64,000 nt of DNA, from assembly GCA_018268715.1 (NCBI GenBank), contig JAFDVZ010000003.1:310001-374000 (forward strand), read 5' to 3'. Origin of the DNA: Acidobacteriota bacterium. GTDB lineage: Bacteria > Acidobacteriota > Terriglobia > Bryobacterales > Bryobacteraceae. Both the position numbers and the translations under genes were made by a program. Positions 1 to 64,000 of this stretch are shown here, in pieces (positions within the stretch are counted from its first letter, which is position 1; every line of letters starts with the position of its first letter). The notes under the pieces are model-generated. The model did no database searches and was not told the DNA's origin. It worked only from the letters and a program-made list of their open reading frames with translations.

Positions 1-2
1 AC

Positions 3-2963
3 GTTCGCCGCCAGGTGGACCGCGGATCCATCCTGGTGGAGCTCATCCCCATGGAGGAGCGCAAGGAAACACAGACCGAGATCATGGCGATGACGCGCAA
101 GAAGCTCGCGAAGTATCGTGACCTCACCATCGGCGTCCAGCCGCCCGCCATCATTCAGGGCGGCGGCGCGGACCATGAGTTGATGTACTTCCTGCAGGGG
201 CCGGACCTCGCCAAACTGAACCAGTACGCCGACGTCCTGCTGACCCGGCTGAAACAGGTTCCCGGCGTTACCGACTTGGAATCGTCGTATGAAGCGGGCA
301 AGCCGGAGCTGCGCGTCCGCATCAATCGCGACAAGGCGGCCGACCTGAACGTCAACGTGGCGAGCGTCGCCACCGCGCTGCGGACCCTGGTGGGCGGCGA
401 TCAGCAGGTGACCACCTATCGCGAAGGCGACGACCGCTACGACGTGATGCTTCGCGTTGACCAGCAGTTCCGGAACTCCGCCGCTGCGCTCGACATGCTG
501 TTCGTTCCGTCGGCGACGCTCGGCAACGTGCCGATCTCCAACGTGGCCAAGCTCGAACCGGCCGATGGCCCGGTGCAGATCGAGCGTTACAACCGCCAAC
601 GTCAGATCATGATCAGCGGCAACATCGTCGCTCCGCAGTCGTTAAGCGAAGTGATCAAGATCATCGACGGGACGCTGAAGGACATGAACCTGCCGGCCGA
701 CTACCGTTCGGGCGCGGTGGGCCGCAGTAAGGAATTGGGACGCGCCGCCGCCAACTTCGGCTTCGCGCTGGTGCTGTCGCTTGTGTTCATGTACATGATT
801 CTGGCGGCGCAGTTTGAGAGCTTCATCGACCCGGTGACGATTCTCATCAGCCTGCCGTTGTCGGTGCCGTTCGCGCTGCTGTCGTTGCTGATCATGGGGT
901 CGAACTTCTCGATCGTCTACACATCGCTCGGCATCCTGGTGCTGTTCGGCATCGTGAAGAAAAACTCCATCCTGCAGGTGGATCACATCAAGAGCCTGCG
1001 CCGCGAAGGCATGCCGAGGCTGGACGCCATCATCCACGGTTGCGAGGACCGTCTGCGCCCGATCCTGATGACCACCGCCGCCTTGGTGGCCGGCATGATT
1101 CCCATGGCCGTGGGCACGGGCGCCGGTTCAGGCTCCCGCCGTACGGTGGCGATCGTCGTCATCGGCGGACAGTCGCTGTGCCTGCTGTTGACGCTGCTGG
1201 TGACGCCGGTCGCGTACTCGATCTTCGACGACATCGCCGAGCGGTTCAAGAAGCTGTTCGGGTTCCAGGCGCCTTCGCTGAAAACCGTGCGCACCACGAC
1301 GACCACCCTGCTGGTGCTGTTAGCCCTCGCACTAGCCCCCGCCGCCTTCGCTCAGAAGCCGGTGCCGGCGGCCATGGACGCTCCGGCGCGCGTGGGAGTG
1401 AGCGTAGCGGAACGGAAGTTGACGCTGAAGCAGGCGATCGAGATGGCCCTGACCAACAATCTGGACATCGAGATCGAGCGCACGAACTCAGCCACCGCTT
1501 CCCAACTGGTCCGCGCCGCCAACGGCGCATTCGACCCCATCTTCCGCTACCAGCCGGGTCTTCAATCGAATAACTCGCCGACGGCGTCGATCCTGCAAGG
1601 CGTAGGCGGCAAGCTATCGGAGAAGTACTTCACCAATAACTTCACCTTCCTGCAAAGCCTGCCCTGGCAGGGCGAGCAGTTCAGCGTAACGTTCACCAAC
1701 AGCCGCGTCAATAGCACCAACGCGTTCGCCTCGCTGAATCCGCTGTTTTCTTCGCAATTGAACATCCTGTTCACTCAACCGCTGCTACGCAACCGCCTGG
1801 TGGACCAGCAGCGATCGCAGATTCTGATCCGCCGCAAACAACTGGATATTTCCGACGTCGACTACGAAGCAAGGGTGATCGACGTGATCGCTCGCGTGGA
1901 GCAGGCCTACTGGGACGTGGTGGCGGCGCGGCAGGATGTCGAAGTAACCTCCTACGCGGTGGAGTTAGCCAAGGAGCAACACTCCCGGAACCAGCGTATG
2001 GTCGACTCCGGGACGCTCGCACCGGTCGAGTTAGCCGCCTCCCGGGCCGAGTTGGAGCGAAGGCTCGATAACTACTACGCCAGCGTAGGCGCGCTGACCG
2101 AAATCGAGAATAACCTGAAGACCCTGGTCGCGCCGGATCGTAGTGCGGAGATCTGGGGCGATCAGATTATCCCCACTGACTCGAAGACCGGCAGCGCGGC
2201 GGAGATCGACGACCTGCGCGAAGCGGTGGCGACGGCCATTCGCCAGCGCCCGGAACTGAAGTCGCTAAAACTCCGCAAGGAGTCCAACGCCATCGACCAG
2301 AAGTCGGCCGCTAACCAGGTGAAACCGCAGGTGAACGTGGTGGGCGGCTATGTCAGCTCCGGCTTGGGCGGCGCGCTGCGATCGGGCGGCGACCCGATCT
2401 CCGCCTCGCAGACGGCTCTCTATCAACGCATCAACCAACTGTCGGCGGCTCAGGGCCTGGATCCGCTCACCGGCGGAAGCTTCGGTTCGCTGCCGGCCTC
2501 GCTGGTGGGCGGATACGGCACGGCGCTCTCGGGGCTGTTTGGCGGAAATTACCAGAGCCTTCAAGTGGGCCTTTCGCTCGATTTCACGGGACGCAACCGG
2601 ACCGCCGAAGCGCAGTTGGCCACCACAGCCATCTCCGAGAAACGACTAAAACTCGAGCAGGCGCGAGCCGAGCAGTTGATCGAGGCGCAGGTGCGAAACT
2701 CCATGCAGGCGATCCGCACGGCGCGCCAGCGCATCAACGCCGCGCAGGCCAGCGAGGCCGCCGCCAAGGAGAAATTGGACAGCGAAACTCGCCTGTATCA
2801 GACCGGCGAGTCGACTAACTTCTTTGTGTTGACCCGGCAGAACGAGTATCTCGACGCGCGCCGCCGCGCCGTGGTGGCTCAACTCGATTTCAACAAGGCG
2901 ATGGCGCGTCTCGAACAGGCGCTCGGGTCGACGCTCTCCACCCACAACGTCGCCATTAAGTGA
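3..2963 (+). CDS. RND efflux pump (C-terminal half) fused in frame to a TolC-like outer-membrane factor; 5' partial
   Basis: The frame enters from the left edge, so the pump's N-terminus is missing. Codons up to about 720 encode the periplasmic porter region of an AcrB/MexB-type RND transporter. About 750-1240 encodes its last membrane helices, including the family-typical AAQFESFIDPV and GIVKKNSIL stretches. No stop follows the pump. The frame runs through KTVRTTTTTLLVLLALALAP to AFAQ, a textbook signal peptide with a cleavage site, and then about 1,500 nt of outer-membrane efflux protein (two OEP repeats, coiled-coil regions such as ARVEQAYWDVVAARQDVEV). An in-frame GTG at 1287 sits exactly where a separate OMF would start, but no clear ribosome site precedes it. 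The pump should export drugs or metabolites using proton force, with the OMF as exit duct. The membrane-fusion partner would lie left of the window. Family calls are firm; whether one polypeptide is made is inference. Confidence 0.85.
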   Translation, partial: VRRQVDRGSILVELIPMEERKETQTEIMAMTRKKLAKYRDLTIGVQPPAIIQGGGADHELMYFLQGPDLAKLNQYADVLLTRLKQVPGVTDLESSYEAGKPELRVRINRDKAADLNVNVASVATALRTLVGGDQQVTTYREGDDRYDVMLRVDQQFRNSAAALDMLFVPSATLGNVPISNVAKLEPADGPVQIERYNRQRQIMISGNIVAPQSLSEVIKIIDGTLKDMNLPADYRSGAVGRSKELGRAAANFGFALVLSLVFMYMILAAQFESFIDPVTILISLPLSVPFALLSLLIMGSNFSIVYTSLGILVLFGIVKKNSILQVDHIKSLRREGMPRLDAIIHGCEDRLRPILMTTAALVAGMIPMAVGTGAGSGSRRTVAIVVIGGQSLCLLLTLLVTPVAYSIFDDIAERFKKLFGFQAPSLKTVRTTTTTLLVLLALALAPAAFAQKPVPAAMDAPARVGVSVAERKLTLKQAIEMALTNNLDIEIERTNSATASQLVRAANGAFDPIFRYQPGLQSNNSPTASILQGVGGKLSEKYFTNNFTFLQSLPWQGEQFSVTFTNSRVNSTNAFASLNPLFSSQLNILFTQPLLRNRLVDQQRSQILIRRKQLDISDVDYEARVIDVIARVEQAYWDVVAARQDVEVTSYAVELAKEQHSRNQRMVDSGTLAPVELAASRAELERRLDNYYASVGALTEIENNLKTLVAPDRSAEIWGDQIIPTDSKTGSAAEIDDLREAVATAIRQRPELKSLKLRKESNAIDQKSAANQVKPQVNVVGGYVSSGLGGALRSGGDPISASQTALYQRINQLSAAQGLDPLTGGSFGSLPASLVGGYGTALSGLFGGNYQSLQVGLSLDFTGRNRTAEAQLATTAISEKRLKLEQARAEQLIEAQVRNSMQAIRTARQRINAAQASEAAAKEKLDSETRLYQTGESTNFFVLTRQNEYLDARRRAVVAQLDFNKAMARLEQALGSTLSTHNVAIK

Positions 2964-2999
2964 TCGCGCGGCCAGGACTGAGTCGGATACCATAGTCGT

Positions 3000-4751
3000 T
3001 TGCAGCCACAAATCACCGTCCTCGACGCGGGCGGCCAGTACTGCCACCTGATCGCCCGCAAAGTCCGCGACCTGGGTGTATACGCCGAGGTCCGCCCCAG
3101 CGACACGCCCGCCGGCGAGCTTGCCGGCCGCAAAGGCATCATCATTTCTGGCGGCCCCAGCAGCGTGTATGAGGCCGGCAGCCCGCAGATGGACCCCGCT
3201 GTATTCGCGGCTGGCGCAGGCGTGTTGGGCATCTGCTACGGCCAGCAACTGATGGCCTACCTGATGGGCGGCCACGTGCGCAAGGGCGACAAGGGCGAGT
3301 ATGGCCTCGCGAAGTTGCGCATTACGGCCGACGTCCCGCTGTTTCGCGGCATCGAAGGCGAGCAGCAGATCTGGATGAGCCATCGCGACGTCGTCGGCGA
3401 AGTTCCACCGGGCTTCGCCGTCACGGGCAGCACGTCCACCTGCGAGATCGCCGCCATGGCCGATCCATCGCGCAAGCTGTTCGCGGTGCAGTTTCACCCC
3501 GAGGTGGTCCACACGCCGAGCGGTCTCGACATCCTGCGCAACTTCCTGTTCGACGTCTGCGCTTGCGAGCGGGATTGGAACGCCGCGGGCCAGATCGAAT
3601 CGCTCGAACAGCACATCCGAGACGTGGCGGCGGGCCGTAACGTCTTCTTCTTCGTCAGCGGAGGCGTCGATTCCACGGTGGCGTACACGCTGTGCCTGCG
3701 CGCGCTCGGCCCCGAACGCGTGTACGGCGCCTATGTCGACAGCGGCCTGATGCGCGAAGGCGAAACGGAGTTCGTGCGCGGTCTATTCGAGCGTCTGGGC
3801 GCGACGCACTTCCGCGTGGAGGACGCCCGGCGCGAGTTTCTATCGGCGCTCGAAGGAGTATGCGAGCCCGAAAAGAAGCGCCACATCATCGGAGAGCAGT
3901 TCGTCCAGGTGCAGGAGCGCGTACTGCAAGGCGGCCGCTTTCTCGATGGGCAGTGGATCCTCGGACAGGGCACCATCTATCCCGACACGATCGAATCGGG
4001 TGGCACGGCGCGCGCCGATCTCATAAAGACGCACCACAATCGCGTCGCGGGCATTCAGCGGCTGATCGAATCCGGCCGCATCATTGAGCCTCTCACGCAG
4101 TTCTACAAGGACGAAGTGCGGCGCATCGGCCGCGAGTTGGGATTGCCCGAGGAGATGCTCGCGCGCCACCCGTTCCCGGGCCCGGGCCTCGCCATCCGCT
4201 GCCTCTGTTCGGACGAGGCGGCGACAGTGGAGCGCATCGCCGACGGCTGGATCCTGCCCGTTCACTCGGTGGGCGTTCAGGGCGACTCTCGCAGTTACCG
4301 TCCGGTTCTCGCGGTCGACGGGTTCCCCGAACACCCGGAGTACGTCGCGGAACTGGTGAACCGCATCTCCGTAATCAATCGCGTGGTCGCGCGCGTGGCC
4401 AGCCGCGTCGCCTTGGACGACGTCTCCGTCCGGCCCGCGGCGTTGAACGAACAGCGCCTGGCGCGATTGCGCAGGGTGGACGCGATCGTCCGCAAGGCGA
4501 CGCACGATTCGGGCTTCGATCGTCGCATCTGGCAGATGCCCGTGGTGCTGATCCCGGCAGGAACGTCCGAACATCCGGACTCTGTTGTGTTGCGGCCCAT
4601 CGACTCGGTGGACGGCATGACCGCGCAAGCCGTCGTCATGCCCTCGGATCTGCTGAAACAATTGTCGGACGACTTGTTAGCCGTGGATGGCGTCTGCGCC
4701 GTGCTGTACGACGTGACGAACAAGCCGCCCGGCACCATCGAGTGGGAGTGA
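3000..4751 (+). CDS. guaA: GMP synthase (glutamine-hydrolysing)
   Basis: Converts XMP, glutamine and ATP to GMP in the cytoplasm. The N-terminal class I amidotransferase domain (about 1-190) has the catalytic triad Cys79 (GICYGQQ), His166 and Glu168 (QFHPEV). The ATP pyrophosphatase loop SGGVDST is at 220-226. The C-terminal part carries HPFPGPGLAIR and ends in KPPGTIEWE, matching the family end. At 583 residues it is about 60 longer than the E. coli-type enzyme (about 525), mostly in the C-terminal half. The start chosen is TTG at 3000 because the domain begins at once (QITVLDAGGQYCHLIARKV) and no ATG or GTG fits. A TACCAT hexamer lies 6 nt upstream and no Shine-Dalgarno is visible. It is 36 nt after the efflux gene and is probably separately transcribed. 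Confidence 0.95.
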   Translation: MQPQITVLDAGGQYCHLIARKVRDLGVYAEVRPSDTPAGELAGRKGIIISGGPSSVYEAGSPQMDPAVFAAGAGVLGICYGQQLMAYLMGGHVRKGDKGEYGLAKLRITADVPLFRGIEGEQQIWMSHRDVVGEVPPGFAVTGSTSTCEIAAMADPSRKLFAVQFHPEVVHTPSGLDILRNFLFDVCACERDWNAAGQIESLEQHIRDVAAGRNVFFFVSGGVDSTVAYTLCLRALGPERVYGAYVDSGLMREGETEFVRGLFERLGATHFRVEDARREFLSALEGVCEPEKKRHIIGEQFVQVQERVLQGGRFLDGQWILGQGTIYPDTIESGGTARADLIKTHHNRVAGIQRLIESGRIIEPLTQFYKDEVRRIGRELGLPEEMLARHPFPGPGLAIRCLCSDEAATVERIADGWILPVHSVGVQGDSRSYRPVLAVDGFPEHPEYVAELVNRISVINRVVARVASRVALDDVSVRPAALNEQRLARLRRVDAIVRKATHDSGFDRRIWQMPVVLIPAGTSEHPDSVVLRPIDSVDGMTAQAVVMPSDLLKQLSDDLLAVDGVCAVLYDVTNKPPGTIEWE

Positions 4752-4766
4752 CCCGCGCCGCCACGA

Positions 4767-4782
4767 TACACTGTGCGGTAGA
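4767..4782 (+). promoter_or_regulatory. Possible -10 box of a short-leader promoter for the DUF6807 gene
   Basis: TACACT at 4767-4772 lies 10 nt before the ATG at 4783. This spacing would give a leader of only a few bases. I see no convincing -35 box. It is part of a recurring pattern in this window. Confidence 0.35.
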
Positions 4783-5703
4783 ATGCGACCCTCGATAATT
4801 CTCCTCACCTTGGCGGCAGTGACGTCACTGACGGCCCAGGTGCGATTCACGCCCGGCTCGGTCAACATCACGATCGACGGCAAACCCTTCACGACGTTCC
4901 ACTACGGAGCGGCGGCCAACAAGCCGTATCTGGCGCCCATCCGTTCCGCATCCGGCAAGATTGTCACGCGCGGGTTTCCGATGGAGATGATCACCGGCGA
5001 AAGCCGCGACCACCTGCATCATCGCGGGTTATGGTTCACCTACGACGACGTGAATGGCGTGAAGTTCTGGGAGAACGACCCATCCTATAAGAAGGGGCGC
5101 ATCGGAAAAGTGGTGGTGAAGGACGCGCGCTGGAAGGACGGCGCGAAACAGGGCGTCCTGACCGCGGCCATGGAGTGGCAGGACCCCGAAGGCGGCGTGC
5201 TGCTGATCGAAAACCGCGACATGACGTTTTCGGGCGACGCGAATCTGCGCGTCATCGACTTCCACATCGTGCTGACCGCCGCACAGGACGTAACCTTCGG
5301 CGACACCAAGGAAGGCGCGTTCGCCATTCGCCTGGCCGAGCCGTTCACTGAGCGGCGCGGCGGCAAGATGACCGACGCCGATGGCCGCACAGGCATGGCG
5401 AACGTGTGGGGCAAGCGTTCGAACTGGGTGGATTACACGGCGGAGTTGGATGGCGAACAACTCGGCGTGGCGATTCTGAGTTATCCCTCCAATCCCAATT
5501 CCCCGCCCTACTGGCATGCGCGCGACTATGGTCTGTTCTCACTGAATCCGTTCGGTCAGAACGCCTTCGATAAGAACGCCGAGGAACGCAAGACCCAACT
5601 CGCCAAGGGACAGAAGCTGACCTACCGCTGGCGAGTGGTGGTGCATCCGGGCGACGCCGCCGCTGTGCCGGACTTGTATAAGGCCTACACCGGCGGCAAA
5701 TAG
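4783..5703 (+). CDS. Secreted DUF6807 (PmoA-like) protein
   Basis: A 306-residue exported protein. Residues 1-19 form a signal peptide (MRPSIILLTLAAVTSLTAQ). The rest matches the DUF6807 family, named after methane oxygenase PmoA by weak similarity: it has the typical N-terminal FHYGAAANKPYLAPI, GESRDHLHHRGLWF, and a C-terminal YRWRVVVHPGD. The HLHHRG cluster and the later GLFSLNPFGQNAF are family hallmarks. Members occur mostly in Acidobacteria, Planctomycetes and Bacteroidetes beside sugar-related genes; the biochemical role is not established, and I do not infer methane oxidation. It follows guaA by 31 nt and is back to back with the 3' end of the Lrp gene (3 nt gap), so it is probably a single-gene unit. 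Confidence 0.8.
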   Translation: MRPSIILLTLAAVTSLTAQVRFTPGSVNITIDGKPFTTFHYGAAANKPYLAPIRSASGKIVTRGFPMEMITGESRDHLHHRGLWFTYDDVNGVKFWENDPSYKKGRIGKVVVKDARWKDGAKQGVLTAAMEWQDPEGGVLLIENRDMTFSGDANLRVIDFHIVLTAAQDVTFGDTKEGAFAIRLAEPFTERRGGKMTDADGRTGMANVWGKRSNWVDYTAELDGEQLGVAILSYPSNPNSPPYWHARDYGLFSLNPFGQNAFDKNAEERKTQLAKGQKLTYRWRVVVHPGDAAAVPDLYKAYTGGK

Positions 5704-5706
5704 CGC

Positions 5707-6171
5707 CTACGCCGGCGTCGGCACGAAGTTGCGGCGGTCGAGCGACGTCGACAGGATCACCGATGTCGTCGTCGGGCCGAACAATGTCAGCCGTTGAATC
5801 AACTCCTCGAGCGCGGGGACGCTCGCCACAGCCCCGCGCAGCAGGAACGATTCCGCTCCCGTCACGTGATGGCACTCCAGGATCTCCTCCATCGCCGTCA
5901 CTGCTTTCTTGAAACGCGGGTAGTCCTTGGGCGCGATCACCACCCGGAAATACACGTGCAGACCGCGCCCCAACGCCGCAAGGTCGATCTCGGCGCGGTA
6001 GGCGCGGATGACGCCCCAATCCTCCAGCCGCTTCATGCGTTCGGCGACGGCGGGCGGCGACATTCGCAGCTTCCGTCCGAGTTCGGCGAAGCTCAACCGC
6101 GCGTTCGCGCGTAACAGCCGTAGCAGGGACTGGTCGGTCTTATCCAGTCCTTCCTTCGAATCGAACCTCAT
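5707..6171 (-). CDS. Lrp/AsnC-family transcriptional regulator
   Basis: A 154-residue regulator. The N-terminal winged helix-turn-helix spans about residues 8-65 (LDKTDQSLLRLLRANARLS, FAELGRKLRMSPPAVAERM, with the usual SPPAV recognition segment). The C-terminal RAM/AsnC ligand domain follows (HVYFRVVIAP, ECHHVTGAESFLL). These proteins form octamers that sense amino acids. It is divergent from the LysE-type exporter at 6264 with 92 nt between, the classic arrangement in which an Lrp-type regulator controls its neighbouring amino-acid exporter. The control is inferred from context; the effector is unknown. Confidence 0.93.
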   Translation of the reverse strand: MRFDSKEGLDKTDQSLLRLLRANARLSFAELGRKLRMSPPAVAERMKRLEDWGVIRAYRAEIDLAALGRGLHVYFRVVIAPKDYPRFKKAVTAMEEILECHHVTGAESFLLRGAVASVPALEELIQRLTLFGPTTTSVILSTSLDRRNFVPTPA

Positions 6172-6252
6172 TCCCCGATTCTACTTTCGATTCCCGCTCC
6201 ACGCGCGACTGCGGCCTAACGATCGGTATTCTGGCGCTTCGGCGTCGCGGGT

Positions 6253-6263
6253 TATCATCGACA
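6253..6263 (+). promoter_or_regulatory. Possible -10 box of the LysE exporter gene
   Basis: TATCAT at 6253-6258 ends 5 nt before the ATG at 6264, with no Shine-Dalgarno between. It lies in the 92-nt divergent region shared with the Lrp gene, where an Lrp operator would be expected. Confidence 0.35.
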
Positions 6264-6827
6264 ATGAACTCGATTCTCCAGGGGGCGTGGCTGGGTTTCA
6301 GCATCGCGGCGCCGGTAGGCCCCATCGGTGTGCTGGTAATGAAGCGGTCGCTCGCTTCAGGCTTCCGTGCGGGCCTCGCCAGCGGAACCGGCGCGGCGCT
6401 CGCGGACCTGATCTACGGCGCGCTGGCGGTGGCGGGAGTCACGCTCGTCGCCCAGCAGGCGCGTGCGGTGGCGCTCATCGGCGGGCTGATCCTGTTCTAC
6501 CTCGCCTGGAAATCGTGGCGCGAAACACCCGCCGCGGACGCCTCGGCGCCGGCCGCGGGAGGACTCGGGCAGACGTTTCTGCTCACCCTGTCGAACCCCA
6601 TGACCATCCTCTCGTTCGCCGCGCTGGTCGCCTCGGTGGCGCCCGATTCGCCCGCCTGGTTCGTCGCGGGAGTTTTCTCGGGCTCGATGTTGTGGTGGGT
6701 GATGCTGAGCGCCGGCGCGACCTCGCTGCGCGGTCTGCTGCGCGAACGCCTGCGTGTGCTGAACCGGATCGCCGCCGTCACTCTGGCCGCCTTCGCCGCG
6801 CGCGCCCTCTGGCTCTACTTCCGATAG
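6264..6827 (+). CDS. LysE/RhtB-family amino-acid exporter
   Basis: A 187-residue inner-membrane protein with about six hydrophobic segments. It starts MNSILQGAWLGFSIAAPVGP and has the family signature G-x-A-PVGPIGVLV near residues 13-25. A second signature is LTLSNPMTILSFAALVA (about 110-126). The length is near the low end of the family (about 190-210). It likely exports an amino acid or related amine to prevent toxic build-up. The divergent Lrp/AsnC gene is the probable regulator. Substrate cannot be read from the sequence. Confidence 0.9.
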   Translation: MNSILQGAWLGFSIAAPVGPIGVLVMKRSLASGFRAGLASGTGAALADLIYGALAVAGVTLVAQQARAVALIGGLILFYLAWKSWRETPAADASAPAAGGLGQTFLLTLSNPMTILSFAALVASVAPDSPAWFVAGVFSGSMLWWVMLSAGATSLRGLLRERLRVLNRIAAVTLAAFAARALWLYFR

Positions 6828-6846
6828 GATTGCCGGGGAACTCCCA

Positions 6847-6859
6847 TATACTGTAAGTT
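6847..6859 (+). promoter_or_regulatory. Leaderless-type -10 box of larE
   Basis: TATACT at 6847-6852 is separated from ATG 6860 by 7 nt (GTAAGTT). A transcript starting the usual 6-7 nt after a -10 box would begin at the start codon. No Shine-Dalgarno is present. The 16-nt stretch is almost the same as the one before the MoxR gene (8054-8069). Confidence 0.5.
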
Positions 6860-7711
6860 ATGGCCACGCTGGTTACGCTGGACACCCGGCCCCTGGACCG
6901 TGTCGTTTTGGAGCAGAAGCAGGACGATCTGCTGAACCGACTGCGCTCGCTCGGAGAAGTGATTGTCGCCTACTCGGGCGGCACGGATTCGGCCTACCTC
7001 GCCTGGGCCGCGCATCAGGCGCTGGGCCCGCGCGCGGTGGCGATCACCGCCGATTCCGCCTCCATCCCCGAATCGCACAAGCGCGACGCCGAAGAGTTCG
7101 CCCGCCGTTTCGGTTTCCGGCACGAGTACGTCGAAACGGCCGAGTTCGAAAATCCGCTGTATGTGGCCAACAACCCGGACCGCTGCTTCCACTGCAAGGA
7201 TGAACTATTCTCGACGCTTGAGAAGATAGGCGCCGCCCGCGGCGTGAAGCACATCGTCTACGGCGTGAACGTCGACGATCTGGGCGATTACCGCCCCGGC
7301 CAGCAGGCCGCCAAACGCCACCAGGTGCTCTCGCCGCTGGTGGATGCAGGACTCACCAAGGCCGAGATCCGCGAACTGTCGCGCCTGGCCGGACTCCCCA
7401 CCTGGGACCGTCCCGCCTCGGCCTGCCTCAGCTCGCGGATCCCCTACGGCACGCCCGTCACCCCGAAGACCGTGAAGACCGTGGAGCAGGGCGAAGAAGC
7501 GATCCGCGCGCTCGGCTTCCGGCAGTTCCGCGTCCGGTTCCATGGCGAACTGGTGCGGCTCGAAATCGCCCGCGAGGAGATGCCCCGCGCCATGACCATG
7601 GAAATGGCCCAGACGCTGACCGACATCTTCAAGCCGCTCGGCTTTCATTACGTAACGCTCGACCTGGAAGGATACCGCCAAGGCTCTCTCAACTCGGTAC
7701 TGAGGAAATAG
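6860..7711 (+). CDS. larE: LarE-type ATP-dependent sacrificial sulfur transferase
   Basis: LarE adenylates its substrate and donates sulfur from its own cysteine to build the nickel-pincer nucleotide cofactor of lactate racemase and related epimerases. The N-type PP-loop motif SGGTDS is at 39-44. CFHCK (109-113) matches the conserved pair of the family. PASACLSSRIPYG places the sacrificial cysteine at Cys189, as in the single-Cys LarE type. Length 283 is normal. No larA, larB or larC is in the window, so its partners must be elsewhere or absent. Translation probably begins on a leaderless message. The next gene starts at the base after the stop codon, so the two are co-transcribed. Confidence 0.88.
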   Translation: MATLVTLDTRPLDRVVLEQKQDDLLNRLRSLGEVIVAYSGGTDSAYLAWAAHQALGPRAVAITADSASIPESHKRDAEEFARRFGFRHEYVETAEFENPLYVANNPDRCFHCKDELFSTLEKIGAARGVKHIVYGVNVDDLGDYRPGQQAAKRHQVLSPLVDAGLTKAEIRELSRLAGLPTWDRPASACLSSRIPYGTPVTPKTVKTVEQGEEAIRALGFRQFRVRFHGELVRLEIAREEMPRAMTMEMAQTLTDIFKPLGFHYVTLDLEGYRQGSLNSVLRK

Positions 7712-8032
7712 ATGCGCATCACGATCCCGCACACCAAAAGCACAGACGAAGTAAAAGGCAGTATCGACAAGGGGTTTGACGATATCTTCAAGGGACTCCC
7801 GGTGGGCCCGGTCCAGTTGGAGGACGAGGTTCGCACCTGGGCTGAGAACACCCTCAACTTCGCCTTCAACGCCAAGACGCCATTCCTCACCGTTCCCGTG
7901 AAGGGCTGGATCCTGGTGGAGGCGGCGCTGGTCACCATCGAGGTCGAGTTGCCGGCGTTCCTCAAGAACTTCATCCCCGAGGAAAAGATCTCCAACGCCG
8001 TGGAGGCGGGCGTCAAAGGGCTGCTCGCCTAG
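7712..8032 (+). CDS. Small protein resembling the polyhydroxyalkanoic acid system (PHA_gran_rgn) family
   Basis: A 106-residue soluble protein that starts directly after the larE stop. It begins MRITIPHTKSTDEVKGSID, then has LNFAFNAKTPFLTVPVKGWI and VTIEVELPAFLKNFIPEEKI. The pattern of an N-terminal H-x-K helix, alternating beta strands ending in VEVELP, and a C-terminal helix is that of the PHA_gran_rgn family (PF09650). The family was named from PHA gene clusters, but no PHA gene is nearby. The role here is unknown. An HMM match would settle the family. Confidence 0.55.
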   Translation: MRITIPHTKSTDEVKGSIDKGFDDIFKGLPVGPVQLEDEVRTWAENTLNFAFNAKTPFLTVPVKGWILVEAALVTIEVELPAFLKNFIPEEKISNAVEAGVKGLLA

Positions 8033-8053
8033 GCTGTAACCGGGCGCCTTCGG

Positions 8054-8066
8054 TATCCTGAAAGTT
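8054..8066 (+). promoter_or_regulatory. Leaderless-type -10 box of the MoxR gene
   Basis: TATCCT at 8054-8059 is 7 nt (GAAAGTT) before ATG 8067. Sequence and spacing nearly repeat the larE element: TAT(A/C)CTG(T/A)AAGTTATGG. No Shine-Dalgarno is present. Confidence 0.5.
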
Positions 8067-8894
8067 ATGGTTGTCGATATCGAGGGCGTGTCTTTACATC
8101 TCGCCCACCCGGACGAACTGGAAGGCAAGTGGGTCGGGCAGGACGAGGTGATGCGGCAGTTGCTGGCCGCATGGTTCGTCATCGACGAACACGACCTCCC
8201 AATGAGCCCGCGCCTGCTGGGCAAGCCCGGCGTCGGTAAAACCACGCTCGCCTACGCCGCCGCCAAGCGGCTCGGGCGCGAAGTGTACATCATGCAGGCC
8301 ACGGTGGACACGCGGCCCGAAGACCTCATCATCATGCCCGTGATCGAGGGCGCTCAAAAGCTGCGCTACGTGGCGAGTCCCCTGGTGACCGCCATGCTGC
8401 GGGGCGGCGTGCTGATCCTCGACGAGGGCAACCGTATGAGCGAGAAAAGCTGGGCGAGCCTCGCGCCGCTGCTCGACAATCGCCGCTACGTGGAGTCCAT
8501 TGTCGCGGGCGTCAAGATCAAGGCGCACCCGCTGTTCCGCCTGGTGGCGACCATGAACGATGACGCGTCGACCTTCGACCTGCCCGAGTACATCCACTCC
8601 CGCCTCCAGCCGCAGATCCTGGTGGACTTCCCGGAACGGCACGAAGAGTACGCCATCCTCAAGGAAAACGTCCCGTTCGGCGACGAGCAGGTGCTCAACT
8701 ACGTGACGGATTTCCTCCAGCACGCGCACATGGCCGACGAGCGCTATACCGTCCGCGATGGCATCAACATCGGCCGCTACGTCACCAAGATCGCGTACTC
8801 CGATCCCGCCGATTTCGATCGCGGCCCCTGCCTGCGCCGGGCCATCACCGAAATCCTGGGCGAAGAGGCGTTGCGCTATGTCCCTCGCCTTTGA
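8067..8894 (+). CDS. MoxR-type AAA+ ATPase
   Basis: A 275-residue cytoplasmic ATPase. Walker A GKPGVGKT is near residues 51-58 and Walker B GVLILDEGNR near 113-122. A sensor-1-like VATMND follows, then DLPEYIHSRLQPQILVDFP, where MoxR proteins have their arginine finger. MoxR ATPases usually act as chaperones for a von Willebrand A partner; no VWA protein is present here. Instead the stop lies 17 nt inside a 609-residue gene of unknown function, which must be its partner. It starts on a probable leaderless message. Family certain; target unknown. Confidence 0.9.
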   Translation: MVVDIEGVSLHLAHPDELEGKWVGQDEVMRQLLAAWFVIDEHDLPMSPRLLGKPGVGKTTLAYAAAKRLGREVYIMQATVDTRPEDLIIMPVIEGAQKLRYVASPLVTAMLRGGVLILDEGNRMSEKSWASLAPLLDNRRYVESIVAGVKIKAHPLFRLVATMNDDASTFDLPEYIHSRLQPQILVDFPERHEEYAILKENVPFGDEQVLNYVTDFLQHAHMADERYTVRDGINIGRYVTKIAYSDPADFDRGPCLRRAITEILGEEALRYVPRL

Positions 8895-10707
8895 TCCCGC
8901 CAGCCTCCGCCGCGGCCGGCTGACCTACTTCCCGGTCGTCCCGGGGCGCGTCGAGTTCAGCATCGAACTCCGGCGCCTGCTGAACGAAACGAACCCAGCG
9001 GTGGTGGCCGTCGAGCTTCCGGGCATGATTCGAAAGGACTTCCTCCGAGCGGTGGAGCGCCTTCCGGAGATGTCAGTCATCGTCTACCCCGAAGCCGGCG
9101 GCGACGACGAGGAGGACGAGCGCGCCATCTACGTCCCGGTGGAGCCCGCCGACCCGTTCACCGAAGCGGTCCGCACGGCGAACGAAATCGGCGCCGAGGT
9201 GGTGTTCATCGAGCCCGACCATGGCGACCGCCCACACCTGCCCGACGTCTATCCCGACACCTACACGATTCGCCGCATCGGTCTGAATCGCTACATCGAC
9301 GAGTATCGCGTCTCGCCCCAGCCGCGCTCGGACGAGATCGCCGAGCACGCCGCCGGCATCGCCTGGAAACTTCAGGGGCTCGACCCTCTGGCCGAGGCGG
9401 TCGTCGTCATCTCGCTGAACCTGCTCGATCCGGTGCTGGACGCCATGGAGATTCCGCAGGAACAGCCGCCCGCCGGCGTTCGCGGAGAACACGTTCAGTT
9501 GATGAACCTCCACCCGGATTGCCTGGCGGAGGTCTGCGTCGAATATCCTTACCTGCAGGACCGTTGGGAGTTCTACCGCCTGGACATGCGCGAGCCACGC
9601 CTGGTGGATCGCCCCGCCGTCCAATTCGACCTGCTGCGTGAAGCCGAGGCGAAGTACGCCGAAAGCACCGGCGAGAAGCTCGAATACTGGCATCGGCGGT
9701 TGATCGCCAAATTCGCGCGGAACCTGGCGTTGTGCAGCGCCCAACTGATCCCGCACGCTTTCGACCTGGCGGTGGCGGCGCGGTCGATCGCCGACGACAA
9801 CTACGGGTGGGAGGTCTGGCAGATGGCCAACCGCTACCCCTCTCAGCAAGCGGTCTGCGAACTGGAGACCATCAACGTCTCGGCCGAAGAGATCTGGATC
9901 AACACCAAGCGTGTGAAGATCCGCCGCCGTCTTCCCCGCCCCAAACAGCGGCTCAAGTCCACCGGGCTGAAGCCCCGCAAGAAGGAGAAGTTCCCAGGCG
10001 ATTGGGCCCGCCAGACCAACGGCAATTCCATCTGTTCCTACCCGCCGGAGGACCTGGTGGTGGAAGGCTACGGCCGCTTCCTGAAGGACAAGGCCAAGTC
10101 GATCCTGTCGGCCGAGCGCGAGCGCGTCGAGCCGTTCACCACGTCAATTCTGGACGGCATCGACATGCGCGAGACCATCCGGAACTGGCACAAGAAGCAG
10201 ATCTACGTCCGCAAGGCCGAGAAACTGGCCGACGACGTGGGGGCCGTGGTGGTGATCTTCGACGAGGATCCAGGAGACCGCTGCACCTACCTGACCACCT
10301 GGCTCGGCGAACACCAGAACGAATCCGACATGGCCTTCTATTCCACCGAACCGTTCGACCAGTTGGTGGGGCCGGGCATCGGCCGGGCCGAGTACGGCGG
10401 ATTCCTGATGGTCCTGCCGCCGCGTCGCATGTTGGACGTCTGGACGGATCGCGACTACGATTTCGCGGAAAACAAACCCGAGCGCCTGCTGCTCGCCGGC
10501 CTCGACTACGCCGTTCATCGGCATGTCGTGTACGTTGCGTCCAAGCCGCCCCGGTCGATTTTCCGCTCCATCGCGGCGCATCTGAACCGAAAGATCGTCT
10601 ATATTCCCATCGGCCAACTCTCCCCGACCAAGCTCAAGAAGGTCCGCGTCGTCCACGTATTGGACAGCTATGACCGCCGCGAAACCGCCAAGGACTACCT
10701 CTGGTAA
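8878..10707 (+). CDS. 609-residue protein of unknown function, translationally coupled to MoxR ATPase
   Basis: The ATG at 8878 lies inside the MoxR gene (17-nt overlap). An upstream in-frame ATG at 8758 would add only out-of-frame MoxR sequence, so I reject it. No signal peptide or membrane helix is seen. Near 27-49, a segment ending NPAVVAVELPG loosely recalls the start of TraB/ChaN-like domains (inference, weak). A strongly basic linker lies at about 344-372 (KRVKIRRRLPRPKQRLK). The C-terminal domain has striking motifs: FDEDPGDRC near 461-469, TTWLGEHQNESDMAF, and GPGIGRAEYGGF near 499-510, rich in acidic and aromatic residues and suggesting a catalytic or metal site. The end HVLDSYDRRETAKDYLW is also well defined. 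Most likely this is the client or effector of the MoxR ATPase. Confidence 0.8.
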   Translation: MSLAFDPASLRRGRLTYFPVVPGRVEFSIELRRLLNETNPAVVAVELPGMIRKDFLRAVERLPEMSVIVYPEAGGDDEEDERAIYVPVEPADPFTEAVRTANEIGAEVVFIEPDHGDRPHLPDVYPDTYTIRRIGLNRYIDEYRVSPQPRSDEIAEHAAGIAWKLQGLDPLAEAVVVISLNLLDPVLDAMEIPQEQPPAGVRGEHVQLMNLHPDCLAEVCVEYPYLQDRWEFYRLDMREPRLVDRPAVQFDLLREAEAKYAESTGEKLEYWHRRLIAKFARNLALCSAQLIPHAFDLAVAARSIADDNYGWEVWQMANRYPSQQAVCELETINVSAEEIWINTKRVKIRRRLPRPKQRLKSTGLKPRKKEKFPGDWARQTNGNSICSYPPEDLVVEGYGRFLKDKAKSILSAERERVEPFTTSILDGIDMRETIRNWHKKQIYVRKAEKLADDVGAVVVIFDEDPGDRCTYLTTWLGEHQNESDMAFYSTEPFDQLVGPGIGRAEYGGFLMVLPPRRMLDVWTDRDYDFAENKPERLLLAGLDYAVHRHVVYVASKPPRSIFRSIAAHLNRKIVYIPIGQLSPTKLKKVRVVHVLDSYDRRETAKDYLW

Positions 10708-10781
10708 TTCCGTGGAGGATTCAGACAACGCCACGCCCCGTCCGTACGTCTACTTCTTTAGAACTTGCTGGTAGTCTCGGT

Positions 10782-10795
10782 TGAGCGTAAGCTCA
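10782..10795 (+). promoter_or_regulatory. Small GNRA-loop hairpin in the leader of the secreted-protein gene
   Basis: TGAGC-GTAA-GCTCA forms a 5-bp stem with a GTAA loop. It ends about 6 nt before the purine-rich ribosome site (GAAAGGGGAAG) of the gene at 10813. It could modulate translation or simply protect the 5' end. Confidence 0.35.
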
Positions 10796-10812
10796 GTACT
10801 GAAAGGGGAAGC

Positions 10813-11559
10813 ATGACCCGCCGTCTTCCGGTCCTCTTTGCCGCCGTTTTTAGTGTCGGCGCATTCGGCCAGTTGGCCACGGCTCCAAGCCACTATGGCT
10901 CGTTCACCGGGTTCGGGAACATCAACTATCCGGGCGTCGGCCACGCCCCCAACGTGATTTACCCGAGCATTTTCAACACTCCGAGCTTTCCCAGCCGGCT
11001 GGGTTCCGCCGGGCGCGGAGGGTCGTACTATGGCGGCGTTCGCCCGTCTGCGCACCCGAGCCACACCCGCCAGGTGATCGTGCCGGTGCCGATCGTGGTG
11101 GGCGGCGGATACTACCCCTACGACTCATCCTCCGCTGGGTATACGACGGGATACGCGGACGCGGCCCCAGTCGCTCAGCAGCCCGTGACGCCACCGGTTG
11201 TCATCATCAACCAGAGCTATCGGCCGGAGCACGTGAATCCCGTGGTGCGAGACTATACCGATGCGGACCTGCCGCCGCCTTCGGGCGAACTGCGCAGTTA
11301 CGAGGCGCCGGTACAGAAGGATGCCCCACAGGCAGCACGGCGCGCGCAGCCCGTCGATGACGACAAGCCGACCATCTATCTGATCGCCTTCAGGGATCAC
11401 ACCATTCTGCCGGCGTTAGCCTATTGGGTGGAAGGAGATACGCTCAACTACATCACCGAGAAGGGCACTCCGAATCGCGCGACGCTGTCGCTGATCGACA
11501 AGGCATTCTCCCGGCAGTTGAACAGCGAACGGTCCGTGGAGTTCAGTCTCCCGGATTGA
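10813..11559 (+). CDS. Secreted proline/glycine/tyrosine-rich protein of unknown function
   Basis: A 248-residue exported protein. The ATG at 10813 follows a good ribosome site (AAAGGGGAAGC) and starts a signal peptide (MTRRLPVLFAAVFSVGAFGQ); an earlier in-frame start at 10765 is less likely. The middle is low complexity (GGSYYGGVRP, GGGYYPYDSSSAGY, PPVVIINQSY). The C-terminal 80 residues look folded: IYLIAFRDHTILPALAYWV, then EGDTLNYITEKGTPNRATL, a pattern I have seen in acidobacterial hypothetical proteins. The role is unknown. A hairpin follows the stop and is shared with the convergent gene. Confidence 0.75.
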   Translation: MTRRLPVLFAAVFSVGAFGQLATAPSHYGSFTGFGNINYPGVGHAPNVIYPSIFNTPSFPSRLGSAGRGGSYYGGVRPSAHPSHTRQVIVPVPIVVGGGYYPYDSSSAGYTTGYADAAPVAQQPVTPPVVIINQSYRPEHVNPVVRDYTDADLPPPSGELRSYEAPVQKDAPQAARRAQPVDDDKPTIYLIAFRDHTILPALAYWVEGDTLNYITEKGTPNRATLSLIDKAFSRQLNSERSVEFSLPD

Positions 11560-11567
11560 GCGGAGGA

Positions 11568-11586
11568 AGCGGGCCCGAGGCCCGCT
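11568..11586. terminator. Hairpin between convergent genes, possible two-way terminator
   Basis: AGCGGGC (11568-11574) and GCCCGCT (11580-11586) form a perfect 7-bp stem with a CCGAG loop. It lies just after the stop of the plus-strand gene and touches the stop codon (11585-11587) of the minus-strand gene. There is no T-tract, so intrinsic termination is only plausible. Confidence 0.5.
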
Positions 11587-12220
11587 ATTCGACCGATTCC
11601 CCGCCCCACTCGCGTTCGAGCATGCGGGAGTACTCGCCAGAAGCGTACAATTCGAAGTCGAAGTCAGCCGCGTCGATCTCCGCGCCAGGCGATTCGAGCA
11701 GCATTTTGAACAGGTTGTCCGTGTACCGGTAATAGTTGCGGACGAAATCGTCGCTCAGGGTCCGGCGATCCGGCACGGAAGCGAACACCGAGTTCAGCGC
11801 GATGGCCCGGCTGAAGATCGAACGGTAATCCGCCACACCCCACTTCCGAAGCTTCGCCTGCACCGCGGCCGGCGTTTTCATGATCAGGTAGGCGACAAAA
11901 CTCTGGAAATTGAAGCCTTTACCCGTCAGTTCCGGATGCCGCTCGAGCGCCTCCAGGCACTGTTCCACCCATCGCACCAGGTCCTTGCCCACATAGAACA
12001 GCATGCGGATTTCGCAGTAGCGGCCTTCGAGCAGACGCGTCTCGATCTGTTCGGCGGTCAGATCGCCGGTCGGCAGCAGCCCCTGCAGCATCAGACTCGC
12101 CCGGGAACTCTCCACCAGTTTGCTGGGGCCGGAGGCGTCCGCAAACGGGTGCAGGATAAGAGGAGGCAACGTTCTAGTTCGCTGGCGGTCGAGTACTGAA
12201 TCCATAATGTTCTCTGTCAT
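11585..12220 (-). CDS. Protein of unknown function, last gene of the M28/DsbA-like run
   Basis: A 211-residue soluble protein, mostly alpha-helical in appearance, with no signal peptide. I do not recognise the family. Features: EQIETRLLEGRYCEIRMLFY (about 59-78), VEQCLEALERHPELTGKGFN, then the segment VRNYYRYTDNLFKMLLES. It starts 12 nt after the M28 peptidase stop on the same strand and is probably co-transcribed. An alternative start is the ATG at 12205 (MDSVLDRQ). No catalytic motif is evident. Confidence 0.7.
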   Translation of the reverse strand: MTENIMDSVLDRQRTRTLPPLILHPFADASGPSKLVESSRASLMLQGLLPTGDLTAEQIETRLLEGRYCEIRMLFYVGKDLVRWVEQCLEALERHPELTGKGFNFQSFVAYLIMKTPAAVQAKLRKWGVADYRSIFSRAIALNSVFASVPDRRTLSDDFVRNYYRYTDNLFKMLLESPGAEIDAADFDFELYASGEYSRMLEREWGGESVE

Positions 12221-12232
12221 TAGTATGCGAGC

Positions 12233-14047
12233 TCACTTCCGCTGAGTAAGCAGTACCTTCGCGTCAATCGTCTGACTGTCGCGAATAACCTTCACTAGTA
12301 CCTCATCGCCCGGTTTTCGCGATCTCAGAGCCGTAGTGAAGTCCATTAGATTTTGTATCGGCCGGCCGTCGAACTCAATTAGGATATCTCCTGCTTTCAG
12401 CCCGGCTTTTCCCGCAGGAGACCCGTCGCGAACGTCCGCGAACCGGACGCCCTTCGGAATCTCCGTGAAATCCGGGATGCTGCCGAAGTAGGCGCCGTAT
12501 CCGCCGCCGCCGCCCACTCCGCCGCCCGAGGACGGGGGCGGCTCCGCCAGACGCACATACTGCGGGCGCGGCGCGTCGGAGGCCAGCTCCACCGCGATGT
12601 CCGACACCAGCCCCAGCAGCCGAGCCGCATCCTTCGCGTTAATCTTGTCCCAGGTGTCGCTCGGACGATGGTAGTCCAAGTGCAAACCGTTGAAGAAGAA
12701 AAGCACCGGTATCTGCTTGAGCGCAAACGACATGTGGTCGCTAGGCCCATAGCCGCCGCGATCCGCCACCACCACCTTCAGATCGTGCCGCGCCGCGACG
12801 TCGTCCACCGTCTTCTGGAGCGTGGCGCCCGTGCCCACCCCGCTCACGTGGATCTCGTTGTTCTTGATCCGCCCGATCATGTCCAGGTTGATCATGGCCA
12901 CCGCCTTGGCCTGCGGCGCCGGCGGATGGTTCACGTACCAATTCGACCCGATCAGCCCCATCTCCTCCCCGGCAAACGACAGGAATAGTACCCCGCGGTT
13001 CCGCTGCGGCTGCGAGGAAAACCACCGCGCCAGTTCGAGCAGCCCCGCCGTCCCGGAAGCGTTGTCGTCCGCGCCCGGGTGCACCGTACCGTATTGGTCC
13101 GGCGCGAGCGAGTTCGGCCCGCCCAGCCCCAGGTGGTCGTAGTGCGCGCCGATGATCACGTATTCGTCGGTCTTGCCCGGCAGATAGCCCACCAGGTTGT
13201 GGGAGGTCGCCACGTCGCGCTGAATGTCTACGGCCAGTTCCACCTGCGCGTCCGGAATGGGCGTCGACTGGGGCTTCAGGTCCTTGTCGATGGCGGCCAG
13301 CGAATCCTTCAGGTTCCGGCCCGCCGCCGCCAGCAGGCGGTCCGCCTCCTCGGCCTTGATCTGGACGAAGTAAACGCCCGAATTTTCCACGCCGAAACTG
13401 GTCTGCAGCTTCTCGAACTTCTCGGGCTCCTGCGGATGGGTGGGCGCGTCCTTGACGATGATGACGCCGATCGCCCCGTGCGCCTTCGCATTGGCCGCCT
13501 TGATCGCCACCTGGGCGTGCGTGGTGAACTGCTTGCCCATGAAGACGCTCTTTTCGTCGTTTTCCTGCGGTTCATGCAGCACGATCAGCGCGAATTTGCC
13601 CTTCGCGTCTACGCCGGCATAGTCGTCGTAGTGATACTCCGGCGCGCTGATGCCATAGCCCGCAAACACCACCCCGCCCGTGACAGACCCGCTCGACGAG
13701 AAGTTAAACGGGACGAATTCCTTCTCCGGCGCGAGACTTCGGTCCCCCGCCTTCAGCTTCTCCACCAGGTGGTTGTTCGGCCCCAGGTGGGCGTTCGTAG
13801 TCACCTTGAATCCCTGGTAGTAGCTGCCGTCGGCGATCGGCTTCAAGCCGAACTCCTTGAACAGCCCCGCGATGTAGCCCGCGGCGGTTTCAATCTCGGG
13901 AGTCCCGGTGCCCCGGCCCTTGAGTTCCGGCGAGGCCAGATATTTCACGTGCGCCAGGTATCGGTCCGCGGAAAAGCGCGGCGTAGTGTCGGCGGCTAAA
14001 ACGAAAGCCGCCCCGGCAAGGGCGGCGGCGGATAGGATTCGCTTCAT
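12233..14047 (-). CDS. Exported M28-family zinc aminopeptidase with PA and PDZ domains
   Basis: A 604-residue exported enzyme. The signal peptide is residues 1-19 (MKRILSAAALAGAAFVLAA). A protease-associated (PA) insert lies about 110-250 (GVVFAGYGISAPEYHYDDYA). The M28 domain has all expected zinc-site motifs: GAHYDHLG, GADDNASGTAG, FAGEEMGLIGS, NLDMIGR and GLHLDYHRPSDT. A glycine-rich linker (SSGGGVGGGGGYG) leads to a C-terminal PDZ domain (GSPAGKAGLKAGDILIEFD). Such enzymes remove N-terminal residues from peptides in the periplasm or outside. It sits between the DsbA-like pair (15 nt upstream) and an unknown (12 nt downstream), so a four-gene operon is likely. Confidence 0.93.
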   Translation of the reverse strand: MKRILSAAALAGAAFVLAADTTPRFSADRYLAHVKYLASPELKGRGTGTPEIETAAGYIAGLFKEFGLKPIADGSYYQGFKVTTNAHLGPNNHLVEKLKAGDRSLAPEKEFVPFNFSSSGSVTGGVVFAGYGISAPEYHYDDYAGVDAKGKFALIVLHEPQENDEKSVFMGKQFTTHAQVAIKAANAKAHGAIGVIIVKDAPTHPQEPEKFEKLQTSFGVENSGVYFVQIKAEEADRLLAAAGRNLKDSLAAIDKDLKPQSTPIPDAQVELAVDIQRDVATSHNLVGYLPGKTDEYVIIGAHYDHLGLGGPNSLAPDQYGTVHPGADDNASGTAGLLELARWFSSQPQRNRGVLFLSFAGEEMGLIGSNWYVNHPPAPQAKAVAMINLDMIGRIKNNEIHVSGVGTGATLQKTVDDVAARHDLKVVVADRGGYGPSDHMSFALKQIPVLFFFNGLHLDYHRPSDTWDKINAKDAARLLGLVSDIAVELASDAPRPQYVRLAEPPPSSGGGVGGGGGYGAYFGSIPDFTEIPKGVRFADVRDGSPAGKAGLKAGDILIEFDGRPIQNLMDFTTALRSRKPGDEVLVKVIRDSQTIDAKVLLTQRK

Positions 14048-14062
14048 GGGGAAGATACCAGT

Positions 14063-14953
14063 CTATTTGAACGTTTTGTCGATTTCGAGTTCGAGCCGGA
14101 TAATCTGAATCAGATTCTGCCACGGCACGCCACCCACCAGGCGGCGACCGTTCAGGAAGGACGTCGGCGTCGAGTCCACCTGCAGTTTCTTGCCGCGGGC
14201 GATTTCGACGTCCACCTCGCCCTCGGTCGCCCGTGTTTCCACGCACTTTTCAAACTGCGCCGCGTCGATCTTCTTCAAGCGAGCCCATTCGCCCAGCTTC
14301 GCGCGCAGATTGTTGGCGTTGATGTCGGCCTGGTGTTCGTACATCCAGTCGTGGTAATCCCAGAATGCGGCGGCGCCCTGACGATAGGCGCAGCGGCCGG
14401 CGATGGCGGCCGTTTTCGCCCACGGGTGGATCGATTCGAGCGGAAAATCGGTGTACACCACCCGCAGTTCGTTGCCGGCCTCGGCCGGCGCCTTTTCGCG
14501 AAGTTGCTTGGACTCCTCGCGGCACACCGGACACTCGAAATCGCTGAACAGGATCAGCGTCATGGGCGCGTTGGCCGGACCGAAGGACGGCTGATGCTCG
14601 GTGGTAAGCTCGCGAAGGTCGGCCTGGAACGGGTTCTGGTCCACGTTATACACCGCGCCGCGGAAGATCGTCTTGCCATCGGCCGACACGTACACCAGGA
14701 AATCCTTGGTGGCCGCCCCGGCCGACAGGTGAACCTTCACCTCGAACAGGCCGCGAATGAACGGCTTGGGGTCGCCGATCGAAACGCTCACCTGCGGGGG
14801 CCACAGCTCCACCTTGCGCAGATAGCGTTCGAGCGTCGCCTTCGTCAGCGCCGACTTGCCGGCAGGCCCCGCCGCGGCCGGAGGCTTGGCGGCGGGAGCC
14901 TGGGCGAACGCGCAGGAGGCCAACGCGAAGGCGACGGCGGCGAGTATGCGCAT
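14063..14953 (-). CDS. Exported DsbA/BdbD-like thioredoxin-fold protein (CPVC)
   Basis: A 296-residue periplasmic thiol-disulfide protein. A signal peptide (MRILAAVAFALASCAFAQ) is followed by a Pro/Ala-rich spacer, then an N-terminal domain of about 90 residues shared with its neighbour (KPFIRGLFEVKV). The DsbA-type thioredoxin domain has active site Cys141-Pro-Val-Cys144 (FSDFECPVC), the helical insert HPWAKTAAIAGRCAYRQG, and a cis-Pro loop VDSTPTSFLNGRRL. It is a tandem paralogue of the next gene (gap 4 nt). It probably introduces or repairs disulfides. The C-terminal half is typical DsbA_4/Thioredoxin_4. Confidence 0.9.
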   Translation of the reverse strand: MRILAAVAFALASCAFAQAPAAKPPAAAGPAGKSALTKATLERYLRKVELWPPQVSVSIGDPKPFIRGLFEVKVHLSAGAATKDFLVYVSADGKTIFRGAVYNVDQNPFQADLRELTTEHQPSFGPANAPMTLILFSDFECPVCREESKQLREKAPAEAGNELRVVYTDFPLESIHPWAKTAAIAGRCAYRQGAAAFWDYHDWMYEHQADINANNLRAKLGEWARLKKIDAAQFEKCVETRATEGEVDVEIARGKKLQVDSTPTSFLNGRRLVGGVPWQNLIQIIRLELEIDKTFK

Positions 14954-14957
14954 GGCG

Positions 14958-15893
14958 TCAGTCTTTGCCCGGGACCAGCGACGGAATCGTCACTTCACAG
15001 CACTTCTCGCCGGCCGCGGCGGTCGCGGCTTTCTTCTGGAAGCCCAACTCCATGTTGATCACCTGTTCGAGCGCCTGCCAGGGCAGCGCGCCGCCCAGCG
15101 GCCGTCCGTTGATGAACAAAGTCGGCGTTCCGGTGATCAGCAGGGCATGCCCTTCCGCCATCTCCCGATTCACTTCGGCTTCGGTGGCCTTGGCGTCCAT
15201 GCACTGGCCTAGCTTGGCGGTGTCGACATTGGCGGTCTCGGCCCAACCGGTGACCTTCGTCTTCAGGTTGTCGGCCGTGATTTCGGGCTGATGCTCGTAA
15301 ATCCAGTCGTGATATCCCCAGAAGGCGGCGGGCTTTTCACGAAACACGCAACGGCCCGCGATGGCCGCGGCCTTGGCCCACGGGTGCACCTGCTCCAGCG
15401 GATAGTCCTTGAAATACACACGCACCTTGTCGGGAAACGACTTCAGCAGATTCTGGCGCAGGATCTTCGCCTCTTCCTGGCACTTGGGGCACTGGAAGTC
15501 GCTGAACACCACCAGCACCACCGGGGCGCCCGGCGTTCCGAAGCTCGGCTGCAGGTCGGTCTTCAGCCGGCTCAGTTCGGTCTGGAAGGGGTTCTTATTA
15601 ACGTCGAACAGACTGCCTTTGACAATCAGCTTTCCGTCTTTCGATACGAAATAGCGCCACGGATACACGCCGTTCGGCGTCGGGATGTCGACGGCCACTT
15701 CGACGAAGCCTTCAAACAGACTCGGCTTGGGGTCGGCGATCTTGATGGCGACATTTTCCGGAAGCAGTTCCATCTGTCGGATATAAGCCTCGAAGGCCGC
15801 CTTGTCGAGAGCGGATTTCCGGGCGGCGCTATCGGCGGCGAACGCCGGCGCAAGCAGGGCAACGGCAGTCAATAGGAAGGAACACAGTCTCAT
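14958..15893 (-). CDS. Exported DsbA/BdbD-like thioredoxin-fold protein (CPKC)
   Basis: Paralogue of the preceding gene, about 311 residues. The start at 15893 (MRLCSFLLTAVALLAPAFA) gives a clean signal peptide; an in-frame ATG at 15917 would add eight residues. The active site is Cys135-Pro-Lys-Cys138 (FSDFQCPKC). It shares HPWAKAAAIAGRC, FWGYHDWIYEHQPEI and TGTPTLFINGRPLGG with its partner. The CPKC dipeptide differs from CPVC and would shift redox potential, so the two may differ in role (oxidase versus isomerase/reductase). It has an extra Ala/Lys-rich tail ending in CCEVTIPSLVPG, adding two adjacent cysteines. First gene of the run. Confidence 0.9.
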   Translation of the reverse strand: MRLCSFLLTAVALLAPAFAADSAARKSALDKAAFEAYIRQMELLPENVAIKIADPKPSLFEGFVEVAVDIPTPNGVYPWRYFVSKDGKLIVKGSLFDVNKNPFQTELSRLKTDLQPSFGTPGAPVVLVVFSDFQCPKCQEEAKILRQNLLKSFPDKVRVYFKDYPLEQVHPWAKAAAIAGRCVFREKPAAFWGYHDWIYEHQPEITADNLKTKVTGWAETANVDTAKLGQCMDAKATEAEVNREMAEGHALLITGTPTLFINGRPLGGALPWQALEQVINMELGFQKKAATAAAGEKCCEVTIPSLVPGKD

Positions 15894-15991
15894 AGTGGAT
15901 GGCGCGAATCTGACCATTACAGTGTCTCAGATATTGGACGCGCTTTGGTGAAATCCGGGCCGTCCCGGGTGGCGCATTCGCGCGCCGGCGG

Positions 15992-16834
15992 CTAGTCGAA
16001 GGAGTCCAGCCGGTCCCCGATGCGCGCTTTCATCTGTTGCGGATCCGGGTCGCAGCGGTATTGCGCCGACACCGGCAGCATCGACAGAATCTGCGGAACC
16101 TCCGGGAAGGTCTCCTCCTCGCCAATGCCGAAACCGAGCCGTCCGGTCAGCAGCACCGCCACCCGCACCAGATCCACCAGTTGAAAGTCCGCTGGATTCA
16201 CCGCTCCGTGATGCTGCGCCGTTATCCCCTGCAACTCCTCGGGGAATCCCCAATTACTGGCCAGCCAGGCGCCGACTTCGCAGTGATTGGCGCCGAACAT
16301 CTCCTCTTCCTTGCCCAGCATCTCGCAGTCGTTGCGCGCCCCCTTGGACAGCAGTTCGCCATACTCGGCGGGATGCTCGACAAACAGGCACAGCCGGCCG
16401 ATATCGTGCAGCAGGCCTGCCGTGTAGGCGCGGTCGTCGGACCGCCGCACCGGCGAACAGGCCGCCGACAGCTCCTCGCAGACGATGGCGCAGGCCAGGC
16501 TGTGACGCCAGATCCGGCGCAGCAGGTCGATGCGCAGGGAAGCTTGCAGGAAGCTGCGCATGGAAACGGTGAGGGCGAAGCTTTTCACCGTGTCGAAACC
16601 GAGCAGCGTCACCGCGCTCTGAATGCTGCTGATGCGTCCGGCAAAGGAATAGACCGGGGAGTTGACGATGCGGAGCAGTTCCGACGTCATGGCGGAATCG
16701 CTGCGGATCAGGTTGACAATGGATCGGACGTCGACGTCGTCGTGCGACAACAAGCGCAGCAGTTTCGTCGCCAGCGAGGGAAACTGCGGCAGGCGCTGCA
16801 TGGCCCGATACGTCTGTTCGGAGGTCATGGGCAT
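15992..16834 (-). CDS. HDOD-domain signalling protein
   Basis: A single-domain HDOD protein of about 280 residues. The start at 16834 (MPMTSEQTYRAM) has a weak ribosome site (GTAGGTC); upstream in-frame starts exist to 16882. The domain begins at once: LPQFPSLATKLLRLL, then VNSPVYSFAGRISSIQSAVTLLGF, the classic HDOD core. HD residues are retained (GLLHDIGRL, His143-Asp144), along with His111 (RHSLAC) and an AQHHGAV motif, so phosphohydrolase activity is not excluded, although most HDOD proteins are thought to act in signalling without catalysis. It stands alone between glcF and the DsbA-like run. Confidence 0.88.
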   Translation of the reverse strand: MPMTSEQTYRAMQRLPQFPSLATKLLRLLSHDDVDVRSIVNLIRSDSAMTSELLRIVNSPVYSFAGRISSIQSAVTLLGFDTVKSFALTVSMRSFLQASLRIDLLRRIWRHSLACAIVCEELSAACSPVRRSDDRAYTAGLLHDIGRLCLFVEHPAEYGELLSKGARNDCEMLGKEEEMFGANHCEVGAWLASNWGFPEELQGITAQHHGAVNPADFQLVDLVRVAVLLTGRLGFGIGEEETFPEVPQILSMLPVSAQYRCDPDPQQMKARIGDRLDSFD

Positions 16835-16908
16835 AAGACCTACACCCATATGGTGCTGGCACGGGCCAAATCCGCTCAACAAATGCCCGATCGGCGTCGA
16901 AACTTATA

Positions 16909-18219
16909 TCACGATCCGCGAGACGCCTTAGCCCGATACGCCTCGTCGAGGATCTCCACCACATGCGCCACCCGCTGGCCCCGTCCGTGCCGCTCCACTC
17001 CGGCCCGAAGCTGCAGGATGCACCCTGGATTCGCCGTGACGATGGCCTGGGCCGCGGTCTCCTGCACGTTCCTCATCTTCGCCTTCAGCACGGCCGCCGA
17101 CATCTCCGGTTCCAGAAGGTTATAGATGCCCGCGCTGCCGCAACACTGCTCCGCTAGCGCCATCTCGCGGAATTCGATTCCAGGAATCGACTGGAGCAAC
17201 TGCCGGGGGCCCGACCGCACCTTCTGGCCGTGGGCCAAGTGGCAGGAATCCTGGTAGGTGATGCGCAGGGGCAACGGCCCGAAGTCGCGATTCCACTCCA
17301 TCGAGGCCAGAAACTCCGTCACATCGCGCACCTTTGCGGCGAACTCCCGCGCCCGGTCCGCGTACGCCGGATCATCCGCCAGCAAATGGCCATACTCCTT
17401 CAACGTCGACCCGCATCCACCGGCGTTCGTTATGATGGCGTCGAAATCGGCCGCCGCGATGGCGTCCAGGTTGCGGCGGGCCAGCGCGCGGGCGTCGGCG
17501 GCCAGCCCCGAATGCAGGTGCAGCGCTCCACAACAGGTTTGCCCATCGGGAATGACGACCTCACACCCGTTCTTCGTCAGCACCCGGACCGTGGCCTCGT
17601 TCAACCGCGCGAAGAACACATTCGCGATGCACCCGCCCAGCATCGCCACCCTCCGCCGGCGCTCGCCCTCGGCGGGAAAGACCTTCCCGTACTGGCTGTA
17701 GAAAAACGGCGTCTCCACCACCGGCGACAGCCGCTCCGCCTTGCCGAACTCGCCGAATTCGTCGACGAGCCCGGTGGACCGCGCCAGCTCCTGCATCCCC
17801 GAGCGCTGGTGCCACGCGAGCGCCCAGCCCACCAAACGAAGCCAGTTCCGCGAAGGCAGCAGCCATCGGAACGCGAACGCGCGGATCCAGCTCTCGGGCC
17901 AGGGGCGTTTCCGTCCGCTCTCGATCTGGGCGCGCGCGGCCTCCACCAGCCTCCCGTATTGCACGCCGGAAGGACACGCCGTCTCGCACCCTCGGCAGGC
18001 CAGGCACAGGTCGATGTGGCGGATATAGGAAGGCGTAATCTCGGCCAGACCTTCGGCCACCTGCACCATCTGGAAGATGCGCCCGCGCGGGGAATCCATC
18101 TCCAGGCCGAGTTGCCGGTACGTGGGACAGGCGTTCAGGCACAGGCCGCAGTGGACGCAGCGGTCCAGGTCGAACTGCTGGGGCGCGTCCGCGCGAGAGG
18201 TGATGTCAGATGCGGCCAT
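16909..18219 (-). CDS. glcF: Glycolate oxidase iron-sulfur subunit
   Basis: A 436-residue protein that passes electrons from glycolate (or lactate) oxidation to the respiratory chain. Two 4Fe-4S clusters are ligated by Cys21, 24, 27, 31 (CVHCGLCLNACP) and Cys72, 75, 78, 82 (CLACRGCETACP). Two CCG domains follow: GGCIANVFFARLNEATV with QTCCGALHLHSG, and DSCHLAHGQ with EQCCGSAGIYN. Length and order match GlcF. It overlaps glcE by 14 nt and is translated with it. The catalytic FAD subunit glcD is not in the window. Confidence 0.92.
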   Translation of the reverse strand: MAASDITSRADAPQQFDLDRCVHCGLCLNACPTYRQLGLEMDSPRGRIFQMVQVAEGLAEITPSYIRHIDLCLACRGCETACPSGVQYGRLVEAARAQIESGRKRPWPESWIRAFAFRWLLPSRNWLRLVGWALAWHQRSGMQELARSTGLVDEFGEFGKAERLSPVVETPFFYSQYGKVFPAEGERRRRVAMLGGCIANVFFARLNEATVRVLTKNGCEVVIPDGQTCCGALHLHSGLAADARALARRNLDAIAAADFDAIITNAGGCGSTLKEYGHLLADDPAYADRAREFAAKVRDVTEFLASMEWNRDFGPLPLRITYQDSCHLAHGQKVRSGPRQLLQSIPGIEFREMALAEQCCGSAGIYNLLEPEMSAAVLKAKMRNVQETAAQAIVTANPGCILQLRAGVERHGRGQRVAHVVEILDEAYRAKASRGS

Positions 18220-19333
18220 AGAGTCGTCCTGGGTTGAGGATGCGGTTCGGGTCGAACAGGTTCTTGATCGCCAGCATCACTTCGAAGTCCGGCCCGGACG
18301 CCTGATTCGAGGCGGGCGGCCCGTATTCGAAGACGTAGCGCCATTCGCGGGGGATGGGCCGTTCCATCCAGGCTTCGGCGGACGCGGCGCCGTCGAAATG
18401 CAGATAACTGACGCCCGATCCGGCCCGACACACCACCGGCGCGTCGGTGGAGACCGCCACGCGGGCCGCGTCCTCGATCGTCGAGGACACCCGCGCCACC
18501 CGCGCCCCGGTGTGTTCGGCGACGAAGGACGGCGTGAACTCGCGGATGGCGGTCCACAGGGCGCCCTCGCGGTCGCCCTCCACCGGGCGGGCGTCGGCCA
18601 ATTCGCGAGCGTAACGGTCCATCACGCGATGGCTGCCGCCGGCCTGGATCACCAATGCAAATCCCTCCACGCCCACACGCCGGGACGCGGCCGGGTTCAG
18701 CACATCGATGGCGGCGGGCTGCAGCACACCGCGCAGCACACGGTCTCGGGCGTCGAAACAGGCCCGCGCGGAGACGTACTCGGCGACGAACGTGCGCGTT
18801 TCGGCGGGCATCGGCGTCAGCTTGAAGTTCACCACCGAGATCGCCGCCAACGTGCCGAACGATCCGATCATGAGCTTGGCCAGGTCGAAGCCCGCGACGT
18901 TTTTCACCACCATCCCGCCCGAGCTGGCGAGCGTCCCGTCCAGCCGGGCGAAACGCATGCCGATGACCATGTCGCGCGCCGCCCCGTACAGCCGCCGCCG
19001 CGGTCCGGAGCTGTTTGAGGCAACCACTCCGCCCACCGTCGCCCGGTCGAAGCAAGGCGGATCGAGCGGGACCATCTGCCGATTCGACTCGAGCAGCGCG
19101 GCCAGTTCGGCAAACGGCAGGCCCGCCTCGACGCTGATGGTGAGATCGCGCGGCTGGTACTCGAGCACGCGGCGCAGGCCGACGGTCGAGAGGGTGGCCG
19201 CCGGTTCCCCGGCCGCCTCGTTCATCAGCCGCTTTGAGAACGCGCCGCCCAAGGCGACAGGCCGGCCGGCAGCGGACGCGGCAGCCATCGCATCACACAA
19301 TTCCTGCTCGGAAACCGGCCGGATATCGGGCAT
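18206..19333 (-). CDS. glcE: Glycolate oxidase FAD-binding subunit
   Basis: A 375-residue protein with a FAD-binding PCMH fold. Signatures: AAGRPVALGGAF at about 21-32, the flavin loop LDPPCFDRATVGGVVASNSS, and SSGGMVVKNVAGFDLAKLMI. The length fits GlcE (about 350) rather than the longer GlcD (about 480-500), which is also supported by the short C-terminal domain. A TATCAT hexamer lies 12 nt before the ATG (19346-19351 on the minus strand). Upstream lies an ADOP permease, not glcD, which would normally come first in a glcDEF operon. Confidence 0.88.
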   Translation of the reverse strand: MPDIRPVSEQELCDAMAAASAAGRPVALGGAFSKRLMNEAAGEPAATLSTVGLRRVLEYQPRDLTISVEAGLPFAELAALLESNRQMVPLDPPCFDRATVGGVVASNSSGPRRRLYGAARDMVIGMRFARLDGTLASSGGMVVKNVAGFDLAKLMIGSFGTLAAISVVNFKLTPMPAETRTFVAEYVSARACFDARDRVLRGVLQPAAIDVLNPAASRRVGVEGFALVIQAGGSHRVMDRYARELADARPVEGDREGALWTAIREFTPSFVAEHTGARVARVSSTIEDAARVAVSTDAPVVCRAGSGVSYLHFDGAASAEAWMERPIPREWRYVFEYGPPASNQASGPDFEVMLAIKNLFDPNRILNPGRLYGRI

Positions 19334-19390
19334 GGATATCAGATAATGATACCCCGGCCGAGCGAGGCGCTAAAGCGCACCCCCGTTCTC

Positions 19391-21721
19391 CTAATTCCGG
19401 CGAAGCACGCGCGCGGGATCGGTCCTCGCCGCCGACCATGCGGGGATCGCGCCCGACGCCAAAGCCACCGCGACCAGCACAATTCCCGCCGACGCCAGCG
19501 TCTTCGGGTCGCGCGGACCGACCCCATAAAGCAGCGCGCCCAACAGGCGTGTGAGCGCCGCCGCGCCAACTGCTCCGGCGACCAGGCCGATCACCGTCGG
19601 CCGCATCACCGCGCGATATACCAGCCCCGCGATATGGCGAGGCTCGGCGCCCAACGCCATTCGGATGCCGATCTCCCGGCTTCGGCGCGCCGCCGAGTTC
19701 GCCGCTACGCCGTAGACTCCGGCCGCCGCCAGCGCGAGCGCCAGGCCCGCGAACACGCCGAGCAGCCACGTGGCCCGGCGCGGCGAGTCCGTCAAATAAC
19801 CCGCGCGCTGCTCCAGCGTCTTCGGATCGTCGAGCGGGACCGTCGGCGCCGCTTCAAACAGCGCCCTCCGCACCGCCCCCGTCATCGCCTTGGGATCGCC
19901 CGCCGTCCGCACCAGCAGATTCTCCATCCGCAGCACGTTCTGCGATTCGGGAAGGTAGATATGCTCGGCGTCGCAATCAGCCGCCGATTTCACGCACACG
20001 TTGCCGGCCACGCCGACAATTTCCGTGGGAATCTCCTTGCCGCCGTCGATGTTGTACAACAGCTCCGGAACGATGATGCGCCGCCCCACCGCGTTACCCG
20101 CAAAATAGCGCGCCGCGATCGACGCGCTCACGATCGCCACGTGAGTCGAACCCTCCCGATCCCCGGGTCCGAATAGCCGTCCCGCGCGGAGCGGAATCCC
20201 CATCACCCGGAAGTACCCGTCGCTGACCGCGGCCATGGCGGCCACATGCTCGCGGCGGCGCTCCGGCTCCCCTTCAATGTGGACGTCCATCGAGATCGTC
20301 ACGCCGAACATCGGGACGCTGCTCGCGGTGGCGACTCCGGTGACGCCCGGCAGCGCGCCAATGCGTTCGCGGATCCGTTCGTAGGCCGCCGCTCCGGCCG
20401 CGCGAGATCCATCGGCGGAGGCGGGCAGCGTCAGGAAACTGGTCAGCACCCCGCGCGGATCGTAGCCGAAATCCTTCGCCCGAAGCGTCGCGAAGGATTC
20501 GAGCATCAGCCCGGCCCCCACGGTCAGCACAAACGCCATCGCCGTCTGGGCGGCGATCAACCAGGGTTGCGATCCCCCAGCGCCGAGCGGCCGCAGCGCC
20601 GGCAGCGCCGCCGAGAGCGCCGCGGCGGCCACGCACGCCCCCGCCGACCACGCCGCCACCCGCCAGTCGACGGCGATTCCATCGGCGCGCGGCAGCGTCT
20701 GGATCAACGGCGCGAGCGCGCGCAGTCCCCAGTAGGCCAATCCGATCGCCGCCACTCCCGCGGGAACGGCCAACGTCAACATCTCGACGAACCCGAGCCG
20801 CGCGATGCGGCCCCTCCCGGCGCCGAGCGCCATCCGAATGTCGGTGTCCCTCGCCCGCGCCGCCGATCGCGCGGACCCCAGCAGCGCGACGTTGACGCAG
20901 GCGATCAACAGCACACAGCCCACCGCTCCGAATAACACAAACAGCAAGGGACGCTGCGGGCCGGTCAGCCATTCGAGCGCCGGCTCCGCCTTGAACGTCA
21001 GGCCTCTCCACTCCGGGTTGGCCGCCGCCAGCGACCGCGCGGCCGCGTCCAATTCCGCCTGCGCCGCCTTCACCGCGACGCCCGGCTTCAACCGAGCCGT
21101 CACGTTCACCGCGTGCGGGTTGTCCTCGACAACATACGGGGTGTAGATTGACCCGGCGTCCGACCCCGCCGGCCGGAATCCCGGCGGCATCACGCCGACT
21201 ACGGTCCAAGGCTCCCCGTCGAGCGTCAGTTTCCGCCCAATGACGCCCCGATCGCCGCCGAACCGCTGGAGCCAGAACGCATGATCGAGAACCGCGACGT
21301 GGTTGCGCCCGCGGCGGTCCTCATCGGGCAGGAACGTGCGGCCCAGCAGGGCGCCCGCCCGCTGCAGGTCGAACCAGTTGGCGCTGGCGCATGGCCCCGC
21401 CGCCTGTTCCGGCTCGCCCACTCCCGTCAGGTTCATCCGGCAGTTCTGGTTCGCCGAAATCATCGAAAACGAACCCAGCATCCCTCGCAGCCGCAGGAAA
21501 ACGTCCGGGGCCATGTAGCCCCGCGACTCCCTCTGAATCTGCTGGATCAGGACGATGCGGTCGGTATCGTAACCCGGCAGCGGCCTCAGCAGGACCGCGT
21601 CCACGACGGAAAACATCGCCGTATTCGCGCCAACCGCCAGCGCCAGAGTGACAATGACGGCCACCGTGAACGCCGGACTACGGCGCAGGGAACGGAAAGC
21701 GGCGATGAAGTCGAGGATCAT
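19391..21721 (-). CDS. ADOP-type MacB-like ABC transporter permease
   Basis: About 776 residues with the acidobacterial duplicated-orphan-permease architecture: an N-terminal helix (TVAVIVTLALAVGANTAMFS), a MacB periplasmic domain (about 45-240), an FtsX-like unit, then a second MacB/FtsX repeat ending in LGALLYGVGPRDPKTLASAG and RTDPARVLRRN. No ATPase gene is adjacent, which is typical of this family. The start at 21721 (MILDFIAAFRSLRRSPAF) is chosen because the family begins a few residues before the first helix; in-frame starts upstream reach 21769. It likely exports a small molecule or peptide, or works in lipoprotein or envelope traffic. Confidence 0.9.
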   Translation of the reverse strand: MILDFIAAFRSLRRSPAFTVAVIVTLALAVGANTAMFSVVDAVLLRPLPGYDTDRIVLIQQIQRESRGYMAPDVFLRLRGMLGSFSMISANQNCRMNLTGVGEPEQAAGPCASANWFDLQRAGALLGRTFLPDEDRRGRNHVAVLDHAFWLQRFGGDRGVIGRKLTLDGEPWTVVGVMPPGFRPAGSDAGSIYTPYVVEDNPHAVNVTARLKPGVAVKAAQAELDAAARSLAAANPEWRGLTFKAEPALEWLTGPQRPLLFVLFGAVGCVLLIACVNVALLGSARSAARARDTDIRMALGAGRGRIARLGFVEMLTLAVPAGVAAIGLAYWGLRALAPLIQTLPRADGIAVDWRVAAWSAGACVAAAALSAALPALRPLGAGGSQPWLIAAQTAMAFVLTVGAGLMLESFATLRAKDFGYDPRGVLTSFLTLPASADGSRAAGAAAYERIRERIGALPGVTGVATASSVPMFGVTISMDVHIEGEPERRREHVAAMAAVSDGYFRVMGIPLRAGRLFGPGDREGSTHVAIVSASIAARYFAGNAVGRRIIVPELLYNIDGGKEIPTEIVGVAGNVCVKSAADCDAEHIYLPESQNVLRMENLLVRTAGDPKAMTGAVRRALFEAAPTVPLDDPKTLEQRAGYLTDSPRRATWLLGVFAGLALALAAAGVYGVAANSAARRSREIGIRMALGAEPRHIAGLVYRAVMRPTVIGLVAGAVGAAALTRLLGALLYGVGPRDPKTLASAGIVLVAVALASGAIPAWSAARTDPARVLRRN

Positions 21722-21822
21722 GCTGGAAACGGCCGGGTGAGTGCAATTACGCGCCCAATAATCCCGCAAATCAGATGGGGTACTTGTTGAATTCCCAAAA
21801 CGGCCGTAATCTTCAGGAGGGA

Positions 21823-21840
21823 GCGGCGGTTTCCCGCCGC
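21823..21840 (-). terminator. GAAA-loop hairpin after the 29-residue peptide gene
   Basis: On the minus strand GCGGCGG-GAAA-CCGCCGC forms a 7-bp GC stem with a stable GNRA tetraloop, starting 12 nt after the stop of the small gene. No T-tract follows on this strand; on the plus strand a short TTT follows. It is a probable 3' end structure. Confidence 0.5.
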
Positions 21841-21852
21841 TTTGCTATCTCA

Positions 21853-21942
21853 TTACGGTCTCTTCCGGCTCTTACCGAACCGTATGGAGATCGTGACCGT
21901 GACTGCTATCACGGTCGAGACGGTCACCACGATGGTTAACAT
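21853..21942 (-). CDS. 29-residue single-span membrane peptide
   Basis: A very short reading frame with strong gene signals. The ATG at 21942 is preceded by a near-perfect ribosome site AAGGAGG five nt upstream. The product MLTIVVTVSTVIAVTVTIS plus a basic tail IRFGKSRKRP is one hydrophobic helix with a positively charged end, as in small membrane regulators. It is framed by a GAAA-loop hairpin downstream (21823-21840) and an 11-bp hairpin in its leader (21975-22002). The Val/Thr-rich span is unlike its neighbours. I cannot name a family. It could regulate a transporter or be part of a toxin-like or membrane-complex system (inference). Confidence 0.5.
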   Translation of the reverse strand: MLTIVVTVSTVIAVTVTISIRFGKSRKRP

Positions 21943-21974
21943 CGGGCCTCCTTGGGCCTGATTCGGTTGGATTT

Positions 21975-22002
21975 ACCGGCCGGGATGCACGTCCCGGCCG
22001 GT
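21975..22002. promoter_or_regulatory. Perfect 11-bp inverted repeat with a 6-nt loop
   Basis: ACCGGCCGGGA (21975-21985) and TCCCGGCCGGT (21992-22002) pair perfectly around TGCACG. It lies 32 nt upstream of the small peptide gene's start on the minus strand and 64 nt upstream of the GAF-like gene on the plus strand. It could be an RNA leader structure, a terminator relic or a protein site. Confidence 0.55.
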
Positions 22003-22066
22003 AGCGAAGGCGAATCCGCGCGAATCTCTCCAGACGCCGCTCCTTTCTGCGACACTGGGGGTAAGG

Positions 22067-23140
22067 ATGTCCGAACCCTCGACGCGCGACCCCGTCATCG
22101 AACTCCTCGACAACACCCAACGCGACACCAACGAACTGGTATCCGCCCTGTGCCAGGTGCAGACCGATCGCGTGCGCGAGTTGATCGGCCGCGACCTTCG
22201 CGACCAGATCGTGCAGATCCTCGAATCCCGCTTCTCGCAACTGGAGCTCACACTCCGCCCGCGCATGGCCCGAGCCCGGCTCGAAGTGGCGCGCGGACTC
22301 GCCCAGGTGCTGAACGAATGCTTCATGAGGATGCGCCGCTTTGAAAGCGACCGACACTGGTGCGACGCCATGCTCGACGCCGCCAGCGCCATGTGCCGCC
22401 GCTGCGCCTTTTTCTCGGTGCGCGGCGCCGACCTCTGCATCCAGGGCGCCCGGGGACTGGACGCGAAAGCCGCCTTCCCGCCCGCCGAGATCCCCTACAG
22501 CGCCGCGCCCGCCTTTGACCGCGTCATCGCCACCGCGAAGTCCTTCCAGGCCGCCCGCTGCGCCGCCGAACTATCCGCCCCCATCGCGAACATGTTCGGC
22601 GCGGAGGGCGAAGGCCGAGCCCTGCTTGCGCCCATCATCACGGAGGAGCGCGTCCCCGGCGTTCTCTACGCCGAAGACACCGTCGACCCATCGGCCATCG
22701 AACTGATCGCCGCGCTCGCCGGCGCGATCCTCGAAAAACACCTGAAGCTGTTTGAACCGGTCCGATCCACCAGCGGCGCCACCCGCGCCGTGTCGGTCCG
22801 CAAGGACGACGAGCCCGCGCCTCCGCCCGACCCGGCCCGCACGCTCGAGATCGCCGCGCCCGCGCCGCCTCGGGCCGAGGATCCCGCGCAACTGGCGGCC
22901 GAGCGTTTCGCGCGCGTCGAAGTGGCCCGCCTGCTGCTCGCCAACCCGCCGGCGATCTCGCGCGGCCGGCGCGACCGGAATCTATACGCGACCCTGCGTC
23001 CCGCGATCGACGCCCTGCGGTCGGCCTATCACGTCCGATTCCACGGCGTGCGGGACTCGCTGCATCTCGAACTGGTGCGCACGTTGGCGCTCGGCGACGC
23101 CTCGCTGCTCGGGAGGGAGTATCCCGGTCCGGTTTCCTGA
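22067..23140 (+). CDS. GAF-like domain protein of unknown function
   Basis: A 357-residue cytoplasmic protein. The ATG at 22067 follows GGGGGTAAGG. The N-terminal 90 residues are helical and charged (RDQIVQILESRFSQLELTL). About 90-225 reads like a degenerate GAF domain: WCDAMLDAASAMCRRCAFFSVRGADLCIQG is typical of the first strands (given here in parts), and RALLAPIITEERVPGVLYAE is the GAF closing motif. A Pro/Ala-rich linker (about 240-275) leads to a C-terminal helical domain (AAERFARVEVARLLLANPP) seen in acidobacterial proteins. It overlaps the transglycosylase frame at its end and is probably co-transcribed with it. Confidence 0.7.
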   Translation: MSEPSTRDPVIELLDNTQRDTNELVSALCQVQTDRVRELIGRDLRDQIVQILESRFSQLELTLRPRMARARLEVARGLAQVLNECFMRMRRFESDRHWCDAMLDAASAMCRRCAFFSVRGADLCIQGARGLDAKAAFPPAEIPYSAAPAFDRVIATAKSFQAARCAAELSAPIANMFGAEGEGRALLAPIITEERVPGVLYAEDTVDPSAIELIAALAGAILEKHLKLFEPVRSTSGATRAVSVRKDDEPAPPPDPARTLEIAAPAPPRAEDPAQLAAERFARVEVARLLLANPPAISRGRRDRNLYATLRPAIDALRSAYHVRFHGVRDSLHLELVRTLALGDASLLGREYPGPVS

Positions 23141-25277
23141 ACGGGCCCTCGCGGCCCTCGCCCTGCTCACCCTGGCCGCCTCCGCTCAGGACGTCCCAAA
23201 ACTGGCGCGCTCCTACGCCGATTCGCCAACGCTCGCCGCCCGAAACGCACTCATCAACTACGCCGCCTCCCATAAGGATGTCAATGGCGGACTGGCCCGC
23301 CTGGCCCTGGCGGCCAAGGACGCCAAGGACGCCCGCCGTTCCGCCGAAGCGCTCCGCCAACTCCAGGCCGCGGGCCCCCTCCTGCCCCAGTTGGCCGACA
23401 TCGTCGATTGGATCTCCGCCACCGTCGCCTTCGAAGCGCGCGATTTCGGCTCCACCGCCCGCTATTGCGAGGCCTTGCTGAAGCGGCCCTTGAAATCCCC
23501 CGTCTCCGGATCCGCCGCCGTGCTTGCCGCGCGGGCCTACATCGGCGCTGGAAATCCCGCCAAGGCGGTGGAACTGCTCGCCCGCCATCAGGCCGATCTC
23601 CCGCAGCCGGAGGGCGACGCCGCGCTCGCCGGCGCCTACGACGCCATGAACGATTCCGCGCACGCCGTCGTCTACGACCAGCGCGTCTGGCTGAACTACC
23701 CGACCTCCGCCGAGGCCCAGGGCGCGGAAGCCGAACTCCGCAAGCACCGTCAGGAGATGGGCTCGGACTACCCGGAACCCTCCGCGCAAGCCCTTTTGGC
23801 GCGTGCCGGCAAGCTCCTCGACGCCCGCCAGTACGATCCAGCGCGCCGCGAATTAACCGCCATCTCCCAACGCTTCACCGGCGCCGCCCGCGAACTCGCC
23901 CTGGTGCGCATCGGAGACGCCATGCGCCGAAACCGCAAGGATGCGTCATCGCTCGATTACCTGGCGTCACTCCAACTGTCGAGCCCGGAAGCCGACGCCG
24001 AGCGTCTCTATCAGACCGTCGCCGCCGCCCGCCGGTTCAACCGCCTGGATGTCATGGAGGGCGCCGTCGACCGCCTCACCCGCCGGTACCCCAATTCGGA
24101 GTGGCGCCAGCAGGCCCTGGTGGCCGCCGGCAACGAGTATCTGCTCCGCAACGACGTCGCCCAATACGAGCCCCTCTACCGCGCCTGCTTCGCCGCATTC
24201 CCCCGCATCGGCCAGGCCGCCTACTGTCACTGGAAGGTCGCCTTCCGCGCCTATCTCGAAAACCGAAAGGAAGCCGCCGACCTGCTGCGCGAACAGGTCC
24301 GCGATTATCCGGAATCGGAAGCCGCCAGCGCCGCCATGTACTACCTGGGCCGCATGGCCGAGCGCGCCGGCGCCCACTCCGACGCCCGAGCCTGGTACGA
24401 CCACCTCCAACGCTCCTTCCCGAATTACTATTACGGCATCCTCGCCCGCGACCGCCGCGAGCAGCCGGCCATCGCCCACGCCTCCGCATCGCCCGCCGTC
24501 GCCGCCTTCCTGCGCCCCATCCGCTTCCCCGGCAAGCCCCTGCCGGCCAGCTTCGATCCCCCTCCAGCGGCCCGCGCCCGCATCGATCGCTCCCGTCTGC
24601 TGCGCGCCGCAGCGCTCGACGAACTGGCTGAATTAGAATTGCGTTTCGCCGCAAAATCGAGCGACCGTCCGGAAATATTCGGCCTCGAATTAGCCCGCTC
24701 GGCCTCCGCCCGCCAGGCGCCCGACCGGGCCATCCGCTACCTGAAGCGCTACGCCCCGGGCTACCTCTATTCCCCCGTTGCAAGCGCTCCACGTGAGTTC
24801 TGGAAGCTCGCCTTCCCGCTGCCGTGGCGACAACCTCTGTTTCAATATTCCCAGCAGGCCGGCCTTGATCCATATATGGTTGCGGCGTTAATTCGTCAGG
24901 AATCCGAGTTTGATCCGCGTGCAATTTCCGGTGCAAACGCTTACGGACTCACCCAGATTTTGCCGTCCACCGGACGTGAGTTGAGCCGCCGCCTGCGGGT
25001 GCGCGGATTCACCCCGTCCATGCTGTTTCGCCCCGAGTTCAACCTGCGTCTGGGCGCCCAGTATCTGAAGACCCAACTCAGCGGTTTCGACGGCCGCTGG
25101 GAACCCACTCTGGCCGCCTATAACGCCGGAAAAACCAGGGCCGTGGAGTGGCTGAACCGGGCCGAGTATCGCGAGCCGGCCGAGTACGTAGAGTCCATCC
25201 CTTACACGGAAACTAGAAACTACGTCCAGGTGGTAATGCGAAACGCTGACCTCTATCGCCGCGTCTATAAAGACTGA
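23121..25277 (+). CDS. Soluble lytic murein transglycosylase (Slt70-like)
   Basis: About 718 residues. It cleaves peptidoglycan glycan strands in the periplasm. A long helical repeat region with TPR-like units (about 60-540) precedes the SLT domain with catalytic Glu594 (IRQESEFDPRAISGANAYGL), then TQILPSTGRE, GAQYLKTQLSGFDGRW and AAYNAGKTRAVEWL. The mature part is preceded by a good signal peptide, PVRFPERALAALALLTLAASA then Q, but no ATG, GTG or TTG is in frame near it. The only well-placed codon is ATC at 23121, right after GGGAGG. The nearest conventional start (22752) would add 123 residues of out-of-frame sequence. The frame overlaps the previous stop by 20 nt. Confidence 0.85.
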   Translation: MPVRFPERALAALALLTLAASAQDVPKLARSYADSPTLAARNALINYAASHKDVNGGLARLALAAKDAKDARRSAEALRQLQAAGPLLPQLADIVDWISATVAFEARDFGSTARYCEALLKRPLKSPVSGSAAVLAARAYIGAGNPAKAVELLARHQADLPQPEGDAALAGAYDAMNDSAHAVVYDQRVWLNYPTSAEAQGAEAELRKHRQEMGSDYPEPSAQALLARAGKLLDARQYDPARRELTAISQRFTGAARELALVRIGDAMRRNRKDASSLDYLASLQLSSPEADAERLYQTVAAARRFNRLDVMEGAVDRLTRRYPNSEWRQQALVAAGNEYLLRNDVAQYEPLYRACFAAFPRIGQAAYCHWKVAFRAYLENRKEAADLLREQVRDYPESEAASAAMYYLGRMAERAGAHSDARAWYDHLQRSFPNYYYGILARDRREQPAIAHASASPAVAAFLRPIRFPGKPLPASFDPPPAARARIDRSRLLRAAALDELAELELRFAAKSSDRPEIFGLELARSASARQAPDRAIRYLKRYAPGYLYSPVASAPREFWKLAFPLPWRQPLFQYSQQAGLDPYMVAALIRQESEFDPRAISGANAYGLTQILPSTGRELSRRLRVRGFTPSMLFRPEFNLRLGAQYLKTQLSGFDGRWEPTLAAYNAGKTRAVEWLNRAEYREPAEYVESIPYTETRNYVQVVMRNADLYRRVYKD

Positions 25278-25489
25278 ATCGATCCAGCCACCCGGCCGGT
25301 GTAACCGTGGACTCGTCACCGTCGAATTATTCGATAAATATCCTATTAAACGTCTTTCATAAGTACTGCCGATGTGGGATAATTGGACCAGACAGTCCGA
25401 TTGCGTCAGGTTCGTTTCGGGTCGCGGCACTCGTCCGAATCCAGCGTGCGACAACGTTCGTCGGACGCAACTAAACAGGGGAGTCTCTC

Positions 25490-25873
25490 ATGCTGCCTAA
25501 CTTTTTACTGCCGGAAACGGTAACCTCGCAAAACGGCGCTGGCCCCACCTTCGAATTGGGCGCCGCGGCGGCTTCTAAGCTAACCCTCACCCTCGGCATC
25601 ACTCGCATCATCGAGCAGGAAAGTCTCGACATCGAAATCTTTGGATCGGCTGACGGATCCACTTGGAGCGAGAAACCCATCCTTCAGTTCCCGCAGAAGT
25701 TCTACTGCGGCGCTTACTCGATGCAACTGGATCTGTCGAGACACCCCGACTTCCGTTACCTGCGGGTCAACTACAAGGTGAACCGCTGGGGCCGGGGCGA
25801 CGCCAAGCCGCTGTTCGGCTTCTACGTCTTCGGCGAAGAGACCGCCTCCGTGCCGCAGGCCGCCGTAGCCTGA
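25490..25873 (+). CDS. Small beta-rich protein of unknown function
   Basis: A 127-residue protein without signal peptide. The ATG follows CAGGGGAGTCTCTC, a fair ribosome site. It looks all-beta: FELGAAAASKLTLTLGITRI, IEQESLDIEIFGSADGSTW, KFYCGAYSMQLDLSRHPD, YLRVNYKVNRWGRGD. The SADGSTW element resembles carbohydrate-binding or discoidin-like sandwich domains, but this is only an impression. The 212-nt region before it is AT-richer than its surroundings and probably holds a promoter (a GATAAT box is at about 25378-25383). It is convergent with the TPR lipoprotein gene. Confidence 0.7.
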   Translation: MLPNFLLPETVTSQNGAGPTFELGAAAASKLTLTLGITRIIEQESLDIEIFGSADGSTWSEKPILQFPQKFYCGAYSMQLDLSRHPDFRYLRVNYKVNRWGRGDAKPLFGFYVFGEETASVPQAAVA

Positions 25874-25884
25874 TCCGCCGGCTC

Positions 25885-26832
25885 TCACTCGCCTTTCAGC
25901 CGCGCGATCGCCTCTCGGATCCGCCCCGCCCTGGGCCAATCCGGATGATAGCGAAGAAATTCTTCTAACTGTTCCACCGCCTTAGCGGAGTCATGCCGCC
26001 GCAGGTAAATCTCAGTTAACAGTAACTGCGGGTGAGAAAAGTGCCCTGGATCGAGCCGCCGCGCCTCCAGCAGATACTTCTCCGCCAACTCCGCCTTCCC
26101 CAGCGCGAAGTAGTTCATCCCCAACTGCGAGTTCGCCAGCGCATCCTGCGGACGCTTCAACACCGAATACAGGTTGTAGGAATACGCTTCGTCGTTCTTG
26201 CCCAGCGTCAACAACACGCCCCCCAGGTTCACCAGCGGCTCAAACGCCCCCGGATCCACCGTCAGCGCCTTGCGGAAGAACTTCTCGGCATCCGGATACC
26301 TGCGGGTCTGATAGGCGATGGTGCCCAGGTTGTTCCACGCCGCGACGAACCGCGGCTCGATCTCGACGGCCCGGTCCAACCGCTCCACCGCCCCATCCAC
26401 ATCGCGCCGGGCCAGCCGCTTCTGCGCCTCGGCGTATTGCTTCCGCGCCCGCTCGGAAATCGCCAGTTCCCTGGCCGACACCTTGCCGCCCAGCGTCTCC
26501 CGCGCGACATCGGCGTCGAAGCGCACCCTCACCACGAATCGCCCGCGCTCATCCACCGACGAGGGTCCGACGTCGATGGTCATCCGCTTTTCGCCGTAGC
26601 CCGGCACGAACGCCGCCAGCGTATACTGCCCGGCGGCCAGCTTCGAGAACCGGAAGCGCCCTCCGCCATCCGACAGCACGGCCGTTGAGAACGGCGACGT
26701 CGCCCCGTGCAGGGAAACGGAAGCCTGCGCCGCCGGCTCCACCGTTCCGGCCACCTCATAGCTCCGCTCGGCGCCCGCGAGCGACGCGCACCCGGCCAGC
26801 AGCATCAGCGCCAGAGCGGCTTTTGCCCTCAC
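25885..26832 (-). CDS. TPR lipoprotein with a carboxypeptidase-regulatory-like domain
   Basis: A 315-residue envelope protein. A lipobox LAGC at residues 12-15 (ALALMLLAGC) marks a lipoprotein. About 25-90 is a CarboxypepD_reg-like beta domain (AGTVEPAAQASVSLHG, GGRFRFSKLAAGQYTLAAF). From about 130 to the end are five or so TPR units (AWNNLGTIAYQTRRYPDAEK, FFRKALTVDPGAFEPL, LANSQLGMNYFALGKAELAE). It likely scaffolds protein contacts. It is divergent from yjbQ with only 27 nt between the start codons. Confidence 0.85.
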   Translation of the reverse strand: MRAKAALALMLLAGCASLAGAERSYEVAGTVEPAAQASVSLHGATSPFSTAVLSDGGGRFRFSKLAAGQYTLAAFVPGYGEKRMTIDVGPSSVDERGRFVVRVRFDADVARETLGGKVSARELAISERARKQYAEAQKRLARRDVDGAVERLDRAVEIEPRFVAAWNNLGTIAYQTRRYPDAEKFFRKALTVDPGAFEPLVNLGGVLLTLGKNDEAYSYNLYSVLKRPQDALANSQLGMNYFALGKAELAEKYLLEARRLDPGHFSHPQLLLTEIYLRRHDSAKAVEQLEEFLRYHPDWPRAGRIREAIARLKGE

Positions 26833-26859
26833 CCTTTCATTCTGCTACGGTCGGGTTAG
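26823..26859 (+). promoter_or_regulatory. Leaderless-type promoter of yjbQ
   Basis: TTGCCC (26823-26828), 17-nt spacer, TACGGT (26846-26851), then 8 nt to ATG 26860. There is no Shine-Dalgarno. The -35 box overlaps the first codons of the divergent TPR gene. Confidence 0.45.
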
Positions 26860-27279
26860 ATGCAGCAGTTCACCCACAACCTCGAAATCCGCACCTCCGG
26901 CAAGGGACTCTACGACTTCACCGACCGCCTGGTCCGCTGGCTCCGCGAATGCGGCCTCGAGACCGGCCTTATGACCGTCTTCGTCCAGCACACCTCCGCC
27001 TCGCTCACCGTGCAGGAGAACGCCGATCCCGACGTCGTCAAGGACCTCTGCGACTTCTTCAGCCGGATCGCGCCCGAGGACAACCGTCTCTACCGCCACA
27101 CCATCGAGGGGCCCGACGACATGCCCGCCCACATCCGCTCGGCCCTCACGTTGACGCAACTGTCCATCCCCGTCGCCAACGGCCGCCTGTCGCTCGGAAC
27201 CTGGCAGGGCGTCTACCTGTTCGAGCACCGTTCCAGCCCCCACCATCGCCGCGTCGCGCTTCACATGTTCGGCGAATGA
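26860..27279 (+). CDS. yjbQ: YjbQ/UPF0047 family protein (secondary thiamine-phosphate synthase-like)
   Basis: A 139-residue cytoplasmic protein of the compact UPF0047 fold. Signatures: TVFVQHTSASLTVQENADPD (about 42-61), and SIPVANGRLSLGTWQGVYLF near the C-terminus, matching the PROSITE-type motif with GTWQ. The conserved His and Glu lie in QHTSASL and ENAD. Homologues can form thiamine phosphate in a side reaction, but the real substrate is uncertain. Its 3' end overlaps the convergent 27261 gene by 19 nt. Confidence 0.92.
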   Translation: MQQFTHNLEIRTSGKGLYDFTDRLVRWLRECGLETGLMTVFVQHTSASLTVQENADPDVVKDLCDFFSRIAPEDNRLYRHTIEGPDDMPAHIRSALTLTQLSIPVANGRLSLGTWQGVYLFEHRSSPHHRRVALHMFGE

Positions 27280-27599
27280 TCCGGCACGGCCACCGTCACC
27301 GTCACCGCCTCGATCTCGCGGTTCAGCTTCTCGAACCCCTCCACGCTGACGGTGATCCCGGACGGCAGCGACGCCCCATCCATCGTCCTGCCCCCCGACA
27401 CGAACCGGGTGCGTTTGGTGCGGACAAACGTCATCTCGTTGTTCGCCTCGGTCTCGATGATCACTTCCTTCTTCGTGACGCGCTTCAACGCCCCGGCGAA
27501 ATTCACCAGCGCTTGGTCTTTCTTTTCCTTCTCCGCCTCCGCCGCCAGCGGAAGCGCCAGCAGCGCCAGCAGGGCGATGGAGGCCGCAAAATATCGCAT
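27261..27599 (-). CDS. Small exported protein, DUF5666-like fold
   Basis: A 112-residue protein with a signal peptide (MRYFAASIALLALLALPLAAEA). The mature part resembles small OB-fold secreted proteins of Acidobacteria: AGALKRVTKKEVIIETEANN, EMTFVRTKRTRFVSGGRTM, LPSGITVSVEGF. Function unknown. Its stop overlaps the convergent yjbQ gene by 19 nt. It is divergent from the aldo/keto reductase gene (112 nt). Confidence 0.7.
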   Translation of the reverse strand: MRYFAASIALLALLALPLAAEAEKEKKDQALVNFAGALKRVTKKEVIIETEANNEMTFVRTKRTRFVSGGRTMDGASLPSGITVSVEGFEKLNREIEAVTVTVAVPDHSPNM

Positions 27600-27711
27600 G
27601 ACTGGTAGATGCGACCGAAGCGCCCCGGGGTTACCGCAAAGCCCTCCACGAATCGCTGCCCCGGAATAACGGTCCGGTGTATCATCGAAACGTCACCTCA
27701 GGAGACGTAAA

Positions 27712-28680
27712 ATGAGCATTTCCCGACGCAGCTTCCTCGGATCCACCACGCTCGCGGGCGTAGCCGCCGCGGCCGTTGAAAAAGACGCCAAGAGCGGCAT
27801 GCCCACCCGGATTTTCGGCCGCACCGGCGCGCGCATCTCCGTGCTGGCCTTCGGCTGCGGAAGCCGCTTCCTGGCTTACAAGGACCCCGACAAAGCCTGC
27901 GAGGCCCTGAACCGCGCCCTCGACCAGGGCGTCACCTACGTCGACACCGCCTACGGCTACGGCAACGGCCAGAGCGAGGAATGGGTGGGCCGCGTAATGA
28001 AGACCCGCCGGAAGCAGGTCTGGCTAACAACCAAGATCGACAAACGCAAGGCCGACGAAGCCCAGCGCATCATCGAAGGCAGCCTCAAGCGCCTGAACAC
28101 GGATCACGTCGACCTCATCCACGTCCACAGCCTCACCAACGACGACGATCTCGCCGCCGTGGAAGCGCCCGACGGCGTCCTCAAGGTGCTCTACAAGCTC
28201 CGCGAGCAGAAGGTGATCCGCGCCGTGGGCGTCACCAGCCATACGGACCCGGTGGTGCTGCGCAAGGCCATTGAACGCAACGATTTCGACTGCACCCAGT
28301 TCGCCCTCAACGCCGCTCGCGCCGGCATGCGCAACGCCCCCGGCGGTTTCGTGCCCAACTACATGCACGACAGCTTCGAAACGCTCGTGCTGCCCGTGGC
28401 GAATCGCAAGAAGATGGGCGTCATCGCCATGAAGGTGTTCGCGCAGGAAGGCCTGTCCGGCAAGGCGACCGCCGAAAAGCTGATCCACTACTCCATGTCG
28501 CTGCCGGTCTCGGCGGTGGTGGTGGGCATGCCGAAGTTCGAGTTTGTCGACGAAAACATCGCCATCGCAAAACGTTTCACGCCCATGCCGCGCAACGAGA
28601 TGAAGCGCCTGTCCGACGAGTTGTCCACCGAGCACAAGGCGCGCCTCGACGCCTGGTTCCACAATCACGTCGACTGTTAG
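27712..28680 (+). CDS. Aldo/keto reductase with a twin-arginine-like leader
   Basis: A 322-residue NADPH-type oxidoreductase. The leader has SRRSFLGSTTLAGVAAAA, a Tat motif without an obvious AxA cut site, so export is possible but not sure. The catalytic tetrad of the family is in place: Asp78 and Tyr83 (YVDTAYGYG), Lys108 (LTTKID) and His139 (IHVHS). The C-terminal half has PVSAVVVGMPKFEFVDENI, the family cofactor segment. A GGAGACGTAAA ribosome site precedes the ATG, with a TATCAT box further upstream. It is followed after 7 nt by the ygiB-like lipoprotein gene. Confidence 0.88.
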   Translation: MSISRRSFLGSTTLAGVAAAAVEKDAKSGMPTRIFGRTGARISVLAFGCGSRFLAYKDPDKACEALNRALDQGVTYVDTAYGYGNGQSEEWVGRVMKTRRKQVWLTTKIDKRKADEAQRIIEGSLKRLNTDHVDLIHVHSLTNDDDLAAVEAPDGVLKVLYKLREQKVIRAVGVTSHTDPVVLRKAIERNDFDCTQFALNAARAGMRNAPGGFVPNYMHDSFETLVLPVANRKKMGVIAMKVFAQEGLSGKATAEKLIHYSMSLPVSAVVVGMPKFEFVDENIAIAKRFTPMPRNEMKRLSDELSTEHKARLDAWFHNHVDC

Positions 28681-28687
28681 CGCGGCG

Positions 28688-29011
28688 ATGAAGCGGTCAA
28701 GCGCCGTCCAACTCACGATCCTGGCCACCCTGGCGGCCGCGCTGGTTTCCTGCAACCGTTCGAACCGCGCGGCCCAGCGGTGCGTCGACGCCCAGAGCGT
28801 CGTCGTCGACGACCGCTACTGCCGCGACGCCGGGTCCGGCGGCTACACCCCGTATCACTGGTATTACGGCGGAACCAGCGGCTACACCCCCATCGGCAGC
28901 CGGGTCAGTGGCGGCTCCCTGATCGCCCCGTCCCACTCTTCGCCGTCCGGCACATCCCGCGGAATCATCGGCGGCGCCGGAGCCGCGCACGGATCGGGAG
29001 TCAGTTCGTGA
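28688..29011 (+). CDS. Small lipoprotein, YgiB-like
   Basis: A 107-residue lipoprotein. The lipobox is LVSC with the anchor cysteine at residue 22. The mature part is Cys/Tyr/Gly/Ser-rich: RCVDAQSVVVDDRYC, then YTPYHWYYGGTSGYTPIGS and SGGSLIAPSHSSPSGTSRG, as in the YgiB/DUF1190 family of E. coli, which is also encoded just before ygiC. The stop overlaps the next start (GTGA, 29008-29011), a sign of translational coupling. The role is unknown; the pairing is conserved. Confidence 0.6.
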   Translation: MKRSSAVQLTILATLAAALVSCNRSNRAAQRCVDAQSVVVDDRYCRDAGSGGYTPYHWYYGGTSGYTPIGSRVSGGSLIAPSHSSPSGTSRGIIGGAGAAHGSGVSS

Positions 29012-30141
29012 AGCGCATCAAACTCAAGCCACGGCCTGACTGGCCCCAGCAGGTCGAACAGCTCGGCATGCTCTACCACACCCCGGACGGCCGGCCGTAC
29101 TGGGACGAGTCGGCTTGTTACTACCTAAACTCGCGCGAAGTCGACGAGTTAGAAGCGGCCACCGGGGAGTTACAGCGAATTTGCCTCCAGGCGGGCCAGT
29201 TCATCATCGATAACAACCGCTTCGACGACCTCCGCATCCCGCCCATGGCGCGCCAGGCGATCGTCGACGCCTGGAACAACGAGCCGCCCTCCCTCTACGG
29301 CCGTCTCGATCTCTCCTACGACGGCCAGGCGCCGCCCAAGCTGCTCGAATACAACGCCGACACGCCGACCGCCCTGCTCGAAGCCTCGGTGGTGCAGTGG
29401 CACTGGCGCCAGGAAGTCCGCCCCGCGACCGATCAGTTCAATTCGATCCACGAAAAGCTGATCGCCAAGTGGAGCGAACTCAAGCAATACCTGAAGGGTT
29501 CGCCGCTCTACTTCACTTCCATGCGCGACGACGAGGACCTGATGACGGTCACCTATCTGCGCGACGTCGCCCAGCAGGCCGGCCTCTCCACCGAGTTCCT
29601 GTTCGTCGACGAAATCGGCTGGAACGAATCCGAGCGCGGCTTCCGCGACATCCAGGAAAGGCCCATCGAAAGCATCTTCGCCCTCTACCCCTGGGAATGG
29701 CTGCTCAAGGACCTGGCCGATCCCATCCTGTCCACCTACGACTCCGTGGATTGGATTGAGCCGATCTGGAAGATGATGTGGTCCAACAAGGCGCTGCTCG
29801 CGATTCTCTGGGAGATGTTCCCCGGCCACCCGAACCTGCTCGAGGCTCACCTGGACTCGCCCCGCGGCATGCGCCAATATGTGAAAAAGCCCCTGCTCGC
29901 CCGCGAAGGCGCCAACATCACCTTCCACGCCGACTCCGGCGAATTCACCACTGCTGGAACCTACGGCGAGGAGGGTTACGTATACCAGGCGCTAGCCCGC
30001 CCCGCCATCTTCGACGGCCAGCACCCGGTCATCGGCAGTTGGTATGTCATGGACCAGGGTCCGGCGGGAATCGGCATTCGCGAATCGAGCGGAGTCATCA
30101 CCACCAACACCAGCCGCTTCGTCCCCCACTACTTCGATTGA
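29008..30141 (+). CDS. ygiC: YgiC-type glutathionylspermidine synthase-like ATP-grasp protein
   Basis: A 377-residue cytoplasmic ATP-grasp ligase. The GTG at 29008 is chosen because it couples to the previous stop and starts KRIKLKPRPDWPQQVEQLGM, the family start. Motifs: RPYWDESACYYLN, RLDLSYDGQAPPKLLEYNAD, SIFALYPWEWLLKD, KKPLLAREGANI, and the end SSGVITTNTSRFVPH. This is the synthetase domain of GspSA-like enzymes, without the amidase. In E. coli ygiBC lies by tolC and is linked to drug tolerance, but the substrate is not known. Here the TolC-like gene is 28 kb away. Confidence 0.88.
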   Translation: MKRIKLKPRPDWPQQVEQLGMLYHTPDGRPYWDESACYYLNSREVDELEAATGELQRICLQAGQFIIDNNRFDDLRIPPMARQAIVDAWNNEPPSLYGRLDLSYDGQAPPKLLEYNADTPTALLEASVVQWHWRQEVRPATDQFNSIHEKLIAKWSELKQYLKGSPLYFTSMRDDEDLMTVTYLRDVAQQAGLSTEFLFVDEIGWNESERGFRDIQERPIESIFALYPWEWLLKDLADPILSTYDSVDWIEPIWKMMWSNKALLAILWEMFPGHPNLLEAHLDSPRGMRQYVKKPLLAREGANITFHADSGEFTTAGTYGEEGYVYQALARPAIFDGQHPVIGSWYVMDQGPAGIGIRESSGVITTNTSRFVPHYFD

Positions 30142-30145
30142 CGAG

Positions 30146-32560
30146 TTACTCCTCCCGCAGCGTGATCGCCGGATCCACTCGCGACGCCCGTAGCGCCGGG
30201 GGATAACTCGCCGCAGCGGCCACCATCATCAGCAGCGCGGGAATCGCGATAAAAGCAAGCGGCGCCGAAGCCGACGCGCCCTCCAGATAGGAAGCGATCA
30301 ACCCGGACGCCGCCACCGCCACCGGCAGCGCCAGCAGAAGCCCCACCGCCGCCAGCATCAGCGCCTGTCCCACCACCATTCGCAACACGCCCGACCGCGA
30401 CGCCCCCAACGCCAGCCGCACGCCTAACTCCCGGGTCCGCTGCGACACGGAGTAAGCCACCGTCCCGTAAATCCCAATCACCGCGAGCAACAGCGCGAAC
30501 CCCGCGAAGCCAGTCAGAAACATCGCCACCATCCGAGGCTCCGACATCGAGTCGGCGACCACCTGCTGCATGGTCCTCATCTTGACCACCGCGAGCGCCG
30601 GATCGATTGCGTGAACGGCCGCCCGCGCCGCCCCCGCCAGTCGCGACGGATCGCCCGTCGACCGCAACGCCACCGTCATCGAAAGGCTCCGGTTCTGCGC
30701 CAGCGGACTGTACAATTGCGGCGTGTCATGTTTGGACGGCCCCTGCCGCCGCACGTTGCCCACCACGCCCACAATCGTCCGCCAACCACCGTAGGCGTCC
30801 TTCATCCGATGTCCGATCGGATCCTGCCCGGGGAAAAAGCGCCGCGCCAGCAGTTCGCTGACGACGCCCACCGCCTCGGCCTCCGGCGTATCCCGCTCTT
30901 CGAAATCGCGCCCGCGAATCACCGGAATGCCCAGCGTCCGGAAGTACCCCGGCGTCGCCAGAATCGACTGCCCGCTCAGTTGCATCCAATCGGCCGGCTT
31001 GGGCCTGCCTTCAATCTCGAAAGGACCGCCCGCCACCACCCCCGACATCGGCAGCGAATCCACCGCCGCCGCGGAAGCCACCTCCGGCGAATTCCTCAAC
31101 CGCTCCAGCAGGTCGCGATAAAACTCCTGGCTCCGATGCCCTTCCCGATACCGCAACCGGGGCAGGTTCAGCCCGAACGTCAGCACGCCCTCCGCCCGCA
31201 CGCCCGCATCGGCCGCCATCAGCGTCGCCAGGCTGCGCGCCACCTGCGTGGCCCCGATCAGCAACACCGCCGACAGCATCACCTCCACCGCCACCAACGC
31301 CGCCAGGGTCCGATTCCGCGATTTCGCCAGCGCCGCCGCCCCGCCCCGCACAATCGTCGTCAACCCCGCCCGCGACGCATGCAACGCCGGCGCGACGCCG
31401 AACACCACCCCGGCCGCCAGCGACGCCGCCATCGCAAACAGCAGCGCCGTCGAATCCATCCGCAACGAAGCCGCCAGGTCCAGATCGTCCGGCGCGGCGG
31501 CCGCCAGCAGCGTCATCATCCAGCGCGCCGCGAACACGCCCATCGCGCCGCCCGCCGCCGCCAGCAGTACGCTCTCGGTCATCAACTGCCGCACCACCCG
31601 CGCCCGCGTAGCCCCCAACGACGTCCGTATGGCGATCTCCCGCGCCCGCGCCGAAGCCCTCGCCAACTGCAACCCCGCGATGTTCGCGCATGCCAGCAGC
31701 AGCACCGCCAGCACCGCCAGCAACAGCGCGCCCACCGGCCGTCGAGTCGACCCCGCCAGCGCCTCCCGCAGCGGCATCACCTGCACGCCCCAGCCCTTAT
31801 TCGTATCCGGATACGCCAGTTCGAGCCGCCGCGCCACGCCCGAAATCTCGGCCTGCGCGCTCTCCATGCTCACGCCCGCCTTCAGCCGCGCCAGCACGCC
31901 GTACTGATGCTGCATCCGCCCCGCCGCCGCGTTTTCCCGCAGCGGAACCCAGAAATCGCACGCGCCCAACCCGGGAAATACCGCCGATTCCGGCATAACT
32001 CCCACAATCGCGTACGAATTTCCGTCCAATGTCATGGTGCGGCCTAACACGTCGGGCGCCGAGTGAAACAATCTCCGCCAGCCCGGATAGCTCAGCACCA
32101 GCACGCGCGCCGCCTCCGGCCGATCCTCCGCCTCGGTGAACGCGCGCCCCAGAAACGGCTGCACGCCCAGCACCCGGAAGATCCCCGCCGAGGCGATAAA
32201 CCCTCTCAGCCGCTCGGGCTCCCCCGCGCCGGTCAAGGTCGCCGCCGTGGGATTCGGAGCAATCGCCAGCGCTTCGTAGGAATGGCTCTGCTCCCGCCAA
32301 TCCAGGAAGTCGCGATAACCCGTGCTGTGATTCTGTCCGCTCGAATGCACTCCCAGCAGCAGCACGATCCGCTCGGAGTTGGGGAAAGGGTACGGATTCA
32401 ACACCAGCGCGTTCGCCAGGCTGAAAACCGCCGTGTTGGCGCCGATGCCGATCGCCAGCACAAGCACCGCGGCGGCGGTAAACCACGGGTTCTTGGCTAA
32501 CGTCCGCAACGCGAACCGCATGTCGCCCGCCGCGCCGCTGAACGACATGTCCGATAACAT
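30146..32560 (-). CDS. ADOP-type MacB-like ABC transporter permease
   Basis: A second orphan permease, 804 residues: an N-terminal helix (AAVLVLAIGIGANTAVFSL), a periplasmic MacB domain (HSTGYRDFLDWREQSHSYEA), FtsX core (CANIAGLQLARASARAREIA), duplicated second unit (GAPFEIEG-like MacB_PCD, FALLLAVIGIYGTVAYSVSQ) and end PALRASRVDPAITLREE. There is no adjacent ATPase. It is the longer sub-type relative to the copy at 19391. Starts at 32548 or 32521 are alternatives, the last giving MRFALRTLAKNPWF. It faces the ygiC stop. Confidence 0.9.
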   Translation of the reverse strand: MLSDMSFSGAAGDMRFALRTLAKNPWFTAAAVLVLAIGIGANTAVFSLANALVLNPYPFPNSERIVLLLGVHSSGQNHSTGYRDFLDWREQSHSYEALAIAPNPTAATLTGAGEPERLRGFIASAGIFRVLGVQPFLGRAFTEAEDRPEAARVLVLSYPGWRRLFHSAPDVLGRTMTLDGNSYAIVGVMPESAVFPGLGACDFWVPLRENAAAGRMQHQYGVLARLKAGVSMESAQAEISGVARRLELAYPDTNKGWGVQVMPLREALAGSTRRPVGALLLAVLAVLLLACANIAGLQLARASARAREIAIRTSLGATRARVVRQLMTESVLLAAAGGAMGVFAARWMMTLLAAAAPDDLDLAASLRMDSTALLFAMAASLAAGVVFGVAPALHASRAGLTTIVRGGAAALAKSRNRTLAALVAVEVMLSAVLLIGATQVARSLATLMAADAGVRAEGVLTFGLNLPRLRYREGHRSQEFYRDLLERLRNSPEVASAAAVDSLPMSGVVAGGPFEIEGRPKPADWMQLSGQSILATPGYFRTLGIPVIRGRDFEERDTPEAEAVGVVSELLARRFFPGQDPIGHRMKDAYGGWRTIVGVVGNVRRQGPSKHDTPQLYSPLAQNRSLSMTVALRSTGDPSRLAGAARAAVHAIDPALAVVKMRTMQQVVADSMSEPRMVAMFLTGFAGFALLLAVIGIYGTVAYSVSQRTRELGVRLALGASRSGVLRMVVGQALMLAAVGLLLALPVAVAASGLIASYLEGASASAPLAFIAIPALLMMVAAAASYPPALRASRVDPAITLREE

Positions 32561-32686
32561 AATGTGACTCTACTTAGCCTACGTGTTTCGCGAGTTACCC
32601 GTCAAATCGCCGAATATTCCCCACATTCGCGCCGTCTTTCGCGTCCCATCGCCGCCAGAGGCTCCCCGAATGGCGCCCGGTTGAGG

Positions 32687-32692
32687 TACACT
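32687..32692 (+). promoter_or_regulatory. Possible -10 box of the patatin-like gene
   Basis: TACACT 28 nt before ATG 32721. This gives a short leader of about 20 nt with no clear Shine-Dalgarno. Confidence 0.3.
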
Positions 32693-32720
32693 TCATCGAG
32701 TTCCTTCGACAAAATCGGCC

Positions 32721-35700
32721 ATGCCCGAAAACACCATCGCCTCTTTCGACGACGTCCTCCGCCAGGAGGTCGACCAGCTCCGCGCCCGCCGGTCGAAGGT
32801 GCTTTCCTGCGACGAACCCGCGCATCCCGGCGAGTCCCCCGCCGCCCAGGCCATCCGCTTCCGCCCCTTCGGCATGGGCATCTCGGGCGGTGGCATCCGC
32901 AGCGCCACGTTCAACCTCGGCATTCTCCAGGGACTCGCCGCCCACGGCGTCCTGCCCTACATCGACTACCTGTCCACGGTATCCGGCGGAGGCTACGTCG
33001 GCTCCTGGCTCCACGGCGTCATCCAGCGCAAATGTGGCGGCGACCCCCGCCAACTCATCCCCACCGCCGGCGACAGCCCCATCCAGCGCCGCGTTCCCGG
33101 CCCCCCCGCCGAGGACCCGGTCAACTACCTCCGAAACTACAGCAACTACCTCGCTCCCCGCCGCGGCGCGCTCGGCGTCGACAACTGGGTCATCCTCTCC
33201 ATCTGGCTCCGGAACATGTTCCTGAACCAGTTGATCCTCATCCCGTTCCTCACCGCCCTGCTGACGCTCACCCTGCTGGCCGCTCGCATCGCGGGCCGCA
33301 CCCCCGGCATCCTGGCGGGGACCATCCTCAGCGCCCTCGCGTTCGTCATGTTATTCGTCGCCGTGGTCAACGCCGGCCGGAACCTCCGCGCCATCGTGGC
33401 CACGCAATTCGCCGCCCCCGGCGACAGCCCCCCGCCGATTGCGAATCAAACGGCCTGGCCCACGGTCCTGGGAGTCGTCGCGTCCTCCGTGCTGATCTAC
33501 AGCCTGCACTGGACCCCGATCGAGGACATCCTGCCCGCCGTCCCCTGGATCACGCCCTGGGAGCTGTTTCTCGCCTCTATGTGGATTCTGCACCTCACCC
33601 TCCAGTTGGGCGGTGGATTCCTCGAATGCCACAGGGCGCAGCACCCCAAAAGCGCGGCGGGCCCCTTCCACACCCTGTGGATGTCGACGCTCTCGGCCAT
33701 TGTCACCACCGCCCTGCTCTGCGCGGTCACCCAACTGGTGGCCAACGCGAGCGGCGGCGAAAAGCTGCTGCGCGAACACGGCGCCGCCTGGAACACCGTC
33801 ATCTGGGGACCGCCCCTCGTCCTGGTCGTCATCATCTGGGGCGTATCCCTCCAAATCGGACTCATGGGCGTCGACTTCCCCGACGCCTCCCGCGAATGGC
33901 TCGCCCGCATCGGCGCGGTCCTGTCCATCGTCATCGTCCTGTGGACCGCCTTCACCGCCATCGCCCTCTACGGCCCCTATTCGGTCGCCTGGCTCGCCGT
34001 GAACTACGGCGCCACCGCGGTCGCCGCCATCGCCACCTGGGCCGGCGGCGCCTACGTCGGCGTCCGATCCGCCAACAACTCCACCACCGGCGGCGACGAC
34101 AAACCCTCCAAAGGCGTCAAGGACACGCTGCTCGGCCTCGCCCCGACGTTCTTCATCATCGGCCTGCTGATCCTGATCGCCGCCGGCATCCATCTGGGCC
34201 TTGCCGCCATCACCGGCGCGACGCCCACAACCCCCGCGCCGGCCACCCACGTCACCGGCTACCAGCAGTACTTCCAGCCCCTCGCGCCCTTCCTGTGGCG
34301 ATACAACGCCGTGCTCGAAAGCGACGCCTTCCCCATGGCGGCCGGTCTGATCCTGCTCGTCACCGGAGCCATCGCCCTCCTGCTGCCCCTGCGTGTCAAC
34401 ATCAACGAATTCTCGCTGCACCACTTCTATAAGAACCGCCTGGTGCGCTGTTACATGGGCGCCGGCCATCCCAACCGCCAGCCGAACCCCTTCACCGGCT
34501 TCGACCCCAAGGACGACATTCTCCTCAACGCGCTCCACCCCGCCGCCGGCTACCACGGCCCCTACCCCATCCTGAACACCGCCCTCAATCTCAGCGCCGG
34601 CTCCGAACTGTCGAAGCAGGAACGTCAGGCGACCTCGTTCGTCTTCACCCCCCTCTATTGCGGCTTCGACCCGCCCACCTCCACCGCCGACGCGCCCAAC
34701 TCGCGCCTCAACGCCAACGGCTACTACCCCACCATCGACTACACCGCGCCCGGCGGCCCCCACATCGGAACCGCCATGGCCATCTCCGGCGCCGCCGCCA
34801 ACCCCAACGGCGGTTACCACACCTCGCCGAGCGTCGCCTTCCTGCTCAGTCTGTTCAACGTCCGCCTCGGCTGGTGGGTCGGCAACCCGCGCATCCAGTG
34901 CGCCCCCTCGAGCGACATGTGTCCCCCGCGCCGCCCCGGCCCCCTGTACGGCCTGTTATGGCTCATCTGGGAACTGCTCGGCCGCACCACCGGCCGCAGC
35001 AGTTACGTGAACCTCTCCGACGGCGGCCACTTCGAAAACCTCGGCCTCTACGAACTGATCCGCCGCCGTTGCCGCTACATCATCATCGGCGACGGCGAGG
35101 AGGATCCCCACTACACCTTCGAATCCCTCGGCGGCGCCATCCGCAAATGCCGCGCCGATTTCGGCGTCGAAATCGACATCGACGTCGACCAGATCCAGGC
35201 CAAGGACTCCACCCGTCGCGCCCACTGCGTCGTCGGAACCGTCACCTATCCCGAAGACGCCCCCTCCGGCCAAACCCGCGCCACCGGCTGGATTCTCTAT
35301 CTCAAGGCGAGCCTCACCTCCGACGAACCGCAGGACGTCCAGCAGTATCACGAATTCGACCCCGTATTCCCCCAACAGCCCACCACCGACCAGTTCTTCA
35401 CCGAATCGCAGTTTGAAAGCTACCGCCGCCTGGGCCTGCACATCGTGGACTCCGCCTTCGAAAACGCCCCGTCCTCGCTCAAATCCCAACTCGACGCCCG
35501 CGCCCCCATCGCGCCCGCCGACCTCCACGTGAGCCTCGACAACCTGTTCGGATTCCTCGCCGCGCTGTGGCGCCCGCCCGTCAACGTCCCCACCGACGTC
35601 GTCACCCGCATGAACGACGCCTACACGCGCCTCACCACCCGCCTGTGCAACGAACCGGAACTCGCCTTCCTCGACGTCGAAGTCCTCGGCGGCTCCGTCG

Positions 35701-35966
35701 GCGTCCCGCCGCCCATCCCCACCGACCCGGCCGCCCTCCGCAAGGCGACTTTCTTCGTGCTCGACCTCATCCAGCTCACCGAAAACGTCTGGTTCGAGTT
35801 CCGTCTCCAGGGCGAATCGAATCGCACCAACCCGAAAAACAGCGGCTGGATGACCGTCTTCCGCCAATGGGTGCGCGCCCCCTTCATCGGCGGCGTCTGG
35901 CGGCAGGTGAAGGGTAACTACAACCCTCTGTTTGTGTCCTTCATGGACGATCTGGCGCGCCGATGA
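32721..35966 (+). CDS. Patatin-like phospholipase with a large multi-span membrane insert
   Basis: A 1,081-residue membrane protein. The N-terminal patatin oxyanion motif GISGGGIRSATFNLGILQGL (53-72) is followed by the likely nucleophile Ser88 in STVSGGGYVGSW. The usual first Gly of G-x-S-x-G is Thr. The catalytic Asp767 sits in NLSDGGHFENLGLYEL, about 680 residues later. Between them are some nine hydrophobic segments (about 170-580; e.g. LILIPFLTALLTLTLLAA, IGAVLSIVIVLWTAFTAIAL, TFFIIGLLILIAAGI) and a soluble region (about 600-750). Patatins hydrolyse ester lipids. Such long split patatins exist in other bacteria, but their function is poorly known. Its stop overlaps the next ATG (ATGA). 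Confidence 0.85.
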   Translation: MPENTIASFDDVLRQEVDQLRARRSKVLSCDEPAHPGESPAAQAIRFRPFGMGISGGGIRSATFNLGILQGLAAHGVLPYIDYLSTVSGGGYVGSWLHGVIQRKCGGDPRQLIPTAGDSPIQRRVPGPPAEDPVNYLRNYSNYLAPRRGALGVDNWVILSIWLRNMFLNQLILIPFLTALLTLTLLAARIAGRTPGILAGTILSALAFVMLFVAVVNAGRNLRAIVATQFAAPGDSPPPIANQTAWPTVLGVVASSVLIYSLHWTPIEDILPAVPWITPWELFLASMWILHLTLQLGGGFLECHRAQHPKSAAGPFHTLWMSTLSAIVTTALLCAVTQLVANASGGEKLLREHGAAWNTVIWGPPLVLVVIIWGVSLQIGLMGVDFPDASREWLARIGAVLSIVIVLWTAFTAIALYGPYSVAWLAVNYGATAVAAIATWAGGAYVGVRSANNSTTGGDDKPSKGVKDTLLGLAPTFFIIGLLILIAAGIHLGLAAITGATPTTPAPATHVTGYQQYFQPLAPFLWRYNAVLESDAFPMAAGLILLVTGAIALLLPLRVNINEFSLHHFYKNRLVRCYMGAGHPNRQPNPFTGFDPKDDILLNALHPAAGYHGPYPILNTALNLSAGSELSKQERQATSFVFTPLYCGFDPPTSTADAPNSRLNANGYYPTIDYTAPGGPHIGTAMAISGAAANPNGGYHTSPSVAFLLSLFNVRLGWWVGNPRIQCAPSSDMCPPRRPGPLYGLLWLIWELLGRTTGRSSYVNLSDGGHFENLGLYELIRRRCRYIIIGDGEEDPHYTFESLGGAIRKCRADFGVEIDIDVDQIQAKDSTRRAHCVVGTVTYPEDAPSGQTRATGWILYLKASLTSDEPQDVQQYHEFDPVFPQQPTTDQFFTESQFESYRRLGLHIVDSAFENAPSSLKSQLDARAPIAPADLHVSLDNLFGFLAALWRPPVNVPTDVVTRMNDAYTRLTTRLCNEPELAFLDVEVLGGSVGVPPPIPTDPAALRKATFFVLDLIQLTENVWFEFRLQGESNRTNPKNSGWMTVFRQWVRAPFIGGVWRQVKGNYNPLFVSFMDDLARR

Positions 35967-36157
35967 GCCCCGCCGTCGGACTCTGCGCCACCTGTCAATA
36001 CGTCCGCGAAGTGCGCTCGGACCGCGGCTCGGTCTTTTACCGTTGCGCGCTCTCGGCCCAGGACCCGGTCTACCCCAAGTACCCGCGCCTGCCCGTGCTG
36101 CGCTGTCCGGGCTGGACTCCGCCCGCCCCCGCCCAGGAACCGGTCACCCCCTCCTAG
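35963..36157 (+). CDS. 64-residue Cys-rich protein coupled to the patatin gene
   Basis: The ATG overlaps the patatin stop (ATGA, 35963-35966), so its translation is coupled. It has four cysteines in LCATCQYVREVRS, FYRCALSAQDP and VLRCPGWTP, a C-x2-C...C...C layout that fits a small zinc ribbon or iron-sulfur knuckle. The Trp/Pro-rich tail is disordered-looking. It is too small for an enzyme; an accessory or metal-dependent adaptor for the patatin is the best guess (inference). Confidence 0.65.
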   Translation: MSPAVGLCATCQYVREVRSDRGSVFYRCALSAQDPVYPKYPRLPVLRCPGWTPPAPAQEPVTPS

Positions 36158-36264
36158 CGACCGCTGAGCGCGCGATTTTCGACGCCGGGGTCCGATTCAT
36201 CCGAGACGCCGCCCCCGCTCGGTATGATGGTCTTTATCGAGATCGGCTCGGAGGCCATGTCAGC

Positions 36265-37293
36265 ATGCGGAAGGTACCCCTCAGCGAATCGTTGCGAATC
36301 ATCGCCAGAGGCTCGGCCAACTGGGTAGCCGAGCGTCCCATCGTCGTATCGTTTGAAGTCACCGACGCCTGCACCTGCTATTGCCGTCACTGCGATCACG
36401 GCGGCCCCAAGGACACCTCCACCAATCTGAAGCCCGCCGACTACCGCCGTTACATGGACGTGCTGAATCCCTGCGTGGTCCAGGTCTCGGGCGGCGAGCC
36501 GCTGATGCGCAACGACCTCACCGAGATCGTCCGCAACATCAAATCGGATAACGGCCTGCCCTACATCCTGCTGGTCTCCTCCTGGTCCCTCATGACCGAG
36601 GAGCGTTACCTGGAACTCCGCCGCGCCGGCGTCGACCAGTTCTCCGTCAGCCTGGATTTCCCCGACAACCGCCACGACGAATTCCGCGGCTACCCCGGCC
36701 TCTATCAGCAGTTGGACGACGTCATCCCGCGCTGCGCCCGCCACGGCTTCGACGACATCGTGTTGAACACCTGCATCACCGCCGCGAATCTCGAAGAGAT
36801 CAACGGCGCCGCCGACCAGGCGAAGAAGTGGGGCGTCAACATCTGTTACAGCGCCTATTCCGCGCGCCGCACCGGCAATCGCGAGCTGCTGCCCTCCAGC
36901 CCCGAACAGCTCCGCATCCTCGACTACCAGTTGAACGGCATTGAGAAGCGCCGCAACGGTTCGAACTTCATCGTCAGCGCCCCCACCACCATTGAGGCCA
37001 CCCGCCGCTACTTTGAAACCGGCGGGGCTCCCGGCTGCAAGGCCGGTCTGCGATTCCTGGTGGTGACCGCCGACGGCTACCTGCAGCCCTGCTCCATGCA
37101 GTTCAAGCGCTACCCGCTCGACCAGCAGGCCCGCATGGTGGAGGAGTTCACCCACCACAACACCTGCGACGAATGCTACGTCGCCATCCGCTCCAACCTG
37201 GACAAGAGCTTCCCCAAACTGCTCAAGGAAAACGTAGCCCGCTACTTCTCCTTCGCCTCCAACAGCCCGGGCGCGTCGGGCGGCGGCTGCTAA
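36265..37293 (+). CDS. Radical SAM enzyme with an SPASM-like C-terminus
   Basis: A 342-residue enzyme. The start at 36265 (MRKVPLSESLRIIARG) follows GGAGG by 10 nt; upstream sequence in the same frame is not protein-like. The radical SAM cluster is Cys36-x3-Cys40-x2-Cys43 (TDACTCYCRHCDHGG). GGEPLMR (about 78) is the SAM-binding motif. Near the end GAPGCKAGLRFLVVTADGYL and CSMQF, then NTCDEC, give the extra cysteines of an SPASM/twitch domain, and the protein ends GASGGGC. SPASM members modify peptides or small molecules. No precursor peptide gene is obvious nearby, except the 64-residue Cys protein 107 nt upstream. Confidence 0.85.
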   Translation: MRKVPLSESLRIIARGSANWVAERPIVVSFEVTDACTCYCRHCDHGGPKDTSTNLKPADYRRYMDVLNPCVVQVSGGEPLMRNDLTEIVRNIKSDNGLPYILLVSSWSLMTEERYLELRRAGVDQFSVSLDFPDNRHDEFRGYPGLYQQLDDVIPRCARHGFDDIVLNTCITAANLEEINGAADQAKKWGVNICYSAYSARRTGNRELLPSSPEQLRILDYQLNGIEKRRNGSNFIVSAPTTIEATRRYFETGGAPGCKAGLRFLVVTADGYLQPCSMQFKRYPLDQQARMVEEFTHHNTCDECYVAIRSNLDKSFPKLLKENVARYFSFASNSPGASGGGC

Positions 37294-37314
37294 CCGCACC
37301 CCGCAAAGAATCGC

Positions 37315-37353
37315 TTGCCAACCAGCGGCGGCGATGCGTACACTCTGTAGAAC
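37315..37353 (+). promoter_or_regulatory. Short-leader promoter of the 37354 membrane protein gene
   Basis: TTGCCA (37315-37320), 18-nt spacer, TACACT (37339-37344), then 9 nt to ATG. No Shine-Dalgarno. Confidence 0.45.
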
Positions 37354-38121
37354 ATGAATCCCGTATCCTGGGCGATTACGGCTGTCTACACGTTTCTCGT
37401 TGGCTGGGGGTTCTGGGTAGGACTCCGCCAGGTCTGGCAGGGGCTGCACGCCCCCGACACGCTGCTGAATCCTCTGTTCAGGAACAAGCACGCGCAGCGC
37501 ATATTCGCCTTCCACCTGGCCATCGTCTCCACCGATCTGTTCATCTGCGGACCGATCTCGCTCGCCCACAAGGCGCGCTTCTGGTATTGGGGCGGCCGCA
37601 TCGCGCTGCTCACATGTTCCATGCCGTTGTTCGCCTTCCTGAACCGCAACCCGCAGTCGTTCGGAAAGTTAATCGGTTATTGGGTTCGCTTCCGCAACAT
37701 CTTTGAGATCTCGCTGCACGCCCTGGTGGCGGCGGCGGCGCTGAACTGGTTCCACTACTACGGTCTGCTCTATTGGCTGGTGGCCTATCGCTATCTCGAC
37801 GTGGGCCCGCGCCGCGCCATTCAGAAGCTCTATAACACGCCGGAGAAGAAGGCGGCCCGCCCCTGGGCCCCCATCCTGAACTGGGTCACCATCACGACGA
37901 TCTACGTTCTCGCCGCCCTGGCCGTGTATCACAAGATGATCGTATTCGCGAAGGTCCCGGACGAGTCGTTGCCCGAACACATCTCGGGCTTCTGGGAAAT
38001 GGCGGCGGTGTTAGCCATCAACGTAGGCGTCCTGATCGCCACCTGGCTGCTCACGCGCAACTACGCGCTGTCGCTGGTCGAAGAGAAGCAGCAATCGGCC
38101 ATCTCCGCCGTCGCGGGCTGA
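37354..38121 (+). CDS. Integral membrane protein of unknown function
   Basis: A 255-residue protein with about six hydrophobic segments, beginning WAITAVYTFLVGWGFWVGL and later VTITTIYVLAALAVYHKM and MAAVLAINVGVLIATWLL. It has aromatic- and His-rich stretches (FHYYGLLYWLVAYRYLDV) and a cytosol-like loop RAIQKLYNTPEKKAARPW. I do not recognise a family. It lies 60 nt after the radical SAM gene on the same strand but has its own promoter-like element. Confidence 0.7.
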   Translation: MNPVSWAITAVYTFLVGWGFWVGLRQVWQGLHAPDTLLNPLFRNKHAQRIFAFHLAIVSTDLFICGPISLAHKARFWYWGGRIALLTCSMPLFAFLNRNPQSFGKLIGYWVRFRNIFEISLHALVAAAALNWFHYYGLLYWLVAYRYLDVGPRRAIQKLYNTPEKKAARPWAPILNWVTITTIYVLAALAVYHKMIVFAKVPDESLPEHISGFWEMAAVLAINVGVLIATWLLTRNYALSLVEEKQQSAISAVAG

Positions 38122-38272
38122 GCTTTCTCCTTTTCATCGCCCGTTGACTCGATACCCCGGTCTCGCGCGTTCACAAAAATCGGAATTAAATATTTCCCGC
38201 TAATTCAATAGCATCCGAAAATCGAGTCCCCCCTCAAACGCCAACCCGCCTCTACCATGAAGACGGAAGGGT

Positions 38273-39139
38273 ATGGAACAACCAAACTCCTCCGCCGCGG
38301 ACGCCGTCGTGTCGTCCGCCCGCGCGGAAGCCGCTCGTCGCAACGGCGCGAAATCGAAAGGCCCCAAGACCGAAGCCGGTAAGCAACGGTCGTCGCTGAA
38401 CGCCGTCAAACACGGTCTCCACAGCCGCACCATCGTTCTGCCCGGCGAATCCCAGGACGATCACGACGCCCTGCGCGACTCCTACCGCGCCCAATTCGCC
38501 CCCTTCGGACCCGCCGAAAGCCATGAGGTCGACACCATGGTCGCCGCCGACTGGCGCATCTCCCGCATCCGCCATTCGGAAAGCGAACTCCTCGCCCGCC
38601 GCATCGAGCGCGACCGCAACGCCACCCCCGCTGCCGTCGCCGCCGCCGTCTCCGCCGAAATGAGCTGGCCCAACCTCCAATCCCTCGGCAACGCCGAAGC
38701 CCGCCTCCAGCGCGACTACGACCGCGCCCTCCGCCGCCTGCTCGACCTCCAGAAGCTCCGCGCCAAGGCCCGCCCCGAAAATCGTCAAAACGAACCCAGC
38801 GCCGACACCGCCGTCGTCCCCGAACCGGCCGCCCTGGCCGCCGTCGCCTCGGGCGCCGTGAGAAACTCGGGGATATGCGAACCGCAATCATCCTGGCCGC
38901 CCTCGTGCCCGGCCTCGCCCTCGTCGCCGCGGAGCGCGTCAAGCTCGCAAACGGCGTCCTCGAAGGCGTCCGGTCCCCGGAGACCGGAATTCGAATGTTC
39001 AAAGGCGTCCCCTTCGCCCAGCCTCCCGTCGGAGACCTGCGCTGGAAAGCCCCTCAGCCCCCCGAAAAGTGGACCGGAGTCCGTGCCGCGGACAAATTCG
39101 GCCCCCGCTGCATGCAGCAGGCCCTGTTCGGAGACATGA
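38273..39139 (+). CDS. NGAKSKGPKT-family protein of unknown function, 3' part overlapping the esterase gene
   Basis: A 288-codon frame after a fair ribosome site (GGAAGGGT). The first 200 codons are real: RRNGAKSKGPKTEAGKQRSS followed by LNAVKHGLHSRTIVL, the start of a family that is common and often multi-copy in Acidobacteria, Planctomycetes and Cyanobacteria, with a charged helical middle (HEVDTMVAADWRISRIRHSE). The last 88 codons, from about 38875, read the esterase gene out of frame and look like low-complexity Ser/Pro sequence. Either the genes overlap by 265 nt or the natural stop is lost by a frameshift. Function unknown; a mobile-element association has been suggested only by the copy-number pattern (inference). 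Confidence 0.65.
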   Translation: MEQPNSSAADAVVSSARAEAARRNGAKSKGPKTEAGKQRSSLNAVKHGLHSRTIVLPGESQDDHDALRDSYRAQFAPFGPAESHEVDTMVAADWRISRIRHSESELLARRIERDRNATPAAVAAAVSAEMSWPNLQSLGNAEARLQRDYDRALRRLLDLQKLRAKARPENRQNEPSADTAVVPEPAALAAVASGAVRNSGICEPQSSWPPSCPASPSSPRSASSSQTASSKASGPRRPEFECSKASPSPSLPSETCAGKPLSPPKSGPESVPRTNSAPAACSRPCSET

Positions 39140-40473
39140 ATTTCCGCTCCAACGGCATGAGTGAGGATTGCCTCTATCTCAACGTCTGGACTCCGGCTAA
39201 GTCGAGTAACGAAAAACTCCCCGTCCTGGTCTACTTCTTCGGCGGCGGATTCCGCGCCGGCGACGGCTCCGAGCCCCGTTACGACGGAGAAAGCATGGCG
39301 GCCAAAGGCATCGTGGCGCTGTCGGTGAATTACCGCCTCGGCGTCTTCGGCTTCATGGCCCACCCCGAACTCACCGGCGAATCTCCCCATCACGCCTCCG
39401 GTAACTACGCCCTGCTCGATCAGAATGCCGCCCTCCAGTGGGTCCGGGCGAACATAGCGGCCTTTGGCGGCGACCCCAAGCGCGTCACCATCGCCGGAGA
39501 ATCCGCCGGCTCCATCGCCGTCAGCGCCCAAATGGCTTCGCCCCTCTCCAAGGGCCTGATCGCCGGCGCCATCGGCGAAAGCGGCTCCATCATGGGCGCC
39601 CTGTCCGCCGCCCCGCTAACCGAGGTGGAACAGGCCGGCTCGAAGTTCGCCGGGATCCTCAACGCAAAGTCGATCGCCGGACTCCGCGCCATCCCGGCCG
39701 AAAAGATCCTGGAGGCCGCCGGCAAACCCGGCGCCGGCAACTTCTCGCCCACCATCGACGGCTACTTCTTCCCGGAATCCCCCCTGGCGATCTTTGAATC
39801 CGGCAAGCAGGCGCACGTCCCTCTGTTAGTCGGTTGGAATTCCGAAGAGATGAACGGCCGCATGGTCCTGGGCCGCGAAAAGGCCACGCCCGAGAGCTAC
39901 AAGAAGGCCATCGAGCGCTTCTACCCGGCCAACGCCGCCGAGATCCTGAAACTCTTCCCTGGCTCGACGGAGGAGGAGGTGATTCAGTCGGCGACGGATC
40001 TCGCCAGCGCCCGCTTCATCGCCTACAGCACCTGGAAGTGGGCCGACGTCCAGCTCCGCACGGGAGCGAAGCCGGTCTACCGCTACTATTACGCCCGTCC
40101 GCGCCCGGCCATGAACGCCTCCATGGGCAACGCCCAGCCCGGCTTGGCCGGCGGAGTCATCCGTAACTCGTCCGCGATGCCGGCCCCGCCCGCTCGCGGA
40201 GCCGTCCACTCGGCCGAAATCGAGTACGCCATGGGCAACCTCGCCAGCAACAAGGTGTACAACTGGACACCCGACGATTACAAGGTGTCCAAGACCATGC
40301 AGGAATATTTCGCTAACTTCATCAAGAAGGCGGATCCGAACGGCCCGGGCCTCGCCTCCTGGCCGGCCTTCGGAAGCGAAGGCGGGCCGGTCATGCGGAT
40401 CGACGTCGAATCGGCCGCCAAACCCCAGTGGGACCGCGAGCGCTATCTCCTGCTCGACAAGTTAGCCCGCTAA
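38875..40473 (+). CDS. Secreted carboxylesterase type B
   Basis: A 532-residue alpha/beta hydrolase. The ATG at 38875 starts a signal peptide (MRTAIILAALVPGLALVAA). Family motifs: FKGVPFAQPPVGDLRWKAP, SEDCLYLNVW, the nucleophile Ser210 in GESAGS, and VNYRLGVFGF. It hydrolyses carboxylic esters, possibly plant or lipid esters, in the periplasm or outside. The catalytic His cannot be assigned with certainty; an acidic residue lies in SEEMNGR. Its 3' end overlaps the convergent deacetylase gene by 12 nt, and its 5' end lies under the NGAKSKGPKT ORF. Confidence 0.9.
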   Translation: MRTAIILAALVPGLALVAAERVKLANGVLEGVRSPETGIRMFKGVPFAQPPVGDLRWKAPQPPEKWTGVRAADKFGPRCMQQALFGDMNFRSNGMSEDCLYLNVWTPAKSSNEKLPVLVYFFGGGFRAGDGSEPRYDGESMAAKGIVALSVNYRLGVFGFMAHPELTGESPHHASGNYALLDQNAALQWVRANIAAFGGDPKRVTIAGESAGSIAVSAQMASPLSKGLIAGAIGESGSIMGALSAAPLTEVEQAGSKFAGILNAKSIAGLRAIPAEKILEAAGKPGAGNFSPTIDGYFFPESPLAIFESGKQAHVPLLVGWNSEEMNGRMVLGREKATPESYKKAIERFYPANAAEILKLFPGSTEEEVIQSATDLASARFIAYSTWKWADVQLRTGAKPVYRYYYARPRPAMNASMGNAQPGLAGGVIRNSSAMPAPPARGAVHSAEIEYAMGNLASNKVYNWTPDDYKVSKTMQEYFANFIKKADPNGPGLASWPAFGSEGGPVMRIDVESAAKPQWDRERYLLLDKLAR

Positions 40474-41442
40474 GCCCGGAACTTCGAGCGCGCGCTCCCG
40501 GGGGTGCGCGCTCGCCAGAGCATGCCGCGCGTGGTCGCGCATGGAAACCACTTGGAAGCGCCGGCCGAGCAGGCTCAGGCACTGTTCCACAATGCTGAGC
40601 TTGTCAGCGGCCGGCATCTTCATCGCCGGGAAGAAGTCGAGGCACGGGACTTCCCCGCGGCCCATGAAATCGAGCGGGTGGAGCAACAGCGAAGGCTCGA
40701 TTCCAGCCATCCGGCACGCCAGCAGGGCTGAGCGGAAGTAACTCATGGCCGCCGCCCGGCTGTACATAGCCAGGTAGAGAACGTAGCTCACGTGCATGGG
40801 GACCCGGAACAACGGCAGCGTAGTTACGGGAATCTCCAGCAGGCGCTCCTCGTCGACGCGCCAGGTATAGGTTTTGAGCGGTCGCAACCCGTCCTTCAGC
40901 GTGCCGAACAGCTTCATCCGCTGGGCGCGCTCCTCGGGCGTCAGCTTGGCCGACATGAAGTAATAAGCGCGAGCCAGCGGCCCGATGAAAGTCGGCAAGG
41001 TGGAGGCGTCGTAGTAGTAGCCGCGGCGCTTCAGCACCCGCAGCACCGTCTCCGACAGGCTGTAGCCGGGACCGCGAAACCCGATGGGCCGGGCGCCGGT
41101 CGCCGCTTCCAGGGCGTCCTCGGTCGACGCCAGTTCGGCCTCGATCTGCTCTTCCGAGTAGAGGTGCAGCCAGGGCTCGTGATGGAAGGAGTGGTTGCCG
41201 ACCTCGTGTCCGGCCCGCGTGATCGAGCGCAGCACCTCATGGTGCTGTGGCAGCGCGGCGTCCTGGCCGACGATGAAGACCGTCATGTTATACCCGAGCC
41301 GGTCCACCATCTCGAGAAACCGCGGCACGACGACATCGAGATAGGAAGGCAGCGTCTTCCAGTCCGGGTTGCCGTGGGTCTTCATGTAGGACCACTGGTT
41401 GTCCAGGTCCAGCGACAGGCTAGCTACGGGTTTGCGGTTCAT
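40462..41442 (-). CDS. Polysaccharide deacetylase (NodB-like)
   Basis: A 326-residue CE4-type enzyme, last gene of a six-gene minus-strand polysaccharide operon. The metal site is intact: Asp12/Asp14 (LSLDLDNQW), His84 and His88 in GNHSFHHEP. RGPGYSLSETVLRVLKRRGY is the usual motif 3. No signal peptide, so it may act on a cytoplasmic or membrane-side lipid-linked sugar. It starts at the ATGA overlap (41439-41442) with the upstream oxidoreductase. It would remove N-acetyl groups from the growing polymer or its precursor. Confidence 0.88.
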   Translation of the reverse strand: MNRKPVASLSLDLDNQWSYMKTHGNPDWKTLPSYLDVVVPRFLEMVDRLGYNMTVFIVGQDAALPQHHEVLRSITRAGHEVGNHSFHHEPWLHLYSEEQIEAELASTEDALEAATGARPIGFRGPGYSLSETVLRVLKRRGYYYDASTLPTFIGPLARAYYFMSAKLTPEERAQRMKLFGTLKDGLRPLKTYTWRVDEERLLEIPVTTLPLFRVPMHVSYVLYLAMYSRAAAMSYFRSALLACRMAGIEPSLLLHPLDFMGRGEVPCLDFFPAMKMPAADKLSIVEQCLSLLGRRFQVVSMRDHARHALASAHPRERALEVPGLAG

Positions 41443-42749
41443 ACGAGTTGCTCGAGATATCTTTGGGCCAGCAGTAGGGTCTCGTTGACGTTCAGAGTTC
41501 CGTTCACAATATGAGCGGAATTCAATATGTACAAGCCAGGCACGCTCGTGCGGACGGGCGGCAGACGGTCGGAGTAGCCGATCGTGGGCAGCGCGAAGAC
41601 ATGTCTCGCCCGCGATACCTGGAACGCGGCGATCTGGTCGTCGGCGAGGTCGGGATACATGCGGCGCAGGCCGCCGGTGAACTCGCGGCGTAACTCGTCG
41701 TCGCTAGCCGCGAACGCCGGATCGTCCGGCGGAACATATTTGGGCAGGTAGACCAGGTGGTTGCCGTCGAATTCGGAGCGGTCCACCAGCGCCGACATCT
41801 CGATCACGCCGGTAAACGGAATGCCAGGGTCGGTGATGTTGGTGACATAGTAACCGCCCAGCGGCCGTGTCAGCACCAGCGACGCGCAGACGATGCCCTG
41901 GTATCGTATGCCCCGCAGCAGTTCGATCTCGCGCGGCGTCAAGCCCTGGCAGACCTGGGCCGCGGCGGCCGCGGGCGTCGTCATCACGACGCGGTCGAAC
42001 ACTTCGCCCTCGCCGTCGCCAAAGGCGACCGAGACGCCGTCCGGAGTCCGCCGCACCGCGCGGGCCGGCGAGTTGAGACGTATGTCGACGCCCAGGCCGG
42101 CCAGGTATTTGCCGAAAGCGTCGAGAATTCGAGAGTAGCCGCCGGGAAGGTAGCCGAACAGCTCCTCCTTCATGCCGGCCCGCCGCGCCGCATACAGCCG
42201 GCTGATGGTGGTCCAGATGAAGGCGGCCGAGACGTCCTTGTAACTCTCGCCTAACTTAGAGAGGAGCAACGGGCGCCAGACCTTCTCGAAGGTGTTAGCG
42301 CCGGATAACTTGCTGAGCCACTCAGCCACGGGGATCTGTTCGAGCCGCTTCCAGTCGGTGACTCGGGAGGCGTAGAGGATGGTGGCCCCCAACCGGAACT
42401 TGTCGATCAGTCCGATCGGCGGGAACCGCAGGAACTCGACGGCGTTCGACATCGAGCACAGCTTGCCGCCGACGAAGAACCCGGTGCGGGTCTTGGTCCA
42501 GCGCAGGTCCTGCTCCAGGCCGAGTTCGGTGAGCAGCGCGCGCAGCGCCATGTCGGACAGCAGCGTGACGTGATAGTGGCGGTCCCAGGTGAAGGACCCC
42601 AACCGCCAGGCGCTCGCCAGGCCGCCTAATTGAGGCGCGGCCTCGCACAGAGTCACCCGGGCGCCGGTCTGGCTGAGTTGTTTGGCGAGGTGCATCCCCA
42701 GGATGCCCCCGCCGAGGACGCACCAACGCTGGCCGGTACGCTCAGGCAT
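41439..42749 (-). CDS. FAD/NAD(P)-dependent amine-oxidase-type oxidoreductase
   Basis: A 436-residue flavoprotein. The Rossmann motif is VLGGGILGMHLAKQL with E after the second strand (CEAAPQLGGLA). Similar to protoporphyrinogen-oxidase-like and UDP-galactopyranose-mutase-like proteins often found in sugar clusters (HYHVTLLSDMALRALLTELG; LPGGYSRILDAF; VNGTLNVNETLLLAQRYL at the end). It overlaps the deacetylase gene by 4 nt. A redox role in modifying a sugar or lipid carrier is likely; substrate unknown. Confidence 0.82.
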   Translation of the reverse strand: MPERTGQRWCVLGGGILGMHLAKQLSQTGARVTLCEAAPQLGGLASAWRLGSFTWDRHYHVTLLSDMALRALLTELGLEQDLRWTKTRTGFFVGGKLCSMSNAVEFLRFPPIGLIDKFRLGATILYASRVTDWKRLEQIPVAEWLSKLSGANTFEKVWRPLLLSKLGESYKDVSAAFIWTTISRLYAARRAGMKEELFGYLPGGYSRILDAFGKYLAGLGVDIRLNSPARAVRRTPDGVSVAFGDGEGEVFDRVVMTTPAAAAAQVCQGLTPREIELLRGIRYQGIVCASLVLTRPLGGYYVTNITDPGIPFTGVIEMSALVDRSEFDGNHLVYLPKYVPPDDPAFAASDDELRREFTGGLRRMYPDLADDQIAAFQVSRARHVFALPTIGYSDRLPPVRTSVPGLYILNSAHIVNGTLNVNETLLLAQRYLEQLV

Positions 42750-42752
42750 CGT

Positions 42753-43427
42753 TCAGCCGAGTTCGCTGACGGCTCCGGCCGCCGCCGAATAGCGGAGTCC
42801 GCAGACGTGGCAGGCTGTGGGAGCGACGTCCGGCAGTTCGCCGGGCCGGAACCGCGCGAACGGTTCGCCGCAGCGGCACACGTAGGCGATCGTGCGCGCC
42901 GGATTGCCCACGACAAGGTGGAAGTCGGGCACGGTCCTGGTTACGACCGAACCCATCCCGACCATGCCGAAGCGTCCGATCGAGAGTCCGCAGCCGATGA
43001 TGGCGCCCGCGCCGATCGTCGCGCCCGCCTTCACCAGGGTCGGCAGCGTGTGTTCATCGGGCGCCGAGGTGCGAAGCTCGCGCAGGTCGCTGGTGGTGGC
43101 TCGCGGAAACCGGTCGTTCGTGAAGATCGTGCCGGCGCTGATCATGACGCCGTCCTCGATGGTGACGGCCGTGCAGATGTAGACGAAGGCGTTGATCTTA
43201 ACGCGGTCGCCGATCACGACCTCGTAGCTGATATGGGTCTTCTCGCCGACGATGCACTCCTGGCCGATCGTCGTCGAATAGCGTATGTGGACGTTGTCCC
43301 AAACCGAAGAGCCCGGCCCGATCCGGACGTCGCGCTCCACCAGCGCGGTGGGATGGATGCGGGCCGGCGGTAACTCGATCAGGACGCCGCCGCCAAGGGC
43401 GTTTGCTGTTGGCTTACCGGAATCCAT
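42753..43427 (-). CDS. Hexapeptide-repeat N-acetyltransferase with a C-terminal zinc-ribbon
   Basis: A 224-residue left-handed beta-helix enzyme of the WbpD/WlbB type. The ATG at 43427 follows AAAGGGAAC and overlaps the upstream dehydrogenase by 49 nt. Repeats run from about 30 to 170 (VRIGPGSSVWDNVHIRYST, GEKTHISYEVVIGDRVKI, GATIGAGAIIGCGLSIG, VVGNPARTIAYVC). The C-terminus has four Cys in CRCGEPF and CHVCGL, a zinc-knob seen in WbpD homologues. It likely acetylates the amino group made by the aminotransferase at 44398. Confidence 0.85.
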   Translation of the reverse strand: MDSGKPTANALGGGVLIELPPARIHPTALVERDVRIGPGSSVWDNVHIRYSTTIGQECIVGEKTHISYEVVIGDRVKINAFVYICTAVTIEDGVMISAGTIFTNDRFPRATTSDLRELRTSAPDEHTLPTLVKAGATIGAGAIIGCGLSIGRFGMVGMGSVVTRTVPDFHLVVGNPARTIAYVCRCGEPFARFRPGELPDVAPTACHVCGLRYSAAAGAVSELG

Positions 43428-44410
43428 GTTCCCTTTCCGAGGGCCTGATAGGCGGCCTGAATGGCTTCGACCGACGCAATGGCGTCGTCGGCGGTGATGC
43501 GGAGCTGTTCGTGCCCCTGGATCGCGCCGGAGAAGTTCTCGATCTGCCGGCGGAACGAGGAGACCTTGTTGTAGCCGTTGCCGAAGGTGACCCAATCGGC
43601 CGCCGACGACTGCCGGTAGGTCGACTGCTTCCAGCCGACGCGCAGCGTGCCGTGCGAGCCGTAGATGACGATGTAGTGATCGACCTCTTTGTTGAGGCTC
43701 CAGGACAGGTCCATGCTGCCCATCACGCCGCTGGCGCTTTTCACCAGCACGCGGACGGTCTCTTCGACCGTCAGCGCCTGTGTCCGCGGGCACTCGGCCG
43801 CGTAGACTTCCTGGAGCGGCCCGAGGAAGTAGCGCATGATGTCCACCGAGTGTGTGCCGTTGTCGATCAGGACGCCGCCGCCGGCGATGGCCGGCTTCGA
43901 GTTCCAGCGCGTGGTCATATCGACTCGCGACATGAACGTGTTCTCGAACAGGACGATGTCGCCCAGCACGCCCGAGGTCACCAGGGCTTTGGCGCGGATG
44001 ACGTCCTCGGCGTAGCGGAACTTCGACGCCATGGTGAACAGGACGCCGTTCTGCTCGGCCGCGTCGCGGATGGCGGTGGCGGCCTCGGTGGTCAGGCAGA
44101 CCGGCTTTTCGCACAGCACGTGCAGCTTGCGGCGCAACGCGTCCATGCAGATGTCGGGGTGGCTCGCGGGCGGGGTGGCCACCACCACCGCGTCGCACTC
44201 CACCTGCTCGAGCATCTGCCGATGAGATGGGAACGACGGGCAGCCCGCGGCCTCCGCCATGGCCCGGGCGGCGTCCTCGCGAGTGTCCGCCACGGCGACC
44301 AGCGTGGCGTTCGAGGCGGCCCGGAAGGCCTGGACGTAGGAGTCGGCGATTCGGCCGGCGCCGATCAGTCCAAAACGTAAGCGGCGAACTTTGTTGGTTA
44401 CCGGATGCAT
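43379..44410 (-). CDS. Gfo/Idh/MocA-family sugar dehydrogenase (WbpB/WlbA-like)
   Basis: A 343-residue NAD(P)-dependent oxidoreductase. The Rossmann fold has GLIGAGRIADSYV (GxGxxA at 17-22), and EKPVCL (EKP at 101-103) is the family catalytic motif. A second domain has NSKPAIAGGGVLIDNGTH. In the WbpB/WbpE/WbpD pathway such an enzyme makes the 3-keto intermediate for UDP-2,3-diacetamido sugars. It overlaps the acetyltransferase gene by 49 nt and the aminotransferase gene by 13 nt, so the three are tightly coupled. Confidence 0.88.
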   Translation of the reverse strand: MHPVTNKVRRLRFGLIGAGRIADSYVQAFRAASNATLVAVADTREDAARAMAEAAGCPSFPSHRQMLEQVECDAVVVATPPASHPDICMDALRRKLHVLCEKPVCLTTEAATAIRDAAEQNGVLFTMASKFRYAEDVIRAKALVTSGVLGDIVLFENTFMSRVDMTTRWNSKPAIAGGGVLIDNGTHSVDIMRYFLGPLQEVYAAECPRTQALTVEETVRVLVKSASGVMGSMDLSWSLNKEVDHYIVIYGSHGTLRVGWKQSTYRQSSAADWVTFGNGYNKVSSFRRQIENFSGAIQGHEQLRITADDAIASVEAIQAAYQALGKGTWIPVSQQQTPLAAAS

Positions 44411-45633
44411 AGCTCCTCCACTGCCTCGCGGATCGAGTCCGCGATGTATTCGATATGTTCGGGGGTGTAGAGTTCGTTCCAGGGCAGCACCAGCACCTGC
44501 TCCAGGCCGCTGAAAGTGCCGGGGAAACGGGCGGCGTCGTAGTCGACCGCCTCCGGCCGCGCCAGATTGAACGGGAAGCGGCTGTTGCCGAAGGTCCGCT
44601 GTTCGGCGAAGACCTGGCAGCGGAAAGCCGGCTTCTGGATGTAACGGGGCGCCGAGGCGATGCCGCGCTGCTTCAGTTCGCCGGCGAGGCCCACCGCGCC
44701 GCCGCGAATCCGCGAGGAGTCGACCGTCAGGCAGTATTTCCAGTAGACGTGGACCGCGCCGGGGGCGATCACGGGCGTCGCGACGCCGGGCAGGCCGGCG
44801 ATCATGGGCGTCAACGCGTCGGCCGCGTCGATGCGCCGCTTCACCACCTCGTCGAGTTTCTCAAGCTGGGCGACGGCGACCGCGCCCTGCAGTTCGCTCA
44901 TGCGGTAGTTCAAGGCCAGGAAGTAGTGATCCGGCTTGGCGTCGCCATAGCCCCAGGCCTTGTTGATGAACAGGAACATGCGACGGGCCATGGCCTCGTC
45001 GTTGGTGGTCACCATGCCGCCTTCGCCGGTGGTCATGTGCTTGCCCTGTTGCAGGCTGAAGCAGCCGATGGTTCCGATGCCGCCCACCACTTTGCCCTCG
45101 TCGGCCGAGAGGAAGGCCTGGGCGGCGTCCTCGATCACCGGGATGCCGTGCCGGGCGGCGAGTTCCATGATCGGAGCCATCCGGCACGGATTTCCAAACA
45201 GATGCGTGACGATAATGGCTTTGGTCCGTTCGCTGATAACCGGCGCGATGGTCTCGGCCGTGACGTTCAGCGTCTTCGGATCGACGTCGGCGAACACCGG
45301 AACGGCGCCCTGATAGACGATGGGCGCGAGCGCCCCCATGTCGGTGATGGAGGTGGTGATGATCTCGTCGCCCGGCTCCGGATCGATGGCGGCGATGGCG
45401 CAATGGACGGCGGCCGAACCGGAGGCGCACGCGTAGGCGCGTTTCACGCCCATGCGTTGGGCGAAGCGTTCCTCGAGAGTCTTGACGAATGAGCCCTTGG
45501 TCGAGGTGAGCGTGCCGGTCCGGATGCATTCGGACACGGCCTCGATCTCTCGATGGTCAAACATACGTCCGGATGCGTCCTGATCGGAAGGCAACACGAG
45601 CGTCTTGCGGGGCGATACTGCTGGATTAGTCAC
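44398..45633 (-). CDS. DegT/DnrJ/EryC1-type sugar aminotransferase (WbpE-like)
   Basis: A 411-residue PLP enzyme that aminates keto-sugar nucleotides. PLP lysine is Lys198 in SLQQGKHMTTGEGG, with EDAAQ (168-172) carrying the pyridine-N-binding Asp169. The N-terminal start GTLTSTKGSFVKTLEERF is typical. It overlaps the deacetylase-GT2 gene by 8 nt and the dehydrogenase by 13 nt. With the dehydrogenase and acetyltransferase it forms the likely amino-sugar pathway, but the exact sugar is not determined by sequence. Confidence 0.9.
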   Translation of the reverse strand: MTNPAVSPRKTLVLPSDQDASGRMFDHREIEAVSECIRTGTLTSTKGSFVKTLEERFAQRMGVKRAYACASGSAAVHCAIAAIDPEPGDEIITTSITDMGALAPIVYQGAVPVFADVDPKTLNVTAETIAPVISERTKAIIVTHLFGNPCRMAPIMELAARHGIPVIEDAAQAFLSADEGKVVGGIGTIGCFSLQQGKHMTTGEGGMVTTNDEAMARRMFLFINKAWGYGDAKPDHYFLALNYRMSELQGAVAVAQLEKLDEVVKRRIDAADALTPMIAGLPGVATPVIAPGAVHVYWKYCLTVDSSRIRGGAVGLAGELKQRGIASAPRYIQKPAFRCQVFAEQRTFGNSRFPFNLARPEAVDYDAARFPGTFSGLEQVLVLPWNELYTPEHIEYIADSIREAVEELCIR

Positions 45634-47353
45634 GATCCATTCCTTTCGGCGCCAGTGCGGTGGAGCAAAATTCCGCCGACGAGCGCGCGTTCGTTCTGTG
45701 GCGCGTAGTCAGTCTTTCCGATGCAAATCGGGCGATCAGACCGACGTGGCCGCCGATGGTGCGAAGGACCTTCATCTTGGAGCGGCCCAACATGCGGACG
45801 TGGAGAGTGGCCGGATATTCGACAATCCGGCCGCCGGCCAGGTCCAGCTTTCCAAGTAGTTCCGCCACTCCCAAAAATCCCGATTCCTTGATTCGAATCG
45901 GCAGGATGGCGGATCTGCGATAGACCCGGAAGCAACTTGTATAGGTATACAGCCGCTGCCGGAGGGTCATCCGGTACAAAAAAGAGGCGCCGCGGGACAG
46001 GCACAGGCGCCAGCCCGGCACCCGCTCCACCTTTCCACGCGGATGGTAGGGCGAGGCCGTCACCATGTCGACGCCCGCTTCGAGCAACGGGATCATCTCG
46101 ATCAGGCCGTGGGGGTCGTAGGTGCAGTCGCAATCCATCGAGCAGACGATGTCGGTGGAGGCGTTCCGGATGCCGGTCATGATGGCGGCGGCGACGCCGC
46201 GGTTGCGGTCATGCTTGATGACCTGGCAACCTTCCATTTCACCGAACAGGCCGCGCAGTGCGTCGTAGGTTCCGTCGGAGCTGCCGTCATCGACGAACAG
46301 AAAATGAAGATCGTAGGCCGAAGCGGCCGTCCTCAGCCCTCGCAGGGTGTTGGACAGGTAGGGCAGCGCGGCCTGTTCGTTGTAGCACGGGATGACGACG
46401 GTGACCGGGGTCCGCGGAGCCTGCGACGGGCGGCGCTGGATGTCGATGGTCTCCGGCGCGATTCGGGGGGCGGTCGCCACCGGCGCCTGTTCGAGCCCCA
46501 GATAGCCGCCGATCGAGGACGCCGGGTATTGTTCGAGAAACGACTCGATCAGCGCGGGCACGCGCTCGGGATTCCGGTAATGGCGCAGCCTGGAGAGCGC
46601 CGGCGCGCCCGTGATGACGGGCTGGTCCGCGTCGAGATCCCATACGCGGAAGTACATGACGAAGGGCGAACTGCCGGCTTCGCTCCATGACTTCACGGCG
46701 CGGCGTATCGCCGTCTCCGGCAGTTGGCGGAACCAGTTGCCTCCGGCCACCGGGACGTGAAAACCAAGCGCCTCGACCGATGACATCGGCACTTCCCACA
46801 ATCGGCGTCCACCGAAGACTTCCTGATGGATGAACCGGCGCCACGGCTCCTTGCGGAACGCCATGGCCCAGGGATTTACGCTCGAGTCATACAAAAATCC
46901 GCGCTCCGATAACACGCGCAGAGCCCACATATCCTTGGGAGTCAGGTGGTGGTCGGCGGCGCGGAAACCATTTATTGCAATACCCGCCGCATTTTCCAGA
47001 ATATCCTTGGATCTGGCCGCCTCTTCGGAGAATTCCCTGGACGACAAATGACGGAAACCGCGGTTGGAGTTAGCTCCGCAGGCGACTTCGTGGCCCTGGC
47101 GGATAACTTCCCGGACCAGGTCCGGATGACGCCCGGCGACCCAGTCCAGGAAAAAGAAAGTCGCCTGAGAACCGGTGCGTCGCAGCAACTCCAGCGAGGC
47201 CAGAGTGTTCTTTTCCACACGAGCTTCGAAACGAGGCCATTGCCGCTCGTCGATGACGCCCGCGAAAGCCTTACCGTGGAAATAGTCCTCCACGGACACG
47301 GTTAGCAACAAGTTACCGCCACCTACGCTTGTTCTTCTCCGAAGGGCATGCAT
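45626..47353 (-). CDS. Fusion of a degenerate polysaccharide deacetylase and a GT2 glycosyltransferase
   Basis: A 575-residue two-domain protein, first gene of the minus operon. Residues 15-300 match the XrtA-type deacetylase (SVEDYFHGKAF with Asp23, GHEVACGANSN, ADHHLTPKDMWALRVLSERG, GGYLGLEQ). The catalytic His motif is missing: where active members have S-H-G-Y-x-H, this one has C-G-A-N-S-N. Residues 330-560 are a DPM1-like GT2 (TVVIPCYNEQAALPYL, FVDDGSSDGTYDA, SMDCDCTYDP, HVRMLGRSKMK). The GT part looks active and may transfer a sugar to a polyprenyl carrier. The N-terminal part is probably non-enzymatic or binds substrate. It diverges from the priming transferase by about 300 nt. Confidence 0.85.
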   Translation of the reverse strand: MHALRRRTSVGGGNLLLTVSVEDYFHGKAFAGVIDERQWPRFEARVEKNTLASLELLRRTGSQATFFFLDWVAGRHPDLVREVIRQGHEVACGANSNRGFRHLSSREFSEEAARSKDILENAAGIAINGFRAADHHLTPKDMWALRVLSERGFLYDSSVNPWAMAFRKEPWRRFIHQEVFGGRRLWEVPMSSVEALGFHVPVAGGNWFRQLPETAIRRAVKSWSEAGSSPFVMYFRVWDLDADQPVITGAPALSRLRHYRNPERVPALIESFLEQYPASSIGGYLGLEQAPVATAPRIAPETIDIQRRPSQAPRTPVTVVIPCYNEQAALPYLSNTLRGLRTAASAYDLHFLFVDDGSSDGTYDALRGLFGEMEGCQVIKHDRNRGVAAAIMTGIRNASTDIVCSMDCDCTYDPHGLIEMIPLLEAGVDMVTASPYHPRGKVERVPGWRLCLSRGASFLYRMTLRQRLYTYTSCFRVYRRSAILPIRIKESGFLGVAELLGKLDLAGGRIVEYPATLHVRMLGRSKMKVLRTIGGHVGLIARFASERLTTRHRTNARSSAEFCSTALAPKGMDRD

Positions 47354-47659
47354 TTCAGGTAGTTCCCAAGGCTAACGAGACACCAAAGAGTAGCATCCGC
47401 CGCCGCCGCTAAACAATCATACAAACGATTCAGAACCGGCAGGCAACTATTAGCACAGTACTGGGGAGTAGAGGTACCAGTACCTCTTATTCTGGCGCCA
47501 GCCGGGGGTCGCGGGCGATAAATGGTGGGATAATTGTATGCAAAAGCGCTTCTATAACCCAGGGTCTAATACCGTCATAGAACGTCCTGGGCTAACAGCC
47601 GATTGCCTTGCAGTTTTCGTCTTGCTACCGTCGCAGAAGAACTGGCGTTCTCCAACCAA
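47354..47659. promoter_or_regulatory. Divergent intergenic region of the polysaccharide locus
   Basis: About 300 nt between the start of the deacetylase-GT2 gene and that of the priming transferase, AT-richer than the genes. It holds a GTACT-N16-AGTAC dyad (47458-47483) and an inverted repeat GAGGTAC/GTACCTC core (47471-47486). A CCCAGG...CCTGGG pair (about 47560-47593) is also present. No RNA gene or small ORF is convincing here. Confidence 0.45.
47458..47483. promoter_or_regulatory. GTACT-N16-AGTAC dyad near the priming-transferase promoter
   Basis: GTACTGGGGAGT (47458-47469) recurs as GTACTGGGCAGT at 52281-52292, before the flippase gene. Each copy is the left arm of a GTACT/AGTAC dyad. 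Possibly a shared regulator site. Confidence 0.4.
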
Positions 47660-49177
47660 ATGATGCACGCGGAGTGGTGTTACGACCGGCAACCAGTTGA
47701 AAAGAGGCAGCCCCAGCATGGACGAACGCTGCCTGCGGGAAACTGGACCGACCTTAATCAGAATCTGAGCTTTTATTTCTACGAACTCGTCCCGTACCTG
47801 GATGTGGCGCTGGAGCTAGTCCTCCTATGCGTGGTGTGGTCACTGTTGAACCTCCAGCAGGTCCCTTCGTTGACTGGGTTCCTGGCGCTGCGGGTAACGA
47901 TGAAGAACGTTGTCCTGCTGGCGGTGTGCACGGCCGCCTGGAGCGGCCTTTCCTTCGGATTCGCGTCCGGAGCCAAGACGAAGCCGCCGCTGGGACAGGA
48001 AATCTGGAGTCTGGTGGCGCGGACCAGTTGTGGCGCGCTGTTGGGAGTGCTGTTCGTCGCCACGAGCGTGAGCGGGTCGTTCGGGTGGATGGCTTTGTTC
48101 TATTTCTGGGTCGCCTCTCTGGCCGGGTTGAGCCTTATGCGGGTGGCGGTACGGATGGCGGGAAACCTGCTCGGCGCTGTCTTTTCGCCGGTGCGCCAGT
48201 GTCTGATCGTCGGCAGCGGGGCGCGCGCCTTACGTCTGTCGAAGGCGCTCGAAGAGAGCAGCGAAGGGCGGTACCACGTGATCGGCTTTGTGGACCGTAC
48301 CGGTACTTACACTCAACCCGAGGTGACGGCGACGCTGTTGGGGCCGCTCGACCGGCTGGGGGACATTCTTAAAAGCCGTGTTGTGGACGAGGCGCTGATC
48401 GCGCTGCCGCTGAAGTCGTGTTACGCGGAAATTCAGCGGGCAATTTGCACCTGCGAGGAAGCCGGGGTCCCCTGCAAACTGCCGCATGATCCTTTCTCTT
48501 ACTCGATTGCCCGCCCCCGGGTGGTTCACAACGGCGACCATCAGGTGATTTCGCTCGACGTGGTCCGGAATGACTGGACGCTGGTGATCAAGAGGGCGCT
48601 GGACATCGTCGCGTCGGCGCTGGGGTTGATCGTGCTGGCGCCGGGGATGTCGCTGATCGCGCTGGCGATCTGGCTGGGCGACGGCGGACCGGTGATCTTC
48701 CGGCAGCGCCGCTACGGACTCACTAAGCGCACGTTCATGATGTACAAGTTCCGGACTATGTGGAAGGACGCCGAAGCGCGGCAGCACGAGTTCGAACAGC
48801 ACAACGAAATGAGCGGGCCGGTGTTCAAAATTAAGGACGATCCGCGGATTACGCCGATCGGGAGGTTTCTGCGGCGCACCTCGCTCGATGAATTGCCGCA
48901 GTTATGGAATGTGCTGGCGGGATCCATGTCCCTGGTGGGACCGCGGCCCCTGCCGGAGCGCGACGTCGCCCGCTTCAGCGACGCGTGGCTGATGAGACGG
49001 TTCAGCGTGAAGCCGGGACTCACCTGCCTGTGGCAGATATCGGGGCGAAACCAGGTGGATTTCGACCGGTGGATCGAGTTGGATTTGAGATATATCGATA
49101 ACTGGTCATTACGATTAGACGCGCGAATTCTGCTGGAAACCGTGGCCGCCGTGCTGCGGGGAGAGGGCGCCGCATGA
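47660..49177 (+). CDS. Polyprenyl-phosphate sugar-1-phosphate transferase (exopolysaccharide priming enzyme)
   Basis: About 505 residues, the initiating enzyme of the polysaccharide locus. Four N-terminal helices (to about 150; FLALRVTMKNVVLLAVCTA, FGWMALFYFWVASLAGLS) precede a CoA-binding-like domain (LIVGSGARALRLSKALEES). The C-terminal transferase has RQRRYGLTKRTFMMYKFRTM, DPRITPIGRFLRRTSLDELP and SLVGPRPLPERDV, all catalytic motifs of WbaP/WcaJ-type enzymes. It transfers sugar-1-phosphate to undecaprenyl phosphate. Start is uncertain: ATG 47660 or 47663, or TTG 47603; none has a clear ribosome site. The stop overlaps the next ATG (ATGA). Confidence 0.9.
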   Translation: MMHAEWCYDRQPVEKRQPQHGRTLPAGNWTDLNQNLSFYFYELVPYLDVALELVLLCVVWSLLNLQQVPSLTGFLALRVTMKNVVLLAVCTAAWSGLSFGFASGAKTKPPLGQEIWSLVARTSCGALLGVLFVATSVSGSFGWMALFYFWVASLAGLSLMRVAVRMAGNLLGAVFSPVRQCLIVGSGARALRLSKALEESSEGRYHVIGFVDRTGTYTQPEVTATLLGPLDRLGDILKSRVVDEALIALPLKSCYAEIQRAICTCEEAGVPCKLPHDPFSYSIARPRVVHNGDHQVISLDVVRNDWTLVIKRALDIVASALGLIVLAPGMSLIALAIWLGDGGPVIFRQRRYGLTKRTFMMYKFRTMWKDAEARQHEFEQHNEMSGPVFKIKDDPRITPIGRFLRRTSLDELPQLWNVLAGSMSLVGPRPLPERDVARFSDAWLMRRFSVKPGLTCLWQISGRNQVDFDRWIELDLRYIDNWSLRLDARILLETVAAVLRGEGAA

Positions 49178-50058
49178 GCGCCGGCCGCAGAGGCGGGGAG
49201 GCGAATAGAGCGCCGGGCGATGGGCCGCTGGTCTCCATCGTCACGGCGAGTTACAACCAGGCGCGATTTATCCCCAAGACCATACGGAGCGTGCTGCAAC
49301 AGACGTATCCGAACATCGAGTACATCGTGATGGACGGCGGCTCGACGGACGGAACGGTGGGGATTCTCGAGTCCTTCGGCGACCGGATCAGCTACTGGCA
49401 AAGCGCGAAGGACGGCGGATTCGCCGACGCCATCGCGGCCGGGTTCCGGCGCAGCACGGGTTCGATCCTGGCGTGGCTGAATTCGGACGACCTGCTGGCG
49501 CCGGACGCGGTGGAGCGGGCGGTGGAGGCGTTCCGACGGCGCACGGACGCGGGCCTGGTGTATGGGAACCGGGTGTGCATCGACGAACAGGACACGGTGT
49601 TATACGCGAAAGTCAGCGTGCCGTGGGCCTGGCACACGCCGCTGCTGTCGTTCCTGTTGTCCCAGGAGACGTGTTTCTGGACGCGAGCCGCCTATGAAGA
49701 CTGCGGCGGCCTGGACGCGGGCATGAAGTTCGCGATCGACTACGACCTGTTCAGCCGCATCAGCAGGAAACACCGGCTGGCGTATGCGCCGGGAGTCTGG
49801 GGTTACTTCCGGAAACACACCGATTCAAAAACCATGAGTCAGTATCGGACCGTGGGCAAGAAAGAAGTCCGGCTGGTTCAAGAGCGGTATTATCAGGGGC
49901 CTCCGTCACGGGCCTGGTGGCTGGGCGGGCTGTTCGCGTCGCGGATGTATGGGCTGGCGGCCAGTTGGGCGGCCCCGAGGGCGCAATGGCCCGACATTGG
50001 GGTTCCCAGGAAGCGAGCAACCTGGAGGGGGCTGAAGACGCTGACCGTCTTCGGCTAA
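49174..50058 (+). CDS. GT2-family glycosyltransferase
   Basis: A 294-residue GT-A enzyme, coupled to the priming transferase by ATGA. It has the usual VSIVTASYNQARFIPKTIRS start, nucleotide-sugar motif MDGGSTDGTV, and metal motif AWLNSDDLL. The later QETCFWTRAAYED and LFSRISRK segments fit the acceptor region. It likely adds a residue to the lipid-linked sugar. Only 4 nt separate it from the next gene. Confidence 0.88.
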   Translation: MSAGRRGGEANRAPGDGPLVSIVTASYNQARFIPKTIRSVLQQTYPNIEYIVMDGGSTDGTVGILESFGDRISYWQSAKDGGFADAIAAGFRRSTGSILAWLNSDDLLAPDAVERAVEAFRRRTDAGLVYGNRVCIDEQDTVLYAKVSVPWAWHTPLLSFLLSQETCFWTRAAYEDCGGLDAGMKFAIDYDLFSRISRKHRLAYAPGVWGYFRKHTDSKTMSQYRTVGKKEVRLVQERYYQGPPSRAWWLGGLFASRMYGLAASWAAPRAQWPDIGVPRKRATWRGLKTLTVFG

Positions 50059-50062
50059 CAAC

Positions 50063-50848
50063 ATGAGTTTCGATTCACGGTATATCTGCGGAATCAGGGT
50101 GGACGCGTCGAGTTACCGGACGTTGGCGGACCAGGTGCTCGAGTGGGCTCGCGCCGGCGAGTCCAAAATGGTGTGCTTTGCGTCTGTGCACATGATTATC
50201 GAGGCGTTGGACTCGCCTGAGTTCCGGCGCGTGTTGCTGGCGGCCGACGTGGTGAATCCGGACGGAATGCCGCTGGTGTGGGCGCTGCGGAGCCTGGGCG
50301 TGCGGTCGGCGAGCCGGGTGTACGGACCGGATTTCACGCGGTTCGTGATCCGGGCGGCGGCCGAGGCCGGCGTGCCCATCGCCTTGTACGGGGGATCTCC
50401 GGACACGCTGCGCCGGTTCGAGGACGTGCTGAAGGCCGAGCATCCGACGCTCGACATCGCGTGCTCCATCTCCCCGCCGTTCCGGCCGCTGAGCGCGGAG
50501 GAACGGGCGGCGCACGTGGAACGGATTCGCGAGTCGGGCGCACGGATCGTGCTGGTGGGCATCGGCTGCCCGAAGCAGGAATATTGGATGGAGCAGTGCC
50601 GCGGGACCTTGCCGGGGGTGCTGCTGGGGGTTGGAGCGGCTTTCGATTTCCTGGCCGGCGTCAAGCCGCAGGCGCCGCGCTGGATGATGCGAGCGGGACT
50701 TGAGTGGTTCTTCCGGCTGGTGACCGAGCCCCGGCGACTGGCGACGCGGTATCTGGCCCAGGCGCCGCGATTTATCCCTTACTTTCTGGCGCAGTTATGG
50801 CGCACCAAGATGGCGGAGTTGCGGGCGGCGCCCAGAAGGGCTGAGTAA
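50063..50848 (+). CDS. WecG/TagA/CpsF-family glycosyltransferase
   Basis: A 261-residue GT26 enzyme. Motifs: CFASVHMIIEALDSPEF, VVNPDGMPLVWA (family Asp), GIGCPKQEYWM and GVGAAFDFLAGVKPQAP. Such enzymes add ManNAc-type or ManNAcA residues to a lipid-linked GlcNAc, which fits the amino-sugar genes in the neighbouring operon. The stop codon (50846-50848) is directly adjacent to the stop of the O-antigen ligase gene on the minus strand. Confidence 0.9.
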   Translation: MSFDSRYICGIRVDASSYRTLADQVLEWARAGESKMVCFASVHMIIEALDSPEFRRVLLAADVVNPDGMPLVWALRSLGVRSASRVYGPDFTRFVIRAAAEAGVPIALYGGSPDTLRRFEDVLKAEHPTLDIACSISPPFRPLSAEERAAHVERIRESGARIVLVGIGCPKQEYWMEQCRGTLPGVLLGVGAAFDFLAGVKPQAPRWMMRAGLEWFFRLVTEPRRLATRYLAQAPRFIPYFLAQLWRTKMAELRAAPRRAE

Positions 50849-52204
50849 TCAGGCGATGGTTTCTAACTCGACGGGCTGCGGGCGGGGCTCGTCGGGGGCC
50901 GGCGGGGCGGGCTCGGCGTATTGCGCGGCGAGCGCGAACAGGCCGGTGAAGCACATGAAGAACGGCGCCTTGTAGAAAGACTGGTTCACGCTGTCCATGG
51001 TGTTGAACAGGAGATAGAGCAACAGCCATCCGAAGACCAGGTGACCGGTGGGACGGTCATAATACCTGGCGTAGTCGAGACTCAGCGCCATTCCATAAAT
51101 CCAGATTGCCATGAACAGGACGAGTCCGATGACTCCGGTGGCCAGGATCTCGTCGAGAAAGCCGCTGTGAGCGACGACGGCGTGCCAACCGATCAGGCGG
51201 AAGACCTGATTCATATGCTCCTCGGTCCAGAAGGCGCCGAAACCGTGGCCGAGCCAGGGTTGCATGGAGATGTGCTCGTACATGGCGGTCCACAGCGGGA
51301 GACGGCCGTTCAGGGTCATGAGGTCCTTGAGGCCGCCGCCAATGGTGATCCAGGGCATGAACGGAGCGATGGAGTCATAACCGTCGATGACCCAGGCCAC
51401 GAAGAGACGTCCGCCGGTCCCTAAGTCGCCATAAAAGGCGGTCTGGATGATTCCGAGAATCAGGAGCACGCGGGCGATCAGACGGTCCATGGTGAGGCGC
51501 GAGGCCAGGATGGTGGCGGCGGCGAGGACGTCGCCGAGCATGGTCCGGCCCTTCATGAAGACCAGTAAGAGGAAATAGAAAGCAAGAGTCGCCCAGCGTT
51601 GAATCGGCAACTGATCGAAAACGATCAAGGCCGAGAGGAAGCCGTAACCGGTGGGATAGGTGAGCGCGGCGGGACGAGCGGCGTCCTTCAGGTTGAAGGT
51701 GGGGCTCATCAGCTCCGCGAGAGTGCGGCCGGCAAGACGCGAGGGCAGCAACATCAGGGCGGCGATGAAGGCCGCGTACATGAAGTGGCGGCCGAGGGCG
51801 CGGAGGCCGTCTTCGGTGCGCGGGTAGAAGCCGGCGCCGACGCCCCAACATCCGATCAGCATGAGCGCGAAGGCCAGGAACCGGCGGACGGTGAGGTCCG
51901 ATTCGATGCTCCACAGGTAGGTGCAGGCGGACCATCCGCAATAAGCGAGCGCCAGCAGTACGAGGTTGCGGCCCTGCCGGGATTGGGAGTTACGCCATGC
52001 CGCGGGTAAGTGGAACAGGCCGAGCGCGGCCCAGGCGACGATGACCAACTGGTTCTGCCAGGTGCCCTGGGCGGCGGAAGCGGCCGCGAGGGCGTCGTTG
52101 GAGTCCTCGAGGTTCGGGTAGAGGAATCCGACCCAGAGCAGGAGCAAGGCCACGCAGACGAGCCGGTAGTGAACGGTCTGTTCGAATGGGACGGATCGGC
52201 TCAC
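50849..52204 (-). CDS. O-antigen ligase/polymerase-like membrane protein
   Basis: A 451-residue inner-membrane protein with about ten or more helices. The Wzy/WaaL-type signature region is WLGHGFGAFWTEEHMNQV then AVVAHSGFLDEILATGVIG near residues 315-375, the large periplasmic loop. It either polymerises repeat units or ligates the glycan to its carrier; the family cannot be separated by sequence. It is convergent with the WecG-type gene and divergent from the flippase gene (154 nt). Confidence 0.82.
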   Translation of the reverse strand: MSRSVPFEQTVHYRLVCVALLLLWVGFLYPNLEDSNDALAAASAAQGTWQNQLVIVAWAALGLFHLPAAWRNSQSRQGRNLVLLALAYCGWSACTYLWSIESDLTVRRFLAFALMLIGCWGVGAGFYPRTEDGLRALGRHFMYAAFIAALMLLPSRLAGRTLAELMSPTFNLKDAARPAALTYPTGYGFLSALIVFDQLPIQRWATLAFYFLLLVFMKGRTMLGDVLAAATILASRLTMDRLIARVLLILGIIQTAFYGDLGTGGRLFVAWVIDGYDSIAPFMPWITIGGGLKDLMTLNGRLPLWTAMYEHISMQPWLGHGFGAFWTEEHMNQVFRLIGWHAVVAHSGFLDEILATGVIGLVLFMAIWIYGMALSLDYARYYDRPTGHLVFGWLLLYLLFNTMDSVNQSFYKAPFFMCFTGLFALAAQYAEPAPPAPDEPRPQPVELETIA

Positions 52205-52280
52205 GGTGTGCTACTGGCGAAGATAGCAGCGGGGGCGGCGAGGATACAATCGACCGGTTGGGTCTTTTTCGGCGCCGTTG

Positions 52281-52300
52281 GTACTGGGCAGTGATAGTAC
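52281..52300. promoter_or_regulatory. GTACT-N10-AGTAC dyad between polymerase and flippase genes
   Basis: GTACTGGGCAGT (52281-52292) is the left part; AGTAC at 52296-52300 completes a 20-nt dyad. It matches 11 of 12 bases of the copy at 47458. Confidence 0.4.
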
Positions 52301-52358
52301 TTGAGTTGGATCCAGTTAGCGGCTTCGCTCCTATGGACATCGTTTACTGGCGGCGGGG

Positions 52359-53765
52359 ATGATGGGAGAGGTGATCAGCGACCGAGGCCTAATGGGCCGG
52401 TTTAAGGTATTGGCGCGCGTCGACGGGCTCGACTTATCGAGCGAGCAGGGGCGCGCGCGGGAGCGTCTGCGGAGGGTGGCGCTGACGACGCTGGCATCGG
52501 CGGCGGCCAAGGCGATTGCCATGGCGGCGAGCCTGATTTCGGTGCCGTTGACGCTGAATTACCTGGGGGCGGAGCGGTTTGGGCTGTGGGTGACCATCAG
52601 CTCAGCCAACGTGATCCTGGAGTTTGCCGATCTCGGGTTGGGCAATGGGCTGCTGAACGTGGTCGCGACGGCGGGGGCGCGCGGCGAACGCGAACTGGTG
52701 CGGCGGTATGTGTCGAGCGCCTCCTTCCTATTACTGGGACTGGCGATCGTGATTTCGGCGGGGTTCATACTGCTGAGTCCGCTGGCGCCTTGGGCGAGGG
52801 TGTTCGGCGAGTCGTCGCGGGGGCTGATTCCAGACGCTCGGGCGGCTTGCGCGGCGTTCGCGGCCACCTTCGCGGTGAGTCTGCCGTTCGGCATCGTGCG
52901 GCGGGTGCAGTTAGGATTCCAGGAAGGGTTTGCGAGTAACTTGTGGCAATGCCTGGCCAGCGTGCTGTCATTGGCGGCGCTGCTGGCCGGGATTCGCGCG
53001 GGGGCGGGGTTGCCGGTGTTGGTGCTGTGCCTGTTGGGCGCTCCGGCGGTGGTGCTGGCGGCTAACTGGGCGGTGGAGTTCTTCTACCGGCGGCGCTGGA
53101 TGCTGCCTTCGCCGATGCTGTTCGACTGGGGGACGGGCGCCCGGCTGATGCGCGACGGCATCCTCTTTGTCACTCTGCAACTGGCGGCGCCGCTGTCGAT
53201 TTCGGCGATGGATCCACTGATCGCGACGAGTTACCTGGGGCTGGCGGGAGCGGCTGACTTCGCGGTGGCGCAGCGGTTGTTCCTGTTCATCGTGCCAATG
53301 CAGGGGATGTGGCTGATGCCGCTGTGGCCGGCCTATGGCGAGGCGATGGCTCGGGGAGATTCGGCGTGGATGCGGCGGACGCTGTGGCGGACCACGGTGC
53401 TGGCATTGGCGCTCTCGGCGATGGTGAGTGGGGCGATGGTGGTGTTTCGGGCGCAGGTGTTTTCGGCGTGGCTGCATCGGCCATGGTCGCCCCCGCTCGA
53501 GTTGGCCGTTCCGCTGGCGTTATCAGTGTGCGTGTTTTCATTGGGCATGGCGACGTCGATGTTCCTGAACGGCGTGAACGCGATTCGCGAGCAGGCGGGC
53601 GTGGCGGTGCTGATGACCGTGGTGGCGACGGCGTTGAAGATCTGGTTCTGCCGGTTGTACGGAGTGGCGGGGATCCCGTGGGGGATGTTGGTGGGTTATA
53701 CGGCGGTGATGGCGCCGTTTCTGGTGGTGGTGATCCGCCGGCGGCTGGCGATGCTGCGATACTGA
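52359..53765 (+). CDS. Wzx-type polysaccharide flippase
   Basis: A 468-residue membrane protein with about 12 or more helices and N-terminal ALTTLASAAAKAIAMAASLI plus SVPLTLNYLGAERFGLWVTI, the usual MOP/Wzx start. It would flip the lipid-linked repeat unit across the inner membrane. The start ATG at 52359 (or 52362) follows GGCGGGG; a later candidate is 52392. A GNAT gene follows after 4 nt. Confidence 0.87.
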   Translation: MMGEVISDRGLMGRFKVLARVDGLDLSSEQGRARERLRRVALTTLASAAAKAIAMAASLISVPLTLNYLGAERFGLWVTISSANVILEFADLGLGNGLLNVVATAGARGERELVRRYVSSASFLLLGLAIVISAGFILLSPLAPWARVFGESSRGLIPDARAACAAFAATFAVSLPFGIVRRVQLGFQEGFASNLWQCLASVLSLAALLAGIRAGAGLPVLVLCLLGAPAVVLAANWAVEFFYRRRWMLPSPMLFDWGTGARLMRDGILFVTLQLAAPLSISAMDPLIATSYLGLAGAADFAVAQRLFLFIVPMQGMWLMPLWPAYGEAMARGDSAWMRRTLWRTTVLALALSAMVSGAMVVFRAQVFSAWLHRPWSPPLELAVPLALSVCVFSLGMATSMFLNGVNAIREQAGVAVLMTVVATALKIWFCRLYGVAGIPWGMLVGYTAVMAPFLVVVIRRRLAMLRY

Positions 53766-53769
53766 GCAG

Positions 53770-54285
53770 ATGTTGCTTCGATGGGCTGAGCCGGATGACC
53801 GGATGGCGGTGGCGCGGATGCATGTGCGCTCCTGGCAGGCGGGCTATCGCGGTTTGATTTCCAGGGCCTTTCTGGATGGGCTGCGGCCGGAAGACCGGGC
53901 TTCACGGTATCAGTTCGGCGGCGATGATCCTAAGTCGCCGCGCACGATGTTAGCCATCGATGAAGAGCGTGTGGTGGGGCTGGCGACGATCGCGGCGTCG
54001 CGGTCCGATGACTTGCCGGGGTGGGGTGAGTTATTCGCTTTATATGTGGATCCGGAGTGGTGGGGCAGGGGCGTGGGACGGGAGTTGATCGGGTCGGCGC
54101 GCGCGCATCTGCGGGAGATGGGGTTTCGAAAGGCGATGCTGTGGGTGCTGGTGGGCAATGCTCGGGCGGAACGGTTTTACCGGGCCGACGGCTGGGCGCC
54201 GGACGGGGTGGAGCGGCGCATCACGATCATGAACCTGGACCTGGATGAGCTGCGGTATGTCCGGAGCCTGGAGGAGAGCGTATGA
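53770..54285 (+). CDS. GNAT-family N-acetyltransferase
   Basis: A 171-residue acetyltransferase. Motif A: LFALYVDPEWWGRGVGRELI, with acetyl-CoA loop (R/Q-x-x-G-x-G/A) as WGRGVGREL. The end MLWVLVGNARAERFYRADGW is typical motif B. Substrate unknown. It is 4 nt after the flippase gene and could be part of that operon, modifying an amino sugar, or simply follow it. Confidence 0.88.
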   Translation: MLLRWAEPDDRMAVARMHVRSWQAGYRGLISRAFLDGLRPEDRASRYQFGGDDPKSPRTMLAIDEERVVGLATIAASRSDDLPGWGELFALYVDPEWWGRGVGRELIGSARAHLREMGFRKAMLWVLVGNARAERFYRADGWAPDGVERRITIMNLDLDELRYVRSLEESV

Positions 54286-54294
54286 TCGGGGTGT
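54281..54294 (+). promoter_or_regulatory. Possible -10 box of the CxxCH/TIGR03437 gene
   Basis: TATGAT at 54281-54286 overlaps the GNAT stop and ends 8 nt before ATG 54295. There is no strong ribosome site. Confidence 0.3.
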
Positions 54295-55659
54295 ATGCGT
54301 CGAACGATGGTTGGTTTGGCGTTGCTGGCGTGGCCGGCGGCTGTTTACGGTTACCGGAGCGGAGCGCCGTTGCGGAGCACTGGGACGATCGACGGCGGAC
54401 GGGATTGTTCGTCCTGCCATAACAGCTTCGGAGGGGCTAACTCCGATAGCCGGGGCGTGATCGCGATCGAGAATCTGCAACCGTATGTCCCCGGGCTGAC
54501 GCAGAATCTGCGCGTGACGCTGAGTCATCCGACGGCGTCGAGCTGGGGCTTTCAACTGACGGCGCGGTTTGTGACGGGCGATGGGACGCTGAAGGCCGGC
54601 TCGTTCGCGGCGGGCAGCGGGGATAGCCAGGTCGCTTGCGACGACGGGTCGCAAGCAGGGTCGAAAGGACCGTGCCAGTTGAGCCAGTATGAATGGCTGG
54701 AGCATTCGCTGGCGCCTCGGACGGCGAACGGGGTGGGATATTCGTTCCCGTTCCAGTGGACTCCGCCGGCCGATGAAAAGGGCGATATCACCTTCTATGT
54801 CGCCATGGTGGCGGGCGATGGGAATTCCAACGAATTGAACGACCGGGTGTATACGGCGACGTTCCGGATTCCGCTGGGGACGGCGGGGTGTCCGATGACG
54901 CTGCGTCCCGTTCCGAGCCGGGTGGTGAACGCGGGGTCGCACCTGGCGCCGTTTGCGGGGAATTCGATGGTGGAGATCTACGGGTCGAATTTCCAGGCGA
55001 GCAGCCGGTTCCGCACGGTGGGGGCCGGAGACCTGCGCAATGGCGCGTTCCCCAAGGAGCTGTCGTGCGTGGCGGTGGAGATTGCGGGCGTGCGGGTTCC
55101 GATCACCTATGTCCAACAGGACCAGATCAATGTCCAGGCGCCGGCGCTTCCGGCTGGGGCGGGGTCGGCTACGGTCACGGTGATCGCGAATCCGGATCGG
55201 CCGAACGAGTTGCGGAGTCTGCCTGCGAGTTTTACGACACAGGATCCGGCGCCGGCGTTCTTCACGTTCGGTACGTCGCAGAGCATTGCGGCGCAGTTTG
55301 CCGGCGTGGCGGATGTGGTGGCCGATCCGGCGGTGGTCCCGGGGGCGAGGCCGGCGAAACCCGGCGAGTGGGTGACGCTGTATGGGACCGGGTTCGGCGC
55401 GACCAGCCCCTCAGTGACGGCGGGGACGGTGGCGACGGGCGCGGCGGGGCTGACGCGGCCGTTTACGGTGTCGATCGCGGGGACGGCGCTGGCGGCGAGC
55501 GACATATATTATGGAGGGCTGTCGCCGCAGTCGATTAGCGGGTTGTACCAGTTCAATGTGAAAGTTCCGCTGGCGGTGGCGGATGGGAGCGCGCCGGTGG
55601 TCATCACCATGGATGGGCAGTCGACGCAGGTGGGGGCCTTTATCCCTATCAAAAAGTGA
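54295..55659 (+). CDS. Exported CxxCH/Reeler-like protein with a TIGR03437 C-terminal domain
   Basis: A 454-residue exported protein. The signal peptide (MRRTMVGLALLAWPAAVYG) is followed by a CSSCHNSFGG motif, a possible haem c site, then a Reeler/choice-of-anchor V-like beta domain (VPGLTQNLRVTLSHPTASSW, SFPFQWTPPADEKGDITFYV). From about 200 to the end is the Bryobacterales-type TIGR03437 domain: VVNAGSHLAPFAGNSMVEIY, QINVQAPALPAGAGSATV, GEWVTLYGTGFGATSPS and GLYQFNVKVPL. Such domains are found in secreted or surface proteins of Solibacter relatives. A fold of redox plus surface anchor is possible. Confidence 0.83.
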   Translation: MRRTMVGLALLAWPAAVYGYRSGAPLRSTGTIDGGRDCSSCHNSFGGANSDSRGVIAIENLQPYVPGLTQNLRVTLSHPTASSWGFQLTARFVTGDGTLKAGSFAAGSGDSQVACDDGSQAGSKGPCQLSQYEWLEHSLAPRTANGVGYSFPFQWTPPADEKGDITFYVAMVAGDGNSNELNDRVYTATFRIPLGTAGCPMTLRPVPSRVVNAGSHLAPFAGNSMVEIYGSNFQASSRFRTVGAGDLRNGAFPKELSCVAVEIAGVRVPITYVQQDQINVQAPALPAGAGSATVTVIANPDRPNELRSLPASFTTQDPAPAFFTFGTSQSIAAQFAGVADVVADPAVVPGARPAKPGEWVTLYGTGFGATSPSVTAGTVATGAAGLTRPFTVSIAGTALAASDIYYGGLSPQSISGLYQFNVKVPLAVADGSAPVVITMDGQSTQVGAFIPIKK

Positions 55660-55709
55660 GAGATATTCATTTTCACGGCGTCCGCTGCTAGACTTGGGGG
55701 GACTCGACC

Positions 55710-56519
55710 ATGCGGCCAGCAATCTGGCTGGTCGTGGCGCTGGCCGGGCCCAACTGGGCCGATTCAAGCGCCACCCGTCAGGCGCCATCCTACACGGCCG
55801 CCAGCGTCGTCAATGCTGCTTCCAACCAGGCGAACGCCTATGCCGCCAATACCTTTGTGTCTATATACGGGGTGAACCTCGCTTATACGACGCGAGGGCT
55901 GACGGCGGGCGATATCAGCGGGAATACCTTGCCTACGATCCTGCCAGGCACGGGTGTGCGGGTGTGGGTGAAGAACATACCGGCGCAGATGTATTACGTG
56001 TCGCCGACGCAGATCAACGTGCTGCTGCCGACCAATATCGGGACGGGGTCGACGGAGTTGCGGGTGCAGGTGGATTCAACCTACGGTCCGCCGATTCCGA
56101 TTACGTTGGCGACGGTGGCGCCGGCGTTGTTCCAGTTGGACGCGCAGACGGTGATTGGCACGAAGGCGAATGGGGCGCTGCTGACCAAGGACGCTCCGGG
56201 GAATGCCGGCGATTGGGTGATTTTGTACGCGACAGGGTTGGGACCCACGACGCCCAAGCCGGGCTACGGGGAGATTCCGACGACGGCGGCCCCGTTGTCC
56301 GATATGGCGAGTTTCGGGGTGCTGGTGGACGGGGTCAAGGTGGACCCCAAGCGGATTGGGTATGCGGGCGTCGCGCCGGGGTTCGCAGGCTTGTACCAGA
56401 TCAACTGCCAACTGCCGGATAGCATTGGGACGGATCCGGAGATCCAGGTGACGGCGGGCGGAGTTACGAGTCCCAAGGGGGTGAGACTGCCGGTGCGCGG
56501 GGCGGGCGCCTCGCCGTAG
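55710..56519 (+). CDS. Exported TIGR03437-domain protein
   Basis: A 269-residue secreted protein made of the TIGR03437 domain alone: SVVNAASNQANAYAANTFVS, ISPTQINVLLP-like YVSPTQINVLLPTNIGTGST, GDWVILYATGLGPTTPKPGY, and GLYQINCQLPDSIGTD. A signal peptide (MRPAIWLVVALAGPNWAD) leads. It follows the larger TIGR03437 gene by 50 nt on the same strand and is likely a tandem relative. Function unknown. Confidence 0.83.
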   Translation: MRPAIWLVVALAGPNWADSSATRQAPSYTAASVVNAASNQANAYAANTFVSIYGVNLAYTTRGLTAGDISGNTLPTILPGTGVRVWVKNIPAQMYYVSPTQINVLLPTNIGTGSTELRVQVDSTYGPPIPITLATVAPALFQLDAQTVIGTKANGALLTKDAPGNAGDWVILYATGLGPTTPKPGYGEIPTTAAPLSDMASFGVLVDGVKVDPKRIGYAGVAPGFAGLYQINCQLPDSIGTDPEIQVTAGGVTSPKGVRLPVRGAGASP

Positions 56520-56589
56520 GGGGCAACCATCGCGTCGCGCCGTACGTTTATCCCTAATGTGGGCTACAATGCCCGCGAGGGAGACTTCC

Positions 56590-57462
56590 ATGCGTAAACT
56601 CGCTTTGCTGGCTTTCGGCGCAGTGTGGACGCTAGCCGCGCAGACGGAGCCAGCGGATCGGCCGGCGCCGCCTCCGCCGCAGGCTGGACAGCCGGCAACG
56701 CCCCGGGTCGGCGAAACCACCGAGGGTTGGCGGCACGTGGAGGCTCCCGCAGCGGCCGAGGCCAGGACCGAGGCGAAGACGTTCACCGTGCAGCCGGGCA
56801 CCAAAATCCTGCTCAGCATGATCAATAGCGTCAGCACGAAGCATGCCGCCGAGGGCGATCGCGTGTACCTGGAGACGTCGTTTCCGATTCTGGTGAATGG
56901 GAAGATGACGATTCCGCCGGGGAGTTATGTGGCCGGCACGATTACCGAGTCGAAGCGTCCGGGACGGATCAAGGGGCGCGGCGAGTTGTACGTGCGGTTC
57001 GATTCGCTGACGCTTCCGAATGGGGTGACGCGGGATTTCCGGTCGCGGATTGGGTCGCTCGACGGGCGGGCGAGCGAGGAACTGGACAAGAGCGAGGGCA
57101 AGATCAAGGGAGAGGGCAACAAGGGCGGCGACGCCAAGACGGTGGGCGAGACGGCCGCGGCTGGGGCTTCGGTGGGCGCAATTGCGGGGAGCGTGGCGGG
57201 TCATGGCGGGTTGGGCGCGGGGCTGGGAGCGGCGGCGGGCGCGGGAGCGGGCCTGGTCGCGGTGTTGCTGTCGCGGGGGCCGGACGCGGTGCTGGCCAAG
57301 GGCACGACGCTCGAGATGGTGCTCGACCGGGCGCTGACTTTCGATGAGACGGAGCTGGAGTTTGGCGGGCAGGGGTACCGGCGGTCGAGCGATGGGTCGG
57401 GGCCGCTGCCGAGCCGGAAGTCGAACTCGTCGACGTATCCCGGAAGGCGTTGGCCCCTGTAG
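56590..57462 (+). CDS. Exported protein with TrbI/VirB10-like core and glycine-rich C-terminus
   Basis: A 290-residue exported protein. The ATG at 56590 follows GAGGGAGACTTCC; the signal peptide is MRKLALLAFGAVWTLAAQ. A Pro-rich linker (PADRPAPPPPQAGQPATPR) is followed by TVQPGTKILLSMINSVSTKH and ILVNGKMTIPPGSYVAGTI, FDSLTLPNGVTRDF, which resemble the VirB10/TrbI beta-barrel core. The tail GAIAGSVAGHGGLGAGLGAA is a Gly/Ala-rich hydrophobic segment, then AKGTTLEMVLDRALTFDE. No secretion genes are near, so a stand-alone envelope protein is likely. Confidence 0.75.
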   Translation: MRKLALLAFGAVWTLAAQTEPADRPAPPPPQAGQPATPRVGETTEGWRHVEAPAAAEARTEAKTFTVQPGTKILLSMINSVSTKHAAEGDRVYLETSFPILVNGKMTIPPGSYVAGTITESKRPGRIKGRGELYVRFDSLTLPNGVTRDFRSRIGSLDGRASEELDKSEGKIKGEGNKGGDAKTVGETAAAGASVGAIAGSVAGHGGLGAGLGAAAGAGAGLVAVLLSRGPDAVLAKGTTLEMVLDRALTFDETELEFGGQGYRRSSDGSGPLPSRKSNSSTYPGRRWPL

Positions 57463-57472
57463 GTTTATCCGG

Positions 57473-57955
57473 CTAGTCGCGCACCCAGAAGGGCGGCGGT
57501 TCGATGCCCAGGGCGCGCAGGTAGACGTAGCCCTGGCCGCGATGGTGCACTTCGTTGTCGATGGCGTAGAGGAGTATGTCGATGCCGCGGCTGGGCCATT
57601 TGCCGAACGCTTTGTCCATCTCCTCCCAGCGGTGAGCCGGGATGGTGGGCCAGATGGCGTCGAGCGCGGCGGTGTCTTCGTCCCACAAGGCCAGCAGCTC
57701 CGCTTTCGGCGCGGCGGTTTGGGATAACTTCTTTTCCACCCATTCGCCGGTGGCGACGCCCCTGGCGATGGGCATGGTCATGAAGAGGAACTCCTTCACC
57801 ATTTCGCCGAACGGGCGCATGCCTCCGATCGAGAAGGTGAACAACTTGTCCTCCGGGAACAGGTCGATCACGCGGCGAGTGAGGCGGCGGTTGCCCTGGT
57901 AGTGGGCGAGCAGCGCCTCGGGCGTCAGTACGTTGGATGCTAATGTCGGGGCCAT
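57473..57955 (-). CDS. DinB-family protein
   Basis: A 160-residue four-helix-bundle protein: LTPEALLAHYQGNRRLTRR, IGGMRPFGEMVKEFLFM, and NEVHHRGQGYVYLRALG, the typical C-terminal metal/His motif. In other DinB proteins three His bind zinc; the first usual His in helix two is not obvious (RPFGEM). A thiol-transferase-like role is proposed for relatives, but no substrate is known. It is convergent with the 56590 gene. Confidence 0.85.
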   Translation of the reverse strand: MAPTLASNVLTPEALLAHYQGNRRLTRRVIDLFPEDKLFTFSIGGMRPFGEMVKEFLFMTMPIARGVATGEWVEKKLSQTAAPKAELLALWDEDTAALDAIWPTIPAHRWEEMDKAFGKWPSRGIDILLYAIDNEVHHRGQGYVYLRALGIEPPPFWVRD

Positions 57956-57971
57956 TGAGTTTCTCCTGTGG

Positions 57972-57990
57972 GGGCGTCTTCCTGACGCCC
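57972..57990. promoter_or_regulatory. Hairpin in the DinB/YafY divergent region
   Basis: GGGCGTC-TTCCT-GACGCCC forms a perfect 7-bp stem, 17 nt before the DinB start and 64 nt before the YafY start. Could be an operator for the WYL regulator or an RNA structure. Confidence 0.4.
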
Positions 57991-58053
57991 TGAAGCCAGA
58001 TTAGGGGCTATTCCCGACAACCTCTGTCGCAAATTCGTGGCAATATCGAAATC

Positions 58054-59001
58054 ATGTACGACCCGATTATGCGGGTGCTGACGGTGCTCGAGATCCTACA
58101 GGCTCGGGAGCAGGTGAGCGGCGCGGAACTGGCCGAGCGGATGGAGGTGAATCTGCGAACCGTGCAGCGCTATGTGGCGCGGTTGCAGGACCTTTGCATT
58201 CCGGTGGAGAGCGTTCGCGGACCGGGTGGGTTCTACCGTCTGAAACCGGGGTTCCGGCTGCCGCCGCTGATGTTCACCGATGAAGAGGCTTTCGCGCTGA
58301 CCCTGGGGTTGCGGGCGCTGCGGCACCTGGGACTGGCGGCGTTTGCCCCGGCGACCGAGGGGGCGGCGGCGAAATTGGGGCGCGTGCTGCCGGGGACGGT
58401 GCGGGAGAGCGTGGAGACGGTGGGGGAGGTAGTCGCGCTCGAGACGGGGCCGTGGGTGATTTCGACGTCGGCCGAGTCGCTGATTCGGGTGGCGACGGCG
58501 ATCCGGGCGCGGAGGCGGATCGAGTTCGGCTACCAGTCGCACGAGGGAGTGGTGTCGCGGCGGGCCGTGGAGCCGTATGGCGTGGTGCATGTCGACGGGC
58601 GGTGGTATGTGGCGGGGAGGTGCCTGTTGCGGCAGGATCTGCGGACGTTCCGGCTCGACCGCGTGCGGGATCCCGAGTTACGGGAGGAGGGGTTCGAACG
58701 GCCGGCGGGGTTCGATATCACGGCGTATCTGCGGCAGGGGATGCCGTGGGTGCAGTCGAGGTATCGGATTGAGGTTTGGGTGGACGCGCCGCTGGTCAAG
58801 GCTCGGGAGTGGTTCGTGCCGCACCGTGTGTCGTTGGCGGAGGAGGATGGCGGGACGACCATCCGCTGCGGACGGGATAGCCTGGAGCCGTTCGCTGCCA
58901 TTTTATTGAGCTTGGGGGTTCGGTTGGAGGTGCGGAATCCGCCGGAGTTCAAGGCGGCGTTCGCGCGGTTGGCCGAGAGGGCGATGGAGGCGGCGAGTTA
59001 G
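58054..59001 (+). CDS. YafY-type transcriptional regulator (HTH plus WYL)
   Basis: A 315-residue regulator. N-terminal HTH: VLTVLEILQAREQVSGAELA, RMEVNLRTVQRYVARLQDL. The WYL sensor domain follows (about 140-210) with DGRWYVAGRCLLRQDLRTF, and a WCX-type C-terminal extension (WVDAPLVKAREWFVPHRVSL). WYL proteins sense nucleic acid or other ligands and control stress or defence genes. It is divergent from DinB with a hairpin between, a frequent pairing. Confidence 0.9.
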   Translation: MYDPIMRVLTVLEILQAREQVSGAELAERMEVNLRTVQRYVARLQDLCIPVESVRGPGGFYRLKPGFRLPPLMFTDEEAFALTLGLRALRHLGLAAFAPATEGAAAKLGRVLPGTVRESVETVGEVVALETGPWVISTSAESLIRVATAIRARRRIEFGYQSHEGVVSRRAVEPYGVVHVDGRWYVAGRCLLRQDLRTFRLDRVRDPELREEGFERPAGFDITAYLRQGMPWVQSRYRIEVWVDAPLVKAREWFVPHRVSLAEEDGGTTIRCGRDSLEPFAAILLSLGVRLEVRNPPEFKAAFARLAERAMEAAS

Positions 59002-59016
59002 CACGAGGGAGGTGGG

Positions 59017-59379
59017 ATGATCAGCGGGGCGGCTACGGTGGATGCGTATCTTGCGGAGGTTGCCGAGGCTCGGCGGCCTGCGATGGCGCGGCTGCGGGAG
59101 TTATGCCGGGAGCGACTGAGGGGCTTTGAGGAGTGCATCGAGTATGGGATGCCTTGTTATAAGCGGGGCGGAGCGGCGGAGATCGCCTTTGCAAGTCAGA
59201 AGCAGTATGTCGCGCTGTATGTCATGAAGAAAGATGTCCTGGATGAGTTTCGCGAGCGGCTGGGAGCTTCGAGTATCGGGAAGGGGTGTGTGCGGTATCG
59301 GGATCCGGCGAAGATCGACTTTCGAGTTATCGATGAGTTGTTGCGACGGAATGGGGAGTCGACGGCGGCGCCTTGTTAG
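59017..59379 (+). CDS. DUF1801-domain protein
   Basis: A 120-residue protein of the YdhG/DUF1801 family: TVDAYLAEVAEARRPAMARL, RLRGFEECIEYGMPCYKR, and QKQYVALYVMKKDVLDEF. It follows the YafY gene by 15 nt and is probably co-transcribed. The family has an uncharacterised alpha/beta fold; no role is known. Confidence 0.85.
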   Translation: MISGAATVDAYLAEVAEARRPAMARLRELCRERLRGFEECIEYGMPCYKRGGAAEIAFASQKQYVALYVMKKDVLDEFRERLGASSIGKGCVRYRDPAKIDFRVIDELLRRNGESTAAPC

Positions 59380-59532
59380 GGGCGAATCGCCACTTCTGTT
59401 TGGGCGCGGTGTCCGGGGGCGGACGGGGATTGGCGGGAATGGACGTTTTCTGTTGGTCGGGCAGGCGGAATTGCTTGAAAACGCGGGGCGTGGGAGTGGC
59501 CTTTGACGTGATTGGACCGCGCCGGGGCTCTT

Positions 59533-59976
59533 ATGCGGATTCACGAGCGGGTTCAGGAATCGCGCGGCTTTGCGCCGAGCGTAGAGGAGACGCGGGCGCG
59601 GGCGGCCGATGGGTGGCGCCTGGCTGGGGTGGTTTGGGAACGGGAGATCGAGTCGGACGATCCGAAGCCGCGGTCAGTGACGGAGGTGGTGCCGTTCGGG
59701 CTGCGGGTGGCTTCCGATTGCCAGCACCTGGAGGAGGACCGGCAGGAAAAGGAGGTCATCCTGAAGGCGCTCGAACTGATTGTGATGGATTACCGGCTGT
59801 CTCAGGTGGCGGTGGAGTTGAACCGGCTGCAGTTTCGGACGCGGGAGGGAAAGCCGTGGACCGCGGCCAGCGTCTTCGAATTGCTGCCTCGGTTGATTGA
59901 CGTCGGGCCGCGGATTTTCTCGAGTCAGGAGTGGGCCGAGCGGCGGCAGCGGTTGTTTCAGGTGCTGCAACAGTAG
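59533..59976 (+). CDS. Stand-alone recombinase-domain-like protein
   Basis: A 147-residue basic/acidic protein. ATG 59533 is taken, though TTG 59512 is also possible. The middle resembles the DNA-binding recombinase domain of serine recombinases (PF07508): VPFGLRVASDCQHLEEDRQE, KEVILKALELIVMDYRLSQV then AVELNRLQFRTREGKPWTAA. No resolvase catalytic domain is present. The N-terminus (RIHERVQESRGFAPSVEETR) is charged. It may bind DNA as a regulator, or be a remnant of a recombinase. It is followed by the HAD gene with 25 nt between. Confidence 0.6.
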   Translation: MRIHERVQESRGFAPSVEETRARAADGWRLAGVVWEREIESDDPKPRSVTEVVPFGLRVASDCQHLEEDRQEKEVILKALELIVMDYRLSQVAVELNRLQFRTREGKPWTAASVFELLPRLIDVGPRIFSSQEWAERRQRLFQVLQQ

Positions 59977-59983
59977 GGGCCGG

Positions 59984-60001
59984 TATACTCAAGATTCCAG
60001 C
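59984..60001 (+). promoter_or_regulatory. Short-leader -10 box of the HAD phosphatase gene
   Basis: TATACT at 59984-59989 lies 12 nt before ATG 60002 with no Shine-Dalgarno between. The leader would be about 5 nt. Confidence 0.4.
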
Positions 60002-60808
60002 ATGAGCGCCCCCTCCAGGCCCGCCCCGCGCGGCATTCTCTTCGATCTTGACGGCGTCCTGTACAACTCCGGCGCCCTGATTCCCGGCGCTCCGGAAGCC
60101 GTCGCGTGGGTGGAGGCGCAGGGCATCCCGTATCTCTACCTCACCAACACGACCTCGCGCTCCCGCGCCGTGTTGGTGGAGAAGCTGGCGGGATTCGGAT
60201 TCCCGGCATCGGTGGATCGGCTGCTCAGTCCGGCCGCGGCGGCCGCCGACTGGCTGCGCGCCCGCGACGCTCGCGACATCGCGCTGTTCCTGCGGCCCTC
60301 CACGCAGACCGAGTTCGCCGGGCTGCATCGCCTGCCCGAAGACGCCGAACGAGGCGCCCGCTGGGTGGTGGTCGGCGATCTGGGGCAGCACTGGGATTTC
60401 CGAACGCTGAACCGGGCCTTTCGCCTGCTGCACTACAACCCGGAAGCGGTGCTGATCGCGCTCGGCAAGACACGCTATTGGATGGCCGATGACGGGGTTT
60501 CGCTGGACGTGGCGCCCTTCGTCGCCGCCCTGGAACACGCCAGCGGCCGCGCGGCGATGGTGGTCGGCAAGCCGGCCGCGCCGTTCTTTCAGGCCGCCGC
60601 GGCGAAACTCGGCCTTCCAGCGGCCGAGGTTCTCATGATCGGTGACGACGTCGAGGCTGACGTGCGGGGCGCGATGGCCGCCGGTTTGAGTGGAGCGTTG
60701 GTCCGCACCGGCAAGTTCCGGGAGGCGGACCTGGCTGGAACGGTCCGTCCGGACTGGGTCATCGGATCGGTGGCCGAACTCCCCTACCGCTGGCCGGCCT
60801 GGTCCTGA
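60002..60808 (+). CDS. HAD-superfamily IIA phosphatase
   Basis: A 268-residue hydrolase with motif I FDLDGVLYNSG (nucleophile Asp then Asp), motif II YLTNTTSRS, motif III GKPAAPFFQ, and motif IV MIGDDVEADVRGA. The small cap and spacing fit the HAD-IIA group (NagD/LHPP-like, TIGR01458). It dephosphorylates phospho-metabolites or phospholysine/phosphohistidine. It overlaps the convergent kinase gene by 25 nt. Confidence 0.9.
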   Translation: MSAPSRPAPRGILFDLDGVLYNSGALIPGAPEAVAWVEAQGIPYLYLTNTTSRSRAVLVEKLAGFGFPASVDRLLSPAAAAADWLRARDARDIALFLRPSTQTEFAGLHRLPEDAERGARWVVVGDLGQHWDFRTLNRAFRLLHYNPEAVLIALGKTRYWMADDGVSLDVAPFVAALEHASGRAAMVVGKPAAPFFQAAAAKLGLPAAEVLMIGDDVEADVRGAMAAGLSGALVRTGKFREADLAGTVRPDWVIGSVAELPYRWPAWS

Positions 60809-63800
60809 ACCCGCCCCGCTACGGCTAGTAGCGCCGCCTCCAGCCTGGGGGCGTGGACCGGTTTTTCCAGGTAATCGTCCATGCCGGCGGCGAGCAGCGC
60901 CTCCCGATCGCCCACCATGGCGCGCGCGGTCAGGGCGATGACCGGCAGCCGTTCGCTGGTTCCAAGCTCGGCGCGACGGATCCTCTCCACCGTTTCGACT
61001 CCGTCCAGTTCGGGCATCTGGATGTCCATGAGTACGGCGTCGAACCTGCGCTCGGCGATCCTCGCCAACGCCTCGAGCCCGTTCTCGGCAATCGTCACCG
61101 AGTGGCCCATCCTGGTAAGCAGGGCCCGCATCAGATACTGATTGACCCGATTATCCTCGGCCACCAGGATCTCCAACCGCGGGGCCTTGCCCGACGGCTC
61201 AACCGGCGGCGCCGGCCTTTCCGGCGCGGCGCACTCGGGCGCGGGGAACCTGGCGGTGAACGTACTGCCCCGCCCCACTTCGCTGGTCACCCCAAGTTGA
61301 CCGCGCATTAACAGCATCAGCCGCTTGGATATCGTCAGTCCCAGACCGGTTCCGCCGAACCGCCGGGAGGTTGAGTTATCCGCTTGCCGAAACGCGTCGA
61401 AAATCCCCGCCAACTGGTCCTCGGGAATGCCGATTCCCGTGTCGGCGACCACGATGAACAACTCGCCGCCGACGTAATCCGCATGGACCGTAACGCTCCC
61501 CGTCGAGGTGAACTTCAGGGCGTTCCCCACCAAATTGATCAACACCTGTCGCAGGCGCGCGTCGTCGGCAAACAGCCATTTCGGCACGCCGTCCCGCGCC
61601 CCGATCTCCAGTCGCAGGCCCTTGGCGGCCGCCTGCGGAGCAAACATCGATCGCAGGCCGTCGAGCAGCCCGCGCGGCTCAAACGGCGACGGAGCAATCT
61701 CGAGCCGGCCCGATTCCACCTTCGAAAAGTCCAGCACGTCGTTGATCAACATCAGCAGTCCCTTGGCCGATGTGTGGGCGATCTCCAGATGACGCGCCAC
61801 CTCCGGGTCCCGATTCAACTCGAGCGCCAGTTCGGTCAACCCGATCACCCCGTTGAGCGGCGTGCGGACTTCGTGGCTCATATTGGCGACGAACTCGCCC
61901 TTGTAGCGGCTGGCCAGCTCGGCCCGCGCCTTGGCCTCGGCCAACTCCCGCGTCCGCTCTTCCACCGCGACGGCGAGCGAGGCCCTCACCAGGTGCTGCC
62001 GTCGCTCCCGCGCGCGCCACCACCACCAAATACACCCGCCCAGCGCCAATAAAGCCGCCAACCGAAACTGCCAGGCACTGTACCACGCGGGATGAATCCG
62101 GAAACTCACCGAAGCCGAGTCGCTCCAACTGTCGGGCGCCGTCTCTCCCTGCACCTCGAACGTAAATCGGCCCGGCGGCAGTTCGGCGAAGCGGACTTCG
62201 TTGTTCCTGGTGACGATCCACGGGCTCGAGGGCCCTCCCAGCCGGTAGCGGAACACCTTGTGATCGCGCCGGAACGACAGCAGGCTAAAGCGCAGCGCCA
62301 CCGAATAGGTGGACGAGTCAAAATCGCCCGGCTCGGAGGCCGCGTCGTTCCGCAACAGCGACGTGATCAGCACCTCGGGTTTGGGTCGATCGAGCGGGGG
62401 CGCCGGGCGGAATCTCGAAAGTCCGGAACTGGTGCCGATCCAGATGGTCCCGTCGGGCTCCTCCAACAGCGCCCCGGCGTTGCAGTCGTTCCATATCAAC
62501 CCATCCGACACATCCACCACGCTCCACTGCCCCGCCTGCTCGACGGCGGCGCCGATGTCAGTGGTCACCCAGTGGCGTCCATAACGGTCGAAGAACTGGC
62601 TGTAGGCCACGTTCGAGATCAGGCCCTGGGCGGTGGTGATCGTCTCCGCCTGAGGCCGCCCGTCCGGAAACCGCAACCGGGTGATGCCCGAGGCTGAAAG
62701 GAAGGTGACCCAAACGTCGCCCGAGGGAGAGAGGGCGATCTCCTGGGCGTTGGCGTCGGGCAGCCCATCGGCGGTGGTCAGAAAGCGGCGTAGTTTTCCC
62801 CGCTGGACATAGACGCCACGGTCGGTGGCCACGTACAGTCCGGTGGGAACCGAGGCCACGCACCGGATCAACGCATCGCCCACGGGGGCGAACTTCTCCA
62901 TCGGCTTGCCCTTGCGCCGAACGTACAGCCCGCGCGACGTCGCAATCCACAACGCGCCGTCGTAATCGGCGTAGACGTCGTGGACTTCGAAAGGACGCGG
63001 CGCGTCCGGCGGCCTCAACACGGTCTTGCGCCCGGTCGCCGGATCGTACAGCGTGAGGCCACCCACCTCGTCCTGAAAAGTGCCAATCGCCAGACCGCCG
63101 CCGGGATCCGCGGCAAGCCCGTAGATTGAGTGCTCCCCCACCACCGGGGACCGTTCAAAGCGCAGCCCGCCGTCCACTTGCCGGGCGCGATACAGCCCGC
63201 GGTTAGAGCCCACCCACAAGGCGCCTTCGGCGTCCCGCACAATCCGCCAGATCCCGGGACTCGCGAGGCCTTCCTCCTCGCCAAAACCCGCCCAGTCCTC
63301 GCGCCCGAGCCAGCGCGCCAACCCGTGGCCGGCGTATCCCAGCCACAATGAGCCTTCGCGATCTTCGAGCGCGGCGTTCACCTCCGCGCGCCGCAGGCCG
63401 TTCTTCGGCCCGAACAACGTGCAGTGGAGCTCCTTGCAGATCGCCACGCCGTTGGAATGGGGAATTACGACCTCCCCGTGCCGTGTGGCGACGATGCGCA
63501 GGGCGGCCGCCGAGTCCAGCCGGGGAAGCCCGGGAATGGGCCGGAATCGAGCGCTTCCCTTCTCCCGCATCAGGACGGCCACGGCGGAACGGATCCACAT
63601 CCGCCCATCCAGATCCTGCGCGATCGCGCGCCAGGGACCGGCCTCCAGACCCTCCGCCGCGCCCAGCGCGATGGTCTTTCCGTCGCGCCGGTAACACAGG
63701 TTGACTCCGCAGCCCCACCAGACCGCTCCGTCGCGATCGACAAACACGCTGCGCGCCGGTTCGGTGGCGATCTGGACGGCGTCGGCGGTTCCATCAACGG

Positions 63801-63999
63801 GCCCCGAGAACAGGCCCTGACGACTGGCGAAGTAGACGCGCCCCCCGCCAAAGGCAATCGAGGATCCGCTACCCACCGGGCGCCCGGCCATGCCGCGCAC
63901 CAGAGCCAGACGCCGCCCGAGCACGCGGTACAAGCCCGAACTCGAACCGGCCCATACGCTCCCGTCGGCTGATCGTTCGAGCGAGTACATGCCCCCGGG
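60784..63999 (-). CDS. Hybrid sensor histidine kinase/response regulator with a beta-propeller sensor; 5' partial
   Basis: The frame runs off the right edge, so the first blades are cut. Residues are counted from Met 63990. About 1-590 is a two-component-regulator propeller (DREGSLWLGYAGHGLARWLG, DGTIWIGTSSGLSRF) and a Y_Y_Y-type domain (VFRYRLGGPSSPW). A single helix near 650-665 (LAALLALGGCIWWWWRAR) anchors it. The kinase has the H-box MSHEVRTPLNG (His706), NLVGNALKF, GIGIPEDQ and GTGLGLTIS; the receiver has Asp989 (LMDIQMPELDG) and KPVHAP. HTCS-type sensors in this fold detect glycans or other periplasmic ligands. Confidence 0.92.
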   Translation of the reverse strand, partial: PGGMYSLERSADGSVWAGSSSGLYRVLGRRLALVRGMAGRPVGSGSSIAFGGGRVYFASRQGLFSGPVDGTADAVQIATEPARSVFVDRDGAVWWGCGVNLCYRRDGKTIALGAAEGLEAGPWRAIAQDLDGRMWIRSAVAVLMREKGSARFRPIPGLPRLDSAAALRIVATRHGEVVIPHSNGVAICKELHCTLFGPKNGLRRAEVNAALEDREGSLWLGYAGHGLARWLGREDWAGFGEEEGLASPGIWRIVRDAEGALWVGSNRGLYRARQVDGGLRFERSPVVGEHSIYGLAADPGGGLAIGTFQDEVGGLTLYDPATGRKTVLRPPDAPRPFEVHDVYADYDGALWIATSRGLYVRRKGKPMEKFAPVGDALIRCVASVPTGLYVATDRGVYVQRGKLRRFLTTADGLPDANAQEIALSPSGDVWVTFLSASGITRLRFPDGRPQAETITTAQGLISNVAYSQFFDRYGRHWVTTDIGAAVEQAGQWSVVDVSDGLIWNDCNAGALLEEPDGTIWIGTSSGLSRFRPAPPLDRPKPEVLITSLLRNDAASEPGDFDSSTYSVALRFSLLSFRRDHKVFRYRLGGPSSPWIVTRNNEVRFAELPPGRFTFEVQGETAPDSWSDSASVSFRIHPAWYSAWQFRLAALLALGGCIWWWWRARERRQHLVRASLAVAVEERTRELAEAKARAELASRYKGEFVANMSHEVRTPLNGVIGLTELALELNRDPEVARHLEIAHTSAKGLLMLINDVLDFSKVESGRLEIAPSPFEPRGLLDGLRSMFAPQAAAKGLRLEIGARDGVPKWLFADDARLRQVLINLVGNALKFTSTGSVTVHADYVGGELFIVVADTGIGIPEDQLAGIFDAFRQADNSTSRRFGGTGLGLTISKRLMLLMRGQLGVTSEVGRGSTFTARFPAPECAAPERPAPPVEPSGKAPRLEILVAEDNRVNQYLMRALLTRMGHSVTIAENGLEALARIAERRFDAVLMDIQMPELDGVETVERIRRAELGTSERLPVIALTARAMVGDREALLAAGMDDYLEKPVHAPRLEAALLAVAGRVQDQAGQR

Positions 64000-64000
64000 C

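Follow-up and report, generated by a model that had tools for sequence, protein, structure and literature searches.

Patatins of the Pfam family PF01734, including cPLA2-like and CapV-type enzymes, share an SGGG loop, a serine-bearing elbow, and a DGG aspartate with the protein described here, designated P0001. They differ from it in that the two catalytic halves of P0001 are parted by a polytopic membrane insert of approximately 390 residues. PlpD, another patatin with a link to a membrane, carries a barrel at its C terminus. This protein is reported to be a patatin joined to an Omp85 barrel, which is an outer-membrane β-barrel (PMC11116518). Both proteins thus tie a patatin domain to a membrane domain, although the membrane part of P0001 is predicted to be α-helical and to reside inside the patatin domain. 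Genes from rhizobial and other plasmids that are annotated as 'patatin-like phospholipase family protein' are homologous to P0001 over both halves. Their name is generic, and the insert architecture is not described in the literature found. Within our partial coverage of the literature, no description of a patatin with a membrane insert was encountered, and a literature search for motifs of the P0001 type gave no match.

Catalytic motifs and family assignment

P0001 is a protein of 1081 amino acids encoded on the forward strand at positions 32,721–35,966 of the window, which is the whole 64,000-nucleotide stretch of DNA analysed. We compared it with its homologues in an alignment of 26 sequences (A1) that includes P0001 itself. 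The putative oxyanion-hole loop, SGGGIRS (residues 55–61, 32,883–32,903, forward strand), shows no variation among the 26 rows at S55, G56–G58, R60, or S61, in agreement with the GGG(x)R loop of PF01734. Ser88, the proposed nucleophile (STVSGGG, 32,982–32,984, forward strand, codon TCC checked), is likewise invariant, and the TVS88GG sequence conforms to the x-S-x-G elbow. The proposed dyad aspartate is Asp767 (SDGGHFENLG, 35,019–35,021, forward strand, codon GAC checked), and D767-G768-G769 is found in every row, as expected from the DG[GA] pattern. Additional invariant positions across A1 include S689-G690-A691-A692. Because S88, D767, and the SGGG loop are retained in all 26 sequences, the conservation of these motifs is not attributable to chance.

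An earlier note on this DNA placed the nucleophile and the aspartate about 680 residues apart with a multi-span insert between them. The codon-checked positions give a distance of 679 residues, and hydropathy analysis confirms that hydrophobic segments occupy the intervening region. The same note drew attention to the threonine that replaces the first glycine of the GxSxG motif. Thr86 is indeed present, but it is no peculiarity of P0001, since this position is occupied by Thr in 18, Ser in seven, and Ala in one of the 26 aligned members, and by Gly in none. The missing glycine is therefore a family trait that separates these proteins from other PF01734 patatins. A CapV-like patatin encoded at a plasmid locus (L158) carries the same STVSGG motif as P0001, and for both reasons we did not take the first glycine as a defining feature.

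The PF01734 profile matches P0001 over residues 54–97 only, with an E-value of 5e-4 and a score of 20.7 bits against a cut-off of 27.7. The same profile matches 20 of the 26 A1 members at E≤0.01 (best 1.8e-9), and a plasmid relative (L158:5779-8415) exceeds the Pfam cut-off with 34.9 versus 27.7 bits. When A1 was compared with three ordinary patatins by using hhalign, a probability of 95.6 was obtained for the nucleophile region only, and the half containing the aspartate was not joined to them. Assignment of this second half is therefore based on its conservation and on the existence of insert-free relatives. P0001 gave no match to NCBIfam or PADLOC models, and its PHROGs matches were weak (E≥0.18). 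In a profile search of the PDB, the nucleophile region weakly matched cytosolic PLA2 and VipD (E-values of 0.02–0.06), and the insert produced equally weak matches to rhodopsins and transporters. An AlphaFold prediction made with six alignment rows is a low-confidence model (pLDDT 43.4, pTM 0.37) that we take as uninformative. As judged from its motifs and relatives, P0001 is probably a patatin-like phospholipase whose architecture has so far been annotated generically.

Membrane insert and predicted topology

The predicted membrane insert comprises residues 166–555 (33,216–34,385) and is supported by hydropathy, loop charge bias, and its absence from two relatives. The second half of the patatin domain follows at residues 556–925 (34,386–35,495), as delineated by homologue alignment, and a C-terminal extension without a Pfam match occupies residues 930–1081 (35,508–35,963), all on the forward strand. 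This extension is present in three of the 26 A1 rows (P0001, L003, and L039), and the matches of several family homologues reach residue ~1075.

In 24 of the 26 rows, the Ser and Asp residues are separated by 594–867 residues and the gap is filled by hydrophobic segments. The exceptions are L064 and L065, which lack the insert and have Ser–Asp gaps of 277 and 236 residues with the same catalytic motifs. These two proteins provide the best evidence that both halves belong to one domain that might have gained or lost a membrane insert. Both the sequence and the length of the insert are poorly conserved among homologues.

A hydropathy profile with a 19-residue average, computed over the 24 insert-bearing A1 rows, rises to ten peaks within the stretch of residues 166–555. 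For P0001 alone, seven of the peaks exceed the usual threshold of 1.6 and three are weaker. The nine membrane helices counted previously are retained as a multi-span insert but not in their number: the profile has ten peaks, and an odd number would part the catalytic halves. With nine spans, Ser88 and Asp767 would reside on opposite sides of the membrane, whereas an even number such as ten would leave both halves on one side. The loops on the patatin side contain 305 Lys or Arg among 1831 residues (16.7 per 100 amino acids), compared to 251 among 2954 (8.5) on the other side, and the excess is seen in each of the 24 insert-bearing rows. Under the positive-inside rule, the side rich in Lys and Arg faces the cytosol, and this loop bias therefore predicts a cytosolic location for the catalytic halves.

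Distribution of homologues

At a threshold of E≤1e-10, homologues of P0001 are present in 27 of 297 genomes sampled from the phylum and in 33 of 121 sampled from the family, with the host genome (G000) included in both samples. They are also found in 41 plasmid records, mostly from rhizobia, Methylobacterium, and Cupriavidus, where the existing annotation of many copies reads 'patatin-like phospholipase family protein'. We read the gene neighbourhoods in 25 of these 41 records, six of the 25 being unannotated. No homologue was found in phage records, one was found on a contig from a viral collection (L142), and a viral scan that used an insert-free relative as the query gave no match. On the basis of these searches, patatins with a predicted membrane insert are broadly distributed among many bacteria, and most relatives of P0001 carry the insert. 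The host is a soil bacterium. Its 7.63-Mb genome carries one copy of P0001 and two ordinary patatins elsewhere. In a tree of the core sequences, the window protein and L161 have L159 and L003 as their sister group. This tree is without support values and omits 10 of 79 candidate loci, which yielded no sequence with the two motifs in a single frame.

Proposed role of P0001

We consider it likely that P0001 acts in the inner membrane as a patatin-like lipid acyl hydrolase split by an insert of about ten helices, and that the adjoining gene for a small four-cysteine protein is independent of it. A bundle of approximately ten transmembrane helices would interrupt the patatin domain after the nucleophile helix, and both halves of the domain would return to the cytosolic face. 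Ser88 and Asp767 would then form a Ser–Asp dyad with the SGGG loop serving as the oxyanion hole, and the enzyme would attack acyl esters of lipids in its own membrane. The four-cysteine gene would overlap the P0001 stop codon by chance in this genome. The conserved motifs, the gain or lack of the insert among relatives, the bias in topology, and the missing linkage to the small gene are direct results, from which we infer the single active site, the lipase activity, the cytosolic orientation, and the substrate. The membrane-embedded patatin-type hydrolase envisaged in the earlier note is supported by the invariant residues, the insert-free relatives, the charge bias, and a number of helices that is even. 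If this arrangement is confirmed, a catalytic domain split by a helical bundle would illustrate how a soluble lipase fold can become part of the bilayer that bears its substrate.

Oxidoreductase neighbours of relatives

The most interesting aspect of this family is the gene neighbourhood of some relatives. Of a set of 80 patatin loci, which counts the window as one, 10 have an oxidoreductase-type neighbour when all types are combined. By type, five loci carry a di-heme cytochrome of the L003 type, four a GMC oxidoreductase, three a RoxA-like protein (PF21419), and four a haem peroxidase or catalase-like protein of the L156 type. Two CXXCH motifs are present in all four cases that were checked. 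At L003, a GMC gene is located 12 bp upstream of the patatin gene and the cytochrome gene is located just downstream, and at L159 the cytochrome gene is ~55 bp upstream; both arrangements are operon-like. Moreover, a Mesorhizobium protein of 1562 amino acids is a fusion of GMC and patatin, and cytochrome-c or di-heme peroxidase genes are neighbours on two further plasmids (L195 and L197). The recurrence of these neighbours suggests that the patatins release fatty acids for oxidation. No report of such a patatin–oxidoreductase neighbourhood was found among the papers listed by literature searches.

Eight of the 121 family genomes encode a strong homologue of the cytochrome at L003, and six of these eight also carry a patatin of the P0001 type (p=0.005). 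When weak homologues are included, seven of 15 such genomes carry the patatin (p=0.117). The cytochrome gene adjoins the patatin gene in two of the 33 patatin genomes (G304 and G394), compared to ~0.004 expected from a rough rate that assumes a mean genome size of 6.6 Mb. Animal haem peroxidases occur in 19 of the 121 family genomes, including 10 with the patatin (p=0.011), and the two genes are adjacent in one (G412).

A lead worth following is that these patatins feed lipid oxidation, given the recurrence of the neighbours, the cytochrome linkage of both L159 and L003 in the sister group of the window protein and L161, and enzymes known from P. aeruginosa. In PMC4496055, the fatty-acid dioxygenase and diol synthase of this organism are described as di-heme peroxidases like RoxA that oxygenate fatty acids. 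It is possible, albeit rather unlikely, that the patatin performs the first step of membrane-lipid oxidation by freeing unsaturated fatty acids for oxygenation to oxylipin-like products. We would only tentatively assign the oxygenation to di-heme c-type enzymes that resemble RoxA or FadCcp, to haem peroxidases of the animal type, and to GMC proteins. By analogy with the pairing of phospholipase A2 and cyclooxygenase, the membrane-threaded patatins might conceivably supply the membrane lipase to a lipid-oxidation module of bacteria that is as yet undescribed, with these enzymes as partners, although we regard this as doubtful. On this reading, the window protein belongs to the subgroup whose sister clade carries the cluster.

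Several observations weigh against this proposal. The window locus has no neighbour of these types, no L003-type cytochrome was found in the host genome, its one An_peroxidase gene is located on a different contig than P0001, and its RoxA-like matches are below the cut-off. The lead therefore concerns the relatives rather than the window, and a partner located at another site in this host genome, or lost from it, could be invoked only with little confidence. A scan for ORFs with two CXXCH motifs was positive at 10 of 89 loci, compared to none in 194 kb of control sequence, which is too small to decide the matter. Even with L145 (by annotation) and L177 (by an ORF with two CXXCH motifs) counted as positive, 75 of the 89 loci have no neighbour of the oxidoreductase types listed above. 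Furthermore, di-heme enzymes with CXXCH motifs are normally periplasmic, whereas the patatin halves are predicted to be cytosolic. If the neighbourhood is confirmed, it would become testable how bacteria are supplied with fatty acids for their oxylipins.

Defence and transport as alternative roles

It is very unlikely that P0001 is a membrane-damaging effector of anti-phage defence comparable to CapV. Defence-gene neighbours do occur in four of 19 annotated plasmid regions: relatives at L146 and L150 adjoin TIR genes, one of which matches ThsB_TIR, the relative at L158 adjoins a JAB protein and the CapV-like patatin mentioned above, and that at L201 adjoins a gene of a Pycsar effector family. 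However, the relatives found among TIR, CBASS-like, and Pycsar genes are a minority that fall on distant branches where placed, as do the TIR-linked proteins in the core tree. The lack of a PADLOC match and of homologues in phage records also argues against such a role. CBASS patatins of the CapV type are recognised by sharing an operon with defence genes such as a nucleotide cyclase, which the window locus lacks. Its neighbours are metabolic and transport genes that encode an aldo/keto reductase, a glutathionylspermidine synthase, a MacB/FtsX permease, a radical SAM protein, a carboxylesterase, and a polysaccharide deacetylase, and none was seen to recur as a partner of P0001 relatives. The radical SAM gene (36,247–37,290) was considered as a partner and rejected after a search at E≤1e-8 found no homologue at any of the 79 patatin loci besides the window.

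Even less probable is that P0001 functions as a membrane transporter or channel with a non-catalytic patatin domain as its regulatory module. The insert equals the catalytic part in size and weakly matches transporters in the PDB profile search, but the catalytic residues are invariant in all 26 sequences whereas the insert varies in sequence and length, and some family members exist without it.

The adjoining four-cysteine protein

The second ORF (35,963–36,157, forward strand) encodes P0002, a protein of 64 amino acids, and the TGA stop codon of P0001 and the ATG start codon of P0002 share the sequence ATGA. Both ORFs and their overlap are as the earlier note had given them. That note went on to propose that the lipase and a small metal-binding accessory protein are coupled as a unit, which should place the small gene next to patatin homologues elsewhere. 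A P0002-type gene lies beside a P0001-type patatin in one of 60 loci and in one of 80 loci in two separate sets, and in both cases the single locus is the window itself. A search at E≤10 of the 59 other loci of the first set found no credible P0002 homologue, the lowest E-value of a chance match being 0.32, and none was found at E≤1e-8 at the 79 others of the second set, which were mostly searched with ~6-kb flanks. The proposal thus fails by the standard that the note itself had set, namely presence of the small gene next to most homologues. In the genome of the nearest homologue (G368, locus L161), the two genes are on different contigs. The same is true for 17 of the 18 other family genomes that carry both, with ~164 kb between the genes in the remaining one (G304), and for the nine phylum genomes besides the host that carry both.

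At the level of whole genomes, P0002-type genes are present in 19 of the 33 family genomes that carry the patatin and in 29 of the 88 that do not (odds ratio 2.8, p=0.021); the corresponding figures for the phylum are 10 of 27 and 38 of 270 (odds ratio 3.6, p=0.005), with p-values uncorrected for lineage or genome size. Relatives of P0002 occur in 48 of the 121 family genomes at E≤0.001 and, at the looser threshold of E≤0.01, in 48 of the 297 from the phylum, where the matches in 15 are weaker than 1e-6. A P0001-type patatin is absent from 29 of the 48 in the family and from 38 of the 48 in the phylum. The position of P0002 beside P0001 is a chance adjacency, and P0002 represents a widespread, separate acidobacterial family that we judge to be outside the system. 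Despite the ATGA overlap, the conserved cysteines, and a mild co-occurrence above chance, a functional unit in which the small protein confers metal-dependent regulation on the patatin is the least probable of the alternatives and was rejected, as the adjacency is limited to the window and many P0002 genomes have no patatin.

The four cysteines of P0002 are arranged as C8-x2-C11-x16-C28-x19-C48. This pattern is kept in 47 of 48 relatives, which also have a KYPxLPVxxCxG tail. The four-cysteine knuckle proposed previously holds for the conserved cysteines, but the CX2CX4HX4C spacing is not present and P0002 has no histidine. The cysteines are plausibly a candidate metal site other than a zinc knuckle. 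A structure prediction for P0002 alone reached a pLDDT of 63.7, and a PDB fold search gave no match at E≤0.001. No match to P0002 was found in the whole plasmid collection. In other respects this small gene is ordinary. It is nearly always present as a single copy per genome, and its 48 loci have no constant neighbour, the most widely shared ORF group other than the P0002-type gene occurring at seven of the 48 and consisting of overlapping or antisense frames. At two of the 48 loci, tRNAs are located near the P0002-type gene.

Sequence features of P0001 and P0002

The C-terminal extension of P0001, the patatin-like protein split by a polytopic membrane insert, comprises residues 930-1081 (window positions 35508-35963), is common to closer homologues only and has no match in Pfam. 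The overlapping ORF for P0002 (35963-36157), together with 47 homologous loci (L066-L094, L124-L141), represents a small Acidobacteriota four-Cys family. In P0002, the cysteines are spaced C-x2-C-x16-C-x19-C and there is a KYPxLPVxxCxG tail. The family, which matches neither Pfam nor NCBIfam models, is almost always single copy and lacks constant neighbours.

Genes located near patatin relatives

At four loci of Acidobacteriota and rhizobia, membrane-threaded patatins, in which a hydrophobic insert separates the Ser and Asp halves, are immediately adjoined by, or fused to, a GMC oxidoreductase, a di-heme cytochrome with two CXXCH motifs, or both (L003:2901-10490, L159:3858-9075, L169:1629-9335, L143:467-8385). 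Three patatin loci have a nearby gene for an animal-type haem peroxidase (PF03098; L171:6317-11979, L156:6007-13496, L043:14078-15847). Further patatin relatives, encoded on rhizobial and Streptomyces plasmids, have TIR, JAB/CapV-like or Pycsar-effector genes as their neighbours (L146, L150, L158, L201).

At three loci from one acidobacterial clade (family f23), the patatin stop is overlapped by a secreted, barrel-like ORF of ~250-280 aa (L057:9527-10363, L060 at ~9436-10268, L062:6200-6964), and a Pfam search of two of these yielded no match.

In the viral collection IMG/VR, one contig likewise encodes an insert-bearing patatin (L142:4986-6977), its reading frame running off the contig end. 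Approximately 4 kb from this gene is an ORF that is apparently arginyl/leucyl-transferase-like, and the contig may be host DNA.
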